Shown: piece after piece, positions 1 to 64,000 of the stretch
How the letters are laid out: each line of letters begins with the position of its first letter
How positions within the stretch are numbered: the first letter of the stretch is position 1
Assembly: GCF_030409325.1 (NCBI RefSeq)
Contig: NZ_JAUFPR010000003.1
Span: 186,001 to 250,000, forward strand
Length of the DNA stretch: 64,000 nucleotides
Direction: 5' to 3'
DNA from: Mucilaginibacter aquaedulcis
Lineage (GTDB): Bacteria; Bacteroidota; Bacteroidia; Sphingobacteriales; Sphingobacteriaceae
Position numbers and translations under genes: made by a program
Notes under the pieces: generated by a model
The model's input: the letters and a program-made list of their open reading frames with translations, nothing else
Databases searched by the model: none
Told to the model about the DNA's origin: nothing

Positions 1-203
1 TTTCCTAATTATTATGAGTGTCACTTTTGTCTCGGTGTGGGCAATTCATAGTTCGCCTATATCATTCATACTCGGGCGCTCGAAAAGCCGACTGGCAAAA
101 CAGCAAAATCCATAAAATTCAGGGCATTACAAATTCAGTTTGCCTTGCTAAACAGCCAAATAAAAAGCACTAACAGGATTTAAAAAGGGTTGGGATTACT
201 ACC
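1..203. other. Left edge, no gene recognised
   Basis: The stretch downstream of hemA holds only short open frames on both strands. hemC often follows hemA in this phylum, but no hydroxymethylbilane synthase N-terminus is readable here. Nothing else could be supported. Confidence 0.5.
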
Positions 204-1433
204 TTAGTTTTCGTTGATCAATATATCCTTAGCCATAATCATGGGTACACTGATATATTTTTTCTCCATGTAGTTGATCACCTTTTCCAGTATCTCGCGC
301 GATTGTTCATCAAGGCCCTGTACCTCATCGGCAAAAACTGAGTTGATGGCAGTATTGCGGATCTCCTTAATTTTTTCAGGTACCTGACGCATGGCCACTT
401 CAATACGGCGCTGTTTTAACTGGGTTAAAAACTCGGCGATATTTTGCTCAATAATAGCTTCGGCGTGTACCAGTTCCTGGTAGCGCTCCTGCAGGTTGCG
501 TTTAGCAACCTCATTAAGCGAATGTACTTCGATAAAATTAACCGGGAACTGCTCCAATACTTCAGGAGCGGTGTCATTAGGAATAGCCAGATCCACAATG
601 GTTTTGCGGTTGGTTTCGCCGTTAAGCAGCGATTGGTATATTTCGGTAGTGATGATAGGCTCAACTGCCGATGTACAGGTAATGATTACATCAAAACCTT
701 TGCTGTATGTTTTTAAAGCTTCCAGATCATAAGCCTTACCACCCAGATCAACGGCCAATTGCTGTGCCTTTGATAATGTACGATTAAAGACCGCGAAGTT
801 GGTGAACTTATGTTTTTGAAGATACTTTGAAATATTACGGTTGGTTTCGCCTGCGCCAATGATCAGTACACGGGCATCGGTAGCACACAGGTTCAGATCT
901 CTGAGCTTACGGTAAGCTAATGAAACTACCGAAATTGGATTTTTTGAAATATTAGTATGGGTATATACTTCTTTGGCTGTTTTAACAACACAATTCATGA
1001 TCATGCGCAAACCATCGCCTGTAAGGCCGGCTTCGCGGCAATGCTCATAGGCTTTGCGCAGCTGGGCCAATATTTCCTTTTCGCCAACTATTAAACTCTC
1101 CAGTGAGCATGAGGTACGCAGCAAGTGAACCATAGCCTCCTGATCTTCATAAATAGAAACGCTATTCATAAAAATATCTAAAGACTCATCATGAAGTTCG
1201 GTATGGAATGCTTCTATAAATTTCCTTGCAAAATCTTTATCAACCACTTGCGGGGTGGTCATAACAAATTCAACACGGTTACATGTAGCCAGATAAAATA
1301 TCTCTGGTATCCCAAATTGACTTTTAACTTGTTGAAGCTTATCTGACAGATTTTCGTGGCAAACAACCAATCTACCCAATTCCTTCAGTTCAATCTGTTT
1401 GTGTGTAAAAGCAATAACCTTTAAATACTTCAA
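204..1433 (-). CDS. hemA: Glutamyl-tRNA reductase
   Basis: Reduces glutamyl-tRNA(Glu) to glutamate-1-semialdehyde with NADPH, the first committed step of the C5 route to heme. The 409-residue protein has the family layout: a catalytic domain with the nucleophilic cysteine in ATCNRVEF (Cys51), the ESLIVGEKEIL segment near residue 112, a Rossmann NADPH domain with IIGAGETN near 191-198, and a helical C-terminal dimerisation part. The start codon read here is TTG. No in-frame ATG lies upstream, the next is about residue 58, and the TTG gives the expected N-terminus ending in the AFTHKQ segment. A TAnnTTTG-type promoter box and a palindrome lie just upstream. Confidence 0.95.
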   Translation of the reverse strand: MKYLKVIAFTHKQIELKELGRLVVCHENLSDKLQQVKSQFGIPEIFYLATCNRVEFVMTTPQVVDKDFARKFIEAFHTELHDESLDIFMNSVSIYEDQEAMVHLLRTSCSLESLIVGEKEILAQLRKAYEHCREAGLTGDGLRMIMNCVVKTAKEVYTHTNISKNPISVVSLAYRKLRDLNLCATDARVLIIGAGETNRNISKYLQKHKFTNFAVFNRTLSKAQQLAVDLGGKAYDLEALKTYSKGFDVIITCTSAVEPIITTEIYQSLLNGETNRKTIVDLAIPNDTAPEVLEQFPVNFIEVHSLNEVAKRNLQERYQELVHAEAIIEQNIAEFLTQLKQRRIEVAMRQVPEKIKEIRNTAINSVFADEVQGLDEQSREILEKVINYMEKKYISVPMIMAKDILINEN

Positions 1434-1455
1434 AGCAGTTTTAAATTTGACCCAA

Positions 1456-1488
1456 CAAAAATATCACTATAAATGACATCCTATGTCA
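1456..1488 (-). promoter_or_regulatory. Putative hemA promoter and operator
   Basis: On the minus strand a perfect TAnnTTTG box (TATTTTTG, 1463-1456) lies 22 bases before the hemA start. Just upstream of it is a perfect 6-bp-arm palindrome, TGACAT-CCT-ATGTCA (1474-1488), placed where a regulator would cover the -33 region. No good TTTG was seen at the exact -33 spacing. The box matches the known Bacteroidota consensus; the operator role is inference. Confidence 0.45.
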
Positions 1489-1595
1489 ATACTTTGTCAT
1501 ACAGGCGTATTTAGAATGGTTATAAATAGCTATGAAATTACGAAAAATGACTTGCCAACCATATTTAAACTGCGTAAAACAATACTTAGCAAAAT

Positions 1596-1612
1596 ATTGT
1601 ATAGTATACAAT
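1596..1612. promoter_or_regulatory. 17-bp perfect palindrome over a start codon
   Basis: ATTGTATA-G-TATACAAT is a perfect inverted repeat with 8-bp arms and a one-base centre. It ends on the first two bases of the ATG of the DoxX-like gene. It could be a repressor operator or a short mRNA hairpin at the start codon. The binding partner is unknown. Confidence 0.45.
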
Positions 1613-1985
1613 GCGTTTTTTAAAAAACACAAGTCTTATTATTTTAATACTCGGGTATGCCTTAGCTGGTATCAACCATTTTATTAACCCGGTATCGTAT
1701 CAGCGCATCATTCCAGCCTATTTTCCCTACCCTGTTGTTATTAATATACTTGCCGGCATATTTGAAATATTGTTTGCACTATTATTAATATCAGCACAAA
1801 GCCGGGGTTGGGCTGTTTACGGCATTATATTAATGTTGATAGCCTTTTTACCGGTACACATCAGCATGATAAGCAACGCGCCTTTAAAATCAGGTAACTT
1901 AATGATAACACCAGCTATTGCCTGGCTGCGCTTAGCTTTACAACCTGTACTGATGGTTTGGGTTTGGTGGCATCATAAAGCTTAA
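1611..1985 (+). CDS. DoxX-like small membrane protein
   Basis: A 124-residue integral membrane protein with about four hydrophobic segments and little else. The arrangement, with an early GYALAGINHFINP segment followed by a Pro/Tyr-rich short loop (IPAYFPYP), is typical of DoxX-family or DoxX-like proteins of Bacteroidota. Their biochemical role is generally not established. The start is the ATG at 1611, which lies inside a perfect palindrome. The next gene follows 26 bases downstream on the same strand, so the two may be co-transcribed. Only family-level assignment is possible. Confidence 0.65.
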   Translation: MRFLKNTSLIILILGYALAGINHFINPVSYQRIIPAYFPYPVVINILAGIFEILFALLLISAQSRGWAVYGIILMLIAFLPVHISMISNAPLKSGNLMITPAIAWLRLALQPVLMVWVWWHHKA

Positions 1986-2011
1986 CATTTAAATATTACA
2001 TTATTAAAAAT

Positions 2012-3538
2012 ATGGATCTGCAAAGTGTTGAAATGCGTAACCTGGAAGTTCAGGATTACCAGGAGCTAAAAAAATCAATGAAATCGGCCTATATGGATAT
2101 GGACGAGGATTATTGGGACGCTAATTCTATCAAAAAGCTCATTAAGCTTTTTCCAGAGGGGCAGATCTGTATCACCGTTAATGATGTGGTGGTAGGCTGT
2201 GCCCTGGCTATCATTGTTGACTATCAAAAATATGGTGATAACCACACTTACAAACAAATAACAGGCGACAGCACCTTTAAAACCCACAACGATAAGGGCG
2301 ATGTTTTATACGGTATAGATATTTTTATACACCCCAACTATCGGGGCCTTCGTTTGGCCCGTCGTTTATACGAGGCGCGTAAGGCCCTGTGCGAAAAACT
2401 AAACCTGAAAAGCATTATCGCCGGAGGCCGTATCCCGAATTATCAGAAATATCAGAACGACCTCACCCCTCGTCAATACATTGATAAGGTAAAATATAAG
2501 GAGATATATGACCCTACCCTCTCCTTTCAGCTGGCTAATGATTTTCACGTGCGCAAAGTACTGCGTAATTATTTGCCTGAGGATAGTCGATCAAAAGGTT
2601 TTGCTACGCTGATTGAGTGGAACAATGTGTATTACGAAGAAGTATCATCCGTTATTAATCACAAAACCGTGGTGCGTATTGGCCTGGTGCAATGGCAGAT
2701 GCGTACCTACAGTAACATAAGCGAGCTAATGAAGCACGCCGAGTATTTTGTGGATGCGGTGAGCGATTACCAGTCGGACTTTATCCTATTTCCTGAGCTG
2801 TTCAACACGCCGCTCATGGCCGATTATAACCACCTGGACACGGCCAAGGCCATGCGCGAGCTGGCCAAGTATACCCAACCCATTATTGAGGAGTTTTCAA
2901 AACTGGCGGTATCATACAACGTGAATATTATAGCTGGGAGCATGCCAACCATTTTTGAGGATTCGCTATACAATGTATCGTACTTGTTTAAGCGCAATGG
3001 CAGCATGGAAGAAATTTATAAGATACACCCAACGCCGTCTGAAATCAGTTCCTGGGGTATCCGCGGTGGCGATGAACTGAAGGTGTTTGAAACCGATGCT
3101 GGTAAAATTGGCATCCTGATCTGTTACGATGTGGAGTTTCCTGAGCTATCACGCATACTTGCCAGCCAGGATATGCAGATATTATTTGTGCCCTTTTTAA
3201 CTGATACCCAAAACGGCTACAACCGGGTTAAATTTTGCGCCCAGGCCCGCGCTGTGGAAAACGAATGCTATGTAGCCATTGCGGGTTGCGTAGGCAATTT
3301 GCCCAACGTGAATAACATGGGTATTAGCTATGCACAATCAGCGGTATTTACCCCGTCTGATTTTGGTTTCCCTACCAATGGCATCCAGTCTGAAGCTACA
3401 CCCAACACCGAAATGATCGTTATTGCCGATGTTGACCTTTCATTGCTGGATGAGCTGCACGAATATGGTAGTGTACAAAACCTCAAAGACCGCAGGACGG
3501 ATCTGTATAATATTACTTTTAATGGGAAGAAGGTATAG
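2012..3538 (+). CDS. GNAT acetyltransferase-nitrilase fusion protein
   Basis: A 508-residue fusion. Residues about 5-190 form a GNAT N-acetyltransferase-like domain (IDIFIHPNYRGLRLARRLYE resembles the acetyl-CoA-binding motif A). Residues about 220-500 form a carbon-nitrogen hydrolase of the nitrilase superfamily. The catalytic Glu-Lys-Cys triad is visible: Glu262 in ILFPELF, Lys337 in EIYKIHPTP, Cys371 in LICYDVEFPEL. This architecture recurs in bacteria, and its physiological substrate is not established; amide hydrolysis coupled to acyl transfer is the reasonable expectation. It sits 26 bases after the DoxX-like gene and is followed by a dispersed repeat. Confidence 0.85.
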   Translation: MDLQSVEMRNLEVQDYQELKKSMKSAYMDMDEDYWDANSIKKLIKLFPEGQICITVNDVVVGCALAIIVDYQKYGDNHTYKQITGDSTFKTHNDKGDVLYGIDIFIHPNYRGLRLARRLYEARKALCEKLNLKSIIAGGRIPNYQKYQNDLTPRQYIDKVKYKEIYDPTLSFQLANDFHVRKVLRNYLPEDSRSKGFATLIEWNNVYYEEVSSVINHKTVVRIGLVQWQMRTYSNISELMKHAEYFVDAVSDYQSDFILFPELFNTPLMADYNHLDTAKAMRELAKYTQPIIEEFSKLAVSYNVNIIAGSMPTIFEDSLYNVSYLFKRNGSMEEIYKIHPTPSEISSWGIRGGDELKVFETDAGKIGILICYDVEFPELSRILASQDMQILFVPFLTDTQNGYNRVKFCAQARAVENECYVAIAGCVGNLPNVNNMGISYAQSAVFTPSDFGFPTNGIQSEATPNTEMIVIADVDLSLLDELHEYGSVQNLKDRRTDLYNITFNGKKV

Positions 3539-3562
3539 GTGAATTTCACTTAAATTGAATAC

Positions 3563-3652
3563 ATTGTCATTTCGACCATAGGGAGAAATTTTATACGCTA
3601 TACACAGCACTCGTATAAGATCTCTCCTCGTACCTCGTTCGAGATGACATTT
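3563..3652. repeat. Palindromic intergenic repeat, GTCATTTCGA type
   Basis: About 90 bp with inverted ends: TGTCATTTCGA at the left, a CGAGATGACA end at the right, and complementary inner parts (GGGAGAAATTTTATACG against CGTATAAGATCTCTCC). It lies 3' of the GNAT-nitrilase gene and can fold into a long imperfect hairpin. Elements with this look are common between genes in this family of bacteria. Copy number cannot be counted from one window. Confidence 0.7.
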
Positions 3653-3682
3653 TTTTTATTTTCTTGACAATCAAAACACATC

Positions 3683-3720
3683 GAAACATTTCTATATATC
3701 AATACTAATATCTACCTTTG
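3683..3720 (+). promoter_or_regulatory. Promoter and ArsR-type operator for the regulator/MFS pair
   Basis: A perfect TAnnTTTG box (TACCTTTG, 3713-3720) lies 42 bases before the start codon. A TTTC 20 bases upstream of it would be the -33 element. The imperfect palindrome GAAACATTTC (3683-3692) covers that -33 position. Its first nine bases recur at 4082-4090 before the MFS gene, which suggests one regulator acts at both places. Confidence 0.5.
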
Positions 3721-3761
3721 CAGCGGCAAGTCATCATTAAAATCTTGACTCGCCATAAACA

Positions 3762-4037
3762 ATGGACAATAAAAAAATAGAAAAAATATCCCGTGCCCTC
3801 AGCGATGCCAACAGGATAGCTATTTTACAGCAATTCAAGAAAAAGAAAGACTGCCTTTACTGCGCGGAGGTGAACGACCTGCTTGATCTGACACAGCCAT
3901 CCGTATCCCACCACTTAAAACAACTGGTAGATGCCGAGCTGCTGCTACCTCAAAAAGAAGGCCGTAACCTTAAATATGTACTTAACCAGCAAGTACTTGA
4001 CGATTACATCACTTGTTTGAACGACTTGAAAGAATAG
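3762..4037 (+). CDS. ArsR-family winged-helix repressor
   Basis: A 91-residue ArsR/SmtB-type regulator. The N-terminal helix holds SDANRIAILQ, and the recognition region is LLDLTQPSVSHHLKQLVDAELL with the typical S-x-S-H-H-L-K-x-L signature. A CLYC pair near residues 31-34 sits just before the helix-turn-helix, where several family members bind metal or sense thiols. The ligand is unknown here. The MFS gene follows 75 bases downstream, and the shared upstream motif argues that this protein controls itself and that transporter. Confidence 0.85.
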   Translation: MDNKKIEKISRALSDANRIAILQQFKKKKDCLYCAEVNDLLDLTQPSVSHHLKQLVDAELLLPQKEGRNLKYVLNQQVLDDYITCLNDLKE

Positions 4038-4081
4038 TTCTTTTCAAAAAAGAGAAAAAAAATTTCGCACTCATTTATATA

Positions 4082-4090
4082 GAAACATTT
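4082..4090 (+). promoter_or_regulatory. Second copy of the GAAACATTT motif before the MFS gene
   Basis: GAAACATTT at 4082-4090, flanked by TATATA on the left and AATAT on the right, repeats the motif at 3683-3691. It lies 23 bases before the MFS start codon. It is a likely operator half for the adjacent ArsR-type repressor; this is inference from the two matching copies. Confidence 0.4.
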
Positions 4091-4112
4091 GAATATTTAA
4101 ATACACGAATCA

Positions 4113-5321
4113 ATGAAAAAATCTATTTATATCATGGCCCTCGGAGCCTTCGGCATCATCACTACCGAGTTTGGCGTTATCGGCATATTGCCCGCCTTAG
4201 TGAAGGATTTCCATATCACCATTGATACGGCTGGCTGGCTGCTAAGCGCCTTTGCCTTAACCGTAGCTCTGGCGGGGCCATTCACCAATATGCTTACGGC
4301 CAAAATGAACCGTAAAACCATCATGTGCCTGGTATTGGGCATATTTGTGCTCTCCAACCTGCTATCGGCAGTGGCACCTAACTTTACGGTGCTTATGATT
4401 GCCCGTATCTTACCCGCGTTTTTACACCCGGTATTCTGGGCGGTATCAATGACAGCCGCTTCCAAACAAGCCGGACCAAAAGATGCTCCCAAAGCTATTG
4501 CCATTGTAATGGCCGGTCTAAGTGTGGCTACCGTACTGGGCGTGCCCCTAACCACCTACATGGCCGATCTATTTAACTGGCGCGCATCATTCATCCTTTC
4601 TGCAGTGATTAACCTTTTGGCATTTGCCGCGCTGGCTATGTTTGTACCATCGATGCCTGCAAGCGAAGAGCAGGCAAGTTCAAAAAGTCAGCTAAAAATA
4701 TTAAGCAGCGTGCAGTTGTGGATAAAGCTTTTAACAGCCACAATCATTCTTGCAGGCATGTTTGCCACCTACGGCTACCTGGCCGAGTTTTTAGATAAAG
4801 TATCGCATATGAACGGTGCGCAGATCAGCGTGATGCTATTGGTATTTGGCGGTACAGGCATATTAGGTAACTGGCTTACCGGTATAGCACTAAGTAAAAA
4901 TGTGCAGCTTACTACCCGTGTGTTCCTGATCTCGTTAGTGGTAATGCACCTGCTGGCCTATAAATTTGGAGGCTTATTTATACCTATGGTTACCATTCTT
5001 TCGGTTTGGGGATTCATACATACCGGCGGTTTTTTGGTAGCCAACCTGCATGTTATCCATGGCATACATGGCAACGCGCTTGATTTTGTGAATGGCCTGT
5101 TGCCATCCTTTTTCAATGCGGGTATTACCCTGGGCAGTTTATTGGGTGGTTTTGTAATTGCCAAATACGGTATTCATGAGGTAATCTGGATGACCGTACC
5201 CTTGTTGTTACTGTCATTAGGCCTCAGTTTTGTTAAGATCAATGAAAAGCAGGAAGCCAAAGGAGCTACCGAAGAAGAACTCATTGAGGCAGATCCTGTT
5301 CAGGCGATAATTTGTGAATAA
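4113..5321 (+). CDS. MFS efflux transporter
   Basis: A 402-residue major facilitator with about 12 hydrophobic segments. The N-terminus (GAFGIITTEFGVIGILPALV) and the loop after helix 2 (TAKMNRKTIM) match the drug/sugar exporter branch (AraJ/YdhP-like) of the superfamily. It probably exports a small organic compound from the cytoplasm by proton antiport; the substrate cannot be read from sequence. It follows an ArsR-type repressor and shares an operator-like motif with it, so it is probably an inducible exporter. A strong hairpin terminator follows at 5368. Confidence 0.85.
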   Translation: MKKSIYIMALGAFGIITTEFGVIGILPALVKDFHITIDTAGWLLSAFALTVALAGPFTNMLTAKMNRKTIMCLVLGIFVLSNLLSAVAPNFTVLMIARILPAFLHPVFWAVSMTAASKQAGPKDAPKAIAIVMAGLSVATVLGVPLTTYMADLFNWRASFILSAVINLLAFAALAMFVPSMPASEEQASSKSQLKILSSVQLWIKLLTATIILAGMFATYGYLAEFLDKVSHMNGAQISVMLLVFGGTGILGNWLTGIALSKNVQLTTRVFLISLVVMHLLAYKFGGLFIPMVTILSVWGFIHTGGFLVANLHVIHGIHGNALDFVNGLLPSFFNAGITLGSLLGGFVIAKYGIHEVIWMTVPLLLLSLGLSFVKINEKQEAKGATEEELIEADPVQAIICE

Positions 5322-5367
5322 TTATTTATAATTATGCTGTGCGAAGTCTTTGACTTCGTTCCATTAT

Positions 5368-5396
5368 GCCGGTAGTATTCAGACTACCGGCTTTTT
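5368..5396 (+). terminator. Rho-independent terminator after the MFS gene
   Basis: A 9-bp perfect stem GCCGGTAGT / ACTACCGGC with a 6-base loop is followed by TTTTT. A shorter GAAGTC-TTT-GACTTC hairpin lies just upstream. Confidence 0.85.
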
Positions 5397-5438
5397 AATG
5401 TAGTATACTTTCCTCATAAAAACCGTAATTTCCGCCCT

Positions 5439-6269
5439 ATGATCCGTAAAGAAAATTATACCCTGCCGGGCGCTAAGGGCCGGCCCATGCTTATTGATGT
5501 AACGTATGATGACGCGCTTAAAAACGCGCAGCTGGTTATCTTCGCGCATGGTTTTAAAGGGTTTAAAGACTGGGGCACACATCACCTCGTGGCCAATTAT
5601 TTTGCACAAAATGGCTTTAGATACCTGAAGTTCAATTTTTCGCACAACGGCACTACACCTGATAATCCGCTTGATTTTGTCGACCTTACGGCCTTCAGTG
5701 ATAATACATTTTCTATTGAGCTGGAAGATCTGGATACCATTATTGATTTTGCCTGCAGCGGTTCGGGCATGGCCGTGGCTAATGGTGTGTTTTTAATCGG
5801 TCATAGCATGGGTGGCGGCATCAGCATCATTAAATCGGCCGAAGACAGTCGCATTAAAAAGCTGGTCACCATGGCTTCTATATCCGGTTTCCGTAACCTG
5901 TGGCCAAAACAAAGCGAGATACAATGGCGGCTGCAGGGTATTATATATATGCACAATTCACGAACTAACCAGCAAATGCCAATCAAATCAACCCTGCTTG
6001 ATGATCTGGACAGTCATCCCCTGCGCCTGGATATACCGCTGATGGCAGCAGCTGTAAAACAACCTTGGCTGCTTACTCATGGTGATGCCGACACTACCGT
6101 ACCTGTAGCTCACGCGCAGGACTTGCATGAAGCACAACCCAATGCCGAATTTATAATATTCCCCGGAGCCGATCATACCTTCGGTGGTTCGCATCCTTAC
6201 GCCGGTGATACGCTGCCAGCATCGTTAAAAGAATTTTGTGATAAAACCATTGCTTTTTTGCGGGCGTAA
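5439..6269 (+). CDS. Alpha/beta hydrolase
   Basis: A 276-residue serine hydrolase of the alpha/beta fold. The nucleophile elbow is GHSMGGG with Ser123, the oxyanion region is VIFAHGFKG near residue 34, the likely acid is in LTHGDADTTVP, and the likely base is in PGADHTFGG. There is no signal peptide, so it should be cytoplasmic. The substrate is unknown; esters, lipids or peptides are all possible in this family. It is transcribed alone and ends in a hairpin shared with the convergent outer-membrane gene. Confidence 0.85.
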   Translation: MIRKENYTLPGAKGRPMLIDVTYDDALKNAQLVIFAHGFKGFKDWGTHHLVANYFAQNGFRYLKFNFSHNGTTPDNPLDFVDLTAFSDNTFSIELEDLDTIIDFACSGSGMAVANGVFLIGHSMGGGISIIKSAEDSRIKKLVTMASISGFRNLWPKQSEIQWRLQGIIYMHNSRTNQQMPIKSTLLDDLDSHPLRLDIPLMAAAVKQPWLLTHGDADTTVPVAHAQDLHEAQPNAEFIIFPGADHTFGGSHPYAGDTLPASLKEFCDKTIAFLRA

Positions 6270-6273
6270 AAAC

Positions 6274-6312
6274 AAAAGCGGCAACACTTTAATCAAGTGA
6301 TGCCGCTTTTTA
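6274..6312. terminator. Bidirectional terminator
   Basis: A 10-bp perfect stem AAAAGCGGCA / TGCCGCTTTT, with a further CACTT/AAGTG inner pairing, has T-runs on both sides. It sits between convergent genes and can serve both. Confidence 0.85.
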
Positions 6313-6361
6313 TGTATCAATATATAGAGAAGCCCGAAAGGCTGTTGTTTTCTGTTGTTAA

Positions 6362-6946
6362 TTACAGGTTAAAGGCGTAAGCTATTCTTAAACCAACAAA
6401 GTTGCTGGTGTTACCGTTAGTATAAAATTTGCTATTGCTTTCAAACCTTACACCGGCATCAATATAATTTTTACCACCTACGTTAAACAATACACCTACC
6501 TGCGGAGCATATACAAATGCTGCTGATTTAGTTGCACCCAAGTCTGATTTATTAGCTATAAATGAAGCACCTGCTTCGCCCTGTATGTAAAAGTTTTTAA
6601 CCGGGAAGTATTTTAAGCCTGCTTTAACAGGTATTAACTGGATATCCGCAGCGTTGCTTACATTATTTGCATATATGTTGTTGAAGCCGGCATTCAAAGT
6701 AGCGTATAATTCGCGGTCAATGATCGGGAAGTCGGCTTGTACAGAACCACCAAAGTTCCAGCTATAAGCATCATTCAGTTTGCCGATAGGTAAACCTGAT
6801 TCAATACCGGCGCTTAACCTGATACCTGATCCTAAATTGGTTGTTTTTGGAGTAACTGGTGTATTTATATCTTGTGCTTTAAGATTCAAAGAAATAGTTG
6901 ATAACAATGAAAATATTAAAATGCTTAGTTTAATTGAGGTTTTCAT
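6362..6946 (-). CDS. Outer-membrane beta-barrel (porin-family) protein
   Basis: A 194-residue exported protein with a clear signal peptide (hydrophobic core LSILIFSLLSTIS, probable cleavage after LKAQ). Alternating hydrophobic strands run to a terminal aromatic/hydrophobic strand (FVGLRIAYAFNL), as expected of a small outer-membrane barrel of the OmpW/porin-like type. The glycine-rich segments near SAGIESGLPIGKLNDAYSWNFGG are common in Bacteroidota members. Function is probably structural or pore-forming; no specific role can be assigned. It is a single-gene unit. Confidence 0.75.
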   Translation of the reverse strand: MKTSIKLSILIFSLLSTISLNLKAQDINTPVTPKTTNLGSGIRLSAGIESGLPIGKLNDAYSWNFGGSVQADFPIIDRELYATLNAGFNNIYANNVSNAADIQLIPVKAGLKYFPVKNFYIQGEAGASFIANKSDLGATKSAAFVYAPQVGVLFNVGGKNYIDAGVRFESNSKFYTNGNTSNFVGLRIAYAFNL

Positions 6947-7244
6947 GATCGTAGTAGTTTAGATTATATATGATAGTGATTAAGTTGTTCCTGAAAAAAT
7001 TACCTGTAGATAATGGTTAAAATTTGATAGGTTTCCCAGTAGATCTGGAGAAGCCTTCCTTTCAATTCGTTTAAGTTTGCTTTTTTCATGACCGTTCTTT
7101 TTAATTGACATATCAAAGGTACTGCGGCCGGGGAGGCACATCAATCTCAATAAATCGGTTTTAACAACCAATTTTTCCTATTGACTGAAATCATCGTCAG
7201 GCAATGGTCATAACGGATATTTATGAAGGGAAACGGGTGAGAAT
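6947..7244. other. Non-coding gap, nothing assigned
   Basis: About 300 bases between two minus-strand genes. It carries only short frames without coding character and no convincing hairpin. The promoter of the outer-membrane barrel gene must lie in its left part. Confidence 0.5.
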
Positions 7245-8165
7245 TTACGCTCCGGCGTTCTTAAATTCAGATGGATTATGGCCCGCGAAACGTTTAAAAA
7301 AACGACTAAAATGCGAGCTGTTATCAAAGTTAAGGCGTTCAGCAATTTCCTTAATGCTTAGCGCCGACGATGATAACAGGTATTGAGCTTCCAGGTACAT
7401 ACGGTTATGGATAACGTGCAGCGCGTTCTGTCCCGTTTCGCCCTTTACTATCTCTGTTAAATATTTGGCAGATATATAAAGCTCATCGGCATATTCCTGT
7501 ACCGTTTTCAGGGTTAGGAATTTTTCTTCAACCAGTTTTTTAAACTTATAAACCAGCTGATATTGTTTACTCAGATGACGGGTTGAATGCAGCAGACAGT
7601 TTTCGCAGGCCCTGTTCATTTCGTAAAGCAGATCGGCTAGCAGCAAGCGCAAAATTTGAAGGTGAAATGCACCCTGCTCCCGGCTTTCATCACTGATCTT
7701 TTCGTACAGTGCTTTTAGCGATGTTACCGCTTTTTGAGGCAAGCCGTAAATTGGCGGATAATCAGGGTTTACCTCCAACAGGTTATTCAGTATATTTTCC
7801 TTTAAAAAGTTATTGAGCAGAAACTCTTTTTTAAACAAAACCTGGTACAACAGCAGGTCGTCAGATGCATCCTCAAAAGAGGTAATATAAGCCGGCGATA
7901 CCAGGTGAACCGAATTTGGATAAACCACAAATACAAAGTGCCCGATTGTTTTTTTACAGGAACCGCTGAGGCATAAAATAACCGAGTAATAATCTGTTTT
8001 AACCGGCAAGCCATGCTTTAAACCGCTTTCATTGTTCAATATGGCAAAATCATCCTGTTTCCAGCTATCGCTAACAACACCAAAATCAGAGTTGGCACTA
8101 TTTGCGAACGCAATATGCCTTTTAAGTGTGGAAGGAATATCTAAAACAGTTATTTTATCACTCAT
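7245..8165 (-). CDS. AraC-family transcriptional regulator
   Basis: A 306-residue regulator. The N-terminal about 190 residues form a ligand/cupin-like sensing part, and residues about 205-305 form the double helix-turn-helix of the AraC/XylS family (ADELYISAKYLTEIVK and the SIKEIAERLNFDNSSHFSRFFKRFAGHNPSEF region). The ATG at 8165 was preferred to an in-frame TTG four codons upstream. It stands alone between an outer-membrane gene and a two-component pair, so its target is not evident. Confidence 0.88.
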   Translation of the reverse strand: MSDKITVLDIPSTLKRHIAFANSANSDFGVVSDSWKQDDFAILNNESGLKHGLPVKTDYYSVILCLSGSCKKTIGHFVFVVYPNSVHLVSPAYITSFEDASDDLLLYQVLFKKEFLLNNFLKENILNNLLEVNPDYPPIYGLPQKAVTSLKALYEKISDESREQGAFHLQILRLLLADLLYEMNRACENCLLHSTRHLSKQYQLVYKFKKLVEEKFLTLKTVQEYADELYISAKYLTEIVKGETGQNALHVIHNRMYLEAQYLLSSSALSIKEIAERLNFDNSSHFSRFFKRFAGHNPSEFKNAGA

Positions 8166-8275
8166 ATATCTCCGCAATTAATTACGGTATTAGCCAAAGA
8201 TAATGGAATTTATGTTTTGGGAAGATGCTTCGGATTGAAACCAGGAAGTTCATTTTTAATTTGAGCGATGGTTAG

Positions 8276-8416
8276 GGGACACCTACGGAGTCTTTTGATA
8301 AATGCTTTAAGCTATAAACACGAGACTCCGCTGGAGTCGGGGAAAGTGTTATAGCTCCGGAGGAGCAACCTGTTTATAGAAGGTATACAGTTTTTAACGG
8401 CTCCGTAGGTGCCTCC
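8276..8416. repeat. Palindromic intergenic repeat, CTCCGTAGG type
   Basis: About 140 bp with inverted ends (GACACCTACGGAGTC at the left, GGCTCCGTAGGTGCC at the right). Two internal hairpins follow the same theme (GACTCC-GCT-GGAGTC and GCTCC-GGA-GGAGC). It fills the gap between the AraC gene and the LytTR regulator gene. It resembles the REP/MITE-like elements frequent in Sphingobacteriaceae, but copy number is unseen here. Confidence 0.75.
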
Positions 8417-8436
8417 TTCTTCTAAGAGTGATTTCC

Positions 8437-9171
8437 TTATGGCTCAAACATCAACCGCTCTGTTTTTAACCTTTTCTGAACATCGTGTTTATAATTGCGC
8501 CCAATGGGTAGTTCATGCCCGCCTATTTGAATACTGTACGAATAAAAAGAATCTATTTTGGCCAGGGCCACTATAAATGAACGGTGTATGCGTATAAACC
8601 GGTTTTCGGGCAGCATGGCTTCCAGCATGCTGATCTTTTGGCGGGTTGTATATTCATGTTCTTTCACTACCACTTTAACATAATCGCGCTGGCTTTCTAT
8701 CCATAAAATATCTGCCACATTTACCTTTACCGTTTTACGCTCTACTTTCAGATATATAAACGTATCATGATCACCCAATAGTGGCTCATGTGTAATAAGC
8801 GGTTTTGTTCTGTTTTCGGTTAGCTGGTAAATTTTATCAACTGCCCGCAAAAAACGCTCGAATGAGATAGGTTTTAATAAATAGTCGACCGCGTTCAGCT
8901 CAAAGCCTTCCAGGGCATACTCGCTATAGGCGGTAGTGAAAATTACCTTAGGCGGATTTTTAAGACTCCTCAACAGGTCTGTCCCTTTTATACCCGGCAT
9001 TTTAATATCCAGGAACATCAGGTCAACAGGTTTTTGTTGTAGCAACTGAAACGCCTGTATGGCATCCGCGCATTTGCCCACCAACTCCATCTGGTTAAAT
9101 TGCAGCAAGTACTTTTCAAGTACCTCAATGGCCAGCGGTTCATCGTCAACTATTATGGTTCGGATCTTCAT
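8437..9171 (-). CDS. LytTR-family response regulator
   Basis: A 244-residue response regulator. The receiver domain has the acidic pair DD near residues 9-10, phospho-acceptor Asp55 in LMFLDIKMPG, and the TTAYSEYALEGFELNAVDYLLKPIS region. The C-terminal LytTR DNA-binding domain (about 140-240) has the typical KVNVADILWIESQRDYVKV and ENRFIRIHRSFIVAL segments. Its start codon overlaps the stop of the upstream kinase gene by 4 bases, so translation is probably coupled. It is the output of that kinase; its target genes are not shown. Confidence 0.93.
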   Translation of the reverse strand: MKIRTIIVDDEPLAIEVLEKYLLQFNQMELVGKCADAIQAFQLLQQKPVDLMFLDIKMPGIKGTDLLRSLKNPPKVIFTTAYSEYALEGFELNAVDYLLKPISFERFLRAVDKIYQLTENRTKPLITHEPLLGDHDTFIYLKVERKTVKVNVADILWIESQRDYVKVVVKEHEYTTRQKISMLEAMLPENRFIRIHRSFIVALAKIDSFYSYSIQIGGHELPIGRNYKHDVQKRLKTERLMFEP

Positions 9172-10283
9172 GCGGTTACCAGTTTAGTTTCGGGTTGCTT
9201 AATTACATTCAGATCCATATCCAGAACGATCAGGAATGTATCATCCTCATTCATGATCTTTAGTTTTGACGTGGCCGGATATAGCAATTCTAACCGCTTC
9301 ATCACATTTTTCAACCCAATATGGCCAGGAACTGTCTGGTCGCTGTCGGGTTCCCTCTCAGGATTATTGTTAGCCACCTTCAATTTAAAATGATTACCGG
9401 TTACATTAATATCTATATTGATCCATACCTGACCTGTTTTTTCGCTGGTACCGTGTTTAAAGGCATTTTCAATGAAGGGCAATATAAGCAGCGGAGCAAT
9501 CAGTTTATTGGTGAGATCACCTTTAATGGTGAAGTTAATATCAATGCGGTCTTCGTACCGTACCTTTTCCAGTTTTACGTATTGCTGCATCATGAATATT
9601 TCCCTTTCCAGGTGTACCTCATCGGCATTGCATTCATAAAGCATATAGCGTAATATATCTGAAAGGCCTAATATCAACTGCGGCGATTTTGGCGAACCAT
9701 CCAAACTAAGGGCATACAGGTTGTTTAAGGTATTGAACAGAAAATGAGGATGTACCTGGGCTTTCAGGGCGCTTAGTTCGGCCTCAAGTGCGGCCTGTTT
9801 ACGCTCGTACCACATTTTAAACAGCTTTATAGCCAGTACAAAACCAATAATAAGGTTAACACCTTTCAGGGCATTTACCATGCTTTGCTTATCTGCCAGT
9901 TGCACCAGGAATGGTTGACTGTTGAATTTAAGAATCTCAGGATTATCAACATTAAGCGCCTTTACAATGTGCGGATTTACAAATAATATAGCCACTGCAC
10001 GGGTTAATAACAACGACACGATAACCAGCAACAGTAGCAGCAAACCAAACTTTAAATATTGCTTAACAAACAAATATTTCGGGATTACCCAATAGGCAAT
10101 GGCGTAATAATAGACTATCTGAACCGGCATAAAGTATAAATTGTTATGCAGCGATACCCAGAAATTTGTTTGTACCGAATACAAAACCGCCACCAATATA
10201 TATACCACTGCCCAAAATAACAGGTGCTGATACACCCTCGGTATTTTGATGTTTTGCAGCCGTATATCTAACCTGTTGTTCAT
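9168..10283 (-). CDS. LytS/YehU-type sensor histidine kinase
   Basis: A 371-residue membrane kinase. About four membrane segments occupy residues 15-165. They are followed by a coiled linker and the His_kinase domain with phospho-acceptor His in LKAQVHPHFLFNTLNNLYAL (about 195-215). The ATP-binding domain has PFIENAFKHGTSE and GHIGLKNVMKRLELLY as its N and G boxes. It has no large periplasmic domain, so sensing is likely within or at the membrane. It pairs with the overlapping LytTR regulator gene. Confidence 0.93.
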   Translation of the reverse strand: MNNRLDIRLQNIKIPRVYQHLLFWAVVYILVAVLYSVQTNFWVSLHNNLYFMPVQIVYYYAIAYWVIPKYLFVKQYLKFGLLLLLLVIVSLLLTRAVAILFVNPHIVKALNVDNPEILKFNSQPFLVQLADKQSMVNALKGVNLIIGFVLAIKLFKMWYERKQAALEAELSALKAQVHPHFLFNTLNNLYALSLDGSPKSPQLILGLSDILRYMLYECNADEVHLEREIFMMQQYVKLEKVRYEDRIDINFTIKGDLTNKLIAPLLILPFIENAFKHGTSEKTGQVWINIDINVTGNHFKLKVANNNPEREPDSDQTVPGHIGLKNVMKRLELLYPATSKLKIMNEDDTFLIVLDMDLNVIKQPETKLVTA

Positions 10284-10519
10284 AAAGCTAATTTACCTGA
10301 TATAGGCCGAAAGATGTAAAACTTTTAGCTAAATGCGATAAACCGCATGCTTTTGTCGACATACAGCAATAAATCATTTCATAGGGCTTGTTATTTTTGA
10401 CCAGTGCTGATCAGGGCGTATCGTTGCCCTTTTATCGCTCATTTATTGTTGAGTATCCTTCTCGTTTTTTAATGGTAGGCCACCAAACTAATTTGGCTCT
10501 TGAATTAAAAACAAAGATT

Positions 10520-10828
10520 ATGAAAACGATAATAATAACAGCATTGATCCTGATAAGCGCTGTTTGCTGTCAGGCTCAGGACAAGTTACCGGCTGCTAAT
10601 GGCTTTTGGGTGGTAGAAAGCAATATGAACCAACCCAAAACACAAACGATAAGGTTTTACAACGATGATGCAAAATTGCTATATACAGAAACTATCAACA
10701 CCAAACTGAATTTAAGGCGAGAAAAAATAAAACTTGCTTTAAACCAGTTATGCAGCAAACTACAGGAAAATAAGGACTATTTAGATAACAAAAACCTTAT
10801 TGCACTGGCATTTAACCTGAAACGATAA
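10520..10828 (+). CDS. Small exported protein of unknown function
   Basis: A 102-residue protein beginning at the ATG at 10520, which gives a clear signal peptide (MKTIIITALILISAVCCQAQ). The frame runs further upstream from a TTG, but that extension has no signal character. The mature part is lysine-rich, with a segment NGFWVVESN and a C-terminal helix. I do not recognise a family. Short exported proteins with this layout recur beside sensor kinases in this phylum. It lies head-to-head with the LytS-type kinase gene. Confidence 0.6.
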   Translation: MKTIIITALILISAVCCQAQDKLPAANGFWVVESNMNQPKTQTIRFYNDDAKLLYTETINTKLNLRREKIKLALNQLCSKLQENKDYLDNKNLIALAFNLKR

Positions 10829-10896
10829 CGACCTTTTTTAATTATACTTTGAACAAGGGTTGGCGCGAGGCCAGCCCTGTTCTGTTTTATAAGGTT

Positions 10897-12954
10897 TTAT
10901 GCCTGTTCTTGCTCAACCCAATTACCGTCATCTTTGATGATGCCGATCAGTTCGTCGAGCGCGTTGGCGGCGCTGATGTTTTTCTTTACAGCTTCCTTAC
11001 CGCGGTACAGGGTAATTTTATCGGTTCCCGAACCTACATAGCCATAGTCCGCATCAGCCATTTCACCAGGACCGTTTACAATGCAGCCCATGATGCCGAT
11101 TTTCAGGCCTTTCAAGTGACTGGTACGGCTGCGGATCATCTGGGTAGTAACCATCAGATCAAACAGGGTACGGCCGCAACTTGGGCATGATATATATTCT
11201 GTTTTGGATATGCGCGAACGCGTAGCCTGCAAAATACCAAACGCGGTAGAGGTGACCACATTGGCGGGTAATTCAGGTGCATCTATCCAGATACCATCGC
11301 CAAAACCATCAACCAGCAAAGCACCCAGATCGGTAGAGGCATAAAGCTGAAGTTTGGTAACCAGTTGTGAGTTTTGAGTTTTGAGCGAATTTTCATCTTC
11401 TAACTCATTACTCATTACTCCGAACTCATAACTTCTTTTCACTATCACCGGTACTTCCAGCCCCAGTTCTTCCAGTTTAAAGAAGAAACTACGCTGATCG
11501 GCCATGCCATGTAAGGCAGTGGTTTCCAGTACCAGCACCAATGAGTTATCAAAAGGCAGGGAACCAAATTCGTCCGATTCTATATCCGAATGCTGTATCC
11601 TTACCAGGTTTAATTTTGATGAACGGTCTGCATCGGCGCTAATATATTCTGCCAGTGAAAATACCGGATGGCAATTGGTTTTATCAGCCAGTTTTTGCCA
11701 GGTGCTATAGTTATAAAGCTGTTTTAAGTTGCTCGGAAACGTGAACGATGGCAATGCATCGGCCAGGTAAACAAAATCAACCGATTGCTCGGCCATGTTG
11801 TATTTATCAAGCAAAGGCGAGTAGATATAACCTGCATCTTTCAGTACAGCCGGATCTTTCAGGTTTTTAGCTGAAAGGTCAACCACCACCCTCGGTACCA
11901 TATGTCCGCCTATAAAAGCATTGGCTTCATAGGTATGGCGTTTTTTGTACTCGTAGGGGTTGTGTATTGTAAGTGCTGAGTTGTAAGTATTGAGTGTTGA
12001 ATTTTCCGATCCGAAATTTTGACTTTCAACTTTTGAATTTTTACTTCTCTCCGTATATCGTTTCACCAGTTCAATCGCAACAGGAGCTTCCGCTTCTGGT
12101 TCTTCGGTGAGCGAAACGCGAACGGTATCACCCAAACCATCTTCCAACAGTGTACCAATACCCACGGCCGATTTGATGCGGCCATCTTCGCCATCACCGG
12201 CTTCGGTAACGCCAAGGTGCAGTGGGTAATTCATTCCCTCAGCCACCATCGTTTCTACCAATAACCGGTAAGCCTGAACCATTACCTGCGGATTGCTCGA
12301 TTTCATGGAGATCACGAGGTTATAAAAGTTCAGTGTTTCGCACATCCGCATAAACTCCATAGCCGACTCCACCATGCCTTGCGGGGTATCACCATAACGG
12401 CTCATAATGCGATCGCTCAACGAGCCATGGTTAGTGCCTATGCGCATGGCTGTGCCATACTCTTTGCAAACCTTAACCAGTGGTGCAAACTTTTTGTAGA
12501 TACGGTCGAGCTCGCCCTGGTATTCCAGGTCGGTATAATCTATCTGGTCAAATTTCTTTTTATCGGCGTAGTTGCCAGGGTTTACCCGTACTTTTTCAAC
12601 AATGCGGGCGGCTACCTCGGCAGCGTTGGGTGTAAAATGTATGTCGGCTACCAGCGGTACATTATATCCGCGTTGGCGAAGTTGTTTCTTGATCTCGGCC
12701 AGGTTTTGAGCCTCTTTAATGCTGGGAGCGGTAATACGCACATATTCGCAACCAGCATCAACCATGCGGATAGATTGCTCTACTGTACCAATGGTATCCA
12801 TGGTATCGGTAGTGGTCATGCTTTGTATGCGGATAGGGTTGTTAGCCCCCATGGGCACATCGCCAATAGTAACCTCGCGGGTAACAAAACGTGAGTATTC
12901 GGTTAGTGAATTACAATAACGGCCTTGCAGCAACTTTACAGCATCAGTATTCAT
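10897..12954 (-). CDS. ispG: (E)-4-hydroxy-3-methylbut-2-enyl-diphosphate synthase with large insert
   Basis: Iron-sulfur enzyme of the MEP isoprenoid pathway (GcpE), converting MEcPP to HMBPP. At 685 residues it is the long three-domain form found in plants, Chlamydiae and Bacteroidota. The N-terminal TIM barrel carries VPLVADIHFTPN and RVNPGNY. The C-terminal cluster domain carries Cys590 and Cys593 (SCPSCGRT), Cys624 (GIMGCIVNGPGE) and Glu631. The ATG at 12954 was preferred to a TTG nine codons upstream. Residues about 302-328 and 506-531 are low-complexity, hydrophilic inserts encoded by inverted 7-bp repeat arrays. They look foreign to the fold but keep frame. Confidence 0.95.
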   Translation of the reverse strand: MNTDAVKLLQGRYCNSLTEYSRFVTREVTIGDVPMGANNPIRIQSMTTTDTMDTIGTVEQSIRMVDAGCEYVRITAPSIKEAQNLAEIKKQLRQRGYNVPLVADIHFTPNAAEVAARIVEKVRVNPGNYADKKKFDQIDYTDLEYQGELDRIYKKFAPLVKVCKEYGTAMRIGTNHGSLSDRIMSRYGDTPQGMVESAMEFMRMCETLNFYNLVISMKSSNPQVMVQAYRLLVETMVAEGMNYPLHLGVTEAGDGEDGRIKSAVGIGTLLEDGLGDTVRVSLTEEPEAEAPVAIELVKRYTERSKNSKVESQNFGSENSTLNTYNSALTIHNPYEYKKRHTYEANAFIGGHMVPRVVVDLSAKNLKDPAVLKDAGYIYSPLLDKYNMAEQSVDFVYLADALPSFTFPSNLKQLYNYSTWQKLADKTNCHPVFSLAEYISADADRSSKLNLVRIQHSDIESDEFGSLPFDNSLVLVLETTALHGMADQRSFFFKLEELGLEVPVIVKRSYEFGVMSNELEDENSLKTQNSQLVTKLQLYASTDLGALLVDGFGDGIWIDAPELPANVVTSTAFGILQATRSRISKTEYISCPSCGRTLFDLMVTTQMIRSRTSHLKGLKIGIMGCIVNGPGEMADADYGYVGSGTDKITLYRGKEAVKKNISAANALDELIGIIKDDGNWVEQEQA
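11363..11437. repeat. Heptad palindromic array inside ispG (copy 1)
   Basis: On the plus strand 7-bp units start at 11363, 11370, 11377 and 11384 (type AGTTTTG). After a 12-base centre, units start at 11403, 11410, 11417, 11424 and 11431 (type ACTCATT). The two arms are inverted relative to each other. The register is exact and the 75-bp block keeps the ispG frame open, adding about 25 residues. Confidence 0.85.
11972..12049. repeat. Heptad palindromic array inside ispG (copy 2)
   Basis: Left-arm units of type AGTnTTG start at 11972, 11979, 11986 and 11993. Right-arm units of type ACTTTnn start at 12022, 12029, 12036 (degenerate) and 12043. The centre, 12000-12021, contains GATCCGAAAT. The 78 bases are 26 codons and keep the reading frame. 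Confidence 0.85.
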
Positions 12955-12978
12955 GCCTGGATATGAATTAATAAGATG

Positions 12979-12986
12979 CAAAAATA
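12979..12986 (-). promoter_or_regulatory. Putative ispG -7 promoter box
   Basis: TATTTTTG on the minus strand is a perfect TAnnTTTG match 24 bases before the chosen ispG ATG. No convincing TTTG was found at the -33 distance. Confidence 0.4.
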
Positions 12987-13069
12987 CGAAAGATGTTTGA
13001 TGAGCGCATATGATTTGTTATGATAGCGTAATAAAGCTTCCGATGTAAAGCTATATTGATGAAACATGC

Positions 13070-13100
13070 TTTGCTAAAAGTTAATAAATTCATAAATTTG
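13070..13100 (+). promoter_or_regulatory. Promoter of the toxin-antitoxin operon
   Basis: TTTG (13070-13073), 19 bases, then TAAATTTG (13093-13100). This is an exact match to the Bacteroidota primary sigma consensus TTTG-N19-TAnnTTTG. The antitoxin ATG begins only 4 bases after the box, so the transcript is predicted to be leaderless or nearly so. Confidence 0.7.
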
Positions 13101-13104
13101 ATTA

Positions 13105-13320
13105 ATGGCCACTCAATTCATTACAAACAATAAAGGCGAAAAAACCGCCGTAATTATTCCAATTAGTGAGTATGAGGATTTGCTGCATCAGCACCATTTA
13201 AACCTCGAACTTACTGATGAATATAAATCGTTAATGGACTCCATGATTGATGAGGAAGATAACGATAAAGCTGAATATGTTTCCTTTAAGAAGATCAAAG
13301 ACCGCTTTTTACCTAAATGA
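13105..13320 (+). CDS. Antitoxin, Phd/YefM-like
   Basis: A 71-residue acidic protein. Its N-terminus (FITNNKGEKTAVIIPISEYEDLL) matches the Phd/YefM-type fold that binds DNA and covers the toxin, followed by a flexible acidic C-terminus (MIDEEDNDKAEYVSF) expected to wrap the toxin. Its stop overlaps the toxin start by 4 bases (ATGA), the usual translational coupling in these pairs. It is expected to autorepress the operon. A textbook promoter lies directly upstream. Confidence 0.85.
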   Translation: MATQFITNNKGEKTAVIIPISEYEDLLHQHHLNLELTDEYKSLMDSMIDEEDNDKAEYVSFKKIKDRFLPK

Positions 13321-13595
13321 CTTACGAGCTTATTTTCAGGGTTGAAGCTGAAAAAGATCTGGAAGATATTCAGGATTATTACAACAAAATATTACCCGCC
13401 ATTACTGATAAATTCTTCATGGAATTTTTTGAAACCATGAAGTTCGTTGAAAACAGCCCGCAATTGTTTCAGGTAAGATACAGGGGTATAAGAATAGCTC
13501 CATTATATCGTTTCCCGTACGGTATTCACTATAAAGAATCTGGTAAAAAAATCATCATATACAGAGTACTTCATACCAAAAGATATTTTAAATAA
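13317..13595 (+). CDS. RelE/ParE-family toxin
   Basis: A 92-residue basic protein of the RelE/ParE fold. It has an N-terminal strand (YELIFRVEAEKDLEDIQDYY), an alpha-helical hairpin, and a C-terminal sheet ending in PYGIHYKESGKKIIIYRVLHTKRYF. The -YRVLHTKR- ending with Arg and His is typical of the group. Members either cut mRNA on the ribosome or poison gyrase; sequence alone does not separate these here. It is coupled to the antitoxin upstream. It converges on the RDD gene 7 bases away. Confidence 0.88.
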   Translation: MTYELIFRVEAEKDLEDIQDYYNKILPAITDKFFMEFFETMKFVENSPQLFQVRYRGIRIAPLYRFPYGIHYKESGKKIIIYRVLHTKRYFK

Positions 13596-13602
13596 TCCCC
13601 TC

Positions 13603-14214
13603 TCAAAACAGCCTGTCTTTTATCACCAGCGTACCGGCCATCATATCATGCAGGCATTGCTGTTGTTTATTAAAAAAAGCCAGCAGGTAGCCTATAAAAA
13701 CGGTTCCTACAGAAAATATCTTACACAGGTTGCGGCCAATGGCCTTACCAACAGTTATCCGGTCACCCTGCATATCTACCACTTTTATTTTGAGCATTTG
13801 CTTACCAAAGGTTGCCTGTTTGGCCGAACTTTCCATTATGATATGATAAATAATCTTGGCAAAGGGCACAATCCCCATGATGATGAATGAGGCCATTATC
13901 CGTGTTTCTTTATCGCGGATAAACAGCAATACCACCACAAAGGCAATAAGGATAAATACCCCAAAAAGTATAAACCAATCAAGCACAGAGGCCAGCAGGC
14001 GTTGGTCAAAGCTGCCAAAGTATTGCATGAGCAGGGCCGGTTTGGCAAAACCCAGCAATTCCCTTAGTTCGGCAATTTCATGAGCCTCTTTGTAATCGTC
14101 CATTTCGGGAGTCTTTACAAAGTCGGTAGGTTTAATGTGGAGGTCTTTTAGTTGTTCAAGGCTGAATGGACCCTGGGGTTTACCATCAATTACCAGTATG
14201 TAGGTTTGAGCCAT
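13603..14214 (-). CDS. RDD-family membrane protein with GYF-like N-terminus
   Basis: A 203-residue protein. Residues 1-50 (YILVIDGKPQGPFSLEQLKDL) fit the GYF_2 domain, a short protein-interaction module. Residues about 66-200 form an RDD domain with three membrane segments, the Arg/Asp motif in LLASVLDWFILFGVF, and the characteristic FGKQMLKIKVVDMQGDRITV loop. RDD proteins are membrane proteins of mostly unknown role; some act in ion/proton exchange. It is the last gene before the convergent toxin. Confidence 0.82.
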   Translation of the reverse strand: MAQTYILVIDGKPQGPFSLEQLKDLHIKPTDFVKTPEMDDYKEAHEIAELRELLGFAKPALLMQYFGSFDQRLLASVLDWFILFGVFILIAFVVVLLFIRDKETRIMASFIIMGIVPFAKIIYHIIMESSAKQATFGKQMLKIKVVDMQGDRITVGKAIGRNLCKIFSVGTVFIGYLLAFFNKQQQCLHDMMAGTLVIKDRLF

Positions 14215-14362
14215 TGATTGAAAGTTTATCTTACTGAGGGTGATGAAATTTACATTAAAAGATCGGTTTCTAAAAATGGGAGAATATCCTGAAAGATCCT
14301 AAAACAAGTTCAGGATGACGCGAGTATCAATCTCTCACCATCCTGAATTAAAAAATCCTGAC

Positions 14363-14396
14363 AATCTCTAAATCCATTTAATCGTGGTTCAGACAA
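14363..14396. repeat. GGTTCAGACA-ended repeat, right end only
   Basis: AATC units start at 14363, 14371 and 14380 (spacings 8 and 9) and run into the fixed end GGTTCAGACA (14386-14395). No matching left end could be found, so this is a partial or decayed copy of the element seen complete at 52855 and 56672. Confidence 0.7.
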
Positions 14397-14408
14397 TAAC
14401 ACAGCCTT

Positions 14409-15404
14409 TTACAAATATGGTTTCCACCAGTTGGAGTTGTAAGCGCTGCTTACTTCGGTAGGTTGGCCCGGTTTGGGCACAAACAGATCAATTTGTTTTT
14501 CCTGCGCCAGTACGGTTAAACGTTCAATAGGCTCATACCAGGCATGTGGTGCCAGGTTAAAGGTGCCATAGTGTATAGGCATCATGAGTTTACCCTTAAG
14601 GGCAAGGTGCGCATTCGATGCATGATCGGGGCCCATGTGTATGTCGGGCCAGTAGGTGCCGTAAGCGCCAATTTCAAGCATGGTTAAATCAAACGGACCA
14701 AACTCTTTACCAATTTCTGCAAAGCTTGGCGACCAGCCTGAATCGGCACCGAAATAAATATTATTTTTTGGCCCTTTAATCACGAACGATGCCCATAGGG
14801 TTTCGTTGCGGTGTGTTATGCCACGGCCAGAAAAATGTCTTGCCGGGGTTGAGGTTATTACTACATCGCCGCCAATTGTAACACTATTACCCCAATCCAT
14901 CTCGTTGATAAAGCTGTCCTTAATGCCCCATTTATGCAGGTATTGCCCTACCCCAACCGAACAGTAAAACGGAATGCCCGAGCCTGCAAACTGTTTAATG
15001 GTGCTCTCATCAAAATGATCGTAATGATCATGCGATATGATGATGGCATCAAGCTTAGGCAGCTCGCTCAGTAAAAGCGGCGGTTTAAAAAATCGCTTAG
15101 GCCCAAAGTATTTACTGAATGATGCGCGATCGCCCCAAACCGGATCGGTCAGGATGCGTTTGCCATCAATTTCTATCAGAATGCTCGAATGGCCTATCCA
15201 GGTAATGCGGAGGCCTCCGGCAGGTGGTGTTTGATATATGGAAGCATCGGTTTTAAACGGCCCAAGTGTTTTTTGGGGCGTATTTTCAGCTTTGTTATTC
15301 ATATACTCCTTTAAAATAGGGAGCATTTTATCAAAACCGGCCTCATCGGTAGGTATTACGTTTATATACTTTTTACCTAATTTTCTCGATCCTTCTAAAC
15401 TCAT
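14409..15404 (-). CDS. Metallo-beta-lactamase-fold hydrolase
   Basis: A 331-residue enzyme of the MBL fold. The zinc motif HxHxDH appears as ISHDHYDHFDE, preceded by TWIGHSSILIEIDGKRILTDPVWGDRASFS and followed by PARHFSGRG, FGADSGWSPSF and a late MPIHYGTFNLAPH. This layout matches the UlaG / N-acylphosphatidylethanolamine phospholipase D-like group, which hydrolyses phosphodiesters or lactones. There is no signal peptide. The substrate is not defined. It stands alone next to a PoxB-like gene on the other strand. Confidence 0.88.
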   Translation of the reverse strand: MSLEGSRKLGKKYINVIPTDEAGFDKMLPILKEYMNNKAENTPQKTLGPFKTDASIYQTPPAGGLRITWIGHSSILIEIDGKRILTDPVWGDRASFSKYFGPKRFFKPPLLLSELPKLDAIIISHDHYDHFDESTIKQFAGSGIPFYCSVGVGQYLHKWGIKDSFINEMDWGNSVTIGGDVVITSTPARHFSGRGITHRNETLWASFVIKGPKNNIYFGADSGWSPSFAEIGKEFGPFDLTMLEIGAYGTYWPDIHMGPDHASNAHLALKGKLMMPIHYGTFNLAPHAWYEPIERLTVLAQEKQIDLFVPKPGQPTEVSSAYNSNWWKPYL

Positions 15405-15652
15405 ATTAACAATAATAGTAATTACTGTTCAATAAGATATACCCCTTGTTTAAAAGTTACGGTAAACCTGGCACAACAGGCTTTATTGACGCTGCCATGA
15501 TATTAGGTTCATGATCGGTCGACTATAAAGGAGGCAAATTTTAAAGAGATATGTCATCCCTGGGTATAAACAACTTTTACAGGGCAAAGCAATTTACAAT
15601 TTTAAAAACTCTTGCAGCCTTATGGAGTTTGCACTATATAATCAAAAACACA

Positions 15653-17389
15653 ATGGCAAAAAACGTTGCAGACCAATTGGTTGAAATGCTGGTGAACGCC
15701 GGCATAAAAAGGATATATGCCGTAACAGGCGATAGCTTAAACGAGGTTAATGATGCCGTAAGGCGCCAGGGCAGCATTCAGTGGGTACACGTAAGGCATG
15801 AAGAGGCCGGTGCCTACGCCGCCGGTGCCGAAGCACAACTTAACGGGCTTGCCTGCTGCGCGGGCAGCAGCGGCCCGGGCCATGTTCACCTCATCAACGG
15901 GTTGTATGACGCGCATCGTTCGGGCGCGCCGGTTATTGCCATTGCATCAACCATCCCCAGCTTTGAGTTTGGTACGGAATATTTTCAGGAAACCAACACC
16001 ATAAAGCTTTTTGATGATTGCAGCTACTACAACCAGGTTGCTGCCACACCTCGCCAGTTGCCACGCATGTTGCAGGCAGGTATTCAAAGTGCCCTGCATC
16101 AGAAAGGAGTAGCCGTAATTGGTTTGCCGGGTGATATTACCAGCCTTGATGCCGTTGAGATCAACACATCGGTTCAAAATTTTAATCCCATCCCGGTTAT
16201 CAAGCCTGCTGATGACGACCTGCAGCGGTTAGCAGGCCTGGTTAACCAACACCATAAAATAACCATCTTTTGCGGAATAGGTGCTGCCGAAGCACATGAC
16301 GAGGTGGTGGCATTATCGCAAAAACTGCATGCAACGGTAGCTTATTCGTTCCGCGCCAAAATGGATATCCAATATAATAATCCGAATGAAGTAGGCATGA
16401 CCGGATTGCTGGGTTTGCCTTCGGCCTACCACAGTATGCATGAAAGCGACCTGCTCATATTATTGGGCACCGATTTCCCATACACCCCTTTTATGCCTAC
16501 CGACTGTAAAATTGTACAGGTTGATATCAAACCAGAGCGCATAGGCAGGCGGGCAAAGGTAGATGTTGGCCTTTGCGGCACCATTAAGGATACGCTTGCG
16601 GCCCTGCTTCCACTTATTATCCAAAAACAGGATGATAGTTTTTTGAAAGCACAACTTAAGGTTTATGCAGATGTAAAAAATAAAATGCAAACCTATGTTG
16701 ACGACCAGGGCAGCCAGGATAAGATTCACCCAGAATACGTTGCCAGCATTTTAAACAAACACGCTGCCAATGATGCCATATTTACCGTTGATACGGGTAT
16801 GTCATGCGTGTGGGGCTCGCGATATATTCATGCTACCGGGAAACGTAAAATGATAGGCTCCTTTAATCACGGCTCAATGGCTAATGCCATGCCGCAGGCT
16901 ATTGGCGCTGCTTTAGCGCGGCCAGGTCAGCAGGTTATTGCACTTTGCGGTGATGGTGGCTTATCTATGCTGCTGGGCGATCTGGCAACTATTGTTCAGT
17001 ACAAACTACCTGTTAAGGTTATCGTTTTCAACAACCGCTCGTTAGGGATGGTAAAACTGGAAATGGAGGTTGCAGGCCTGCCCGACTGGCAAACCGATAT
17101 GTACAATCCGGATTTTGCTTTGGTTGCCCAGGCCATGGGGATAAAAGGCATTACCGCCAAACGCCCCGAAGATGTTGAACAGGCCATTACCGAAGCCCTC
17201 GCTTTTGACGGCCCTGCCCTGGTAAACGTATTTACCGACCCCAATGCCCTGGCCATGCCGCCAAAAATTGAGTTTGAACAGGTTAAGGGAATGGCCGTAT
17301 CCATGACCAAGCTCATGCTTAATGGCCACATGGATGAGGTACTGGATACCGTAAAAGCTAACTACAAGCATTTAAAGGATTTGTTGTAA
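15653..17389 (+). CDS. Thiamine-diphosphate enzyme, pyruvate oxidase/dehydrogenase (quinone) type
   Basis: A 578-residue TPP-dependent enzyme close in length and order to PoxB. The N-terminal Pyr domain holds the catalytic Glu region (VHVRHEEAGAYAAGAEAQL), the middle domain would bind FAD, and the C-terminal PP domain has the metal/TPP motif GDGG...NN (ALCGDGGLSMLLG to VFNNRSLGM). It most likely decarboxylates pyruvate to acetate and passes electrons to quinone at the membrane. The ATG at 15653 was chosen because the upstream extension to 15551 lacks family similarity and begins 17 bases after an AAAGGAGG sequence, too far to act as a ribosome site. Acetolactate-synthase relatives cannot be excluded. 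Confidence 0.85.
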   Translation: MAKNVADQLVEMLVNAGIKRIYAVTGDSLNEVNDAVRRQGSIQWVHVRHEEAGAYAAGAEAQLNGLACCAGSSGPGHVHLINGLYDAHRSGAPVIAIASTIPSFEFGTEYFQETNTIKLFDDCSYYNQVAATPRQLPRMLQAGIQSALHQKGVAVIGLPGDITSLDAVEINTSVQNFNPIPVIKPADDDLQRLAGLVNQHHKITIFCGIGAAEAHDEVVALSQKLHATVAYSFRAKMDIQYNNPNEVGMTGLLGLPSAYHSMHESDLLILLGTDFPYTPFMPTDCKIVQVDIKPERIGRRAKVDVGLCGTIKDTLAALLPLIIQKQDDSFLKAQLKVYADVKNKMQTYVDDQGSQDKIHPEYVASILNKHAANDAIFTVDTGMSCVWGSRYIHATGKRKMIGSFNHGSMANAMPQAIGAALARPGQQVIALCGDGGLSMLLGDLATIVQYKLPVKVIVFNNRSLGMVKLEMEVAGLPDWQTDMYNPDFALVAQAMGIKGITAKRPEDVEQAITEALAFDGPALVNVFTDPNALAMPPKIEFEQVKGMAVSMTKLMLNGHMDEVLDTVKANYKHLKDLL

Positions 17390-17493
17390 AGGTATAAACA
17401 AGCGCATCGTTGGGGTACGAAGCAAAAGTCTTCCCCATTTGGAAATAATAACCCATAAAAAGATATCTCTTGGAAATTCTCAGGCGTATAGTT

Positions 17494-17644
17494 GACTCAC
17501 CCGGTCTACGCTTCGCTGGACCGCCCTCTCTTCAGCTTCGCTGTAAAGAAGGCTTAGAAAAAGAAAAAGTAAAACAAAAGAAAATCCCTCTTTCCGCCGC
17601 AGGCGAAGAGAGGGGTGACAAGCGTAGCGATGTCGGGGTGAGTC
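17494..17644. repeat. GACTCACCC-ended palindromic repeat, copy 1
   Basis: A 151-bp element bounded by GACTCACCC and GGGGTGAGTC. The inside carries CCCTCTCTTCAGCTTCGCTG, a purine-rich spacer, and the near-complementary CCGCAGGCGAAGAGAGGGG. It matches 57992-58137 in opposite orientation and is related to 51590-51713. It can be translated in one frame, but that reading is only repeat. Confidence 0.85.
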
Positions 17645-17664
17645 TGATTTTCAACTTTTAAAGA

Positions 17665-17705
17665 AATCCTTCTAATCCTTTAATCCTAAAAATCACGGTT
17701 CAGAC
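17665..17705. repeat. GGTTCAGACA-ended repeat, right end
   Basis: AATC units start at 17665, 17674, 17682 and 17691 (spacings 9, 8, 9) and end in GGTTCAGAC. The copy abuts the GACTCACCC element 20 bases upstream. The rest of the 17390-17716 gap has no gene. Confidence 0.7.
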
Positions 17706-17716
17706 GAAAACCTTTT

Positions 17717-18549
17717 TTACTCCCCTTCAGGGAAATCTGCACCGGTGGTGGTTTCTTCCCAGGTGTCGAAATCTGCTTTAAGTTCCTGCAATTTAAGGCG
17801 GGCACCGTTTAGGGCGGCTTTACCTAATAACAGGCGCAACGGCGGATGCTCTGCCTCTACCGCTTTTATAATAGCCTCGGCCGCGCGTTCCGGATCGCCG
17901 GGCTGTTTGCCGCTGTAACCCCTGATGGCCTCTTTATTGGCTCCTGCTGTTTCTTTATAATCGGCAATAACAATTTTACTGTTATTGGCCGACCGCCCAG
18001 CCCAATCTGTACGGAAACCACTTGGGGCTATAACAGTCACCTTGATACCTAAACTGGCAGTTTCTTTTGCCAGTGATTCTGAATAACCATCAACAGCATA
18101 TTTAGTAGCGTTATAAAATCCTACTCCGGGGAAGGATCTTAACCCACCAATGGAGCTTATGTTCAGGATATGACCGCTATGCTGGGCACGCGCACCTCCT
18201 TGGTCATGTTGGCCAAACCCCAAAAGTTGATCTCGAACATACGGCGTACTTCATCCTCCTCACTTTCTTCAATGGCACCAAAGTAACCGATGCCTGCGTT
18301 GTTTACCAGTACATCAATTAGCCCGAATTTTTGCTTAACTGCTGCTACTGCTGCCTTAACTTCATCCGTTTTGGTTACATCAAGCTTTAGTGCAATGGCG
18401 GTGTCAGGGTAATCGGCAATAATGTCTTTTACATCATCGGTATTACGCGCCGCCACACCCGCTTTATAACCCAATTTTAAAACAAGTTTTGCCAGCTGAC
18501 GGCCAAAGCCGGTTGAGCAACCTGTTATTAACCATACTTTCTTATTCAT
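17717..18549 (-). pseudogene. Short-chain dehydrogenase/reductase split by a frameshift
   Basis: Together the two frames make one classical SDR of about 275 residues. The first frame (18549-18163) has the Rossmann motif TGCSTGFG, LDVTK and NNAG, and runs to INFWGLANMTKEV. The second frame (to 17717) resumes at RAQHSGHILNISSIGG, with catalytic Ser and YNATK (Tyr-x-x-x-Lys), and ends normally. Relatives have about four residues between KEV and RAQH that are absent here; only two bases remain, so about ten bases are missing near 18190 and the frame shifts. Either a recent loss-of-function deletion or an assembly error is possible. Neither half holds all catalytic parts. Confidence 0.85.
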
Positions 18550-18660
18550 GATAGTGTTGTTGTTTAATATGTAAATTAACAGATAGGCGATAAATTGTTT
18601 GTCAGCAAAGCTTCATTGTTACATAGCTTAGTTGTTACAATTAGAATCTCCCCCGTGATT

Positions 18661-18785
18661 GTCATCCTTCATGTCATGACAACGTACATGGCAACTTAAG
18701 AAGTTTTAAAAACCGCTTAAGCATTCAACGGCGCTATTCTACAACTTGTAAATCCAGAAACAGATCCTTCTTTTATCAGGATGAC
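18661..18785. repeat. Inverted pair GTCATCCT / AGGATGAC
   Basis: GTCATCCT at 18661-18668 pairs with AGGATGAC at 18778-18785, about 110 bases apart, between the broken SDR gene and the M1 peptidase terminator. The interior has no coding frame. It looks like a degraded member of the ATGAC-ended intergenic elements. Confidence 0.45.
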
Positions 18786-18810
18786 AAGATAAAAAATTGA
18801 TAAAACAAAA

Positions 18811-18830
18811 AACCCGGCGTTAACCGGGTT
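18811..18830 (-). terminator. Terminator of the M1 peptidase gene
   Basis: On the minus strand a 7-bp stem AACCCGG / CCGGGTT with a 6-base loop is followed by TTTTTG. It lies 7 bases past the stop codon. Confidence 0.85.
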
Positions 18831-18836
18831 CTTGTT

Positions 18837-20822
18837 TTATTTTTTCCAAACGTTATTGTCGGGATTATAATCTGGTAATACTTTGTCGGGATCATACGTA
18901 ACCGATTCAATCTCTTCGGTTGATGGATACTTAAATGTCCATGAGCCATAGCGTTCCCAAATTTCAACCGGCAGATTAACGCGAGTTGTGTTACCACTTT
19001 TGGTTTTCACTTCCAGTATAACCGGCATAGCCATTTTACCCAGGTTATCCAAGGTTATCAGCGCGCCTTTTGAGGCATCGCCATCAACATAGGTAACATT
19101 GCTCACAGCAACATCCAGACGCCAGTTGTTCACAAACCAGCCTCTCCAAAACCATTGTAAGCTTTCGCCAGCAGCATTTTCCATAGTGCGGAAAAAATCG
19201 TCAGGTGTAGGGTGTTTAAATGCCCATCTGTTAATATAAGTTTTAAAGGCGAAATCAAAACGCTCAGGGCCTAATATCTGTTCGCGCAGCAATACTAAAC
19301 CGGCACTTGGTTTTGAGTAAAGCAGGGTTCCGGTATTTCTTTCTTTAAGGTTGTTTGGCTGGCTCATTACAGGCTCCAGTTCGGGCCTGGTAAAAGTTTC
19401 GCCAATACGGTGCATATCAATAGCATGGGTGTTTTTATACTCGCCATTGTTAAAGTTGGCGGTTGAAAGCGTATTGATAAAAGTATTAAAACCTTCATCC
19501 ATCCAGCCGTATAAACGTTCGTTTGAACCTACGATCATCGGAAACCAGGTATGGCCAAACTCATGATCGTTCACACCCCATAAACCGTTCTTTTTGGCTT
19601 TGTATCCGCAGAAAACTATTCCCGGATATTCCATTCCACCTACTATACCGGCAACAGCGGTTGCGGCAGGGTAAGGAAACTCGAACCATTTTTCTGAATT
19701 ATATTCGATAGATTTTTTAACGTACTCGGTTGAACGGCCCCAGGCATCATTGCCATCACTTTCTTCCGGGTAGGCCGATATAGCCATTGATTTTTTACCG
19801 CTTGGCAGATCCATTTTAGCGGCATCCACAATAAAGGCCGCTGATGAAGCCCATGAAGCGTCGCGGGCATTCTTGATTTTAAAGTGCCAGGTAAGTTCGG
19901 TTTTACCAGCCGGGCGCGATTTAGGGTCTTTGATCTCATTCGCTGTACGGATCATTACCGTTTTTTCGCTTTCAGCTGCTGCCGCCCAGCGTTTTTGCTG
20001 CTCAGGAGTATAAACTTCCTGTGGGTTCAACAACTCGCCCGATGCTACCACGATGTGATTAGCAGGTGCGGTGATGCTAAGGTCAAAATCGCCATATTCC
20101 AGGTAAAACTCACCCGGGCCGGTGTAAGGTATGGTATTCCACCCCATTACATCATCATATACGCACATGCGCGGGTACCACTGAGCTATGGTATAAATTT
20201 TTCCGTTTTTGGTTTGCAGATAGCCTGTACGGTCAGATCCATAATTTGGCGGAATAAATGAGTACTCAATTTTCAGTTTTACCTGACCACCGTTAGCAGT
20301 TACCTCTTTAGGTAAAAATATCTGCATGCGGGTATCATTGATCAGGAATTTTGCATCAGTAAATTCGCCTTTAAGACCTGCGTATTTTACTGATTTTATT
20401 TTGTAGCCAGCGTCAAATGCTTCGCCTCTGCCCCAGTTGCGGCTGCCGGTTGGCGGCACAATGGCTGTACCGCGCGAATCAAGCTTGAAAAGGTTTTGCT
20501 CCAGGTTCATCCATAAAAAACCCAGGTTTTGCGGACTATTATTGGTATAAGTTAAAACTTCAGATCCTGTAATTTCATTGGTTTGATCATTCAACCTGGC
20601 AGCCAATTGGTAATCGGCCCGGTTTTGCCAATATTTTGGGCCGGGCTCGCCGCTTGCCGCGCGGTATTCGGTTCCGTTTTTGGTATAAAACAAGGGCCCG
20701 AAGGTTTCATGATAATTGTAATCAGAAGCGGACTGGTTAGCCGGGGCCGCTTGCTGCGCATCACCTACACTAACCGCCAACATAAAGGCCATGCTGAAAC
20801 CGGCCATCAGTTTTAAATTCAT
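18837..20822 (-). CDS. M1-family zinc aminopeptidase, exported
   Basis: A 661-residue secreted metallopeptidase. A signal peptide precedes the cleavage region near SVGDAQQ. The zinc motif HEFGH is at 420-424, with the third ligand Glu443 in [10 protein letters not shown] 18 residues on. [10 protein letters not shown] is the variant of the aminopeptidase exopeptidase motif (GxMEN is typical; Tyr replaces Asn here). A C-terminal beta-rich domain follows. It probably trims peptides in the periplasm or at the surface for nutrition. It is a single-gene unit with its own terminator. Confidence 0.92.
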
Positions 20823-20951
20823 TTCAATCGTTTTTGTATATATGCGGCAAGTATACCATAAAAAAACTTTTGAATGTTCAGGTAAAACGATTGTTACGCG
20901 AATATTAATTGATAAAATGAGAAAATTTTCAAATTTGAGCTAAAAACAGGA

Positions 20952-20991
20952 AAGCCTATAAATCAGGTAGATATACATGATTTATAGGCTT
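20952..20991 (-). terminator. Long hairpin after the ArsC/Spx-like gene
   Basis: A perfect 14-bp stem AAGCCTATAAATCA / TGATTTATAGGCTT with a 12-base loop lies 31 bases past the stop of the 21022 gene. The T-run on the minus strand is weak (TTCCTGTTTTTA), so it may be a terminator or an mRNA-end stabiliser. Confidence 0.6.
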
Positions 20992-21021
20992 AGCAACAGA
21001 TTGTACGTTATAATTAAATTA

Positions 21022-21372
21022 TCATTTCTTTAAAAAATGATCAGCGTATACTTTTTCGTCGAAACCAAAAAACAGGAAGTCTCCATCCTCAATCACAGGC
21101 CTTTTGATCATGCTTGTTTTTTGCTGTAATAAGGCAAGGGCATCGGCACTGGTTTTTACACTTTCCTTAACCTGCGGGTCAAGCTGTTTCCAGGTTAGGC
21201 CCTGCTTATTCATAAACTTTTCGTAACCGGCCTTACCTTCCCACTCCTGCAGCTTTTCGGCGCTTACACCCAGCTTTTTAAAATCCTGAAAATTATAATC
21301 AACCTTCTTTTCTTTTAACCAATCAAGGGCTTTTTTAACTGTATTGCAGTTGGTAATTCCGTAAACTTTCAT
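21022..21372 (-). CDS. ArsC/Spx-family (YffB-like) protein
   Basis: A 116-residue thioredoxin-fold protein of the ArsC/Spx superfamily. The start YGITNCNTVKKALDWLKEKKVDYNFQDF matches the YffB subgroup, with a single active-site-position cysteine (Cys9) and no CXXC. The C-terminus KRPVIEDGDFLFFGFDE is diagnostic of the family. YffB proteins may act as glutathione-linked reductases, but their role is unsettled; it is distinct from the arsenate reductase of the ars operon at 41411. It lies 9 bases after the outer-membrane barrel gene and is probably co-transcribed. Confidence 0.85.
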   Translation of the reverse strand: MKVYGITNCNTVKKALDWLKEKKVDYNFQDFKKLGVSAEKLQEWEGKAGYEKFMNKQGLTWKQLDPQVKESVKTSADALALLQQKTSMIKRPVIEDGDFLFFGFDEKVYADHFLKK

Positions 21373-21381
21373 GCTGCAAAC

Positions 21382-23829
21382 TTAATTATTTGAACCGCTA
21401 CTTTTGCCGCTATTTTTGGTATCATCGTTATTTATACTGCGCTGATTCTTTTTAATTTCACCGTTGAGCTTACCAAATTTGTAGTTAAGCCTGATAGCGA
21501 AATGACGGTACGGGTTATCGGTACTGGTACTCTGAATAAAATCGGGCGTGCGAGATGAGTTGGTATATGCCCTGTACTTACTATATGGGTTGTTGGCCAC
21601 CAGGGTTACGGTAAACTTTTTGTTGAACAGGTCCTTAGCTACCGTATATGAGTTATATATAAAATTACTGGTTTTGCCCTGTAAATTAACATCGCCGCTA
21701 AAGAAACCGGCATTATAGCCTAACCTGTAGGTTTCGCCCAGTTTATAGGTAAAGCTGGCGAAAGCATTACCTATATATCCATCATTTTTAAAGAACTGAC
21801 CGTTGTAAGTCCCCTTTAACCAAACGTGCGAAATCTGACCGTTCAAACTAACGGTAAGCGGTTTTACAATAGAAAAATTGGTATTTACATTAAAGCCCAG
21901 ATTGCGGTTGCTGCCCAGGTTTTGGTATGTAGTATAGGTTACGCTATCGCGCAAGCTGCTCACATTTTGAATGGAATTATTGGAGAAAGCATAGCTTAAA
22001 CCTACCGTAACCGATGCTTTTTTGAAATTGCTGTAGGTAAGTTCAAAAGTATTATTCAACTCCGGGCGCAGATCAGGATTACCGGTATTAATAAACTTAG
22101 GGTTTGACCGGTCAATAAACGGGTTAAGCTGGTATATGCCGGGGCGTTGGATACGCTGGGTGAACCCTAAGTTGATACTACTGCTTTTTAAACTGCGCTG
22201 TAATGATATTGATGGGATCAGGTTATTGTACCCTTTATCAAGTGGGGTGCCCATAAAATCGGCACTGATTGCGGTGTGTTCTATACGTAAGCCTGCCTTG
22301 GCTGTCCAGCCGGTTAATTTTATCTGGTACGAGTTGTAAACACTGGTAACATCCTGGTGGTAATCAAAGGTGCTAGTCTGGCTTTCGTTGGGTACGTATT
22401 CATTGGTGGTAGGGTCAAGGTCATCGCGTCCAAAATCACTGAAATTAGTACGAAGAATGGCCTTTGCACCTGCTTCAATGTTTATCTTTTTTAACGGATA
22501 CACATAATCAAGCTGAATAGTATGTTCGCGATTACCGGCATTATTCCGCTGCCTGAAATCGGGATTATCCGTATCATCAAAATTAAAGCGGTTGGTAAAT
22601 GCGTTGGTATTTGTTTGATCACTTGGCGAGTAGCTGTATTTGTATGACATGGTAAGCAACTCGTCTTTATGATTTTTAAAACTGCGCTGATAATTGACAG
22701 ATATATCGGCCCCCTTATCTTTACTGTTATTGGTCACCAGGTTGCGGTAAGCCTGATCAAGTATCCCGGCACTGTTAGTGCGGTTTGATTGCAGTTGGCC
22801 GCTCTGATCAAAATGACCCTGAAAAATCTCAAATGAACCGGTAAGCAAATTCAGGCTATCTATTTCGTAACTCAGTTCGGCATTGGCGTATTTGTATTTG
22901 CCACCGAATGTATTGCTACCGTTTTGATTTAATATACTGGAAACTGCCTGGTTAACGAATTGCGTTTGCGTGTTATGCGTAGCTGCGGTAACATCCTTTT
23001 GAGTACCAAAGCCTGCGTAACCCGAAAGGCCAAACTTGCCCTGTTTTACCGTAGCATTCAGGTTATAGCCAGGGCCCCAAACCGTATTGTAGCGGGTATT
23101 GATGCTGCCGTTATATCCCTGATCTGCGTTTTTCTTGGTGATGATGTTGATGATACCGGTTAATCCTTCCGCATCATATTTAGCTGGTGGGGTGGTAATT
23201 ACCTCAATCTTTTCGATATTGGTGGCGGGCATAGCCTTCAACACATCCGATGGATTTTTAGCCATCAATGCCGATTCCTTTCCGTTGATCAATATTTTAT
23301 AGTTGCCGCTTCCTTTAAGCCTTATTTTATCATCGCCATCAACCGACAACAGAGGCACTTTGCGCATCATATCCAATGCAGAAACCGCTTTACTTTCCGG
23401 ATCGGCGGTTACATCATAGCTCAGGCGATCAACCTCCTGTTTCATTACCGGCTTTACCGCGGTTATGGTTACTTCCTTTAACTCCTTATTGGAAGTGCCG
23501 AGCAAAATTTTGCCGGCATCAAACTCATTGCCGGTGAGTTTTACTGGTAAAACTCTGGTAGCGTATCCGATAAAGGCCACTACCAGCTGATAGGTTTTAC
23601 CTTCGGGAGCTTTGAGTTCAAAAGTTCCGTTGTCTTTGGCAAGACTGCTTTTTACAGGCGCGTGTGTAGCGGCATCCTGCAGGGCTACTGTAACGTAACC
23701 AAGGGGCTTATTTTGGGCAGAATCGATGATAGTCCCTCTGACAGTAATACTCGGGGGCGAATTTTGTGTTTGGGCATAACCAAACGCTGAAAGGCAACAG
23801 CATAGCAAGATCAGTAAGAATTGTTTCAT
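21382..23829 (-). CDS. TonB-receptor-like outer-membrane barrel with carboxypeptidase-regulatory domain
   Basis: An 815-residue outer-membrane protein. A signal peptide (ending near GYAQTQ) is followed by a CarboxypepD_reg-like beta-sandwich (about 28-110), a plug-like domain with IRLKGSGNYKILINGKESAL and IEKIEVITTPPAKYDAEGLTGIINIITK (about 150-235), and a barrel of long alternating strands to about residue 790. This is the outer-membrane protein beta-barrel (OMP_b-brl_3) type common in Bacteroidota, related to TonB-dependent receptors. The C-terminus after the last strand is an odd Lys/Asn/Ser tail. The cargo is unknown; no SusD-like partner is adjacent. Confidence 0.85.
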   Translation of the reverse strand: MKQFLLILLCCCLSAFGYAQTQNSPPSITVRGTIIDSAQNKPLGYVTVALQDAATHAPVKSSLAKDNGTFELKAPEGKTYQLVVAFIGYATRVLPVKLTGNEFDAGKILLGTSNKELKEVTITAVKPVMKQEVDRLSYDVTADPESKAVSALDMMRKVPLLSVDGDDKIRLKGSGNYKILINGKESALMAKNPSDVLKAMPATNIEKIEVITTPPAKYDAEGLTGIINIITKKNADQGYNGSINTRYNTVWGPGYNLNATVKQGKFGLSGYAGFGTQKDVTAATHNTQTQFVNQAVSSILNQNGSNTFGGKYKYANAELSYEIDSLNLLTGSFEIFQGHFDQSGQLQSNRTNSAGILDQAYRNLVTNNSKDKGADISVNYQRSFKNHKDELLTMSYKYSYSPSDQTNTNAFTNRFNFDDTDNPDFRQRNNAGNREHTIQLDYVYPLKKINIEAGAKAILRTNFSDFGRDDLDPTTNEYVPNESQTSTFDYHQDVTSVYNSYQIKLTGWTAKAGLRIEHTAISADFMGTPLDKGYNNLIPSISLQRSLKSSSINLGFTQRIQRPGIYQLNPFIDRSNPKFINTGNPDLRPELNNTFELTYSNFKKASVTVGLSYAFSNNSIQNVSSLRDSVTYTTYQNLGSNRNLGFNVNTNFSIVKPLTVSLNGQISHVWLKGTYNGQFFKNDGYIGNAFASFTYKLGETYRLGYNAGFFSGDVNLQGKTSNFIYNSYTVAKDLFNKKFTVTLVANNPYSKYRAYTNSSRTPDFIQSTSTDNPYRHFAIRLNYKFGKLNGEIKKNQRSINNDDTKNSGKSSGSNN

Positions 23830-23937
23830 AAGGTATTTGGTGGATAAGACGTATCAAGTTAACCATCTGTTGCACAAATCGAAAACTATTTAACATATTT
23901 TAACTAAAAAATTAGTTTTAGGTGATGCCGGCACATT

Positions 23938-24498
23938 TTATTTGTTGTAACGAGTCATGGTAAGCTCGGTACCAATGGTAGTAAAGCTTTTGATCATCTC
24001 AATAGAGCGATCAATCAGGGCGGGGATCTCTGGCTTTTCATCATCATCAAAGCCGCTTAAAACGTAATCAACCTGTCGGCCTTTGGGGTAATTGTCGCCA
24101 ACGCCAAAACGCAGGCGTGCATAGTTGTTATGGCCAAGGGTTGCCTCAATATGTTTAAGGCCATTGTGGCCCGCGGCGCTACCTTTCGGCTTAAGGCGCA
24201 AAGTGCCCAGCGGCAGGGCAATATCATCAACTAAAACCAATACATTTTCAACAGGGATCTTCAGCTCCTGCATCCAGTGGTTTAAAGCCTTTCCGCTTAG
24301 GTTCATATAGGTAGTAGGTTTAATGAGGTGCAAACCGCGGCCCTTGAATGATACCTCGGTATAATAAGCCAACCGCATATTATGAAACTTTGCCCCCTCC
24401 TGTTTGGCAAATTCATCTAATATCATAAAACCGATATTATGCCTGGTATCCGCATATTCCGGACCTATATTTCCTAAACCAACTATTAGATATTTCAT
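23938..24498 (-). CDS. pth: Peptidyl-tRNA hydrolase
   Basis: Releases tRNA from prematurely dropped peptidyl-tRNA in the cytoplasm. The 186-residue protein has the family motif GLGNIGPEYADTRHNIGFM with catalytic His20 (the same number as in E. coli), KPTTYMNLSG, and LVLVDDIALPLGTLRLKPKGSAAGHNGLKHIE. It is downstream of rplY and prs on the same strand, a widely conserved order. A strong terminator lies between rplY and pth. The sequence directly before the start codon is the end of a CCCCCTAAAGGGGG inverted repeat, which supplies an AGGGGG stretch one base before ATG. Confidence 0.96.
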   Translation of the reverse strand: MKYLIVGLGNIGPEYADTRHNIGFMILDEFAKQEGAKFHNMRLAYYTEVSFKGRGLHLIKPTTYMNLSGKALNHWMQELKIPVENVLVLVDDIALPLGTLRLKPKGSAAGHNGLKHIEATLGHNNYARLRFGVGDNYPKGRQVDYVLSGFDDDEKPEIPALIDRSIEMIKSFTTIGTELTMTRYNK

Positions 24499-24640
24499 GC
24501 CCCCTAACCCCCTAAAGGGGGATTTTTGATTTGCTTAATTTATGGCGAAGATATTATTTTAAAATAAAAAAGCGATAGACTTACATCTACCGCTTTTTTA
24601 AATGGGCTCTTGTTCCCCCTTTAGGGGGTTAGTGGGCTTA
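24499..24640. repeat. CCCCCTAAAGGGGG-type inverted pair between rplY and pth
   Basis: The left part (24499-24523) carries CCCCCTAAAGGGGG and the right part (24614-24640) carries CCCCCTTTAGGGGG, TTAGTGGG and the rplY stop codon. The two parts are inverted copies around the rplY terminator. The left arm touches the pth start codon. A related element lies at 40181-40260. Confidence 0.75.
24568..24600 (-). terminator. rplY terminator
   Basis: An imperfect stem AGCGATAGA / TCTACCGCT with flanking A- and T-runs gives a hairpin followed by TTTTTT on the minus strand. It lies 38 bases past the rplY stop. Confidence 0.75.
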
Positions 24641-25222
24641 TTTTTTGCCTGAAGCAGCTTCCTGCTCAGCCTGACGTAATGCACGTGAAGTGGTTACTGA
24701 TACGATAGTATCTTCCTGGGCATTAGTGATAGTAAGGTTAGCAAGTTTAATTTCGCCTACTTTTACTGATTTACCAACTTCCAAAGCTTCAATGCTTACT
24801 TCAATAGCATCTAAATGATCTTTAGGTAATGCTTTGATGCGCAGTTTCCTTAATTTCTGAACTAATTTACCACCCACTTTAACACCTGGAGAAGTTCCGG
24901 TTAATTTAACCGGGATCTCGATAGAGATTGGTTTTTTCTCGTCAAGCAATAAAAAGTCAACGTGGATAATTTGCTCAGTTAAAGGGTGAAACTGAATATC
25001 TTTAATAATAGCTTGTGATTTAACACCAGCAACATCAAGATCGATGAAATGAACAACCGGAGTGTAAACTACGGCTCTCAAATCAGCTGCGGACACTGAA
25101 AAGTGGGTTTGAGTAGCCCCACCGTAAAGTACTGCAGGCACTAAGCCCTGGTAACGCAGTTCTTTAGCGTCTCTTTTCCCTACGTTCTCTCTTGGAGAAC
25201 CGCTAATAGCAATTGATTTCAT
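24638..25222 (-). CDS. rplY: 50S ribosomal protein L25 / general stress protein Ctc
   Basis: A 194-residue long-form bL25, which binds 5S rRNA in the large subunit. The N-terminal 5S-binding domain (about 1-90, with REN, KELRYQGLVPAVLYGG and HFIDLDV) is followed by the TL5/CTC C-terminal domain (PISIEIPVKLTGTSPGVKVGG, KLRKLRIKALPKD). The C-terminus is a short Ala/Glu tail. It lies 144 bases downstream of prs with a heptad palindromic repeat between them. prs-rplY-pth is the usual order in many bacteria. Confidence 0.95.
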   Translation of the reverse strand: MKSIAISGSPRENVGKRDAKELRYQGLVPAVLYGGATQTHFSVSAADLRAVVYTPVVHFIDLDVAGVKSQAIIKDIQFHPLTEQIIHVDFLLLDEKKPISIEIPVKLTGTSPGVKVGGKLVQKLRKLRIKALPKDHLDAIEVSIEALEVGKSVKVGEIKLANLTITNAQEDTIVSVTTSRALRQAEQEAASGKK

Positions 25223-25249
25223 TTTTATATTTATTTATTTGTTATTTAA

Positions 25250-25353
25250 GTTTGTGGTTCATAGATCATTGTTCATGGTCTAATCCTCACAAGTTCTTTT
25301 TCCTTTTAATTGTTAGGAGCAACGGCATTTTTATGAACCATCAACTATGAACT
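25250..25353. repeat. Heptad palindromic array between prs and rplY
   Basis: Left-arm units start at 25250, 25257, 25264, 25271 and 25278 (type GTTCATn). Right-arm units start at 25333, 25340 and 25347 (types ATGAACC, ATCAACT). The arms are inverted complements in the same 7-bp register around a 48-base centre. Confidence 0.8.
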
Positions 25354-25366
25354 AAAGGCCCCTATC

Positions 25367-26311
25367 TTAATCTATCTTAAACAACTGGCTTATTGAGCCA
25401 TGTTCGTTTACATTGCCTATGGCTTTTGCAAACAGCTCGGCAGTTGAAAGTACTCTAATTTTTGAGCTCTGGTGTTTCAATGGTATGGTATCTGTCACTA
25501 TCAGCTCGGCCAGGGCAGAGTTTTCGATAGTTTCATAAGCCTTACCTGATAAAACCGGGTGTGTACAAACCGCGCGAACACTACGTGCACCACGCTCCAT
25601 AATTAAACCGGCCGCTTTAGCCAAAGTGCCTGCCGTATCACATATATCATCAATCAGTACAATATCCTGATCGGTAACATCGCCAATAAGCGTCATTGAC
25701 TCAATTTCATTGGCGCGTTTGCGGCGTTTATCGCAAATAACCACTTCGGCGTTAAAAAACTTGGCGAAGCTGCGTGCCCTGTATGAGCCACCCATATCCG
25801 GCGAAGCAATGGTTAAGTTCTCAAGACCCAGGCTTTTGATATAAGGTACAAAAATGATAGATGCATCCAGGTGATCAACCGGTATATCAAAAAAGCCCTG
25901 TATCTGCGCTGCGTGCAGGTCCATGGTCATGATACGGTTAATACCTGCTGCAACCAGCAAATTGGCAACCAGCTTAGCACTAATGGCAACGCGTGGTTTA
26001 TCTTTCCTGTCCTGACGGGCCAATCCAAAATAAGGGATAACGGCACTTACGTAGTGTGATGATGCACGGCGGGCGGCATCAATCATCATTAGTAATTCCA
26101 TCAGGTTATCAGTAGGCTGGTGAGTGCTTTGAATCAGGAACACATCGCATCCCCTTACAGATTCATTAAAGTGCGGCTGAAATTCGCCATCACTAAAACG
26201 GGAGAGTACCACATCACCCAGGTCCCGGCCATAAGCATCAGCAATTTTTTTGGCGAGCTCCTTAGAGCCTGATCCTGCAAATAACTTAACGGGATTAAAT
26301 TGTAATGGCAT
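25367..26311 (-). CDS. prs: Ribose-phosphate pyrophosphokinase
   Basis: Makes PRPP from ribose-5-phosphate and ATP for nucleotide, histidine and tryptophan synthesis. The 314-residue protein matches class I PRPP synthetases: KLFAGSGSKELAKKIA at the N-terminus, the FSDGEFQPHFNESVRG region, the flexible-loop and ATP-binding segment YFGLARQDRKDKPRVAISAK, the PRPP-binding VLIDDICDTAGTL, and the late C-terminal ITTD-like segment. It heads the prs-rplY-pth group. Heptad palindromic repeats lie on both sides of it. Confidence 0.96.
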   Translation of the reverse strand: MPLQFNPVKLFAGSGSKELAKKIADAYGRDLGDVVLSRFSDGEFQPHFNESVRGCDVFLIQSTHQPTDNLMELLMMIDAARRASSHYVSAVIPYFGLARQDRKDKPRVAISAKLVANLLVAAGINRIMTMDLHAAQIQGFFDIPVDHLDASIIFVPYIKSLGLENLTIASPDMGGSYRARSFAKFFNAEVVICDKRRKRANEIESMTLIGDVTDQDIVLIDDICDTAGTLAKAAGLIMERGARSVRAVCTHPVLSGKAYETIENSALAELIVTDTIPLKHQSSKIRVLSTAELFAKAIGNVNEHGSISQLFKID

Positions 26312-26317
26312 TTTTTT

Positions 26318-26465
26318 ATTTGGGATTTGGGATTCCGGATTTCGGATTTTTAATCATCACGAGTCCGAATCTTGAAACGTAAAGCCTATATAAAAAAACA
26401 ATTTCGGATTTCGACCTTTAAACCGGATTAAATCCGAAATTCAAAATCCGTAATCCGAAATTGAA
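26318..26465. repeat. Heptad palindromic array between tRNA-Gln and prs
   Basis: Left-arm units start at 26318, 26325, 26332, 26339, 26346 and 26353 (types ATTTGGG, ATTTCGG). Right-arm units start at 26431, 26438, 26445, 26452 and 26459 (types AATCCGA, AATCCGT). Two further left-type units start at 26401 and 26408. The right arm ends 3 bases from the 3' end of tRNA-Gln. The remainder of the 26312-26753 gap, beyond the tRNA, holds only AT-rich sequence. Confidence 0.85.
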
Positions 26466-26468
26466 ATG

Positions 26469-26539
26469 TTGCCCGACCAGGATTCGAACCTAGACAAACG
26501 GTACCAAAAACCGTCGTACTACCATTATACTATCAGGCA
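26469..26539 (-). tRNA. tRNA-Gln (anticodon TTG)
   Basis: A 71-base cloverleaf. The acceptor stem TGCCTGA pairs with TCGGGCA (one G-T pair), the T arm has GGTTCGAATCC, and the anticodon stem ACGGT/ACCGT encloses a 7-base loop with TTG, reading CAA/CAG codons for glutamine. CCA is not encoded. The discriminator base is A. Confidence 0.95.
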
Positions 26540-26753
26540 ATCTCCTTTGGTTTGTTATTTACTCCCCGAAAAGGAATGCAAATATAGGAGGATTTTTTTA
26601 ACTCCAAAAAGAATTTTAAAAAAGTATTTTTAATCGGCTCCCAACACCAAAAAAGGGCCTAAAAGTGTTATTAAGGTACTTTTGGTTTCTTCATCATAAT
26701 ACTTTTATTAATTTCGGGCTGCATTAAACCTTTTTTTATCGTAATATTCAGAC

Positions 26754-29700
26754 ATGAACTACAGTAAGATCAACAATATATTTGGCTGGGTAGCCTTTAT
26801 CATTGCTTCGTTAACGTATATTTTAACCTTAGAGCCGTCCTCAAGCTTTTGGGATTGTGGCGAGTTTATTGCCTGTATCTACCGTTTGCAGGTGGCCCAC
26901 CAGCCGGGCGCACCATTGTTCACCATTATTGGTAAAGTTTTTACTCTGCTATCAATGGGCGATGTTACCAAGGTGGCCTACTGGGCCAATATGGCATCGG
27001 CACTGGCCAGCGGCGCTACCATCATGTTCCTGTTCTGGACTATTACCGCACTTGCTAAAAAGTTAATAGTTAAAAAAGGTGAAGACATAAGCCCTGCAAA
27101 TCTGATCCTGATCATTGGCTCGGGCCTGGTAGGTGCTTTGGCTTATGCTTACTCAGATACCTTCTGGTTTTCGGCAGTGGAGTCGGAAGTTTACGCGCAA
27201 TCATCATTATGTACAGCCATTGTATTTTGGGCCATATTAAAATGGGATGCCCACGCAGATGAGCAGCATGCCGATAAATGGATCGTATTTATAGCCTATG
27301 TAATGGGTCTTTCTATAGGTATCCACTTGTTAAACCTGCTGGTTATACCAGCCATTGCGCTGGTAATTTATTTCCGCAGGGCTAAAAACATCACTACTAA
27401 AGGTACTTTCTGGGCATTCTTCGCGGGTGTTGTAGCTGTGGCCTTTGTACTGTGGGGTGTTATCCAGTTCACCGTTAAAGGTGCTGCCTTTTCCGATCTG
27501 CTTTTTGTGAATACCCTGGGTATGGGCTTTGGCAGCGGGGCAATCATGTTTTTTGTATTGCTGATTGCCACCATAGTTTCGGGCATATATTATACCATTA
27601 AACCATTAAAACCTGTAATTATAGTATGTGCAGTATGCTTTATATTGGTATTGGGCATTAGCGCCGGTATTATTGGTGTGGTAGTTGGTATTGGTGTACT
27701 GGCCTTACTGGAGTATGTAGTAAAGATTCGCGAAAGGCGTTTTGCATTAAATACCTTTTTAATTTGCCTGCTGTTTATATTGTTTGGTTACAGCTCGTTT
27801 GTAATGATCGTGGTAAGGGCAAAAGCAAACCCTAACCTTAATAACAGCGATCCTGAAAATGCCTTCGCGCTTAACAGCTACCTGAATCGTGATCAGTATG
27901 GCGATACTCCTTTATTATATGGTCAGTTCTTTGACTCTACCCCTACCGAGCAAACTGAAGGAGCCAACATTTACCGTCGCGGCGAAACCAAGTATGAAAT
28001 TGCAGGTAAAAAACTTACAACCGTTTATGACCGCAATACCCCTTTTCCGCGTATGTTTAGCGATAAGGCCGGTCACCCCGAATTTTACCGTTCATGGAGC
28101 CATTTGGCCGAAGGTGAAAAACCAACCTTTGCCACTAACCTGGGCTTTTTTGGCAGCTGGCAGGTTAACCAGATGTATACCCGTTACTTTTTATGGAACT
28201 TTGTTGGCCGTACTAATGATTTGGATGGCCAAACCAGCAACAGCGGCATTGATGGTAACTGGATAAGCGGACTGAACTTTAAAAAGCCTCTGCCTTACTC
28301 GGTAACCGAAAGCAAAAGCTATAACCGTTTATTCTTTTTACCACTTATAATTGGTCTGATAGGCTTATTCTTCCATTTTTGGCGCGATCAAAAGAACGCC
28401 GGTGTTGTGGCCGTGCTGTTTTTCTTTACCGGTTTGGCCATTGTGCTATACCTGAATCAGGACCCTCTGCAACCACGCGAGCGTGATTATGCATATGCCG
28501 GTTCGTTTTATGCCTTTGCTATTTGGATAGGTTTGGGCGTGCTGGGCATTGCCGATTTCCTGAGCAAAAAAGTGAATGCCAGAACAAGCGCCGTTATAGC
28601 TACTGTAGTTTGCTTACTGGCAGCCCCTGTATTAATGGCTAACCAGGAATGGGACGATCATGACCGCTCAACCAAGCTTACGCCGCATGATATGGCTTAT
28701 AACTACCTTAACTCCTGCGCGCCGAATGCTATCCTGTTCACATATGGCGATAACGATACCTACCCGCTTTGGTACATCCAGGAGGTGGAGAATGTACGCC
28801 CCGATGTGCGTATTGTTAACTTAAGCTTACTGGGTACAGATTGGTACATCCGCGGTATGAAAAATAAAATGAATCAATCGGAGCCGCTGCCTATCAGCAT
28901 GCCTAATGATAAGTTTAAACCGGGGGTGCGTGATGTTATTTACTATAACGATCAGAAAGTTGCCGGCCACGTGGAGCTGAAAGAGGTTTTTGACTTCATG
29001 ACCTCTGACGATAAAGCCGCAATGGTTGAATATAATAATGGTGATGTTACCAATTACCTGCCTACTAAAAACTTTAAAATAACCGTCAACCCCGATGAAG
29101 TGGTGCAAACCGGCACAGTTCCGGCGGCACAAAAAGATAAGATAACCACCGAAATGGACTGGACATTTGGCGGTCGTTATGTTACCAAGGATGTGCTGGC
29201 CATGATGGATATCCTATCGCACAATAACTGGAAACGCCCAATTTATTTTTCGGTAACGGTACCTAATGATAACATGATAGGCCTTGATAAATTTTTGTAC
29301 AACGAGGGCTTCGCATATCGTTTAATGCCACTGAAGCCTGATACAGCTGCAAGTCCGCTGGAAACGAGCAACACGCCGGTGATGTATCAAAACATGATGA
29401 CCAAGTTTAAATGGGGAAACATGAAAAACGCCCGCTATCTGGATCATGAATCCATGACCATGTTTTATCCGCTCATCAGCAGGCTTTATTCCAACCTGGC
29501 CGATAACCTAACCAAAGAAGGCCATACTGATCAGGCCAAAAACGTGCTGGCAAAATATGATGAGGTAATGCCGGGCATCATCAACTCAACCGAAGTTGCA
29601 GTACGTAAATACTACATGATTGAAAGCGCCTACCGCCTGGGCGATATTGCCCTTGCCAATAAACTATCAAACCAGGTTGATGATTATGTAACCAACTCGC

Positions 29701-29891
29701 TTGATTACAACTATGAACTACTAAAAAATGGTGAAACCAGCGTTGAGAACCGCGATATACAATATTCCATGTCGATACTGAGCGGTTTGGTTGGCTTTAC
29801 TAAAGACTTCAAACAACCTGCATTAAATGCCAAATTCAGCAATCAGCTGAAAGGCTACGAAAGCAAATTTGGAGCTGCGCCAAGGCAATAA
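26754..29891 (+). CDS. DUF2723 / GT117-family integral membrane glycosyltransferase
   Basis: A 1045-residue protein. The N-terminal half has about 12 membrane segments and begins with the DUF2723 hallmark YILTLEPSSSFWDCGEFIA, which holds the acidic D-x-x-E of PMT-like (GT-C) enzymes, then HQPGAPLF. After about residue 640 a soluble C-terminal domain follows (PNAILFTYGDNDTYPLWYIQE). Such proteins are assigned to glycosyltransferase family 117 and are thought to transfer sugars onto proteins or lipids at the periplasmic face in Bacteroidota; acceptor and donor are inferred, not shown. It is a single-gene unit with a strong terminator. Confidence 0.8.
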   Translation: MNYSKINNIFGWVAFIIASLTYILTLEPSSSFWDCGEFIACIYRLQVAHQPGAPLFTIIGKVFTLLSMGDVTKVAYWANMASALASGATIMFLFWTITALAKKLIVKKGEDISPANLILIIGSGLVGALAYAYSDTFWFSAVESEVYAQSSLCTAIVFWAILKWDAHADEQHADKWIVFIAYVMGLSIGIHLLNLLVIPAIALVIYFRRAKNITTKGTFWAFFAGVVAVAFVLWGVIQFTVKGAAFSDLLFVNTLGMGFGSGAIMFFVLLIATIVSGIYYTIKPLKPVIIVCAVCFILVLGISAGIIGVVVGIGVLALLEYVVKIRERRFALNTFLICLLFILFGYSSFVMIVVRAKANPNLNNSDPENAFALNSYLNRDQYGDTPLLYGQFFDSTPTEQTEGANIYRRGETKYEIAGKKLTTVYDRNTPFPRMFSDKAGHPEFYRSWSHLAEGEKPTFATNLGFFGSWQVNQMYTRYFLWNFVGRTNDLDGQTSNSGIDGNWISGLNFKKPLPYSVTESKSYNRLFFLPLIIGLIGLFFHFWRDQKNAGVVAVLFFFTGLAIVLYLNQDPLQPRERDYAYAGSFYAFAIWIGLGVLGIADFLSKKVNARTSAVIATVVCLLAAPVLMANQEWDDHDRSTKLTPHDMAYNYLNSCAPNAILFTYGDNDTYPLWYIQEVENVRPDVRIVNLSLLGTDWYIRGMKNKMNQSEPLPISMPNDKFKPGVRDVIYYNDQKVAGHVELKEVFDFMTSDDKAAMVEYNNGDVTNYLPTKNFKITVNPDEVVQTGTVPAAQKDKITTEMDWTFGGRYVTKDVLAMMDILSHNNWKRPIYFSVTVPNDNMIGLDKFLYNEGFAYRLMPLKPDTAASPLETSNTPVMYQNMMTKFKWGNMKNARYLDHESMTMFYPLISRLYSNLADNLTKEGHTDQAKNVLAKYDEVMPGIINSTEVAVRKYYMIESAYRLGDIALANKLSNQVDDYVTNSLDYNYELLKNGETSVENRDIQYSMSILSGLVGFTKDFKQPALNAKFSNQLKGYESKFGAAPRQ

Positions 29892-29910
29892 GCATTAATT
29901 ATAAAATAAA

Positions 29911-29944
29911 AAGGGAGGGCTTTATAAGAGTCCTCCCTTTTTTG
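29911..29944 (+). terminator. Terminator of the GT117-like gene
   Basis: An 8-bp perfect stem AAGGGAGG / CCTCCCTT with a 13-base loop (further closed by GCTTTATAAG-type pairing) is followed by TTTTT. Confidence 0.85.
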
Positions 29945-30102
29945 TTAGCGGGTTTGGATTTTTTCTGATATAACTTTTCATGAAGTGTGCTTTCCGGAGT
30001 ACCAGCACATCTTATGGAGAAACGAAGCAATGACGCGTGTTTTATCACTTGGTATCATTCAGGGAGTGATAACTGGGTGAGTCTACCTCTTCCTAAAAAA
30101 CG

Positions 30103-30110
30103 TATCTTTG
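30103..30110 (+). promoter_or_regulatory. Putative -7 promoter box of the thioesterase gene
   Basis: TATCTTTG is a perfect TAnnTTTG match, 17 bases before the thioesterase start codon. No TTTG was found at the -33 distance. It implies a very short 5' leader. Confidence 0.45.
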
Positions 30111-30127
30111 CATAAAAGAAACCATAT

Positions 30128-30667
30128 ATGACAGGAAAAGCGCCCAAAGAATCATACACCATCATGAACGAACTGGTATTACCCAATGATACCAACACCT
30201 TAAACAACTTGATGGGTGGGCGCCTGCTGCACTGGATGGATATAGCCGCGGCCATATCCGCGCAAAAACATTGCAACCGTATTGTGGTAACAGCTTCGGT
30301 GGATAACGTATCATTCCAGTCACCGATTAAACTGGGTGATGTGATCAGTATAGAAGCTAAGGTTACCCGTGCATTCACCACCTCGGTTGAGGTACGTATG
30401 GATGTATGGGCACAGAATATACCATCGGGCACCAAAGTAAAAAGTAACGAGGCTTATTACACCTTTGTAGCACTTGACGGCGATGGCAAAAAAACAACCG
30501 TACCTGCCCTGATCCCTGAAACCGATGATGAAATAGCCCTTTTTGAAGGAGCGCTGCGCCGCCGCCAGCTAAGGCTCATTTTGGGTGGCAAAATGCTGCC
30601 TAATGATGCTACAGAGCTAAAAGCACTCTTTTTTGGCGAACAGCTTCCGCTAAACCTGCGCGATTAA
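30128..30667 (+). CDS. Acyl-CoA thioesterase, hotdog fold
   Basis: A 179-residue hotdog-fold enzyme of the YciA/BACH group. It has the typical opening YTIMNELVLPNDTNTLNNLMGGRLLHWMD, with the catalytic Asp/Asn region, then VVTASVDNVSFQSPIKLGDVI and SVEVRMDVWAQN. It should hydrolyse acyl-CoA to free acid and CoA in the cytoplasm. The C-terminal about 40 residues (RRRQLRLILGG) extend beyond the core and may help oligomerise. The next gene is 79 bases downstream on the same strand. Confidence 0.9.
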   Translation: MTGKAPKESYTIMNELVLPNDTNTLNNLMGGRLLHWMDIAAAISAQKHCNRIVVTASVDNVSFQSPIKLGDVISIEAKVTRAFTTSVEVRMDVWAQNIPSGTKVKSNEAYYTFVALDGDGKKTTVPALIPETDDEIALFEGALRRRQLRLILGGKMLPNDATELKALFFGEQLPLNLRD

Positions 30668-30746
30668 TTATTGCAGTAACAAAAAAGTATTTGCATGCTC
30701 TAAATAGTGATGATACGTTGTATCACGGCTTTTAAATTTTATTGCC

Positions 30747-30950
30747 ATGAGATACTTTTTATGTTTTTTACTGCCTCCGCTGGCTATATTAACCACTGGC
30801 AGAATTGGCGCATTTATTCTGAATATATTGTTAACTCTCTGTTTCTGGATTCCGGGGGTTATACACGCTATACTGGTAACCAACGATTACTACGACGCTA
30901 AAAGGCACCGCCAACTGATGCGTGCGACCCGCCGGGCAGGACGTTGGTAA
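30747..30950 (+). CDS. YqaE/Pmp3-family small membrane peptide
   Basis: A 67-residue protein with two hydrophobic segments (FLCFLLPPLAILTTGRIGAFILNILLTLCFWIPGVIHA spans about 5-42) and a basic tail. This is the Pmp3/YqaE fold, a hydrophobic peptide linked to membrane potential and salt or cold stress in other organisms. Its role in bacteria is poorly defined. It stands just before the potassium-transport locus, though this may be chance. Confidence 0.85.
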   Translation: MRYFLCFLLPPLAILTTGRIGAFILNILLTLCFWIPGVIHAILVTNDYYDAKRHRQLMRATRRAGRW

Positions 30951-31030
30951 AACCCTGTTGTTCATAAAATCATCAACGAAATCATCGTGATCACCATAAT
31001 CAACGGTCAAAATTTGTCATATTTGCTGTG

Positions 31031-32377
31031 ATGCAAAAAGGCAAACTGTTAATTATCGACGACGAGGAACGGCTGCGAAACCTGCTGGCGCGTATCCTGC
31101 AACTGGAAGGACACGAAGTAATTACCGCGGCAAACGCTAAAGAAGGGTTACGCAAATTACAACAGGAACAGATACAGGTGGTACTGAGCGATGTTAAACT
31201 GCCCGATATTGATGGCATAACCCTTTCCGAAACCATTAAAAAAACATACCCTGCTTCCGAAATCATAGTGCTTACCGCCTACGGTACCATTAATGATGGC
31301 GTAAAGGCCATAAAAGCAGGTGCCTTTGATTATATAACCAAAGGCGATGATAACGAAAAGATAATCCCCCTGGTGAGCAAGGCCATGGATAAGGCCCTGC
31401 TACAGCAAACGGTAATTGAGCTGCAAAGCAAGCTTAATGATAAATTTGGCTTCGACAGACTCATCGGCAAATCGACAGCGATAAGTGATGTGATCAAACT
31501 GGCCCAAAAGGTGGCCCTTACTGATACCACTGTTTTACTACTGGGCGAAACCGGCACAGGCAAAGAGATTTTTGCCGAAGCTATTCACCAGGCCAGCAAG
31601 CGCAGCGCTAAATCATTTGTGGCGGTAAATTGCAGTGCTTTTACTAAGGAACTATTGGAGAGCGAGCTGTTTGGTCATAAAGCCGGTTCATTTACCGGGG
31701 CACTGAAAGATAAGAAGGGATTGTTTGAGGAAGCTAATGGCGGCACCATATTTTTAGATGAAATTGGTGAGCTTGACCATGATCTGCAAGCCAAATTACT
31801 CCGTGTGCTGGAATCGCAGCAGTTTTTAAAAATAGGCGATACCAAACCTACCCAAGTTAATGTGCGCATACTGGCTGCCACCAACCGTAACCTGCAAACA
31901 GAAATAACCGAAGGCAATTTCCGGTCAGATCTGTTTTACCGCTTATCGGTTTTCCAGATCACGCTGCCCGCCCTGCGCGAGCGTAAAAAAGACATCAAGC
32001 TACTGGCCGAATATTTTATGCAGTACTTTGCCCTGAAGGTTAAAAAACAGATCAATAAACTAAGCGATGAATTTGTTGATAAACTGGAAGCCTACAGTTG
32101 GCCCGGCAATATCCGCGAGCTAAAAAACATCATTGAACGCGCGGTTATCCTTACCGATAATAATATCCTGGATGAAAGCCTGCTGCCTTATGAAATTCAG
32201 CAGCAACAGGTAAAATCAGGCAGCCCGCTATCGGCATTTGATCTTTCATCGGTAGAAAAACTGCATATACAGCGTGTACTGAACCATACCCACGGCAACC
32301 GCGCCGAAGCAGCTCATTTGCTAAACATAGGCGTAGCTACGCTTTATCGTAAACTTAAAGAGTATGGGTTAGAGTAA
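31031..32377 (+). CDS. Sigma-54-dependent response regulator (NtrC type)
   Basis: A 448-residue activator. The receiver domain has phospho-acceptor Asp54 in VLSDVKLPDIDG. The central AAA+ domain (about 145-385) has Walker A GETGTGKE, the sigma-54 contact loop GSFTGA in place of the usual GAFTGA, and GGTIFLDEIGELDHDLQAKLLRVLE. A Fis-like helix-turn-helix ends the protein (NRAEAAHLLNIGVATLYRKLKEYG). The ATG at 31031 is preferred to a GTG one codon upstream. It lies just before kdp on the same strand. kdp is normally controlled by KdpE, an OmpR-type regulator, so this partner is unusual. Confidence 0.93.
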   Translation: MQKGKLLIIDDEERLRNLLARILQLEGHEVITAANAKEGLRKLQQEQIQVVLSDVKLPDIDGITLSETIKKTYPASEIIVLTAYGTINDGVKAIKAGAFDYITKGDDNEKIIPLVSKAMDKALLQQTVIELQSKLNDKFGFDRLIGKSTAISDVIKLAQKVALTDTTVLLLGETGTGKEIFAEAIHQASKRSAKSFVAVNCSAFTKELLESELFGHKAGSFTGALKDKKGLFEEANGGTIFLDEIGELDHDLQAKLLRVLESQQFLKIGDTKPTQVNVRILAATNRNLQTEITEGNFRSDLFYRLSVFQITLPALRERKKDIKLLAEYFMQYFALKVKKQINKLSDEFVDKLEAYSWPGNIRELKNIIERAVILTDNNILDESLLPYEIQQQQVKSGSPLSAFDLSSVEKLHIQRVLNHTHGNRAEAAHLLNIGVATLYRKLKEYGLE

Positions 32378-32408
32378 AACAATATTTTCACAACTACCCA
32401 ATTCCCAC

Positions 32409-32440
32409 TTTGATAACCGTTTATCATTTTGATAGACTTA
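32409..32440 (+). promoter_or_regulatory. Palindrome and weak promoter before kdp
   Basis: TGATAA-CCGT-TTATCA (32411-32426) has perfect 6-bp arms and a third partial half TGATAG at 32430. TTTG at 32409, then 20 bases, then TAGACTTA (32433-32440) resembles a weak primary-sigma promoter. No -24/-12 sigma-54 element with GG-N10-GC was found, though the nearby regulator is sigma-54 dependent. The role is inferred. Confidence 0.35.
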
Positions 32441-32472
32441 TTAAGGCTTGAAAATTCCTGGCAATTACATAA

Positions 32473-32513
32473 AAACCTATTAATCGGCTGTATTAAAGCC
32501 TTTTAATAGGTTT
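32473..32513 (+). promoter_or_regulatory. Hairpin in the kdp leader
   Basis: A perfect 11-bp stem AAACCTATTAA / TTAATAGGTTT encloses a smaller GGCT/AGCC pairing. It lies 50 bases before the first small membrane ORF. The T-run after it is broken (CGTTATTTTA), so it could be the terminator of the response regulator gene or a regulatory leader of kdp. Confidence 0.5.
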
Positions 32514-32562
32514 CGTTATTTTATGGCATCTGCTTGGTAAAGCACCAGTAAAAACTAATACT

Positions 32563-32655
32563 ATGGATGTTTTACAAGTTGTTATTTATGTAGTGGCCTT
32601 CATAGCCATCTTCTGGCTCTTTTTTAAATCAGTTAGTTACTTCGAAAAAATCTAA
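32563..32655 (+). CDS. 30-residue single-span membrane peptide upstream of kdpF
   Basis: An open frame of 30 codons with a hydrophobic core VVIYVVAFIAIFWLFF and a polar C-terminus (KSVSYFEKI). Its stop is 5 bases before the kdpF start, and it shares the kdp transcript by position. No family is recognised. It is not KdpF itself, since that reads immediately after, but it could be a second accessory peptide of the Kdp complex. Support is position, size and a single membrane span; expression is not shown. Confidence 0.5.
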   Translation: MDVLQVVIYVVAFIAIFWLFFKSVSYFEKI

Positions 32656-32660
32656 TCACC

Positions 32661-32738
32661 ATGATCGCATTATTCATTGTGGCCATAGCCGTGTTCATAT
32701 ACATGGTGTACGTGCTGCTTAAACCCGAAAAATTTTAA
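32661..32738 (+). CDS. kdpF: KdpF, small subunit of the potassium pump
   Basis: A 25-residue peptide with one membrane span (ALFIVAIAVFIYMVYVLL) and the C-terminal KPEKF ending that resembles other KdpF peptides. KdpF stabilises the KdpFABC complex in the inner membrane. It starts 5 bases after the upstream peptide and ends 11 bases before kdpA, so it belongs to the kdp operon. It is too short for length-based gene finders. Confidence 0.8.
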   Translation: MIALFIVAIAVFIYMVYVLLKPEKF

Positions 32739-32749
32739 TTATATAACCC

Positions 32750-34465
32750 ATGAACTCTGAAATTTCAGGTGTAATATTTACCTACCTGCTCACGCTTGCA
32801 CTGGCTATACCATTGGGCCGCTACATAGCCCGCGTTTTTAAAGGCGAAAAAACATGGCTTGATTTTATGGCCCCTGTTGAACGTTTCATTTTCCGTTTCA
32901 GCGGTATTGATACCAAAAAGGAAATGAACTGGAAACAGCATTTATTTGCCCTGCTTACCATTAACAGCGTGTGGCTTATTTATGCATTTATTTGTTTAAT
33001 GGCCCAGGGCCATCTGCCACTTAACCCTGATGCAAACCCGGGCCAATCGGCAGATACGGCTTTCAATACTGCTATCAGCTTTTTGGTAAACTGTAACCTG
33101 CAGCACTACTCGGGCGAAAGCGGCGCCACTTACTTTACACAGCATTTTGTGTTTATGTTCCTGCACTTTGTTTCGGCTGCTACAGGTATTGCCGCGTTGA
33201 TCGTAGTATTCAGGGCCTTGAAAGATAAAGTGACCGACAAACTGGGTAACTTTTGGGATTACTTTGTAAAAACCATTACCCGTGTGTTACTGCCTATATC
33301 TTTTGTAATAGCGGTTATATTAGCCTTTAACGGTATGACTACCAGCTATGCCGGTAAAGATACTTTCATTAGTATGCAGGGCGATACAGTTCACGTATCC
33401 CGCGGACCGGTTGCCGCGTTGGTTGCCATCAAACACTTAGGTACAAACGGCGGCGGCTGGTTTGGTGCCAACTCCGCCCACCCTATCGAAAACCCTAATT
33501 ATTTAACCAATATTACCGAACTGGTGGCGCAAACCTTAATACCTGTTGCATTGGTATTTGCGCTTGGTTTTTATCTTAATAAGAAAAAATTCGCCTACGT
33601 CATATTCGGTGTCATGACACTGGGAATGCTCATGCTGCTTATCCCAACCATGAATGCCGAACTGAACGGCAATCCGGCCATTGCCAAAATGGGTATCAGT
33701 CAGCCAACTGGCGCCATGGAAGGCAAGGAAGTGCGTTTTGGCCCGGCCAGCTCTGCTTACTGGAGTATTATAACTACGGTAATATCAACAGGATCTATAA
33801 ACTCCATGCATGATAGCGCCATGCCTGTATCAGGTATTATGATGATGCTGGGTATGATGGTAAACTGCTTTTACGGTGGCTGCGGTGTAGGTATCCTTAA
33901 CTTTTACATTTTTATAATCATAGCGGTGTTTATATCGGGACTGATGGTAGGCCGAACCCCCGAGTTTTTCGGTCGTAAAATTGAGGCCCGGGAAATGAAG
34001 ATAGCCTCGCTGATCGCCCTGCTCCATCCTTTTATCATATTGGTAGGTTTGGCCATATCATCATATGTATTGGTACACATGCCAAATGCCGATTGGGCAG
34101 TAAAACCATCGGCCTGGTTAAATAACCCGGGCAGTCACGGCTTTTCAGAAATGCTGTATGAATATACCTCATCGGCAGCCAATAACGGTTCGGGCTTTGA
34201 AGGTTTGGGCGATGGTAACATATTCTGGAATTTCACAACAGGTATTGTGATGATCCTGGGCAGGTTTTTACCAATTATTGGCCCGCTGGCAATTGCCGGT
34301 TTGTTAGCCAATAAAAAATACATCCCAGAATCGGCCGGAACATTAAAGAGCGATACCTCAACTTTTGGGGTGATGATATTCGCGGTGATCGTCATTATTG
34401 CTGCCCTGTCATTCTTCCCGTCATTAGCATTAGGTCCAATTGCCGAACATTTTTCATTAAGATAA
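32750..34465 (+). CDS. kdpA: KdpA, potassium-binding channel subunit
   Basis: Potassium-translocating subunit of the KdpFABC P-type ATPase in the inner membrane. The 571-residue protein has about ten membrane segments and the selectivity-filter-like loops of the family: [19 protein letters not shown] (about 103-121), [22 protein letters not shown] (about 227-248), and [21 protein letters not shown] (about 358-378). It starts 11 bases after kdpF and ends 2 bases before kdpB. It selects K+ at low external concentration. Confidence 0.96.
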
Positions 34466-34467
34466 TC

Positions 34468-36498
34468 ATGAACTCAAATCAAAATACATTATTCCAGGGC
34501 GATCAAATGAAGGAGGCTTTTAAGCAGTCATTTATCAAACTGAACCCACGCGTACTGTTCCGCAACCCGGTAATGTTTACCGTTGAGATAGGAACCTTCG
34601 TGATGCTTATTGTGAGCATTTATTCTTTTGCCAATAAAGGCCAGGGAAGCTTTGCTTACAACCTAACCGTATTCATCGTTTTACTATTAACTGTTCTGTT
34701 CGCTAATTTCGCCGAAGCAATTGCCGAGGCACGCGGTAAAGCGCAGGCCGAAAGCCTGCGCAAAACCCGCGAAGAAACACCTGCCCGTTTGCTGGTTAAT
34801 GGCAAGGAAGAACGGGTAATGTCATCGCAACTGAAAAAAGGTGATATTTTTATCTGCGAAACCGGTGATAACATCCCAACCGACGGTGAGATTATTGAGG
34901 GTATTGCTACCATTGATGAATCGGCCATTACTGGTGAATCGGCCCCGGTAATCCGTGAGGCAGGCGGCGATAAATCATCAGTAACAGGCGGTACCAAGGT
35001 ATTATCCGACAGGATAAAAGTAATGGTAACCACCCAGCCCGGCGAAAGCTTCCTGGATAAGATGATCGCCCTTGTTGAAGGAGCTTCGCGCCAGAAAACA
35101 CCTAACGAAATAGCTTTAACTATTCTGTTAGCTGGTTTTACGCTGATATTCGTGATCGTGTGCGTTACGCTGAAACCCTTTGGCGATTATGCCAACACCC
35201 CTATCACCATAGCGGCATTTATATCCCTGTTCGTTTGTTTGATCCCTACTACCATTGGTGGTCTGTTATCTGCCATCGGTATCGCAGGTATGGACAGGGC
35301 ATTGCGTGCCAACGTAATCACCAAATCGGGTAAAGCTGTGGAAACCGCAGGCGATTTGGATACCTTGCTGTTGGATAAAACAGGTACCATCACCATAGGT
35401 AACCGTAAGGCCACTCAATTTTGGCCAGCATTGGGCATCTCACCCGATGTACTGATCAATGCAGCGGTATTAGCATCCCTTGCCGATGAAACTCCGGAAG
35501 GCAAGTCCATCATTGAGCTGGCTGGTCATGATAAGGCTTTTTTAGATGTTAAAGCTCCCGAAGGTTCGGTATTTATCAAATTCACTGCCGAAACACGCTC
35601 AAGCGGTATTGATACGCCGGATGGTTTGAAGATCCGTAAAGGCGCTTTTGATTCGATGCGTAACCTGGCTCATAAAGCCGATAAACGGGTTCCGGAAGAG
35701 GTGGAAGAATGTGTAAAACGCGTAGCCTCAAACGGTGGTACACCACTGGTAGTTGCCCAAAACAGCGAAATTTTAGGTGTTATAGAATTGCAGGACATTA
35801 TTAAAACCGGCATTGCCGAGCGTTTTGAGCGCCTGCGCAAAATGGGGGTAAAAACTGTAATGGTAACAGGTGACAACCCACTCACCGCCAAATTTATTGC
35901 CGAAAAAGCCGGTGTAGATGATTTTATTGCCGAGGCCAAGCCTGAGGATAAAATGAACTACATTAAAAAAGAACAGCAGGGCGGTAAGCTGGTAGCCATG
36001 ATGGGCGACGGTACAAATGATGCCCCCGCACTGGCCCAGGCCGATGTAGGTGTAGCCATGAACAGCGGTACACAAGCGGCCAAAGAAGCCGGTAACATGG
36101 TGGATTTGGATAACGACCCTACTAAACTTATTGAAATTGTGGAGATAGGTAAGCAGTTGCTCATGACCCGCGGCACGCTTACCACCTTCTCCATCGCTAA
36201 TGACGTGGCCAAATATTTCGCCATTGTTCCGGCTTTGTTCATGGTATCCATACCATCACTAAGGGCTCTTAACGTGATGGCGTTGCACAGCCCCGAATCG
36301 GCAATTTTATCAGCAGTAATTTTCAATGCTATTATTATTCCGTTGCTGATACCGCTGGCCCTTAAAGGTGTGGAGTATAAGCCAATTGGTGCCAGCGCTT
36401 TATTACGCCGCAACCTGCTGATCTATGGTTTGGGCGGAGTGCTTATCCCATTTATAGGTATAAAGTTGATTGACCTTGCCGTTGGGTTGTTTATATAA
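34468..36498 (+). CDS. kdpB: KdpB, ATP-hydrolysing subunit
   Basis: P-type ATPase catalytic subunit that drives potassium uptake through KdpA. The 676-residue protein carries the phosphorylation motif DKTGT with Asp303, the actuator motif TGES in [11 protein letters not shown] (with the serine that is phosphorylated to inhibit the E. coli pump), the hinge [10 protein letters not shown] and about seven membrane segments. It overlaps nothing: 2 bases after kdpA and 62 bases before kdpC. It is intact with no unusual gaps. Confidence 0.97.
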
Positions 36499-36560
36499 GT
36501 GAAAAAGTTCTAAGAATTTAAATCACTAATTCAATAAATCATTATTCAATAATTATAAAG

Positions 36561-37127
36561 ATGAAAACATATTTGTTGCCCTCATTAAAGTTAACGCTCC
36601 TATTGATCGTGATACTTGCAGGCATATACCCTTTAGCTATAGCAGGTGTAGGAAAATTAACACCGGGACACGGAGATGGCGAAACCATCCAATACAAAGG
36701 GCGTACAGTTGGTTACGCCCTTATAGGCCAAAAATTTACTAAGGATGAATACTTCTGGGGTCGCCCATCGGCTGTTGATTATAATGCGGCCGGTTCGGGA
36801 GGTTCAAACAAGGGCCCATCAAACCCCGATTATCTGAAACAGGTTGATGAGCGTATTGCCGATTTTATGAAGCATAACCCAGGAGTAACCCGTGAACAGA
36901 TCCCGGCAGAACTGGTTACAGCATCGGGCAGTGGTCTTGATCCCGATCTTTCGCCTGCAGGTGCCCAGGTACAGGTTGCACGTATTGCTAAAATACGCGG
37001 CGTATCGGCACAGCAATTAGCACAGTTGGTTAATGAGCATACAGAAAAACCATGGTTAGGCATGTTTGGCCCGGCTAAGGTAAATGTGCTTAAGTTGAAC
37101 ATAGCTTTAGATGAGCTTAAGAAATAG
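36561..37127 (+). CDS. kdpC: KdpC, potassium-pump accessory subunit
   Basis: A 188-residue protein with one N-terminal membrane span (LLLIVILAGIYPLAIAGVG) and a periplasmic domain. The family pattern is visible in YFWGRPSAVDYNAAGSGGSNKGPSNPDYL and the C-terminal SPAGAQVQVARIAKIRGVS and EHTEKPWLGMFGPAKVNVLKLNIAL. KdpC bridges KdpA and KdpB and is needed for complex assembly and affinity. It follows kdpB by 62 bases and precedes the sensor genes by 161 bases. Confidence 0.96.
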   Translation: MKTYLLPSLKLTLLLIVILAGIYPLAIAGVGKLTPGHGDGETIQYKGRTVGYALIGQKFTKDEYFWGRPSAVDYNAAGSGGSNKGPSNPDYLKQVDERIADFMKHNPGVTREQIPAELVTASGSGLDPDLSPAGAQVQVARIAKIRGVSAQQLAQLVNEHTEKPWLGMFGPAKVNVLKLNIALDELKK

Positions 37128-37288
37128 TACGGATTGTTTTGTAATTAATTTAGGTTGTTAATTATAAATTTTGGTTTGATTGACGTCCGTGCTATAAAAG
37201 GGGATTTTTCGGAATCTCCTTTTATTAGTTTTAATACAATTTATAGTATATCATTGATCATGAAATTGAAAGGTAAGGCATACCAATC

Positions 37289-38416
37289 ATGAGTGAAGAA
37301 AAAGAACAATCGGTTGAGCATTTTCTGGAACTGATAAAGCGTTCGCGAAGAGGTAAATTTAAGGTTTACATAGGCATGAGCGCTGGTGTTGGCAAAACCT
37401 ACCGCATGCTGCTGGAGGCCCAGGCACTGCTGCGCAATGGCATCGATGTTAAAATAGGTTATATTGAAACCCATAACCGAAAGGAAACCGTAACCCAGTT
37501 AGAGGGCCTGCCCCTGATACCCCGCCGCAAGCTGTTTTATAAAGGTAAGGAACTGGAAGAGATGGATCTGAAGGCCATCATTAGCCTGCGGCCCGAAGTG
37601 GTGATTGTTGATGAGCTTGCCCATACCAATATTGAGGGCAGCAAAAACGAAAAGCGCTGGCAGGATGTGGTAGAGATATTGAACGCGGGTATCAACGTGA
37701 TCAGCGCGGTGAATATACAGCACATGGAAAGCCTGAACGAAGAGGTTGAACGCATAACCGGGGCCACCATTAATGAACGTATCCCCGATAAGGTTTTGCA
37801 AATGGCAGATGAGGTGGTTAATATCGACCTTACCGCCGATGAACTGATTGACAGGCTGAAGGAAGGCAAGATATACGATGCTACAAAAGTTCCGCTGGCG
37901 CTGAATAATTTTTTTCAGTCAGACAGGATATTGCAGCTGCGTGAGCTGGCCCTGCGCGAGGTGGCGCACCAGGTTGAACGGAAAATTGATACTGAAATAC
38001 CTAAAAACATTAAACTACGGCCCGAGCTTTTTCTGGCCTGTATCAGCACCAATGATGAATCGGCCAAGGTAATTATCCGTAAAACGGCGCGGTTGTCGTC
38101 ATATTACCGGTCAAAATGGTTATTGCTGTATGTACAAACAGCAAGGGAAAGCAGCGACAAGATAAACCTGGCCTCGCAGCGGCACCTGATCAATAACATG
38201 AAGCTGGCTACCCAGTTAGGTGCCGAAGTATTGAAAATAAAAAGTGATAACATAGCCAAAACTATTTGGGAAACAGCCGAAAAACATGAGGTAACTACCA
38301 TTTGCATAGGGAAACCACGATTTAAATTTTACCAGGTGATCATGAAAACAGCCATATTTACCCAACTACTAAATAAAATGTCAAAAACTGATATCGATCT
38401 TGTAATACTATCATAG
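37289..38416 (+). CDS. KdpD-type sensor domain protein without kinase
   Basis: A 375-residue cytoplasmic protein containing only the N-terminal KdpD domain and a Usp-like region. The Walker A motif GMSAGVGKTY is at 29-38 and a Walker B-like VVIVDELAHTN lies near residue 108. The Usp-like fold spans about 245-375 (FLACISTNDESAKVI onward). The membrane anchor, HisKA and ATPase parts of classical KdpD are absent and appear in the next gene. It likely senses potassium or ionic conditions and acts on that kinase. It begins 161 bases after kdpC. Confidence 0.85.
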   Translation: MSEEKEQSVEHFLELIKRSRRGKFKVYIGMSAGVGKTYRMLLEAQALLRNGIDVKIGYIETHNRKETVTQLEGLPLIPRRKLFYKGKELEEMDLKAIISLRPEVVIVDELAHTNIEGSKNEKRWQDVVEILNAGINVISAVNIQHMESLNEEVERITGATINERIPDKVLQMADEVVNIDLTADELIDRLKEGKIYDATKVPLALNNFFQSDRILQLRELALREVAHQVERKIDTEIPKNIKLRPELFLACISTNDESAKVIIRKTARLSSYYRSKWLLLYVQTARESSDKINLASQRHLINNMKLATQLGAEVLKIKSDNIAKTIWETAEKHEVTTICIGKPRFKFYQVIMKTAIFTQLLNKMSKTDIDLVILS

Positions 38417-38418
38417 CC

Positions 38419-40131
38419 ATGACCATTAAAAATAAACTCCGTACCGGCATAGGTTTTTTGTTTGTACTGGCATTAATATGCTGCGGCTTATCCATCTATT
38501 TTCTGAATCGCCTTTCGGCAGATGCAGGGGTGATATTAAAGGATAACTATAAATCGTTACAATACGGGCAGCAGATATTAACAGTAATTGATGCTAACAA
38601 CGGCCCGCTCAGCCAGGCGCAGTTAAAGCTGATTGATAAAAATCTGAGCCTGCAACAAAAAAACGTTACCGAAGCAGGTGAAGGCCGCTTCACCGATTCA
38701 TTGAGCGCGGTGTACGAAAAAATAAAGATGTTTAACCAGAACCCGGCCCAGCAGGCTGCTTTGCGTGTGCAGGCCAGGCAATTGGTTTACGGCATTATGC
38801 AGCTTAATATGAACGGTATATCGCGCAAAAATGATGTGGCCACGCATACGGCCAGCCGTGCTACCATATTGGTTGCTTTTTGCGGCGCGTTTTTGTTTTT
38901 GGTTGCCTTTAGTTTTGCAGTGAACTTCCCAGGTTATATAGCTAATCCGCTTAAAGAGTTAACTGCCCGTATCAAAGAGGTATCAAATCGTAATTATCAT
39001 CAGCAAATACATTTTGAATCTGACGATGAATTTGGCGAATTGGGGCAAGCCTTTAACACCATGACCAAAAAGCTGGATGAATTTGAGAACAGCAACCTGG
39101 CCAGTATCCTGTTTGAAAAGAAACGGATAGAAACCATCATCAACAGCATGCACGATGCCATTTTGGGTTTGGACGAGAAACTCATCATCATATTTGCCAA
39201 TGAGGTAGCCTGTACCCTGATCGGTATGAGTGCCGAGCAGCTGAACGGTCGGTACGCACCGGATATAGCCCTTGAAAACGACCTGCTGCGTAACCTGCTG
39301 GTAAACGATCAGCCCAAACTGAAGATATTTGCTGATAATCGCGAAAGCTTCTACTCGCGCGAATCATTATCGGTGAACAGCAAAGGGAAAGTTATCGGTA
39401 AAGTGATCATCCTGAAAAACATCACAGAATATCAGCAGTTGGATGAGGCCAAAACCAATTTCATAGCCACCATCTCGCACGAGCTGAAAACGCCTATATC
39501 ATCCATAAAAATGAGTTTAAAGTTACTGGACGATAGCCGTATCGGAGCCGTGAACACCGAGCAAAAACAGTTGTTGGAAAACATTGATGATGACGCCCGC
39601 CGCCTGTTGCAAATAACCGGCGAACTGCTGGATATGGCACAGGTTGAAACCGGTAAGCTACAGCTTAATTTCGGCAGTACGCATCCTAAAAACATTGTTG
39701 ACTATGCGGTGCGGGCCATCAAATTCACTGCCGATCAAAAGCAGGTAGCCATTAATGTAAATTGTGACGAGAACCTGCCTGAGGTACATGCCGATCTGGA
39801 TAAAAGCACCTGGGTGCTCATCAACCTGCTCTCGAATGCCATAAAATATAGCCACGAAAAATCAACAGTGGAGCTGGTAGTTAAAAAGCACCATAATGAT
39901 GAAATAGAGTTTTCGGTTCAGGATCATGGTAAAGGAATTGAAGAGCAATATCTGTCGCGCCTGTTTGAGCGTTACTTTAAAGTACCCAACGCCAGTGCCG
40001 ATCAAACCGGAACAGGCCTCGGCCTAGCCATAGCCAAAGATTTTATCGAAGCACAATCGGGCCAAATACATGTAGACAGCGAATTAGGTGCAGGAAGCAA
40101 GTTTACGTTTACGCTGAAGCGGATAGCTTAG
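38419..40131 (+). CDS. Membrane sensor histidine kinase of the kdp locus
   Basis: A 570-residue kinase. Two membrane segments (about 10-30 and 148-170) flank a periplasmic region. HAMP (about 173-225), a PAS-like domain (about 235-335, FANEVACTLIGMSAEQLNGRYAP), HisKA with phospho-acceptor His354 in TISHELKTPIS, and a HATPase domain with LINLLSNAIKYS and TGTGLGLAIAKDFIEAQ follow. It lies 2 bases after the KdpD-domain gene. The pair reads as KdpD split into two proteins, or a kinase to which the sensor protein docks. Its output is probably the sigma-54 regulator at 31031. Confidence 0.9.
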   Translation: MTIKNKLRTGIGFLFVLALICCGLSIYFLNRLSADAGVILKDNYKSLQYGQQILTVIDANNGPLSQAQLKLIDKNLSLQQKNVTEAGEGRFTDSLSAVYEKIKMFNQNPAQQAALRVQARQLVYGIMQLNMNGISRKNDVATHTASRATILVAFCGAFLFLVAFSFAVNFPGYIANPLKELTARIKEVSNRNYHQQIHFESDDEFGELGQAFNTMTKKLDEFENSNLASILFEKKRIETIINSMHDAILGLDEKLIIIFANEVACTLIGMSAEQLNGRYAPDIALENDLLRNLLVNDQPKLKIFADNRESFYSRESLSVNSKGKVIGKVIILKNITEYQQLDEAKTNFIATISHELKTPISSIKMSLKLLDDSRIGAVNTEQKQLLENIDDDARRLLQITGELLDMAQVETGKLQLNFGSTHPKNIVDYAVRAIKFTADQKQVAINVNCDENLPEVHADLDKSTWVLINLLSNAIKYSHEKSTVELVVKKHHNDEIEFSVQDHGKGIEEQYLSRLFERYFKVPNASADQTGTGLGLAIAKDFIEAQSGQIHVDSELGAGSKFTFTLKRIA

Positions 40132-40180
40132 GTAATTTTCCTCCAAACAGAATTTTCCACGCATCAAGAGAGGGCAAGAA

Positions 40181-40260
40181 CCCCCTCTAAATCTCCCTCA
40201 AAGGGGGAGACTTTAACATGCTTTTTTAAGCTCTCTCCTTTAGGAGGGTTGGGTGAGGCT
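40181..40260. repeat. CCCCCTAAAGGGGG-type inverted repeat, related copy
   Basis: CCCCCTCTAAATCTCCCTC, AAGGGGGAGACTTTAA and the inverted partner TTAAGCTCTCTCCTTTAGG, GGGTTGGGTGAGGC form an about 80-bp imperfect palindrome. It resembles the pair at 24499-24640. It lies in the gap between the kinase and the ars operon. The gap also carries a short CGTGCTTGGCGATGACGCG stretch after it. Confidence 0.7.
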
Positions 40261-40350
40261 TTTGCTTCGTGCTTGGCGATGACGCGTTTATATTTCCCAC
40301 TCATCTTTCAACTTTGTTAAAAGGTGGGATGGGAAATTATCTAAAATAAA

Positions 40351-40386
40351 TTTGCTTTAAATTTATTAATCGTAATATTGCAATAT
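40351..40386 (+). promoter_or_regulatory. Promoter and ArsR operator of the ars operon, copy 1
   Basis: TTTG (40351-40354), 18 bases, then TAATATTG (40373-40380), one base off TAnnTTTG. TAATCGTAATATTGC at 40367-40381, followed by AATAT, overlaps the -7 box and holds the perfect palindrome ATATTGCAATAT. The same 15 bases recur at 41851. It is the likely binding site of the ArsR encoded at 41871. Confidence 0.65.
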
Positions 40387-40406
40387 AATAATTAATGAAT
40401 TGAATT

Positions 40407-40970
40407 ATGAATAATCTGGAAGCAATGAACTGGGCATCGTTCAAGGAACAAATGCTCAGTCACCCCGACCTTGATTTGCAGTTTCAGTACGCCGAAAACA
40501 AGTGGGTTGATGCGGCGTACCATATCACCGAAATTAAGCAGGCTCCGATTGTATCGGTTGATTGTGGTGGTAAGATGAACAGTTGGACAGAGATCATTGT
40601 ACAATTATGGGAACCAACCAATCAGCAGCAGGAACGAGCCATGAAGGTTGGGAAAGCATTATCCATCATTGAGCTGGTTGAAAAAACATTGCCATTAAAT
40701 CCACTGGCTACGGTTAAGATAGAATTTGGTAATTCTGAGTTCGACACAAGGCAAATGTTTCCTAATAGCATTATTACTGATGGCGATAACCTCTTGGTTG
40801 ATCTGCGTCCGGATTCGGTACAGTGCAAGGCTATTGAAAGAGGAGGCAGCTGCGGTACCACAGCCACCGGTGCCGAATGCTGTACACCAGCCGACGTAAA
40901 GCCTAAAGTTGAATTAAAAAATTTGGCTTTATCAAATGAGTGCTGCACACCAGGTTCTGGATGTTGTTAA
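40407..40970 (+). CDS. DUF6428-like arsenic-operon protein with Cys-rich tail
   Basis: A 187-residue protein opening an arsenic-resistance operon. The first about 135 residues form a compact domain (YHITEIKQAPIVSVDCGG and SWTEIIVQLWEP) that fits DUF6428 family proteins linked to ars operons. The last about 50 residues hold eight cysteines, as GSCG, two ECC pairs and a terminal GCC. Paired cysteines are suited to binding As(III); a sequestering or carrier role to ACR3 is inference. It is 12 bases before the acetyltransferase gene. Confidence 0.75.
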   Translation: MNNLEAMNWASFKEQMLSHPDLDLQFQYAENKWVDAAYHITEIKQAPIVSVDCGGKMNSWTEIIVQLWEPTNQQQERAMKVGKALSIIELVEKTLPLNPLATVKIEFGNSEFDTRQMFPNSIITDGDNLLVDLRPDSVQCKAIERGGSCGTTATGAECCTPADVKPKVELKNLALSNECCTPGSGCC

Positions 40971-40982
40971 AACAGGACTTAT

Positions 40983-41414
40983 ATGAAAGTAGAAGCAGCC
41001 AAAAGTCGTCGTGAAGGTATAATGCAATTACTCTCCTCCGTAAAATTGCCGGTTGAAGATTTACCCGAAGAATTAAGCGGATTTTTTGTAGTCTCAAATA
41101 TCAAAGATGTAGTAATAGGTATTATAGGTTTAGAAATTTATGAAAATTATGGACTACTTCGTTCCCTGGCAGTTGATCCGGAATATCGAAATCTAAGTAT
41201 CGCAACTAAATTGCTTATTACCGCAGAAAGTTATGCCAGGCTCAATAATTTAAAAGCTGTTTACCTGCTAACTGAAACTGCAACAGCGTATTTTCATGAT
41301 AAGGGATATGAGCAGATATCTCGAGCAGATGTACCTCCGGAAATTCAGGCTTCGTCTGAATTTAGCCACATATGTCCCTTGTCAGCAACTGTAATGAAGA
41401 AAAATTTAATATGA
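40983..41414 (+). CDS. ArsN2-like GNAT acetyltransferase
   Basis: A 143-residue GNAT enzyme. The acetyl-CoA-binding motif is RSLAVDPEYRNLSIATKLLI, with YLLTETATAYFHDKGYEQISRADVPPEIQASSEF at the C-terminal side. The latter pattern is diagnostic of arsenic-resistance acetyltransferases named ArsN2. ArsN-type enzymes acetylate organoarsenic toxins, for example arsinothricin; the substrate here is inferred from context. The stop overlaps the arsC start by 3 bases (ATGA). Confidence 0.8.
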   Translation: MKVEAAKSRREGIMQLLSSVKLPVEDLPEELSGFFVVSNIKDVVIGIIGLEIYENYGLLRSLAVDPEYRNLSIATKLLITAESYARLNNLKAVYLLTETATAYFHDKGYEQISRADVPPEIQASSEFSHICPLSATVMKKNLI

Positions 41415-41824
41415 AAAATATATTAGTATTATGTACGGGCAATAGTTGCCGCAGCCAGATAGCCGAAGGTTATCTCCAATTTTATGCAGGTGATAAAGCC
41501 AGGGTCTACAGTGCAGGTGTTGAAGTTCATGGCGTAAACCCTAAGGCCATAAAAGTTATGGCCAGCGATGGCATAAACATCAGCCATAACACATCAAACC
41601 ATGTAGACGAGTATATGGATGTTGAGTTTGATTATATCATAACCGTGTGTGATAATGCCAGGGAAAATTGCCCTTACTTCCCCTCAAAGGCGCAGCGCTT
41701 TCATTATAATTTCCCCGATCCGGCTAAAGCAACCGGAACCGAGCAGGAGATCATGCAGGAGTTTGAAAAAGTACGGGATATGATCAAAACTTATGCGGAC
41801 TATTTTGTGGCTCAAAACCTGTAA
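41411..41824 (+). CDS. arsC: Arsenate reductase, thioredoxin-coupled LMW-phosphatase type
   Basis: Reduces arsenate to arsenite for export. The 137-residue protein starts MKNILVLCTGNSCRSQ, with the P-loop C-X5-R (Cys8, Arg14). Further cysteines Cys80 and Cys87 (TVCDNARENCPYFP) match the redox relay of the thioredoxin-dependent pI258-type enzyme (Cys10, Cys82, Cys89). The ATG at 41411 overlaps the preceding stop, which indicates translational coupling; a longer frame from 41372 lacks family similarity. It passes arsenite to ACR3. Confidence 0.93.
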   Translation: MKNILVLCTGNSCRSQIAEGYLQFYAGDKARVYSAGVEVHGVNPKAIKVMASDGINISHNTSNHVDEYMDVEFDYIITVCDNARENCPYFPSKAQRFHYNFPDPAKATGTEQEIMQEFEKVRDMIKTYADYFVAQNL

Positions 41825-41832
41825 ACTGCGTT

Positions 41833-41866
41833 TTTGATTATTAACCGCTTTAATCGTAATATTGCT
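41833..41866 (+). promoter_or_regulatory. Promoter and ArsR operator, copy 2
   Basis: TTTG (41833-41836), 20 bases, then TAATATTG (41857-41864). TAATCGTAATATTGC (41851-41865) is identical to the copy at 40367. The arsR ATG begins 5 bases after it, so the operator covers the -7 box and the start. This gives the operon an internal, self-regulated promoter. Confidence 0.6.
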
Positions 41867-41870
41867 TGCC

Positions 41871-42200
41871 ATGGGTTTAACCAAAACAGAAAACTTTACC
41901 GAGGCTCAAAACGAGCTGGCCAAAATGCTTAAGGCTTTGGCGCATCCCGCGCGCATTGCCATAATTGAGCATTTAATAAAGGCCAATGCCTGTATCGGTA
42001 CCGACCTGGTTGAAGTGCTTGGTTTGGCCCAGCCCACTACCTCACAACATCTGCGCGAGCTTAAAGAAGCCGGTTTAATTAAAGGTACCATAGAGGGCAC
42101 CTCCATGAACTACTGTATTGACCAGGTTAAATGGAAACAATACGCCGATAAGCTGAACGCGTTTTTCACCCCGGTTAATTTCTCCGAAAGCTGCTGCTGA
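41871..42200 (+). CDS. arsR: ArsR-family arsenic-responsive repressor
   Basis: A 109-residue ArsR protein. It has AKMLKALAHPARIAIIEHL, then LVEVLGLAQPTTSQHLRELKEAGLIKG with the recognition helix, and a C-terminal FSESCC. One cysteine (ANACIGTD) precedes the helix-turn-helix and two end the protein; these probably bind arsenite instead of the ELCVCDL motif of plasmid ArsR. The ATG at 41871 is preferred to an upstream TTG. It sits inside the operon, before ACR3, under its own operator. Confidence 0.88.
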   Translation: MGLTKTENFTEAQNELAKMLKALAHPARIAIIEHLIKANACIGTDLVEVLGLAQPTTSQHLRELKEAGLIKGTIEGTSMNYCIDQVKWKQYADKLNAFFTPVNFSESCC

Positions 42201-42245
42201 TTTTTTTTGATTCTAATTATCGTTTCATAGCAATAAACAAATATA

Positions 42246-43322
42246 ATGAGTGCAAATAATTGCAACCCAACACAACGTAAAAAACTTTCATTTTTAGACA
42301 GGTATCTTACCCTGTGGATTTTTACAGCCATGGGGCTGGGCGTATTCATAGGCTATTATATACCCTCAACTAAAAATTTCATCAATCAGTTTCAGTCGGG
42401 CACAACCAATGTACCAATTGCTATTGGCTTAATGCTCATGATGTACCCGCCTTTTGCCAAGGTGCGGTTTGAAGAATTGGGCAGGGTATTTAGCAATGTC
42501 AAAATACTATCGCTGTCGCTGGTCATGAACTGGCTTATAGGGCCGGTGCTGATGTTTTTATTAGCCATAATTTTTCTGCGGCATCATCCGGCTTATATGG
42601 TTGGTTTAATCATGATAGGTTTAGCCAGATGCATAGCTATGGTGATGGTTTGGAATGAACTTGCCGATGGTAACCGCGAATACGCTGCCGGTTTGGTGGC
42701 TTTTAACAGCATATTCCAGGTGCTTTTTTATAGCGTGTTTGCGTGGTTGTTTGTTACCGTATTGCCTCCGTATTTCAGGCTAAAGGGTATACAGGTGAAC
42801 ATCGGTATAAAGCAGATAGCGCAAAGCGTGCTTATTTATCTTGGCATCCCGTTTTTTGCCGGTTTTTTAACGCGATTTATTTTGCGCAGGTTAAAAGGTG
42901 ATGCCTGGTATACCAACAGCTTTATTCCGCAAATAAGCCCAATAACACTTATTGCCTTGTTGTTTACCATACTGGTCATGTTTAGCCTGAAAGGCGATCT
43001 GATAGTACAGATCCCGTTTGATGTGATCAGGGTTGCTATCCCCCTGGTAATTTACTTTATCATCATGTTTCTGGTTACATTTATTACCGGCAAATGGCTT
43101 GGTGCCGATTATGCGCAGAACGCGGCGTTATCTTTTACCGCAGCGGGTAATAATTTTGAGCTGGCCATAGCGGTATCCATTGGCGTATTTGGCATCAACA
43201 GCGGCCAAGCCTTTGCCGGAGTAATTGGGCCATTGGTGGAAGTACCCGCTTTAATAGCATTGGTTAAGCTGGCTTTCTGGCTGCGTAAAAAGTTTTATAT
43301 TGTTAATTACGCCAATAATTGA
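42246..43322 (+). CDS. ACR3-family arsenite efflux permease
   Basis: A 358-residue inner-membrane arsenite exporter of the ACR3 (BART superfamily) type, with about ten spans. The conserved cysteine lies in [30 protein letters not shown], and [17 protein letters not shown] and [20 protein letters not shown] are family signatures. It ends the ars operon, 45 bases after arsR. It uses the proton gradient to expel arsenite made by ArsC. Confidence 0.94.
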
Positions 43323-43455
43323 TAACCATATCCCCTATTGTTTTTATGAAGTAAGAAGTAAATTTATGAAACAGATGTTGTAGTAAATTGTAGTTTAGGT
43401 AAGCTTTAAAAACAGATATTAGCCGCCTGTTTACAATAACTTGCTTACCCGATTT

Positions 43456-45213
43456 ATGAAGATCCGTTTTTGTAGTTTGTTTGTTTTAATGCTTTGTTTT
43501 GGGCTGTTAACAGCTAACGCGCAAAACAGAAGGCTCACTTATTGCAACCCGCTCAATTTAGATTACGGCTATACGCCGTTCCCGAATTTTGCCGGGTGGG
43601 GCAAGCACCGGGCTACTGCCGACCCAACCATGACCTTGTTTAAAGGCAAATACTACCTTTTCAGTACCAACCAGTTTGGTTACTGGTGGAGTGATGACAT
43701 GCTGAACTGGCATTTTATTTACCGCAAATTTGTGCGCCCTTATAATGAGGTGCAGGGTGATGAGTTATGCGCCCCAGCAACGCTGGTTTTGGGCGATACC
43801 CTGCTCGTGATAGGCTCAACTCATAATAAAGATTTTACCTTGTGGATGAGCACCAATCCAACTCACGATGATTGGAAAGCTGCCAAAGATTATTTTAAGG
43901 TAGGTGCCTGGGACCCGGGCATGTTTGCCGACGATGACGGCCGTGTATACATTTACCACGGCTCAAGCAATACGCTGCCACTGTACGGGCAGGAGATAGA
44001 CCGTAAAACGTTTGAACCAATTGGCCCTAAAAAGGAGCTTGTAAAGCTTGATCCTGAGGTACATGGCTGGGAGCGCTTTGGCGAACATAACGACAACGTG
44101 TTTTTACTGCCTTTTATTGAAGGTGCCTGGATGAACAAGCATAACGGCAAATATTACCTGCAATTTGGAGCACCAGGTACCGAACAGAGCGGTTACGGCG
44201 ATGGTGTATTCACCAGCGATAAACCGCTGGGACCTTTTACTTATCAAAAGCATAATCCGTTCTCATACAAGCCGGGTGGTTTTGCAAAGGGCGCGGGTCA
44301 TGGTGCTACCTGGCAGGATAAGTTTGGGAACTACTGGCACATCTCCACCATGGGTATCACGGTTAAAAATAACTTTGAACGTCGCATTGGTTTCTGGCCA
44401 GCCGGTTTTGATAAGGATGGCGTGCTGTATACCAACACCGCGTACGGCGATTATCCGTACTACCTGTCAACCAGTCCTGAAGATCACCTAAAAAGCAATT
44501 TTACCGGCTGGATGATCCTGAACTACAATAAACCTGTACAAGTTTCATCTACCCTTGGGGCCTACGAACCCAACAACGCTGTTGACGAAGATATTAAAAC
44601 CTACTGGAGCGCCAAAACGGCCAGCAAAGGCGAGTGGTTTAAAACCGACCTGGGTGCTGTAAGTACCGTGAATGCCATACAAATTAACTATGCCGATCAG
44701 GATGCCACCTTCATGGGTAAATCATTGAATGTTTTTCACCAGTATATGGTATACTCCTCTCTCGATGGCAAAACCTGGAACCCTTTGATCGACAAAAGCA
44801 AAAATAAAACCGATGTGCCTCATGATTATGTGGAGCTAAAAACTCCGGCAAAGGCCCGTTACCTTAAAATGGTGAACCTGCACATGCCAACAGGCAAATT
44901 CGCGTTGTCTGGTTTCCGTGTATTTGGTAAGGGTTCAGGTACCCAACCCGATACCGTTCAAAACCTGATCGTTTTGCGCGGCGACAGCGAGCGTCGCAAT
45001 GCCTGGCTTAAATGGAAACCTGTTGATGATGCCGTAGGTTACACCATTTATATGGGTATTGAACCCGATAAGCTATACAACAACATGATGGTGTACGGCA
45101 AAAATGAGTATTACTTTAATGGTATGGATAAAAACCTGCCTTATTACTTCCAGATCGAGGCATTCAATGAAAATGGTATCTCAAAGCGAACAAAAATAGT
45201 CAGGGTGCAATGA
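43456..45213 (+). CDS. GH43 glycoside hydrolase with discoidin and Fn3 modules
   Basis: A 585-residue exported glycanase. Signal peptide (FVLMLCFGLLTANAQ) begins at the ATG 43456; an in-frame TTG upstream is unlikely. The five-bladed propeller of family 43 has candidate base Asp56 (TADPTM), modulator Asp153 (AWDPGM) and acid Glu222 (IEGAW). A discoidin/CBM32-like domain follows (about 355-495, NNAVDEDIKTYWSAK), then a fibronectin III-like end. It should act on arabinose- or xylose-containing polymers; the exact bond is not readable. Confidence 0.85.
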   Translation: MKIRFCSLFVLMLCFGLLTANAQNRRLTYCNPLNLDYGYTPFPNFAGWGKHRATADPTMTLFKGKYYLFSTNQFGYWWSDDMLNWHFIYRKFVRPYNEVQGDELCAPATLVLGDTLLVIGSTHNKDFTLWMSTNPTHDDWKAAKDYFKVGAWDPGMFADDDGRVYIYHGSSNTLPLYGQEIDRKTFEPIGPKKELVKLDPEVHGWERFGEHNDNVFLLPFIEGAWMNKHNGKYYLQFGAPGTEQSGYGDGVFTSDKPLGPFTYQKHNPFSYKPGGFAKGAGHGATWQDKFGNYWHISTMGITVKNNFERRIGFWPAGFDKDGVLYTNTAYGDYPYYLSTSPEDHLKSNFTGWMILNYNKPVQVSSTLGAYEPNNAVDEDIKTYWSAKTASKGEWFKTDLGAVSTVNAIQINYADQDATFMGKSLNVFHQYMVYSSLDGKTWNPLIDKSKNKTDVPHDYVELKTPAKARYLKMVNLHMPTGKFALSGFRVFGKGSGTQPDTVQNLIVLRGDSERRNAWLKWKPVDDAVGYTIYMGIEPDKLYNNMMVYGKNEYYFNGMDKNLPYYFQIEAFNENGISKRTKIVRVQ

Positions 45214-45284
45214 AAATGAATGTCGCGCGTTTTTTAACTTAGTTTAAATAACCTTATGGTTAGTGTATTTATAAAATATAGCCT

Positions 45285-45788
45285 ATGCTAAAATCAATAT
45301 CCTTGTTACTGATCAATCTATTTTTTTGCTGCGCGCTGCACGCCCAGCAGGCTGATAGTACCCTGAAAAAATCGCCGGTAAAAACTTTAAGCGATAAACA
45401 GTACACCGCATTGTTAAACGGCGATGATTTTTATAATATGGCCCTGCCTGCAGAACTGAATCATTTCCCGATGCCTGATAAGGTGATCAAATTTAAAAAG
45501 GAGCTTGACCTTAGCCCTGTTCAGATAACAAAAATTAACGCTATTGTTGCCGAATTACACCGTAAAAGGGTGGAGATGGGTACGTTCATTATCAACAACG
45601 AGAAAACTTTAGATAACCTTTTTCGTAAACAAAGGCTCAATAATGGTGATGTTATATTTTATACAACACGGTCGGGTTTATACTATGGCGAGCTCAGAAA
45701 CGCCATTTTACAAGCCTGTTTAAGTACTGGCGATCTGCTTGCACCGCAGCAAATTAAAAAGCTGGAAACTTTGCAAAACCGTAATTGA
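45285..45788 (+). CDS. Exported Spy/CpxP-like protein
   Basis: A 167-residue protein with a signal peptide ([15 protein letters not shown]). The mature part is helical, with [27 protein letters not shown] and a later [19 protein letters not shown], spaced like the two LTxxQ repeats of Spy/CpxP periplasmic proteins. Those guard against misfolded envelope proteins or sense metals; similarity here is pattern-level only. It ends 46 bases before accA. Confidence 0.5.
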
Positions 45789-45834
45789 TAATATCCCGTT
45801 TGATTTACTTAATTTAGCAGCCCAAATAAATAGT

Positions 45835-46791
45835 ATGAAGATTACTTTTGATTTTGAAAAGCCGTTGGCTGAATTGATGCAGCAGATTGAAAAGGTGAGG
45901 CAGGTTGAAGACAAGAACAAGCTGGATATGTCTGCAACGGTAGCCGAACTGGAAGCAAAACTGGAAACCGCTAAAAAAGACATATATTCCAACCTTACAG
46001 GCTGGCAAAAAGTACAGATTTCCCGCCACCCCGAAAGGCCGTATACCCTGCAATACATTGAGCTGATGTGCGATGATTTTATTGAATTGCACGGCGACAG
46101 AACAGTAGGTGATGATAAAGCTATCATCGGTGGTTTCGGAACCCTGAATGGCCAAACCGTAATGTTCATTGGCCATCAGAAAGGGCGTAACACCAAAGAG
46201 CGCCAATACCGTAATTTTGGTATGGCTAATCCTGAAGGTTACCGCAAAGCATTAAGGCTCATGAAAATGGCCGAAAAATTCAACAAACCTGTTGTTACCC
46301 TGATTGATACTCCCGGAGCATTCCCTGGTTTAGAGGCTGAGGAACGCGGACAAGGCGAAGCCATTGCCCGTAACTTGCTGGAAATGTCGGTCCTGAAAGT
46401 TCCGGTGATCTGCGTTATTATTGGCGAAGGTGCATCAGGTGGTGCTTTGGGTATAGGTATTGGTGATAGGGTGCTGATGCTGGATAATTCCTGGTATTCG
46501 GTAATTTCACCAGAAAACTGCTCAACCATTCTTTGGAAAACCTGGGAAAACAAAGAACGTGCTGCCGAAGTTTTGAAACTGACATCAACGGAAATGCTTA
46601 AAAACAAGCTGATTGATGGTGTTATTAAAGAACCTCTTGGCGGTGCCCATCAAGATCCGGTAGCTATGGCTGCCATCCTTAAAAAACAACTGCTAAAAGA
46701 CCTCAAAACCCTTGGCGAACGTGATATCAACGAACTTGTAACTGAGCGTATTGATAAGTTCTGCAGCATGGGTGTTGTAAACGAAGGATAA
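45835..46791 (+). CDS. accA: Acetyl-CoA carboxylase carboxyltransferase, alpha subunit
   Basis: Transfers the carboxyl group from carboxybiotin to acetyl-CoA, the first step of fatty-acid synthesis, as a complex with AccD. The 318-residue protein (E. coli: 319) has the family N-terminal coiled coil ([17 protein letters not shown]), then [38 protein letters not shown] and [12 protein letters not shown] in the crotonase-fold core. The ATG at 45835 gives the conserved N-terminus; a longer frame overlaps the Spy-like gene. A strong terminator follows. Confidence 0.96.
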
Positions 46792-46812
46792 TTTTAATTA
46801 TACCGATATATG

Positions 46813-46846
46813 AAAGGAGCTGTCTGAATTGGATAGCTCCTTTTTT
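46813..46846 (+). terminator. accA terminator
   Basis: A stem AAAGGAGCTGTC / GGATAGCTCCTTT, one mismatch, with a 6-base loop is followed by TTTTTT. Confidence 0.85.
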
Positions 46847-46958
46847 ATAAAATTATTATTTAGAACCGGATAGGCTATCTGTGTTTAGCTCCCTGCTCCA
46901 TTGAGGCATAAAGCCAGGGGAATGAAATCCAAATGATGACCGGTGAGTTTTTGACTCC

Positions 46959-48215
46959 CTATTTCTTCACCGTATTCAGCTCCCCGAAACCCACCAGTTC
47001 ATCCCAGCGGGCAGTAGGCGGGCGATAGTAGATGAGCAGCTGATAATCGTTTTCGGTTTCAAAGTGGCTGCCTTCAAAGGGTATATCATTGGCTCTTTTG
47101 GTTTTATTGTCATACCAAACGTACTCATAATCATATACGCCCTGTTTTAAAAGCAGATTGATGTAGTATTTTCCGTTTTCGCCAAGGGTTAGTTTGCTGT
47201 GCTCATCTAACTTATAATCATTAAACTGACCAACAATATACACGCTCCCTTCTGATGCGGGGCGGTTTGCGGCAAAGCTAAAGTAGATGTGCGCATAATC
47301 GGCATCAATCCGCGGATCGCTGCCGTCCTGGTTCAGTACAAAGAACTTACCATCATTATCATAGGTTAAAATGTAATTAGGGCTATCACGCAACGGATCA
47401 GTCAGTAAAACCACATTGTTGGCCGTATCCTTAACAATACGCGCAATGTGCTGCGAATTAAGTTTGAGCGTACGGGTATCAAACAGCCTGAACTCGTTAC
47501 GACCCGGAAAATCATTGATTGCTACATCGTTATAAATCAGCTGCGTGCCACGTACATAAGTTGGCTGCGTATTCAAAATACCAGTTTGGGTACGCGCGTT
47601 CTGCATCAGGAAGGCACGTATATCGTTTGATGGGTTTTGAACCTGCAGGCCGGTGTAATCAATGGTGAAGTTCACTTTTTGATTGGTTTGCCTTGTTTCT
47701 GTTCCCGGCGATGGCCCTGTTGTTGCCGCCATGGTTACCTTTTTGCCCAGTACATATAACCGGCGGGTAAGCACCATTTTTGATTGATCGCCATCCTCGT
47801 AAACCTTTAGTATATAGTTACCTGCCAGTTTGGGCGCTATGTTGTTATTAGGCAATTTAAGCTCATAGTGTGTATATTTTTGAATGGTACCTGACGAGTA
47901 AGTGTAGGTGTACAACCGGTCGTCGGTAAAGCTTTGCAGGTATTCGGCTGTTGATAGGTTTGAGGAGTTCCATTTAGTATCGCAGTGTTCAATGGTGTAA
48001 TAGTAGTTCCGGCTACCGCCCCGCAGATCGTCAAAAGCAAGCAGCACCTTTTCATCTGATCCTAAATTAATTACCGGGAACGAGCCCTGCTTTTTGCTGT
48101 TATAAAACTCCACACTTTTGATAGCAGTGTTATAAACATTGTTATCATACGGCGCCTGCGCAAAGCTTTTAAGGGTAATAAACAGGAGAACGAATAGGTA
48201 AAGATGCTTTCTCAT
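46959..48215 (-). CDS. Type IX secretion plug-family protein (DUF5103)
   Basis: A 418-residue exported protein. A signal peptide (LYLFVLLFITLKSFAQ) is followed by several beta-sandwich domains: DRLYTYTYSSG and YNDVAINDFPGRNEFRLFDTRTL in the first, and an Ig/CBM-like C-terminal domain (GQFNDYKLDEHSKLTLGENGKYYINLLLKQGVYDYEYVWYD). This is the DUF5103 architecture, identified in Flavobacterium as the plug that closes the SprA/Sov translocon of the type IX secretion system when no substrate is present. It is encoded alone. Confidence 0.82.
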   Translation of the reverse strand: MRKHLYLFVLLFITLKSFAQAPYDNNVYNTAIKSVEFYNSKKQGSFPVINLGSDEKVLLAFDDLRGGSRNYYYTIEHCDTKWNSSNLSTAEYLQSFTDDRLYTYTYSSGTIQKYTHYELKLPNNNIAPKLAGNYILKVYEDGDQSKMVLTRRLYVLGKKVTMAATTGPSPGTETRQTNQKVNFTIDYTGLQVQNPSNDIRAFLMQNARTQTGILNTQPTYVRGTQLIYNDVAINDFPGRNEFRLFDTRTLKLNSQHIARIVKDTANNVVLLTDPLRDSPNYILTYDNDGKFFVLNQDGSDPRIDADYAHIYFSFAANRPASEGSVYIVGQFNDYKLDEHSKLTLGENGKYYINLLLKQGVYDYEYVWYDNKTKRANDIPFEGSHFETENDYQLLIYYRPPTARWDELVGFGELNTVKK

Positions 48216-48546
48216 TTTTTATATTTTAGGTATCCTCATTTTGCGGATGTAACCCGCCGGTGTTGAGATTGGAAATTTAAGAAATTCCGGAGGAGAAATT
48301 GATCCGGCCATCTAATATTTTATATGAGGCTCGGCCAAAACTTTTTAAAATTTTATTTTAACACTTTTTCATTCAAAAATCCATCAAAAAAGGGTTAAAA
48401 TCTATCAAAATGACATCAAAATGAACAAAATCATGCGTTTTAACTCATTTTAAGCACATTTTTAAAACTTTAAAAAGAACTAATTTATTGATAATCAATA
48501 GGAATATTCGTATTATCATTTTTATGCTTCCTGCACCCTTAACAAA
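48216..48546. other. AT-rich gap with spaced ATCAAAA motifs
   Basis: No gene found. From 48381 the word ATCAAAA occurs three times in about 40 bases (48381, 48404 and 48415), embedded in AT-rich sequence upstream of the plug gene. It may be a protein-binding or bent-DNA region. No promoter consensus was found. Confidence 0.35.
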
Positions 48547-48582
48547 ACAGCCCGCCTTTCCGGTAAAAGAGAGGCGGGCTGT
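48547..48582 (-). terminator. ABC-F gene terminator
   Basis: A perfect 11-bp stem ACAGCCCGCCT / AGGCGGGCTGT with a 14-base loop, followed on the minus strand by TTTGTTAAGG. It lies 55 bases past the stop codon. Confidence 0.8.
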
Positions 48583-48636
48583 TGTTGGTTTAAATATACC
48601 AAAATTGGCAAATATATTAAAATATCATGTTTGGGT

Positions 48637-50559
48637 TTATGCTTCCAGCTCCAGGATCTGCTCGGCCAGGGTTTCCCATTTTTGCTGAACCTGTTTGAGG
48701 TCGGCTTGCTTTTGGGCGTAGGCGGCATTGGTTTCCTTTAGCTTGGCATTGTCGGTATAAATTTTATCGTCGGCCAGTTTAGCTTCCAGATCTTTCACAT
48801 TTTTTTCCAGCCCGGCAATCTGTTCTTCCATTTTAGCCAGGTCCTGGTTCAGTTTTTTCAGCTGCTGGTGTTTGTTTTCACCTTGCTGTTGTTTAACCGG
48901 TTCGGGCTTTTTCTCTTCCTTTTTGGGCTGAGGGGCCGGAATTGCGGCTTTTGGCTCTAACTTACGTTTTGAAAGCCATTCGTCGTACTCGGCATAAGTG
49001 CCTGGATATACTTTTATCTTTTGATCTTCAATAAACCAGATCTTGTTAGCTACATTATCCAGGAAATACCTATCGTGCGATACCACGATCAGCGTACCTT
49101 CGTACTGATCCAAAGCCTGGATCAGGATATTTACCGATTGCATATCCAGGTGATTGGTAGGCTCATCCAGCACCAGGAAGTTAGCATCGGCAGTAAGCGC
49201 CTTGGCTAAGGCCACACGTGATTTTTCACCTCCTGATAATACCTTGATCTTTTTAAATACATCATCACCAGTAAACAGGAACGAACCTAAAATGGTACGC
49301 AGCTCGGTATCGGTATGTTTAGGTGCAAAGGCCTGTAACTCCTGCAATATCTGGTGTTCCAGGTGCAGCGACTCCAACTGGTGCTGTGCAAAAAATGTTT
49401 GCGTTACATTATGGCCTGTTTCCGCTTTGCCCGCAAATTCTTTATCTGCACCTGCCACAATGCGTAACAGGGTTGATTTACCCTTACCGTTTGCACCTAT
49501 CAGGGCTATTTTATCGCCTTTTTCAATAATAGCTTCGGCATTATCCAAAATATCAATAGCAGGATATTTTTTGGTGATATGCTCCATGGTTACCACGTGC
49601 CTGCCCGATTGCTTGCTGAAACGGAAGGCGAAATTAACCGTTGGGTTATCATCGTCAACATCATCAACGCGCTCCATTTTATCAAGCATTTTGATACGCG
49701 ATTGTGCCATTTTTGCTTTAGATGCCTTGGCCCGGAAACGCTCAATCAAACGTTCTTCCTGTTTTATTTTTGATTGCTGATTCTTGAACTCGCCACGCTG
49801 AATTTCTTCGCGCAGGGCTTTCTCTTCAAGGTAAAAACTGTAGTTACCCGCGTAAACAGTAAGCTTACCCTTGCGCGATTCAACCGTACGATTAATAACC
49901 TTATCAAGGAACCACCTATCGTGCGATACGATAACAATAGCGCCCTGAAAAGCCTTCAAATAATCTTCCAGCCATTGAATAGACGGTAAGTCAAGGTGGT
50001 TGGTAGGCTCATCCAGCAGCAGGATGTCGGGAGCCTGCAATAATATCTTGGCCAGCATTACACGCATGCGCCATCCACCCGAAAAGGTGCTTAGCTTACG
50101 TTCGCAATCAGCATCGCTAAAACCTAAACCTGCTAATATTTCGCGTGCCTTATATTCAATATTATAACCATCGAGCAACTCAAACTCATGCTGTTTATCG
50201 CTCAGTTTGTGTAAAAGATCTTCGGTATAATCTGTTTCGAGTTTCTTGAGTAAAGTCTCAATCTCATCGTGCAGTTGGTTCTGGCGCTCAAAAGCTTCCA
50301 TAGCCACGTGTACAATGGTTTTATCAGACGAGTATGACAGCAAATCCTGGTTGAGGTAACCCATGGTAAGGTCCTTAGCCATTGATATGGTGCCCGATGT
50401 AGGTTTATAGTCGCCTACAATAATTTTTAAGAGGGTAGTTTTACCGGTACCATTGGCACCTATTAAACCAATTTTTTCACCGGGTTTTATATGCCAGTTG
50501 GCTTCATCGTAAAGGGCCCGCGCACCAATCTCAAACGTAAGGTTGTTTATAGCAATCAT
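48637..50559 (-). CDS. ABC-F family ATPase
   Basis: A 640-residue soluble ABC-F protein with two ATP-binding cassettes. The first has Walker A GANGTGKTT and signature FSGGWRMRV with LLLDEPTNHLDL. The second has GANGKGKST, LSGGEKSRVALAKAL and LDEPTNHLDM. The linker between them is the family hallmark (P-site tRNA interaction motif). The C-terminal extension after residue 530 is Lys/Glu-rich and then a coiled coil, like Uup. Such proteins act on stalled ribosomes or protect from antibiotics; which one is unclear. A near-leaderless promoter box precedes it. Confidence 0.9.
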   Translation of the reverse strand: MIAINNLTFEIGARALYDEANWHIKPGEKIGLIGANGTGKTTLLKIIVGDYKPTSGTISMAKDLTMGYLNQDLLSYSSDKTIVHVAMEAFERQNQLHDEIETLLKKLETDYTEDLLHKLSDKQHEFELLDGYNIEYKAREILAGLGFSDADCERKLSTFSGGWRMRVMLAKILLQAPDILLLDEPTNHLDLPSIQWLEDYLKAFQGAIVIVSHDRWFLDKVINRTVESRKGKLTVYAGNYSFYLEEKALREEIQRGEFKNQQSKIKQEERLIERFRAKASKAKMAQSRIKMLDKMERVDDVDDDNPTVNFAFRFSKQSGRHVVTMEHITKKYPAIDILDNAEAIIEKGDKIALIGANGKGKSTLLRIVAGADKEFAGKAETGHNVTQTFFAQHQLESLHLEHQILQELQAFAPKHTDTELRTILGSFLFTGDDVFKKIKVLSGGEKSRVALAKALTADANFLVLDEPTNHLDMQSVNILIQALDQYEGTLIVVSHDRYFLDNVANKIWFIEDQKIKVYPGTYAEYDEWLSKRKLEPKAAIPAPQPKKEEKKPEPVKQQQGENKHQQLKKLNQDLAKMEEQIAGLEKNVKDLEAKLADDKIYTDNAKLKETNAAYAQKQADLKQVQQKWETLAEQILELEA

Positions 50560-50566
50560 TTGCGCG

Positions 50567-50574
50567 CAAAGATA
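50567..50574 (-). promoter_or_regulatory. Putative -7 box of the ABC-F gene
   Basis: TATCTTTG on the minus strand is an exact TAnnTTTG match ending 7 bases before the start codon. The transcript would be leaderless or have only a few bases before ATG. No -33 TTTG at standard spacing. Confidence 0.5.
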
Positions 50575-50603
50575 CGGTTTTGAGGCGAAACCAGGAAGGT
50601 TAT

Positions 50604-50699
50604 GGGTTGTACGTAATACGTTTTACGTTGCATAGATAATTAAACCATAAAATACGGTCATTCAACGTGCTACGTAACACGTATTGCGTAAAACGTACA
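50604..50699. repeat. Heptad palindromic array, ACGTnnn type
   Basis: Left-arm units start at 50611, 50618 and 50625 (ACGTAAT, ACGTTTT, ACGTTGC), with a degenerate unit at 50604. Right-arm units start at 50665, 50672, 50679, 50686 and 50693 (ACGTGCT to ACGTACA). The arms are inverted and the outer ends GGTTGTAC and GTACAACC are complementary. It lies between the ABC-F and SGNH genes. Confidence 0.85.
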
Positions 50700-50706
50700 A
50701 CCTCTT

Positions 50707-51492
50707 CTATGCTCCTACCGCCTTTATCCAGGTTTGGGCCATCAGGGCTTCTCCGGCTACGCTCGGGTGTACCCCATCAAGGCTCCAGTAAGCTGCCGGT
50801 GCGGTAGCCAGCGCCTTATCAAAAGCAGCCTGAAACGGCACAAAAACAGCGTTGTATTCGGCAGCTATATCATGGGCCGCCTTGCGGAACAGATCAAACG
50901 TTGGGTACCACTTATCGTCAACCGCCCTTACTCCTTTGGAGGCAAATGGTTCACATATTACCAGCTTTACATCTGGCAGGGCTTCTTTGGTGCGGGTAAG
51001 GAGTTTTTTATAATCGGCAATGTAGGTATCAATAGTGCCAGTGTACCCGCCGGTTAAGGTATGCCAAAAGTCGTTCACGCCAATGTGTATGCTTAATATG
51101 TTAGGTTTTATGGCCAGGCAATCAGTATCCCAGCGTTCGGCCAGTTGATAAACTTTGTTACCGCTGATACCCTTGTTATATATTTTGAGGCCTTTATCGG
51201 CATGATCAAGCAGCAGCTTTGAGGCCGTAATAAGCGCATAGCCAGAGCCGAGGGCCGGAGTGGTATTAAATTCGTCCTTTTTATGGTCGCGCCCCCAGTC
51301 AGTAATGGAATCGCCCTGAAACAACACCACATCGCCGGTATTGAATTTTAATTTGGGTGCACTTTTTTCTTTAGCCAAGGCTGCTGATACAATTTGGGGT
51401 ATGCCTGCAGCTGCCAAAGTACCCACAGAAGCGGTTTTAAGAAAATGCCGGCGACCGGGTTTAAAGGTATCTTTCAGTGTCTTCCTGATCAT
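50707..51492 (-). CDS. SGNH/GDSL hydrolase with Tat signal
   Basis: A 261-residue esterase/lipase-like enzyme. The N-terminus carries a twin-arginine signal (RRHFLKTASVGTLAAAGIP). The SGNH blocks are visible: FQGDSITDWGRD with Ser62, GISGNKV (block II), IGVNDFW (block III) and the late DGVHPS with catalytic Asp and His. Export in a folded state by Tat suggests a cell-envelope or secreted role such as deacetylation of carbohydrate esters. It ends against the heptad palindromic repeat. Confidence 0.88.
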   Translation of the reverse strand: MIRKTLKDTFKPGRRHFLKTASVGTLAAAGIPQIVSAALAKEKSAPKLKFNTGDVVLFQGDSITDWGRDHKKDEFNTTPALGSGYALITASKLLLDHADKGLKIYNKGISGNKVYQLAERWDTDCLAIKPNILSIHIGVNDFWHTLTGGYTGTIDTYIADYKKLLTRTKEALPDVKLVICEPFASKGVRAVDDKWYPTFDLFRKAAHDIAAEYNAVFVPFQAAFDKALATAPAAYWSLDGVHPSVAGEALMAQTWIKAVGA

Positions 51493-51589
51493 AAATGGTT
51501 TATTTGGTTTGTAAGCAGATGATGAACTCGATTTCCGAATTTACAGTTTTACTGGATTTTTTTGCATTTGTATCAGGAATTGTACAAAT

Positions 51590-51713
51590 GACTCACCCGC
51601 CCATCGCTTCGCTCGGGCACCCTCTCTTCAGCTTCGCTGGAAAGAGGGCGTGGGGAAAATGTCTTTACTCCTTTATCCTTTTATCATTTATCCATCGCCC
51701 GGAGGGATGAGTC
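51590..51713. repeat. GACTCACCC-ended palindromic repeat, copy 2
   Basis: A 124-bp element. The left part (GACTCACCCGCCCATCGCTT, CACCCTCTCTTCAGCTTCGC, then TGGAAAGAGGG) matches the copies at 17494 and 57992. The right part ends GGAGGGATGAGTC after a T-rich spacer. It occupies the gap between the SGNH and pyrD genes. Confidence 0.8.
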
Positions 51714-51744
51714 GGCACTTTATTAATAATTCCTAAATTTCTGG

Positions 51745-51775
51745 TTTACACACATAAAGTAATGTGCTAACTTCG
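51745..51775 (+). promoter_or_regulatory. Putative pyrD promoter
   Basis: TTTA (51745-51748), 19 bases, then TAACTTCG (51768-51775), two single-base departures from TTTG-N19-TAnnTTTG. The pyrD ATG begins 5 bases later, so a leaderless transcript is likely. Confidence 0.45.
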
Positions 51776-51779
51776 CGGC

Positions 51780-52823
51780 ATGTATTTTTTATTAAAACCC
51801 ATCCTGTTTAAGTTCGATCCCGAAAAAGTACATTATTTTGTTACCCGCAACTTAAAACGCTTTAACCGCTTTCCGGGCGGGGCAGCCTTGAGTCGGGCAA
51901 TATGGGATGTGAATAACCCGAGACTTCAAAAAGAGGTATTTGGCCTGCGTTTTAAAAATCCGGTTGGCCTGGCCGCTGGCTTTGACAAAAACGGCGAACT
52001 TATGGGCGAAATGGCTAATATCGGCTTTGGCTTTGTGGAGATAGGCACAGTTACTCCCCTGCCCCAACCCGGCAATCCGCAGCCGCGTATGTTTCGCCTG
52101 CCGCCCGATGGTGCGCTTATTAACCGCATGGGTTTTAACAATTTAGGGGTTGATGTGGTTGCCGAGCGACTGGCAGCCTTCCGAAGAAATGCTAAAGGGG
52201 CTCAAAAACAACTCATTATTGGCGGCAACATTGGTAAAAACAAGGTTACCCCTAATGAGGATGCCGTAAGCGATTATATTAAATGCTTTGACCGCCTGTT
52301 TGATGCGGTTGATTACTTTGTGGTGAACGTGAGCTCGCCAAACACACCGGGCTTAAGGGATTTGCAGGAAAAAGAACCTTTAATGCACATCCTGAATACC
52401 CTGCAACAGCGCAACGCTAAAAATGGCATCAGCAGGCCTATCCTGCTTAAAATAGCTCCTGATTTAACCGATTCGCAATTGGATGATATTGTTGATATTG
52501 TACAGCAAACCCGCATTGCAGGTATCATTGCTACCAATACTACCATCAGTCGTGAAAGCCTTACTGTACATGAAAGCCTGAAAAATGAAATGGGCGGCCT
52601 TAGCGGTAAACCACTAACCAAACGCTCAACCGAGGTGATCAGTTACCTGCATAAAAAATCAAACGGATCGTTCCCCATTATTGGAGTAGGCGGTATCCAC
52701 ACGGCTGATGACGCCATAGAGAAACTACAAGCCGGGGCATCGCTGGTGCAATTGTACACCGGTTTTATCTACGAAGGCCCGGCGCTGATTGGCAGGATCA
52801 ATAAAAAGCTGCTTGACCGTTGA
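51780..52823 (+). CDS. pyrD: Dihydroorotate dehydrogenase (quinone), class 2
   Basis: Oxidises dihydroorotate to orotate in pyrimidine synthesis and passes electrons to quinone at the inner membrane. The 347-residue protein is class 2: an N-terminal helix ([21 protein letters not shown]), FMN-barrel motifs [15 protein letters not shown] and NRMGFNNLG, the catalytic serine in [12 protein letters not shown], and the phosphate-binding [11 protein letters not shown] with [13 protein letters not shown]. It is a single-gene unit. Confidence 0.96.
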
Positions 52824-53069
52824 TTTGAGGTGATTTCATTGATTTCGTTGATGATTTTGTCTTGAACCAGAATTTATAGAATTAGAGAATTTTCAGAATT
52901 TCTTTTTACGGGCTATTTTATTAATTCAAAAATTCTGAAAATTCCGGTTCAGACAAAAGAAATCCTGAAATCTGTTTAATCCAGGTTCAGACAAAATCAT
53001 TCTACGTCAAACAACGCAATCATCTACTTCAAACAATGCAATCAGCGAAATCAAGCCAATCACCCCAAA
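52822..53069. repeat. Nested palindromic repeats, GGTTCAGACA type
   Basis: The core 52855-52958 has ends TTTTGTCTTGAACC and GGTTCAGACAAAA. Inside the left end lie GAATT units at 52870, 52879, 52887 and 52896 (spacings 9, 8, 9), with mirrored AATTC units on the right. A second right end lies at 52984-52996. Outer arms of 9-bp units (TGATTTCAT at 52832; AATCAGCGA at 53040) are also inverted. This fills most of the gap between pyrD and the small basic protein. Confidence 0.75.
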
Positions 53070-53093
53070 AATCAACGGTCAATGACGCACAAA

Positions 53094-53127
53094 AAAATCC
53101 TGCCGGTTTCTTAAACCAACAGGATTT
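53094..53127 (-). terminator. Terminator of the 58-residue protein gene
   Basis: Stem AAATCCTG / CAGGATTT with inner GGTTT/AAACC pairing, followed on the minus strand by TTTTTTG. It lies 44 bases past the stop codon. Confidence 0.75.
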
Positions 53128-53170
53128 ATAAGATCTTTTCAAGCGCTTGTAGCGCCAAAAGCAGATAGAA

Positions 53171-53347
53171 TTATTTTGCAGCTACAGCTTTTGCTAAAGC
53201 TTCGTTGTTTTTAGCTATCTGGCTGTGTTTTGACTCAGCAGAACGGCTTCCGTACTCCAGGTTAGTAGCCAGTTTCAAAAACTGTACTTCTAAACGTGAA
53301 GTAGTTTTGTTTTTTCTATCTTTTCTTTTTAAACGTGTAACGCCCAT
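53171..53347 (-). CDS. Small basic protein, possible ribosomal component
   Basis: A 58-residue lysine/arginine-rich protein (start GVTRLKRKDRKNKTTSRLEV) with a helix-prone middle (FLKLATNLEYGSRS) and an Ala/Lys tail. It is too short for ORF-length cut-offs, but the ATG, the terminator and a separate transcript support it. Size, charge and placement beside a tRNA gene fit a ribosome-associated protein. I recall a Bacteroidota-specific small ribosomal protein named bL38; identity with it is a guess and needs alignment. Confidence 0.65.
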   Translation of the reverse strand: MGVTRLKRKDRKNKTTSRLEVQFLKLATNLEYGSRSAESKHSQIAKNNEALAKAVAAK

Positions 53348-53380
53348 GGTGTTTATTCTTTAAATTTTTTAATACCCTTG

Positions 53381-53451
53381 AGGTCGGGAGCGGATTCGAA
53401 CCGCTGTAAAAGGTTTTGCAGACCTCTGCCTAGCCACTCGGCCACCCGACC
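53381..53451 (-). tRNA. tRNA-Cys (anticodon GCA)
   Basis: A 71-base cloverleaf. Acceptor stem GGTCGGG pairs fully with CCCGACC, the D arm is GGCCGAGTGGCTAGGC, the anticodon stem AGGT/ACCT holds the loop CTGCAAA with anticodon GCA, and the T arm is GCGGTTCGAATCCGC. The discriminator is T (U), as expected for cysteine tRNA. CCA is not encoded. Confidence 0.95.
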
Positions 53452-53498
53452 ATTTTTTAAGGACTGCAAAAATAGTAATTTATTTTTCAGAAAGCCAA

Positions 53499-54251
53499 CT
53501 ATAATTTCATTGAATTTCTTTTTATTTCTGAACATAGTATAGCAGTGGCTATGGCCACGTTCAAAGATTCGGCATTTCCGGCCCTCGGAATAGTCACCGC
53601 TGCGCCTATTAAGCGCTCAATATCAGCACTTATGCCGTTACCTTCGTTGCCCATCACCAGCAATCCCTCACCGCCAAAATCAGTATTATATATATTTTGT
53701 CCGTTGAGCATGGCGCCAAATACAGGCAGGTCTATTTGAGGCAGAGTTTGTAAAAGATCAACATAATGCACATTTACCCGCGCCAATGAGCCCATGGTGG
53801 CCTGCACCACCTTGGGGTTATACACATCAACCGTGTCTTCCGAACATATAATATCGGTAATGCCAAACCAATCGGCCGTGCGAATGATGGTACCCATATT
53901 ACCGGGATCCTGCACGTTATCAAGCACCAGCGAAAACTTTTGTTTCAGGCTGTTATAATTTAAAACGGGCCATATTGGTATCTTAACCAAACCAATTACC
54001 TCCTGCGGCGTTTTCAATGAGCTGATTTTTTCGAGTTCATTTAATGAAATCTCCTGAAAGTTTATTTTTCGGGATAAATTCAGCATTTTTGAAGCAATTG
54101 CAGGGGTATGGTAAATTGTATCAACCTGGTATGCAGAGTTTATAAATTCGGTAACCGATTTATAACCCTCAACCAGGAAAAAACCATTTTCCCTGCGAAA
54201 TTTTTTATGTTGTAAGGATGTTAATAAACTGATCTGTGATTTTGAAAGCAT
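53499..54251 (-). CDS. SpoU/TrmH-family RNA 2'-O-methyltransferase
   Basis: A 250-residue SPOUT methyltransferase. An N-terminal substrate-binding domain (SLQHKKFRRENGFFLVEGYKSV) is followed by the knot domain. Its three motifs are LVLDNVQDPGNMGTIIRTADWF, VMGNEGNGIS and IPRAGNAESLNVAIATAI. It methylates a ribose 2'-OH in rRNA or tRNA; the target position is not readable. Its ATG lies inside the first codons of the divergent tamL gene, with a 16-base overlap. Confidence 0.9.
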   Translation of the reverse strand: MLSKSQISLLTSLQHKKFRRENGFFLVEGYKSVTEFINSAYQVDTIYHTPAIASKMLNLSRKINFQEISLNELEKISSLKTPQEVIGLVKIPIWPVLNYNSLKQKFSLVLDNVQDPGNMGTIIRTADWFGITDIICSEDTVDVYNPKVVQATMGSLARVNVHYVDLLQTLPQIDLPVFGAMLNGQNIYNTDFGGEGLLVMGNEGNGISADIERLIGAAVTIPRAGNAESLNVAIATAILCSEIKRNSMKL

Positions 54252-56617
54252 ATATAATTCCTGCTATTTACCGCCTTACAATATTAAGTATTTTACTGCT
54301 CATTATAGGCTCTGGTTGCAGCAGCACCCGTGGACTGGATAAAAACCAGGTACTGGTACGTAAAGTAATCATCAAGGGGATTGATAAGCAGTTTGCCGAA
54401 GCCGCTGTAAATTATGTAGATAAAGAGCAGCAACCCAATAACTGGCTTAACCTGCAGCTTTATTACACTTTCAGTAAAAAAGGTAAAAAGAATTACGGCG
54501 AGGCACCCTCTATTTTAGACAGTAACCTGGTTGAGTACTCGCGTCTGCAGATGGAACGCTATATCCAGAATCGCGGCTACCTGAAAGCAAAAATAACCGA
54601 CAGCATAGTTATCAAAAAGCAAAAGGCCGAGCTGGTTTTTACAGCGCAGGAAGGCCCCATGTTCCGCATAAGGAAAATAACCGACAGCATTGCTGATAAA
54701 AACATTAAAAAGCTGTATAACGACAATCGCAATAAAATGTCGCATATTTCGCCGGGGGCGCGTTTCGATACCGATAGCCTGGCGCATGACCGTGATGAGC
54801 TGTACCTGTTAATGAAGCGTAACGGCTACTTTGATTTCTACCGCCAATACGTAAACTACAATTACGATTCAACCTTTAATAACAGTGTGGTTGATGTTAC
54901 CATGATTATTGATAACCCGCCGGGCAAAAAAGAGCACCCTATTTATACCATCAATAATACGCAGATCAGCATTTCGCGCAGCAGCGGGCGCACCACCGGC
55001 CAGGCCGATACCGTTCAGGTTGATTCGCAATTCAGGTTTGTTGATTTTTCGCACCGGTTTAAGCCCCGTACCGTAATTGATTACACCTTTCAAAGAAAAG
55101 GGCAGATTTATAACATTGACCAGCAAACGCTTACTACAACCCGCTTGTCGGAGTTGAATGTATTCCGCAACGTGCCCAACCCTACTTACGAAAAACTGGC
55201 TGATAGCAGCAACCGTCTCAACACCAAAATTGATATTGTACCCCTCAAACAAATGAGCGATCGTGTTGAGGGTGAGGTACTGTTTAGCGGGGGCCGTTTT
55301 GGCTATAACGTGGGCAACACTTTTACCAACAGAAACCTGTTTAAGCAGGCTGCCATATTGCAGGTAAAATTTAACTGGAGTATTTTGTTTGATAATGGGC
55401 AAACCATCAAAAATCAGGAGCTCAGGGCCGGGGCCAACCTCATTTATCCGCGCATTTTAACGCCTTTTGATTTTCCGCTGTTAGGTAAGTTTGGGGTGCC
55501 GCATACTATTTTCTCCAGTAACTACTCATTATTTTACCAGAAAGACCTGGTAAAGCGCGAGAGTTTTGTAAACTCTGTAAGCTATGACTTTTTTGAAACC
55601 GCCCGTAAACAGCACACGATAACGCCTATAAATATAGAATTTTCACGAGGCGTGCTTGATACGGCAGCAAAAAGACAATTACTTGAACAAAACCGGCGCT
55701 CTTACGTAACTCTTATTGGCCGTACTACATTTACAACCGGTAGCCAGTACACTTTTCAATACAATGCTATTGAATTAAACTCCTACAAAAACTTCACTTA
55801 TTTCCGCGGTAGTTTAGATATTGGGGGTAACTTTCTCAGTTTGGCCAGCAAGGTGTTTAATACGTCAAGAGATACCGCTAACCAGCGTAAACTTTTCGGA
55901 TATACATTTTCACAATATGCCAAAACCGAGCTCGACCTAAGGTTTTATCGTACTCTGGGGGGCGAACGCCAGTTTGTATTCCGCTTTAATCCGGGTATAG
56001 GTGTTCCTTATGGTAACAGCAACCAGCTGATATTTGAAAAAAACTTTTACACCGGTGGTGCAAACGACATCAGGGCATGGCTGCCGCGCACATTGGGTCC
56101 GGGTCAGTTTAACCGTGCTACTTATTACGGAAATGATACCAATACCCGTGCGGGCTTAAAATACCTTGATCAGTTTGGCGAAATAAAAATGGTTGCCAAC
56201 GCCGAGTACCGTTACAAATTGGCCGACAACTTTTTTGGGGCCAAACTAAAGGGAGCAATCTTTATGGATGCCGGTAACGTATGGCGCCTGGGTAAAAAAG
56301 TTGAAAATCCGGGCGGCGAGTTCCGGTTTGATAATATCCTGCAATCAACCGCCATTGGTATAGGTACTGGTTTACGGTTTGATCTTGGTTTCTTTATATT
56401 CAGGCTTGATGCCGCACTTAAATTTAAAGACCCTCAGTTTACCGGATCAGACCAATGGGTACTCATTAAACATGGCGACGAGCTATTTAAATCAGGAAGT
56501 TTTAAAGAGGCTTACCTGAGAGCCAACGCTACAAGTATTGATAAAAATGGCAAAGTCACTGCCGGCGACAGCTACAATTTCATGCAGCTTAACTTTGGTA
56601 TAGGATTGCCGTTTTAA
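54236..56617 (+). CDS. TamL-like BamA/TamA-family outer-membrane lipoprotein
   Basis: A 793-residue lipidated outer-membrane protein. A lipobox (LLLIIGSGCSSTRG, Cys near 28) is followed by POTRA-like repeats (about 40-330, LVRKVIIKGIDKQF, RKITDSIADKNIKKLY) and a 16-strand Omp85 barrel (about 340-793) with GGANDIRAWLPRTLGPG as the VRGF/Y-like lid motif. Lipidated TamA (TamL) is typical of Bacteroidota, with TamB as partner; no tamB lies nearby. No ATG exists before the lipobox, so the start is GTG at 54236 or TTG at 54242. Confidence 0.88.
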   Translation: MILKAYIIPAIYRLTILSILLLIIGSGCSSTRGLDKNQVLVRKVIIKGIDKQFAEAAVNYVDKEQQPNNWLNLQLYYTFSKKGKKNYGEAPSILDSNLVEYSRLQMERYIQNRGYLKAKITDSIVIKKQKAELVFTAQEGPMFRIRKITDSIADKNIKKLYNDNRNKMSHISPGARFDTDSLAHDRDELYLLMKRNGYFDFYRQYVNYNYDSTFNNSVVDVTMIIDNPPGKKEHPIYTINNTQISISRSSGRTTGQADTVQVDSQFRFVDFSHRFKPRTVIDYTFQRKGQIYNIDQQTLTTTRLSELNVFRNVPNPTYEKLADSSNRLNTKIDIVPLKQMSDRVEGEVLFSGGRFGYNVGNTFTNRNLFKQAAILQVKFNWSILFDNGQTIKNQELRAGANLIYPRILTPFDFPLLGKFGVPHTIFSSNYSLFYQKDLVKRESFVNSVSYDFFETARKQHTITPINIEFSRGVLDTAAKRQLLEQNRRSYVTLIGRTTFTTGSQYTFQYNAIELNSYKNFTYFRGSLDIGGNFLSLASKVFNTSRDTANQRKLFGYTFSQYAKTELDLRFYRTLGGERQFVFRFNPGIGVPYGNSNQLIFEKNFYTGGANDIRAWLPRTLGPGQFNRATYYGNDTNTRAGLKYLDQFGEIKMVANAEYRYKLADNFFGAKLKGAIFMDAGNVWRLGKKVENPGGEFRFDNILQSTAIGIGTGLRFDLGFFIFRLDAALKFKDPQFTGSDQWVLIKHGDELFKSGSFKEAYLRANATSIDKNGKVTAGDSYNFMQLNFGIGLPF

Positions 56618-56671
56618 TAGCAGCCTAAACCTGATATGTTATTGAGAGTAACGAATCAATCGCGAAAATTA

Positions 56672-56769
56672 TCTGAACCAGGATTAAACAGATTTGTCGG
56701 ATTAATGGATTTACTTAGCTTTCGGAGAATCATGATAATCCCTTAATCCCAGAAATCGTGGTTCAGACA
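56672..56769. repeat. GGTTCAGACA-ended palindromic repeat, complete copy
   Basis: 98 bp bounded by TCTGAACC and GGTTCAGACA. GATT units start at 56682, 56691, 56700 and 56708 on the left (spacings 9, 9, 8). AATC units start at 56737, 56745 and 56754 on the right (spacings 8, 9). It lies in the gap after tamL. Confidence 0.8.
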
Positions 56770-56818
56770 AATCACTTGATTGCAACGCAGCAACTCCAAT
56801 GATATTATACCCCCCTTC

Positions 56819-57352
56819 CTAAAACAGCCCCTTTAAACCATCAATAACACTTTCAAAAAATGTTGGCATACTTAACCCATTATGGTAGTTAAAATATAGG
56901 AATATGCAGAATATGATTACGGCTATGATAATAAATCGCTTAAACATATAGGCCAGCAGTACCAAAATCAGCGGAATGGCTACCAGCAGCATCCAGCTGA
57001 TGTGCAGCGGACTAAGTTTGCTATCGTGCTTGTAAATGTAGTAGAGTATGGCGTGCGTGCCACTATCATTCATGTGCTTGGCATATAAAAAGGCCGAGCG
57101 GTCAAGCTTATGACGATAAAACGCGGTGCCTTTTTCAAACCTTAATTGTTCCTGAAAACCGTTCATCACAAACGTAAATATACCATTTACCCCCTCTTGT
57201 ATTACGCCTGCGGTATCGGTGGCAACAACGGCCACTTCGTCAACGGCAAAGGGGTTTTCTTTTATTACAAAGTGATCAATGGCTATGCTTTTCGCGAGGC
57301 TCAGGCTATGAGCAGCTATAATGAAACAGCACAAGAGGAATAGTTTCTTCAT
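56819..57352 (-). CDS. Exported membrane protein of unknown function
   Basis: A 177-residue protein. A signal peptide (FLLCCFIIAAHSLSLAKS) is followed by a soluble domain of about 90 residues (IDHFVIKENPFAVDEVAVVATDTAG, FTFVMNGFQEQLRFEKG), then two closely spaced membrane segments (MLLVAIPLILVLLAYMF and FIIIAVIIFCIFLYF), and a short outside tail. I do not recognise a family. The soluble part might be extracytoplasmic, with its function tied to the envelope. Its neighbours give no functional hint. Confidence 0.6.
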   Translation of the reverse strand: MKKLFLLCCFIIAAHSLSLAKSIAIDHFVIKENPFAVDEVAVVATDTAGVIQEGVNGIFTFVMNGFQEQLRFEKGTAFYRHKLDRSAFLYAKHMNDSGTHAILYYIYKHDSKLSPLHISWMLLVAIPLILVLLAYMFKRFIIIAVIIFCIFLYFNYHNGLSMPTFFESVIDGLKGLF

Positions 57353-57413
57353 TTTTAATAAAACAGTTCAGTTTAAGCACAAAAATGTATGCAATAAAAA
57401 TAGTATTTTAAAA

Positions 57414-57911
57414 CTAACTATTCAGTAAATATATACTTGCATTTAGTATCCCGGCAAAGCTCACCCAAAGCAAATAGGGCATCAGCAGCCAGCCCGCTAC
57501 TCTATTGAATTTGTTAAACCAATACATGGTTAAAATGATACTTACCCAAAGCAGGGCAATAACTATAAATGCCCCTAATACCTGGTGCATCCCAAAAAAC
57601 ACTATCGACCAGGAGAAATTCAAAAACAGCTGTGCAAAGTAAATAGCGCGGGTAACCTTGTACACGGGCTTGCGGCTACGGTGTTTCCAGATGAGGTAGG
57701 CGGCTACAGCTATCAGGATGTAGAGGCACGTCCAAACCGGGGCAAACAACCACGGAGGCGGGTTAAATGATGGCTTTTTAAGGGTGCTGTACCAGCCGGT
57801 TATTTCCGGCCGGGTAAAAAACGCGGCTACAAAGCCTATGGCCAGCGTGATCAATAAACTGATAAGAAACGGAAAAAATTGAAACTTTTTGAGTGAAACT
57901 GCTGAACTCAT
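57414..57911 (-). CDS. TspO/MBR-family membrane protein
   Basis: A 165-residue protein with five membrane spans. The family signature is KPSFNPPPWLFAPVWTCLYILIAVAAYLIW, followed by the tryptophan- and asparagine-rich helix QLFLNFSWSIVFFGMH. TspO proteins bind porphyrins and cholesterol-like ligands in other organisms. It lies 61 bases from the previous gene on the same strand. A direct role in the heme route begun by hemA elsewhere in the window is possible but only speculative. Confidence 0.93.
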   Translation of the reverse strand: MSSAVSLKKFQFFPFLISLLITLAIGFVAAFFTRPEITGWYSTLKKPSFNPPPWLFAPVWTCLYILIAVAAYLIWKHRSRKPVYKVTRAIYFAQLFLNFSWSIVFFGMHQVLGAFIVIALLWVSIILTMYWFNKFNRVAGWLLMPYLLWVSFAGILNASIYLLNS

Positions 57912-57991
57912 AAATTAATGAACCAACAAAATGCCGCTAAAGTTTTCAAGGAGGTTCATTTTACAGGAAGATGCTTAGAAGTATCATATCA

Positions 57992-58137
57992 ACTCACCCC
58001 GACATCGCCGCGCTTGTCACCCCTCTCTTCGCCTGCGGCTGAAAGAGGGTATTTCCTTTTTCTTACAATTTTCCTACGCCCTCTTTCCAGCGAAGCTGAA
58101 GAGAGGGTGGTCCAGCGTAGCGTAGACCGGGTGAGTC
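57992..58137. repeat. GACTCACCC-ended palindromic repeat, copy 3
   Basis: A 146-bp element (ACTCACCCCGACATCGCC at the left, CGTAGACCGGGTGAGTC at the right). It matches 17494-17644 in the opposite orientation. It fills most of the 57912-58279 gap; the rest is AT-rich and holds no gene. An open frame running through it is only repeat sequence. Confidence 0.85.
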
Positions 58138-58279
58138 GCTTTATACGCCATACAATTTCAACAACTATTTTAATACACCTCTATTGCCCATTAATTTACA
58201 ATACCATTATGCATACCCGGCATCTTAAACTTGTATAAATTGTTAGCTTAGCTGCCAAAGCCACAGGGCATCAACAACC

Positions 58280-58651
58280 ATGATAAAAGCTTATAGATTA
58301 TTTACCGGTACCGATGGTAACTCGCATGTACAAACGGGTACTGTGGCCGGCGGTCAGTTTAACCAGGCGGTATCTATCCGCTTTCAGGAATCGCCGCCGC
58401 ATTCTTTTTACGACTGGCACAATGCCCCTACCAACCAATACGTGATCAACATGTCGGGCACGCTGGAGTTTGAAACCCAAACCGGCGAAACTTTTATTTT
58501 ACATCCCGGCGAAATCCTCATCGCTACAGATACTACTGGTACCGCACACAAATGGCGACTGGTTGATGACCAGCCATGGAATCGGGTGTACGTAGCTTTC
58601 GACCAGGAAAACCAGATAAATTTTATCCCCGATGAGCCGCAGGCACGTTAA
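58280..58651 (+). CDS. Cupin-domain protein
   Basis: A 123-residue single-domain protein of the cupin fold. The segment ESPPHSFYDWHNAPTNQYVINMSGTLEFETQTGETFILHPGEILIATDTTGTAHKW shows the two cupin motifs. Metal-binding residues are only partly conserved: the first motif has H-x-x-x-x-x-x-H in place of the tight HxH. The function is unknown; sugar-binding and dioxygenase cupins are both possible. It converges on the lipoprotein gene with only 3 bases between stops. Confidence 0.7.
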   Translation: MIKAYRLFTGTDGNSHVQTGTVAGGQFNQAVSIRFQESPPHSFYDWHNAPTNQYVINMSGTLEFETQTGETFILHPGEILIATDTTGTAHKWRLVDDQPWNRVYVAFDQENQINFIPDEPQAR

Positions 58652-58654
58652 ACA

Positions 58655-59062
58655 TCATTTGATACGCACGTAGGTTGAACCGAAGCCATCGCTGATAAAA
58701 ATATCCCTGAAGAAAAGCGAATCGTTACGGATAACAAATGCCTGATCGCTCCCTGATCCGGTAGTATTGATCAGATCAAAGGTTTCGCCTGCTGATGTTT
58801 TATAATTACGTTTAATGGAAAACTTGCCGTTGATAGCTACCGTATCCTTATGGTAAAACTTGCAGGTACTATCGGCATTAAATACCCATTTTTGCGTAAA
58901 ACCTTCGGTTTTGGGCGTAAGGGTGAATCCCCCGATACCACCTACAGATTTTACCCAACGCCATTCGCCAACTATAGAATCAGAAGTCGGCAGTTTTTCT
59001 TTATTACATGACGATACGCTGCAGTAAACCATTACCACTAACAATAAGCTAAAATACTTCAT
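58655..59062 (-). CDS. Lipocalin-like lipoprotein
   Basis: A 135-residue lipoprotein starting at ATG 59062, which gives a signal peptide and lipobox (VYCSVSSC, lipid-modified Cys near 18). The mature part starts SIVGEWRWVKSVGGIGG and has a run of short beta strands (TQKWVFNADSTCKFYHKDTVAINGKFSI) typical of lipocalin-like domains of Bacteroidota lipoproteins. It should be anchored in the outer or inner membrane, facing the periplasm. The ligand is unknown. Confidence 0.7.
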   Translation of the reverse strand: MKYFSLLLVVMVYCSVSSCNKEKLPTSDSIVGEWRWVKSVGGIGGFTLTPKTEGFTQKWVFNADSTCKFYHKDTVAINGKFSIKRNYKTSAGETFDLINTTGSGSDQAFVIRNDSLFFRDIFISDGFGSTYVRIK

Positions 59063-59197
59063 AACATTATAAGGTTTATATAGCTCATTACGAGCGCTTA
59101 AGCCTAAACGATACAGCACTTTTATTTAACTTAGATAATTATTTGCATAAAGAATACCTGTTTGTAAATTACAACAAAATTCTTTGTACCATCAGTT

Positions 59198-60028
59198 ATG
59201 ATTATTGTTATTCAGTGTAAAGACCGCGTTGGTTTAGTTGGTTCCATTGCCACTATCCTGGCCCAGCATCAGCTCAATATAATTTCGATGCGCGAGCATG
59301 TTGATAAGGCCGAAGACCTGTTCTTTGTACGCCTTGAAGTGGAAGACGGTGAAACCAACGGCATTGAAGGCACTTTAAAGGAGGTACTGCCCCCAGGTGC
59401 AATCATATCTGTTAATCCCATCCCCGAAAAAAAGGTGGTGGTTTTGGTAACTAAAGAATACCATTGCCTGGCCGATATACTGATACGCAACTATTTTAAA
59501 ACCCTGGGTGCTACCGTACAATGTGTAATTGGCAACCATACCACCCTGCAAAATATTTGTGAACGCTTTGATATGCCTTTTTACCACATCAGGCACGAGG
59601 ATATAAGCAAGGACGAATTTGAGCAGCAGGTAACTGAAACAATCAAACAGTACGAACCCGACTATGTGGTGCTGGCCAAATTCATGCGCATTTTATCGCC
59701 CGGCTTTGTGGCCCAGTTCCCGATGCGGATCATTAATATACACCATTCGTTTTTACCGGCCTTTATTGGAGCCAACCCATACAAGCGGGCATTTGAGCGC
59801 GGGGTAAAACTCATTGGTGCTACTGCCCACTTTGTATCAAACGAACTGGACGAAGGGCCCATCATCGCCCAGCAAACCATCCCGGTAAACCACTCATTTA
59901 CTGCCGCCGCCATGGTAAAGGCTGGGCAGGAAATTGAAACCGCCGTACTGGCCAATGCCCTCAAACTGGTATTTGAAGACCGTGTGTTTGTGTATAAAAA
60001 CAAAACCGTTGTTTTTGGGCAAGTATAA
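59198..60028 (+). CDS. purU: Formyltetrahydrofolate deformylase
   Basis: Hydrolyses 10-formyl-THF to formate and THF, supplying formate for purine synthesis and balancing one-carbon pools. The 276-residue protein has an N-terminal ACT domain (about 1-80, IVIQCKDRVGLVGSIATIL) that would bind an amino-acid effector, and a C-terminal formyltransferase fold with INIHHSFLPAFIGANPYKRAFERGVK. The catalytic Asn/His lie in NIHHS, and the Asp in ELDEGPIIAQ. It ends at a strong bidirectional terminator. Confidence 0.95.
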   Translation: MIIVIQCKDRVGLVGSIATILAQHQLNIISMREHVDKAEDLFFVRLEVEDGETNGIEGTLKEVLPPGAIISVNPIPEKKVVVLVTKEYHCLADILIRNYFKTLGATVQCVIGNHTTLQNICERFDMPFYHIRHEDISKDEFEQQVTETIKQYEPDYVVLAKFMRILSPGFVAQFPMRIINIHHSFLPAFIGANPYKRAFERGVKLIGATAHFVSNELDEGPIIAQQTIPVNHSFTAAAMVKAGQEIETAVLANALKLVFEDRVFVYKNKTVVFGQV

Positions 60029-60054
60029 AAACTAAATTGTTTTTTTTAAATAAC

Positions 60055-60084
60055 AAAGGCGGGCCATTTACACGGCCCGCCTTT
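60055..60084. terminator. Bidirectional terminator
   Basis: A perfect 11-bp stem AAAGGCGGGCC / GGCCCGCCTTT with an 8-base loop. It lies between the convergent purU and GH30 genes; the run on the minus strand is TTTGTTATTT, on the plus strand TTTACTTAT. Confidence 0.8.
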
Positions 60085-60107
60085 ACTTATATATTATATC
60101 AGAAGTC

Positions 60108-61571
60108 TTATTCCACTATCAGCGTAGCGATAGAATGCGGCAGGCTGGTTGTTTTGGCAGCTTTGCCTTTTATCCACAGGCTGTAGTCAATTTTTTCGTC
60201 GGTTTTGTTCATTACTACAACGGCCAGTTTACCATCGGTATTGAGGTAAGCGGTGGTTAACAGTTTATCCCTGCTAGCTACCGCGCTTACACGTTTTGCT
60301 CCCGGGTGAATATATTTGGAGAAATGGCCCAGGTAATAGTATGAACTGGTGTAAATGAGGCTGCCGTTGCGGGTATCGGCATGTACCGGGGCAAAGCAAA
60401 AATTACCTACATGGTTAGGGCCACCTTTTTCATCAAGCAGGATGTTCCAGTCGGTCCAGGCTACAGTGCCGGCATTAAAATCATTGATCATGGACAGGCC
60501 ATATCTTTCGCCCAGTGCCCAGTCGTTGATTTTAGCAAAATCAAATTTCTCGATACAACCTTCCGTAAATATCAGGTTTTTATCAGGGAACGATTCATGT
60601 ACCCTGCGGGTGCTTTCAAACTGCTGCCCTGCGCCTGTCCAGGTTTCGTACCAGTGAAAACCCACCCCCCAAATGTATTTGGCAGCTTCCGGATCTTCCA
60701 GTATGGTGCTGGCGCGCTGGTAAAGCAAATCGCGGTTATGATCCCAAACAATTAGTTTTTTATCGGCCAGGCCCTGTTTGTGTAATGTTGGGCCTAAAAA
60801 GTTCTTTACAAAATCGCGCTCCTCTTCGGCAGTGTACATACATGATTCCCAGGTTTGTTTGGCCATAGGCTCGTTCTGTACCGAAAGGCCCCATACCGGG
60901 ATACCCTCTTTTTCATAAGCCTTGATAAACTTTACATAAAAATTTGCCCAGTTTTGATCAAATTCAGGCTTTAATTTACCGCCATGCAACACATCGTTAT
61001 TATCCTTCATAAAAGCCGGTGGGCTCCATGGCGAAACAAACAGCGTTAACTTACCACCCGCGGCAGCTGTAGCAGCCTTTATAAAAGGTATACGGTAGGT
61101 TTTATCATGGCTAATATCAAACGTTTTCAGGTCGGCGTCACCTTCTTTAACGTAGCTATAGCTGGCGCTCGAAAAATCGCAGCTTTGGATGTTGGTACGG
61201 CCGAGGGTATAACCAATTCCTTTTTCCTTATCAAAATAAGCGGTTAAAAATTCCTGCTGCTTATCTTTTGGTAGTTTATAAAACACCTCGGCCGAGGCAT
61301 CGGTCAGGGCTCCGCCTATGCCCATCATAGTCTGGAATGTTTTAGCAGGATCAACAAAAACCGATAATTCGGTTTCAGGGGGTTGAGCATTGTCGGTAAA
61401 ATGAAGCGTTTCTGTAGTGGTAAACTTATAACCGGCTTCCTTTTCCGAAACAATCACCTTAACCGATTTATTACTCGTGGTAAACGGTGTTGTGCCCTGT
61501 GCCCTTACAAGGCCAGCGTTTGCTAAGCTGCCTGCAACTAAGCAGGCAATTAAAAATTCTTTCTTCATCAT
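60108..61571 (-). CDS. GH30-family glycoside hydrolase (glucosylceramidase-like)
   Basis: A 487-residue exported enzyme of glycoside hydrolase family 30. A signal peptide (FLIACLVAGSLANAGLVRAQ) precedes a TIM barrel with acid/base Glu234 in LSVQNEPM and nucleophile Glu337 in IFTEGCIE, and the companion beta-sandwich at the C-terminus. Length and motifs point to subfamilies acting on glucosylceramide, beta-1,6-glucan or xylan. With GH43 and SusD in the same window it suggests glycan use, though the genes are not one cluster. Confidence 0.9.
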   Translation of the reverse strand: MMKKEFLIACLVAGSLANAGLVRAQGTTPFTTSNKSVKVIVSEKEAGYKFTTTETLHFTDNAQPPETELSVFVDPAKTFQTMMGIGGALTDASAEVFYKLPKDKQQEFLTAYFDKEKGIGYTLGRTNIQSCDFSSASYSYVKEGDADLKTFDISHDKTYRIPFIKAATAAAGGKLTLFVSPWSPPAFMKDNNDVLHGGKLKPEFDQNWANFYVKFIKAYEKEGIPVWGLSVQNEPMAKQTWESCMYTAEEERDFVKNFLGPTLHKQGLADKKLIVWDHNRDLLYQRASTILEDPEAAKYIWGVGFHWYETWTGAGQQFESTRRVHESFPDKNLIFTEGCIEKFDFAKINDWALGERYGLSMINDFNAGTVAWTDWNILLDEKGGPNHVGNFCFAPVHADTRNGSLIYTSSYYYLGHFSKYIHPGAKRVSAVASRDKLLTTAYLNTDGKLAVVVMNKTDEKIDYSLWIKGKAAKTTSLPHSIATLIVE

Positions 61572-61894
61572 TTAATGTAATAGGAAAGCCGGGGTTTAAA
61601 TATTGCTGAAACGAAGCATTTCCGGCAACTCAAATTTATTAAAGTTTATGACAAATAAGCAATACCAAGCGTATAAATAATTGATTTATAACAACTTGAC
61701 AACTACCTGATACGCTTTAATACCGTGGCTATCATTTACAAAAAATCTAATAATCAGGCTATTCCGTTCCTGAACAGCAAGAGCGGGCAAAAATACGATG
61801 CGGTTAAATACATGAACGTTTTTTAGTTTAAAATGTCCCCTATATCGTAAATCATCTATTCAAATACCCACTTATTGAAAAAGCAACTGCTTTT
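61572..61894. other. Non-coding gap, no assigned element
   Basis: No gene or convincing promoter was found. A short hairpin AAAAAGCA / TGCTTTTT at 61878-61895 runs into the stop codon of the small lipoprotein gene and may terminate it. The rest is AT-rich. Confidence 0.4.
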
Positions 61895-62257
61895 TTAGCG
61901 TCCGTCGGCATAATGCCCGTGTTTGATCATGTCTTTAACAGCCTGGGCTAAAAACTCCTTATCGCCTTCATTCAGGATGCTTTGTTTGCCTCCGTCATTA
62001 ACCTCATAGGTAATTTTACCATTACGGTCACTTTCGGCTGTAAGTTCTTTACCACCTCGCTGGTATTTCACATAACCATTAGGCGAAATACTGCGGATAG
62101 CCGTTCCCTCATCATTAAAATAAGTTTGACCCACATATTCAATTTTTACCGTAACCCCATTACCATTTTCCATAATGGTAGTATGACGTTGCCCAAAGCG
62201 GCAAGCACTTATTAATGCTACTAAAGCAACGGCAGCAAAAAATGTTAGTTTTTTCAT
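61895..62257 (-). CDS. Small lipoprotein of unknown function
   Basis: A 120-residue protein starting at ATG 62257, with signal peptide and lipobox (VALVALISAC, lipid-modified Cys near 18). The mature part is beta-rich and polar (TIMENGNGVTVKIEYVGQTYFNDEGTAIRSI), with KSYEVND-like spacing and a C-terminal helical tail (FLAQAVKDMIKHGHYADG). The longer frame from 62341 passes through the promoter region and is not used. I do not recognise a family. A good promoter with a palindromic operator lies upstream. Confidence 0.65.
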   Translation of the reverse strand: MKKLTFFAAVALVALISACRFGQRHTTIMENGNGVTVKIEYVGQTYFNDEGTAIRSISPNGYVKYQRGGKELTAESDRNGKITYEVNDGGKQSILNEGDKEFLAQAVKDMIKHGHYADGR

Positions 62258-62288
62258 GGTATATTTTTTTAGCGTAAGTGATTCTATA

Positions 62289-62329
62289 CAAATATATACA
62301 AAACACAGTACTATACAATACATAGTACT
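62289..62329 (-). promoter_or_regulatory. Promoter and palindromic operator of the small lipoprotein
   Basis: On the minus strand ATTG (62319-62316), 19 bases, then TATATTTG (62296-62289), one base off the consensus TTTG-N19-TAnnTTTG. A palindrome AGTACTAT-ACAATAC-ATAGTACT (62307-62329, perfect 8-bp arms) sits across the -33 box. This suggests repression by a dimeric regulator not present in the window. Confidence 0.6.
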
Positions 62330-62428
62330 AATATTTATCATTATTTAAGAACTTGTAAAAAACTATTCGGAAAAAAAGCTATCATGACCATAGCATCCCC
62401 CTTATCCACCAAACCAGAGGGCACAAAA

Positions 62429-62462
62429 AAGGCCGGTGCTTCTGACGAAACACCGGCCTTCT
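62429..62462 (-). terminator. SusD gene terminator
   Basis: A perfect 10-bp stem AAGGCCGGTG / CACCGGCCTT with a 12-base loop. On the minus strand it is followed by TTTTGTGCC. It lies 19 bases past the stop of the SusD gene. Confidence 0.85.
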
Positions 62463-62480
62463 ATTTTACCTGGCAATTAA

Positions 62481-63995
62481 TTAAAAGCCAGGGTTGTTTG
62501 GTAACAATTTAGGATTAACATCTGTTTCAACCTTTGGTAAAGGGAATAACAGTTGTTTTTCTGTAAATGTAGCGCCGTAAACAGTTTTGTGACCTACAAA
62601 GTTATCCCATGCACCAGTAACGTCATTGTGTACTTTACGGGTACGCAGCATATCAAACCACATTTTGTTCTCGAAGCAAAGCTCGTAGTAACGTTGGATC
62701 CAAACTTCCTGCTCAAACGCATCAACACTTAAAGTGCCTATAGGAGCAAGTTTTGCTCTTGCACGGATAGCGTTTACATAAGCAATAGCATTTGCGTTCG
62801 GGCCGTTTTCTGCACGGTTTGATGCTTCGGCATACATTAAGTATACATCAGCCAAACGGTAAACGGTGTAGTTCAAATCTGATTTTGCAGTGGTGGTTAC
62901 CGCGTTTACATCAAACCATTTGTAAATGTAGTGGTTTTTGAACTGTACCGTTGTACCTGGTACTTTTGAGCTTGGGTAACTGGTGTAAAAGAATTGTCTT
63001 TCAGCTACGCGCTTATCGCCTGCCGGGTACGAAGCAATGAACTGATCTGTTGGCCAAACTGAACCGTACTCATCAGAGTATTTAGATATACCTGAGAAGT
63101 TAGGAATAGTATATGGGGTAAGGTTATTGTTAATATTAACGCTTGCCGCATATTGTACCTGCAAAATAAACTCCCCTGTGTTTTTGTTTGCAGGGTTGAT
63201 CATATCAGTATATTCAGGGAACAGGGTATAACCACCATTCTGAATTACAGCAAGGGAACGTTTTGCTGATTCTGCATAATTTGCAGCACCACCGTTTATA
63301 GCAGCACCTGCATAAGTTAAGTAAACATCGGCAAGTATTGACTCAACAGCACCCATTGATACTTTACCTGTAGCATCTTTCCATGGCAGGGTTGATTTTT
63401 CGGCAGCAAGCAAATCAGGGATGATCACCTCATCATAAATTTGTTTTGCCGGAACACGTGAAACCTGCAGGTTCAGATCCTTTGGTGGTTCAATGATTTT
63501 AGGAACAGCACCGTACATACGTACCAGGAAGAAGTAGTACAATGCACGCATAGTACGGGCTTCGGCTACCATGTTGTTTTTAGCCTCATCAGTTAAACCG
63601 GCCGCATTAATAAGCGGAATCCTTTGAATAGCCAGGTTGGTTGCGCCTATACCGAGGTACATTTGCTGCCACCAGGTATCAACGAAAAACGATGTATTGC
63701 TGTAAATAAGTGTTTGAAAGTTTACGAAACCGGTTTGGCCCAAATCGCTGTTTGCTTTACCGGTCATAAACTCCATGAGGTCCCAGGTGCTACCACCGTA
63801 TGAGCCCGGCTGGCCTGCCACCAAACCATTAAAGTTTTGATAAGCACCATTGGCAAATGCACGTGCTACCTTAGCACTTGAAAGGTCGGCATCAGGCGTC
63901 AGTACAGATTTCGGATGCTCCTCCAAAAACTTTTTGCATGACGAGCATGAAAGTACAAGGCAGGTTGCTACTAATATATTTTTTAATGTTTTCAT
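62481..63995 (-). CDS. RagB/SusD-family outer-membrane nutrient-binding lipoprotein
   Basis: A 504-residue lipoprotein. The lipobox (VATCLVLSCSSC, lipid-modified Cys near 20) is followed by KKFLEEHP, common to the family, then helical TPR-like repeats and the typical endings LADVYLMYAEASNRA (about 390), RYYELCFENKMWFDMLRTRK and LFPLPKVETDVNPKLLPNNPGF. SusD-like proteins bind glycans or peptides on the cell surface above a SusC TonB-dependent channel. SusC normally precedes SusD, here beyond the right edge of the window. Its start is 5 bases from that edge. Confidence 0.93.
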   Translation of the reverse strand: MKTLKNILVATCLVLSCSSCKKFLEEHPKSVLTPDADLSSAKVARAFANGAYQNFNGLVAGQPGSYGGSTWDLMEFMTGKANSDLGQTGFVNFQTLIYSNTSFFVDTWWQQMYLGIGATNLAIQRIPLINAAGLTDEAKNNMVAEARTMRALYYFFLVRMYGAVPKIIEPPKDLNLQVSRVPAKQIYDEVIIPDLLAAEKSTLPWKDATGKVSMGAVESILADVYLTYAGAAINGGAANYAESAKRSLAVIQNGGYTLFPEYTDMINPANKNTGEFILQVQYAASVNINNNLTPYTIPNFSGISKYSDEYGSVWPTDQFIASYPAGDKRVAERQFFYTSYPSSKVPGTTVQFKNHYIYKWFDVNAVTTTAKSDLNYTVYRLADVYLMYAEASNRAENGPNANAIAYVNAIRARAKLAPIGTLSVDAFEQEVWIQRYYELCFENKMWFDMLRTRKVHNDVTGAWDNFVGHKTVYGATFTEKQLLFPLPKVETDVNPKLLPNNPGF

Positions 63996-64000
63996 TTTCA

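Follow-up and report, generated by a model that had tools for sequence, protein, structure and literature searches.

Heptad palindromes translated in two variable loops of ispG in Mucilaginibacter, and their place among 7-nt repeats

Introduction

The origin of hairpin arrays built of 7-nt units, and the reason why their units change, can be addressed in two loops of IspG, an enzyme regarded as essential. The ispG gene of Mucilaginibacter aquaedulcis carries such a hairpin within its coding region, and lies in a 64,000-nt stretch of contig NZ_JAUFPR010000003.1 (positions 186,001 to 250,000) that is here called the window; all coordinates count from its first letter. The sequence-only reading of this DNA had assigned the hairpin to a mobile or amplification-prone class of elements. 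Because ispG is one conserved gene with many replacements at two fixed points, a known frame and a tree, mobile insertion and local slippage can be told apart there. The gene is also an example, outside Rickettsia, of a housekeeping gene that has repeatedly taken up translated palindromic DNA.

The palindrome and its reading frame

The features of the ispG locus are as follows.

10897–12981, minus strand: ispG (gcpE), long form, the host gene, a 694-aa open frame with Pfam/TIGRFAM-type model matches
11363–11437, no strand assigned: heptad palindrome in loop 2 of IspG (repeats, inverted arms, fold), ORF residues 515–540
11363–11385, plus strand: first arm, AGTTGTG AGTTTTG AGTTTTG AG, NNTGAGT class as read on the plus strand
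11386–11399, no strand assigned: spacer of 14 nt between both arms, the hairpin apex
11400–11433, plus strand: inverted arm, CTAACTCATTACTCATTACTCCGAACTCATAACT
11960–12055, no strand assigned: second, more decayed heptad array of ispG (AGTYN/ACTYA class), located in loop 1 at the end of the first GcpE stretch

The identity of the host gene is given by PF04551 (E 1.7e-125) and TIGR00612 (above cut-off), and the long-form model NF002534 matches at E 1.3e-219, yet falls short of the 886 bits set as its cut-off. Nine codons into the ORF there is an in-frame ATG. Counted from this inner ATG the palindrome encodes residues 506–531, and the span of about 506–531 given by the sequence-only reading is right if translation starts there.

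Two AGTTTTG units (11370–11376 and 11377–11383) follow an AGTTGTG at 11363, and ACTCATT occurs twice in the inverted arm (11403–11409 and 11410–11416), exactly where they had been reported. Both heptads can be obtained by rotating NNTGAGT or its complement. Tandem Repeats Finder returned period 7 at 11363–11385 (3.3 copies, 93% matches) and at 11401–11433 (4.7 copies, 76% matches). The arms are mutually inverted, as had been claimed, the best pair being 23 nt long and 78% complementary; a search for inverted pairs with longer seeds detected none for this palindrome. The z-scores of its predicted RNA fold are -3.91 (coding strand) and -5.22 (opposite strand), and none of 200 dinucleotide shuffles folded as well. 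An exact 17-mer search and a GARTT pattern search each gave a single match in the genome, and Rfam models scoring over the gathering threshold in the 64-kb window were limited to two tRNAs. The palindrome is a genuine feature, beyond chance.

The heptads are in frame within a protein gene, as Rickettsia palindromic elements are, and the residues they encode are hydrophilic and simple, in agreement with the earlier description. In coding DNA, every third unit of a TGAGTNN array gives an in-frame TGA. The only heptad of the inverted arm, read on the coding strand, in which the T is due at codon position 1 is GGAGTAA instead of TGAGTNN, and for this reason the arm contains no stop. A possible case of the frame switching by unit number that marks phase-variable simple sequence repeats is the ispG of the relative G014 (G014:C54:38950–41150, L277), in which the frame is broken inside the heptad array of loop 1; the break coincides with an A7 run, and a sequencing error is possible.

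The ispG loops across the family and genus

The family comparison covered 60 ispG genes, namely that of M. aquaedulcis and those of 59 of 60 family relatives, a partial match (G033) being left out. Thirty lag-7 self-match segments with scores of at least 10 were found in 17 of these genes, and 29 of the segments fall within two loops, ORF residues 308–350 (loop 1) and 512–542 (loop 2). Lags 5, 6, 8, 10, 11 and 13 gave 0–5 segments each, lag 9 gave 20 (two in the loops), and lag 14 gave 24 (23 in the loops), so that inside the loops lags 7 (29) and 14 (23) stand against 0–2 at the other lags tried. That a hydrophilic loop is of low complexity by chance, with which the simple residues would agree, is contradicted by these loop counts together with the fold z-scores of the palindrome on both strands, and is scarcely credible. 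A lag-7 segment of score 10 was found in none of the other 43 family genes, and the residues of the palindrome are therefore not common to homologues; they form an insertion relative to relatives.

Within the genus the arrays are far more widespread. ispG was present in 30 of the 31 genus genomes searched, and in the genus set of 32 genes (those of M. aquaedulcis, G036, G051 and G014 plus 28 loci) 62 lag-7 segments occur in 30 genes, while lags 5, 6, 8, 10, 11 and 13 give 0–5. The units include AAAGGCA/CCTTTNA, AAAGTCA, AAAGCTG/CAGCTTT, ACCATGG, ACAACCC and others, and, judged by eye, the inserts have neither a fixed sequence nor a peptide in common. Several unit classes are thus seen among the loops and an intergenic element described below, in line with the earlier claim of different heptads at different places. 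In G530 and G547 the loops appear, by eye, to hold other palindromes instead of heptad arrays. The nearest relative by IspG, G564 (90%), has ACCATGG heptads where M. aquaedulcis has NNTGAGT. Loop 2 measures 75 nt in M. aquaedulcis and 33–39 nt, with no array, in G565, G562, G552 and G547; it is also short in G036, where a weak lag-7 segment (score 10) spans the loop once the flanks are included. At the other extreme, loop 1 of G550 (L355) carries a very long translated ACAACCC array with a lag-7 score of 66.

Such arrays might have arisen purely locally, by 7-nt-biased polymerase slippage in place, with template switching of the nascent hairpin making the inverted arm and nothing moving. Unit number does differ among species, and there is a likeness between the edge of the array and conserved coding sequence: TATGAGTT, found at this edge, also occurs in the conserved flank of G564, which would fit local seeding. 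A slippage account of heptamer excess has also been published (Mrazek 2007, as cited in the available text of PMC4692102 and PMC4679880).

Turnover of insert classes and co-variation of arms

Changes of insert class were counted on a quickly built tree comprising 31 IspG proteins of the genus, with the loop columns removed and G014 left out for its frameshift. On visual assignment of classes and without shuffling of labels, at least 19 changes are required in loop 1 and at least 17 in loop 2, and recombination between the ispG alleles of different species could inflate these counts. Nine of the 28 inner branches of the tree are starred, and starred nodes with class changes are G570/G566, G559/G554, G551/G555 and G530 vs G556/G560. 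Close species differ in their loops by replacement of the whole element.

At a node with support of 100, both loops of G530 hold a non-heptad palindrome and the same loops of G556 and G560 hold heptads, which speaks against the local account. This second palindrome family, non-heptad by look, has the forms TAAATCTCCCCC..GGGGGAGA and CCCTCTCC..GGAGAGGG, the former also read as CCCTCTAAATCTCCCCC..GGGGGAGA, and two copies of the G530 look lie outside ispG in a 364 kb sample of the M. aquaedulcis genome (L035 ~18770 and L044 ~11927). The occurrence of such palindromes in loops that otherwise hold heptads indicates that the ispG loops take at least two unrelated families of palindromic repeats, which, judging from these sequences, slippage alone would find hard to explain.

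Members of the non-heptad family stand in frame in the ispG loops of G530, G551, G559, G554 and G552 (L336, L338, L350, L352 and L341). A further palindrome, CCCGATAGCTATCGGGA, occurs twice in loop 1 of G547 (L353), once as a shorter copy.

Arm complementarity was compared with that of permuted partners in 43 ispG genes, comprising the 32 of the genus and 11 from other genera that were chosen for having arrays; kinship was ignored. Own partners scored 9.14 against 6.84 (sd 0.39) for permuted ones in loop 1 (p 0.0002, 43 loops), and 6.15 against 5.11 in loop 2 (p 0.002, 27 loops of at least 45 nt). This co-variation of arms fits either hairpin-templated copying or arrival of the whole element.

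Other heptad structures in the window

The sequence-only reading had claimed that the same architecture recurs at four other places. Two of these were recovered in the window, the loop 1 array at 11960–12055, which is weak, and an intergenic element at 26311–26466; the other two were not confirmed. The intergenic element is described by a further feature line.

26308–26466, no strand assigned: intergenic heptad hairpin, GATTTCGG class, beside a tRNA gene (26469–26539, minus strand)

The fold of the loop 1 array (z -0.77) is weak and not clearly better than that of shuffles, and this bears on whether the inserts have a selected function, either as a regulatory RNA hairpin in the ispG mRNA or as a useful protein linker. 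The palindrome at 11363–11437 folds well on both strands and long ispG inserts are common in the genus, as such a function would lead one to expect, but insert sequence, length and even presence vary between close species, the fold of the second array is weak, and the 43 family genes with no segment of score 10 make up most of the set. A selected function is accordingly unlikely.

The intergenic hairpin has a fold z of -2.74 (26311–26460) and is recognisable at the orthologous site of other genus members. With loci read in one orientation, the site could be placed between both flanks in 16 of 28 loci (M. aquaedulcis included), and by eye the right arm is kept in 15 of these 16, whereas the element is mostly decayed in G554 and its left arm is gone in G562. 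The right part of the element (26400–26466), directly 3' of the minus-strand tRNA gene, is well conserved in the placed genus loci (L357–L384), and may serve as a terminator of the adjoining tRNA.

Dispersed copies and candidate mobilising enzymes

What characterises the GATTTCGG class is a fixed arm of 32 nt, ATTTCGGATTTCGGATGTTCGATTTCGGATTT, in which the third heptad is irregular. Allowing up to 3 mismatches, this arm was searched for in 151 family genomes, with the reversed sequence as control. There are 30 copies in the M. aquaedulcis genome, the arm occurs in 17 genus genomes out of 19, with 85 matches in G510 and none in G489 or G500, and was not found in any of the 132 family genomes outside the genus; the reversed control gave 0 everywhere save 4 in G510. 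Among the matches listed, five close pairs of arms run plus then minus (e.g., C3:618228/618295 and C1:588117/588278), and at C4:7075–7287 three direct copies are followed by an inverted one. The earlier statement that the elements are not defined by fixed sequence is thus right for the variable loop inserts, and fails for this one genus class with its conserved arm. The ACCATGG class is likewise dispersed, being present in 17 of 31 genus genomes (control 0) and occurring outside ispG in 5/5 of the carriers in ispG that were searched, vs 12/26 of the other genomes.

Against a purely local origin, the same heptad classes lie at unlinked places, and an arm with an irregular third heptad is present 30 times in one genome and is confined to the genus among the 151 family genomes. 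Taken with the differing loops of G530 and G556/G560, this leaves local origin as a possible but less probable account. The dispersal of the 32-nt arm and the ACCATGG copies outside ispG favour copying between loci.

One source of such copying would be the mobilisation of REP elements by RAYT, a Y1 transposase. REP elements are short palindromes of 20–40 bp with REP-associated tyrosine transposases (PMC3733652 and PMC2817692, in their available text). In size and copy number the 32-nt GATTTCGG arms resemble REP elements, with which they share the trait of short, high-copy palindromes between genes. Two Y1_Tnp genes are present in the genome, and a GATTTCGG-class array lies ~150 nt past the end of one of them. 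However, the palindromes that flank this gene on both sides are, by eye, of another kind (GCGCTCGTT..AACGAGCGC plus one near copy), no heptad array occurs in the 3.3 kb locus of the other Y1 gene, many heptad classes rather than one would need serving, and REP elements lack the 7-nt period. With no Y1 gene carrying heptad palindromes as its own flanks, the RAYT explanation was not upheld and is very improbable.

As an observation in its own right, the Y1-transposase gene at G000:C8 ~315216 (L079 1340–2110) is RAYT-like, with flanking palindromes of its own that comprise the GCGCTCGTT..AACGAGCGC pair, near copies of it, and GGCGATTGCATCGCC.

Proposed origin of the ispG insert

The reading that we favour, with somewhat better than even confidence, is that a dispersed, non-autonomous palindromic repeat with tandem 7-base arms has one of its copies at 11363–11437, where it is tolerated in a permissive loop of IspG and was later reshaped by slippage and arm templating. 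Such repeats sit mostly between genes, and the two hypervariable IspG loops, which are probably exposed linkers, would tolerate in-frame heptad elements. Elements may reach ispG by copying from other genomic copies; after arrival, slippage would alter the number of units, hairpin-templated copying could preserve the complementarity of the arms, and selection would retain only frame-preserving, stop-free variants. The insert is most likely selfish or neutral DNA that the enzyme does not need. No mobilising enzyme was found, and in an unsystematic look neither target-site duplications nor fixed ends were noticed.

Relation to known repeats

Heptanucleotide repeats of cyanobacteria have reportedly been treated by Costa (2002), Mazel (1990, as STRR) and Vioque (1997), and Rickettsia palindromic elements are said to have been described by Ogata (2000 and 2002). 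The sequence-only reading knew of no described family with such rules, and this needs correction in part: NNTGAGT hairpins in the trnL of Nostoc (PMC4476775) and heptameric repeats (PMC4692102, PMC4679880) are described in the available text of these papers.

Heptads make up the P6b stem of the tRNA-Leu(UAA) intron of Nostoc and Calothrix, the unit being TDNGATT in Class I and NNTGAGT in Class II, and in lichen-symbiotic Nostoc Class I has replaced Class II repeatedly and independently; the same source, in the part available, states that the evolutionary origins of the two classes are not known (PMC4476775). The ispG heptads resemble the P6b repeats in their 7-nt units, in the pairing of hairpin arms, in class replacement at one site and in the unit NNTGAGT itself. 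The P6b repeats, however, lie in a structured cyanobacterial RNA, whereas the ispG heptads form an in-frame, translated part of a Bacteroidota protein gene, and the heptads of Mucilaginibacter are also dispersed between genes and show more classes at one site.

Heptameric repeats are over-represented and have been attributed to polymerase slippage (PMC4692102, PMC4679880). TAACTGA heptamers are patchily common to Beggiatoaceae, Cyanobacteria and five Bacteroidetes (PMC4679880), and GGGNATC heptamers occur in Xanthomonas and Nostoc (PMC4692102). As far as the available text of these papers goes, they share with the elements studied here 7-nt units, a mostly intergenic location, a patchy distribution across phyla and occasional translation (LSVISYQ), and they are mainly direct arrays of one unit, with some inverted pairs mentioned. 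The ispG heptads differ from them in having inverted arms, degenerate units and class switching within one conserved gene.

Rickettsia palindromic elements, in the accessible part of PMC10969869, are translated palindromic DNA, and what they have in common with the ispG inserts is palindromic selfish DNA standing in frame in metabolic genes. They are ~150 bp long, form ten families and have a conserved peptide, whereas the ispG arms consist of heptad arrays and encode no conserved peptide. The kind of element found here is thus partly described, under heptanucleotide hairpins, heptameric repeats and Rickettsia palindromic elements, and the ispG insert behaves as a tolerated, translated palindromic repeat within a wider, partly known world of 7-nt repeats. 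A literature search mostly outside subscription journals gave no account of palindromes built of heptads within ispG, nor of inserts in Sphingobacteriaceae that switch class, and ispG as an in-frame landing pad for inserts of changing class looks new.

Period 7 in the genome and in other phyla

A sample of 364 kb, consisting of the window and 15 stretches of 20 kb, was scanned for self-matching segments with scores of at least 11. Lag 7 gave 27 segments vs 4 in one dinucleotide shuffle, with 2–10 at lags 4–6 and 8–13, 0–14 at lags 15–20, and 20 and 22 at the multiples of seven, lags 14 and 21. The sequence-only reading had named two outcomes that would speak against insertion, namely palindrome residues shared by most homologues and a missing period-7 excess, and neither was found. 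ORFs make up 84% of the sample, and 15 of its 21 arrays (score at least 12) lie outside them, 3 partly so and 3 inside; two of the last three are the arms of the 11363–11437 palindrome. In 400 kb from relatives the lag-7 excess is modest (21 vs 16 at lag 6 and 1–10 at lags 4, 5 and 8–13), and in 400 kb from two cyanobacteria it is strong (65 vs 29 at lag 9 and 4–19 at lags 4–6, 8 and 10–13), both being judged against the other lags alone.

An inverted partner (score at least 13, within 150 bp) was found for 11 of the 21 arrays of M. aquaedulcis (no score above 12 in either control). The proportion was 5/19 in relatives (controls 2/19 and 1/19) and 11/60 in cyanobacteria, where it is not clearly above one of the controls (6/60 and 1/60). 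Four-unit TGAGTNN arrays were found in 88 of the 395 genomes of the phylum that were searched, a count for which the reversed control is uninformative as the pattern reads the same backwards. Five-unit arrays, among the matches listed, come from many phyla, and the NNTGAGT class is also present in Nostoc and Calothrix records. Of 85 perfect five-unit arrays (80 loci), 8 are accompanied within 250 bp by an inverted partner of two units, compared with 2/85 for far flanks. Inverted arms, which had been proposed as a defining feature, therefore hold for about half of the arrays in this genome, but many arrays elsewhere are plain tandem, and the inverted form is one state of a wider class.

The heptad hairpins of Bacteroidota, cyanobacteria and other phyla might even be a single mobile class, set by 7-nt spacing and arm complementarity instead of sequence, in which a copying activity that measures 7 nt re-templates both arms. 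This is a doubtful proposition, and if it were true, heptad identity could be replaced wholesale with the architecture intact, and the ispG loops would be an insertion record.

The idea that every heptad consists of five fixed and two free bases, which visual inspection and the published NNTGAGT had suggested, was dropped, as variants within arrays do not cluster in two phases. The share of variation in the best two phases of 57 arrays was 0.640 against a null of 0.633 (sd 0.020), and three other settings fell below the null; variation in all phases is what slippage plus point mutation predict, and to that extent it agrees with a local origin.

Heptad profiles were also compared with permuted units, with a view to a possible common descent of these elements and the cyanobacterial repeats. 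The M. aquaedulcis profile gave z 3.0 on relatives, 3.6 on cyanobacteria and 2.9 on mixed phyla. Of the nine remaining train/test pairs, transfer between cyanobacteria and mixed phyla reached z 5.6–6.6, these sets not being independent as the mixed one contains cyanobacteria, and transfer to M. aquaedulcis gave 2.7 from relatives, 2.0 from cyanobacteria and -1.2 from mixed phyla. Five of the nine lie between -1.5 and 1.3; among them, the profile of relatives gave -1.1 on cyanobacteria and 1.3 on mixed phyla, and relatives as the test set gave -1.5 with the cyanobacterial profile and -0.2 with the mixed one. A single universal heptad grammar was thus not upheld and has partial support, with profiles that transfer between some sets and not others. 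Clear NNTGAGT hairpins (TGAGTGC../..GCACTCA) were seen in records of Acidobacteria and Chloroflexi (L108 and L147).
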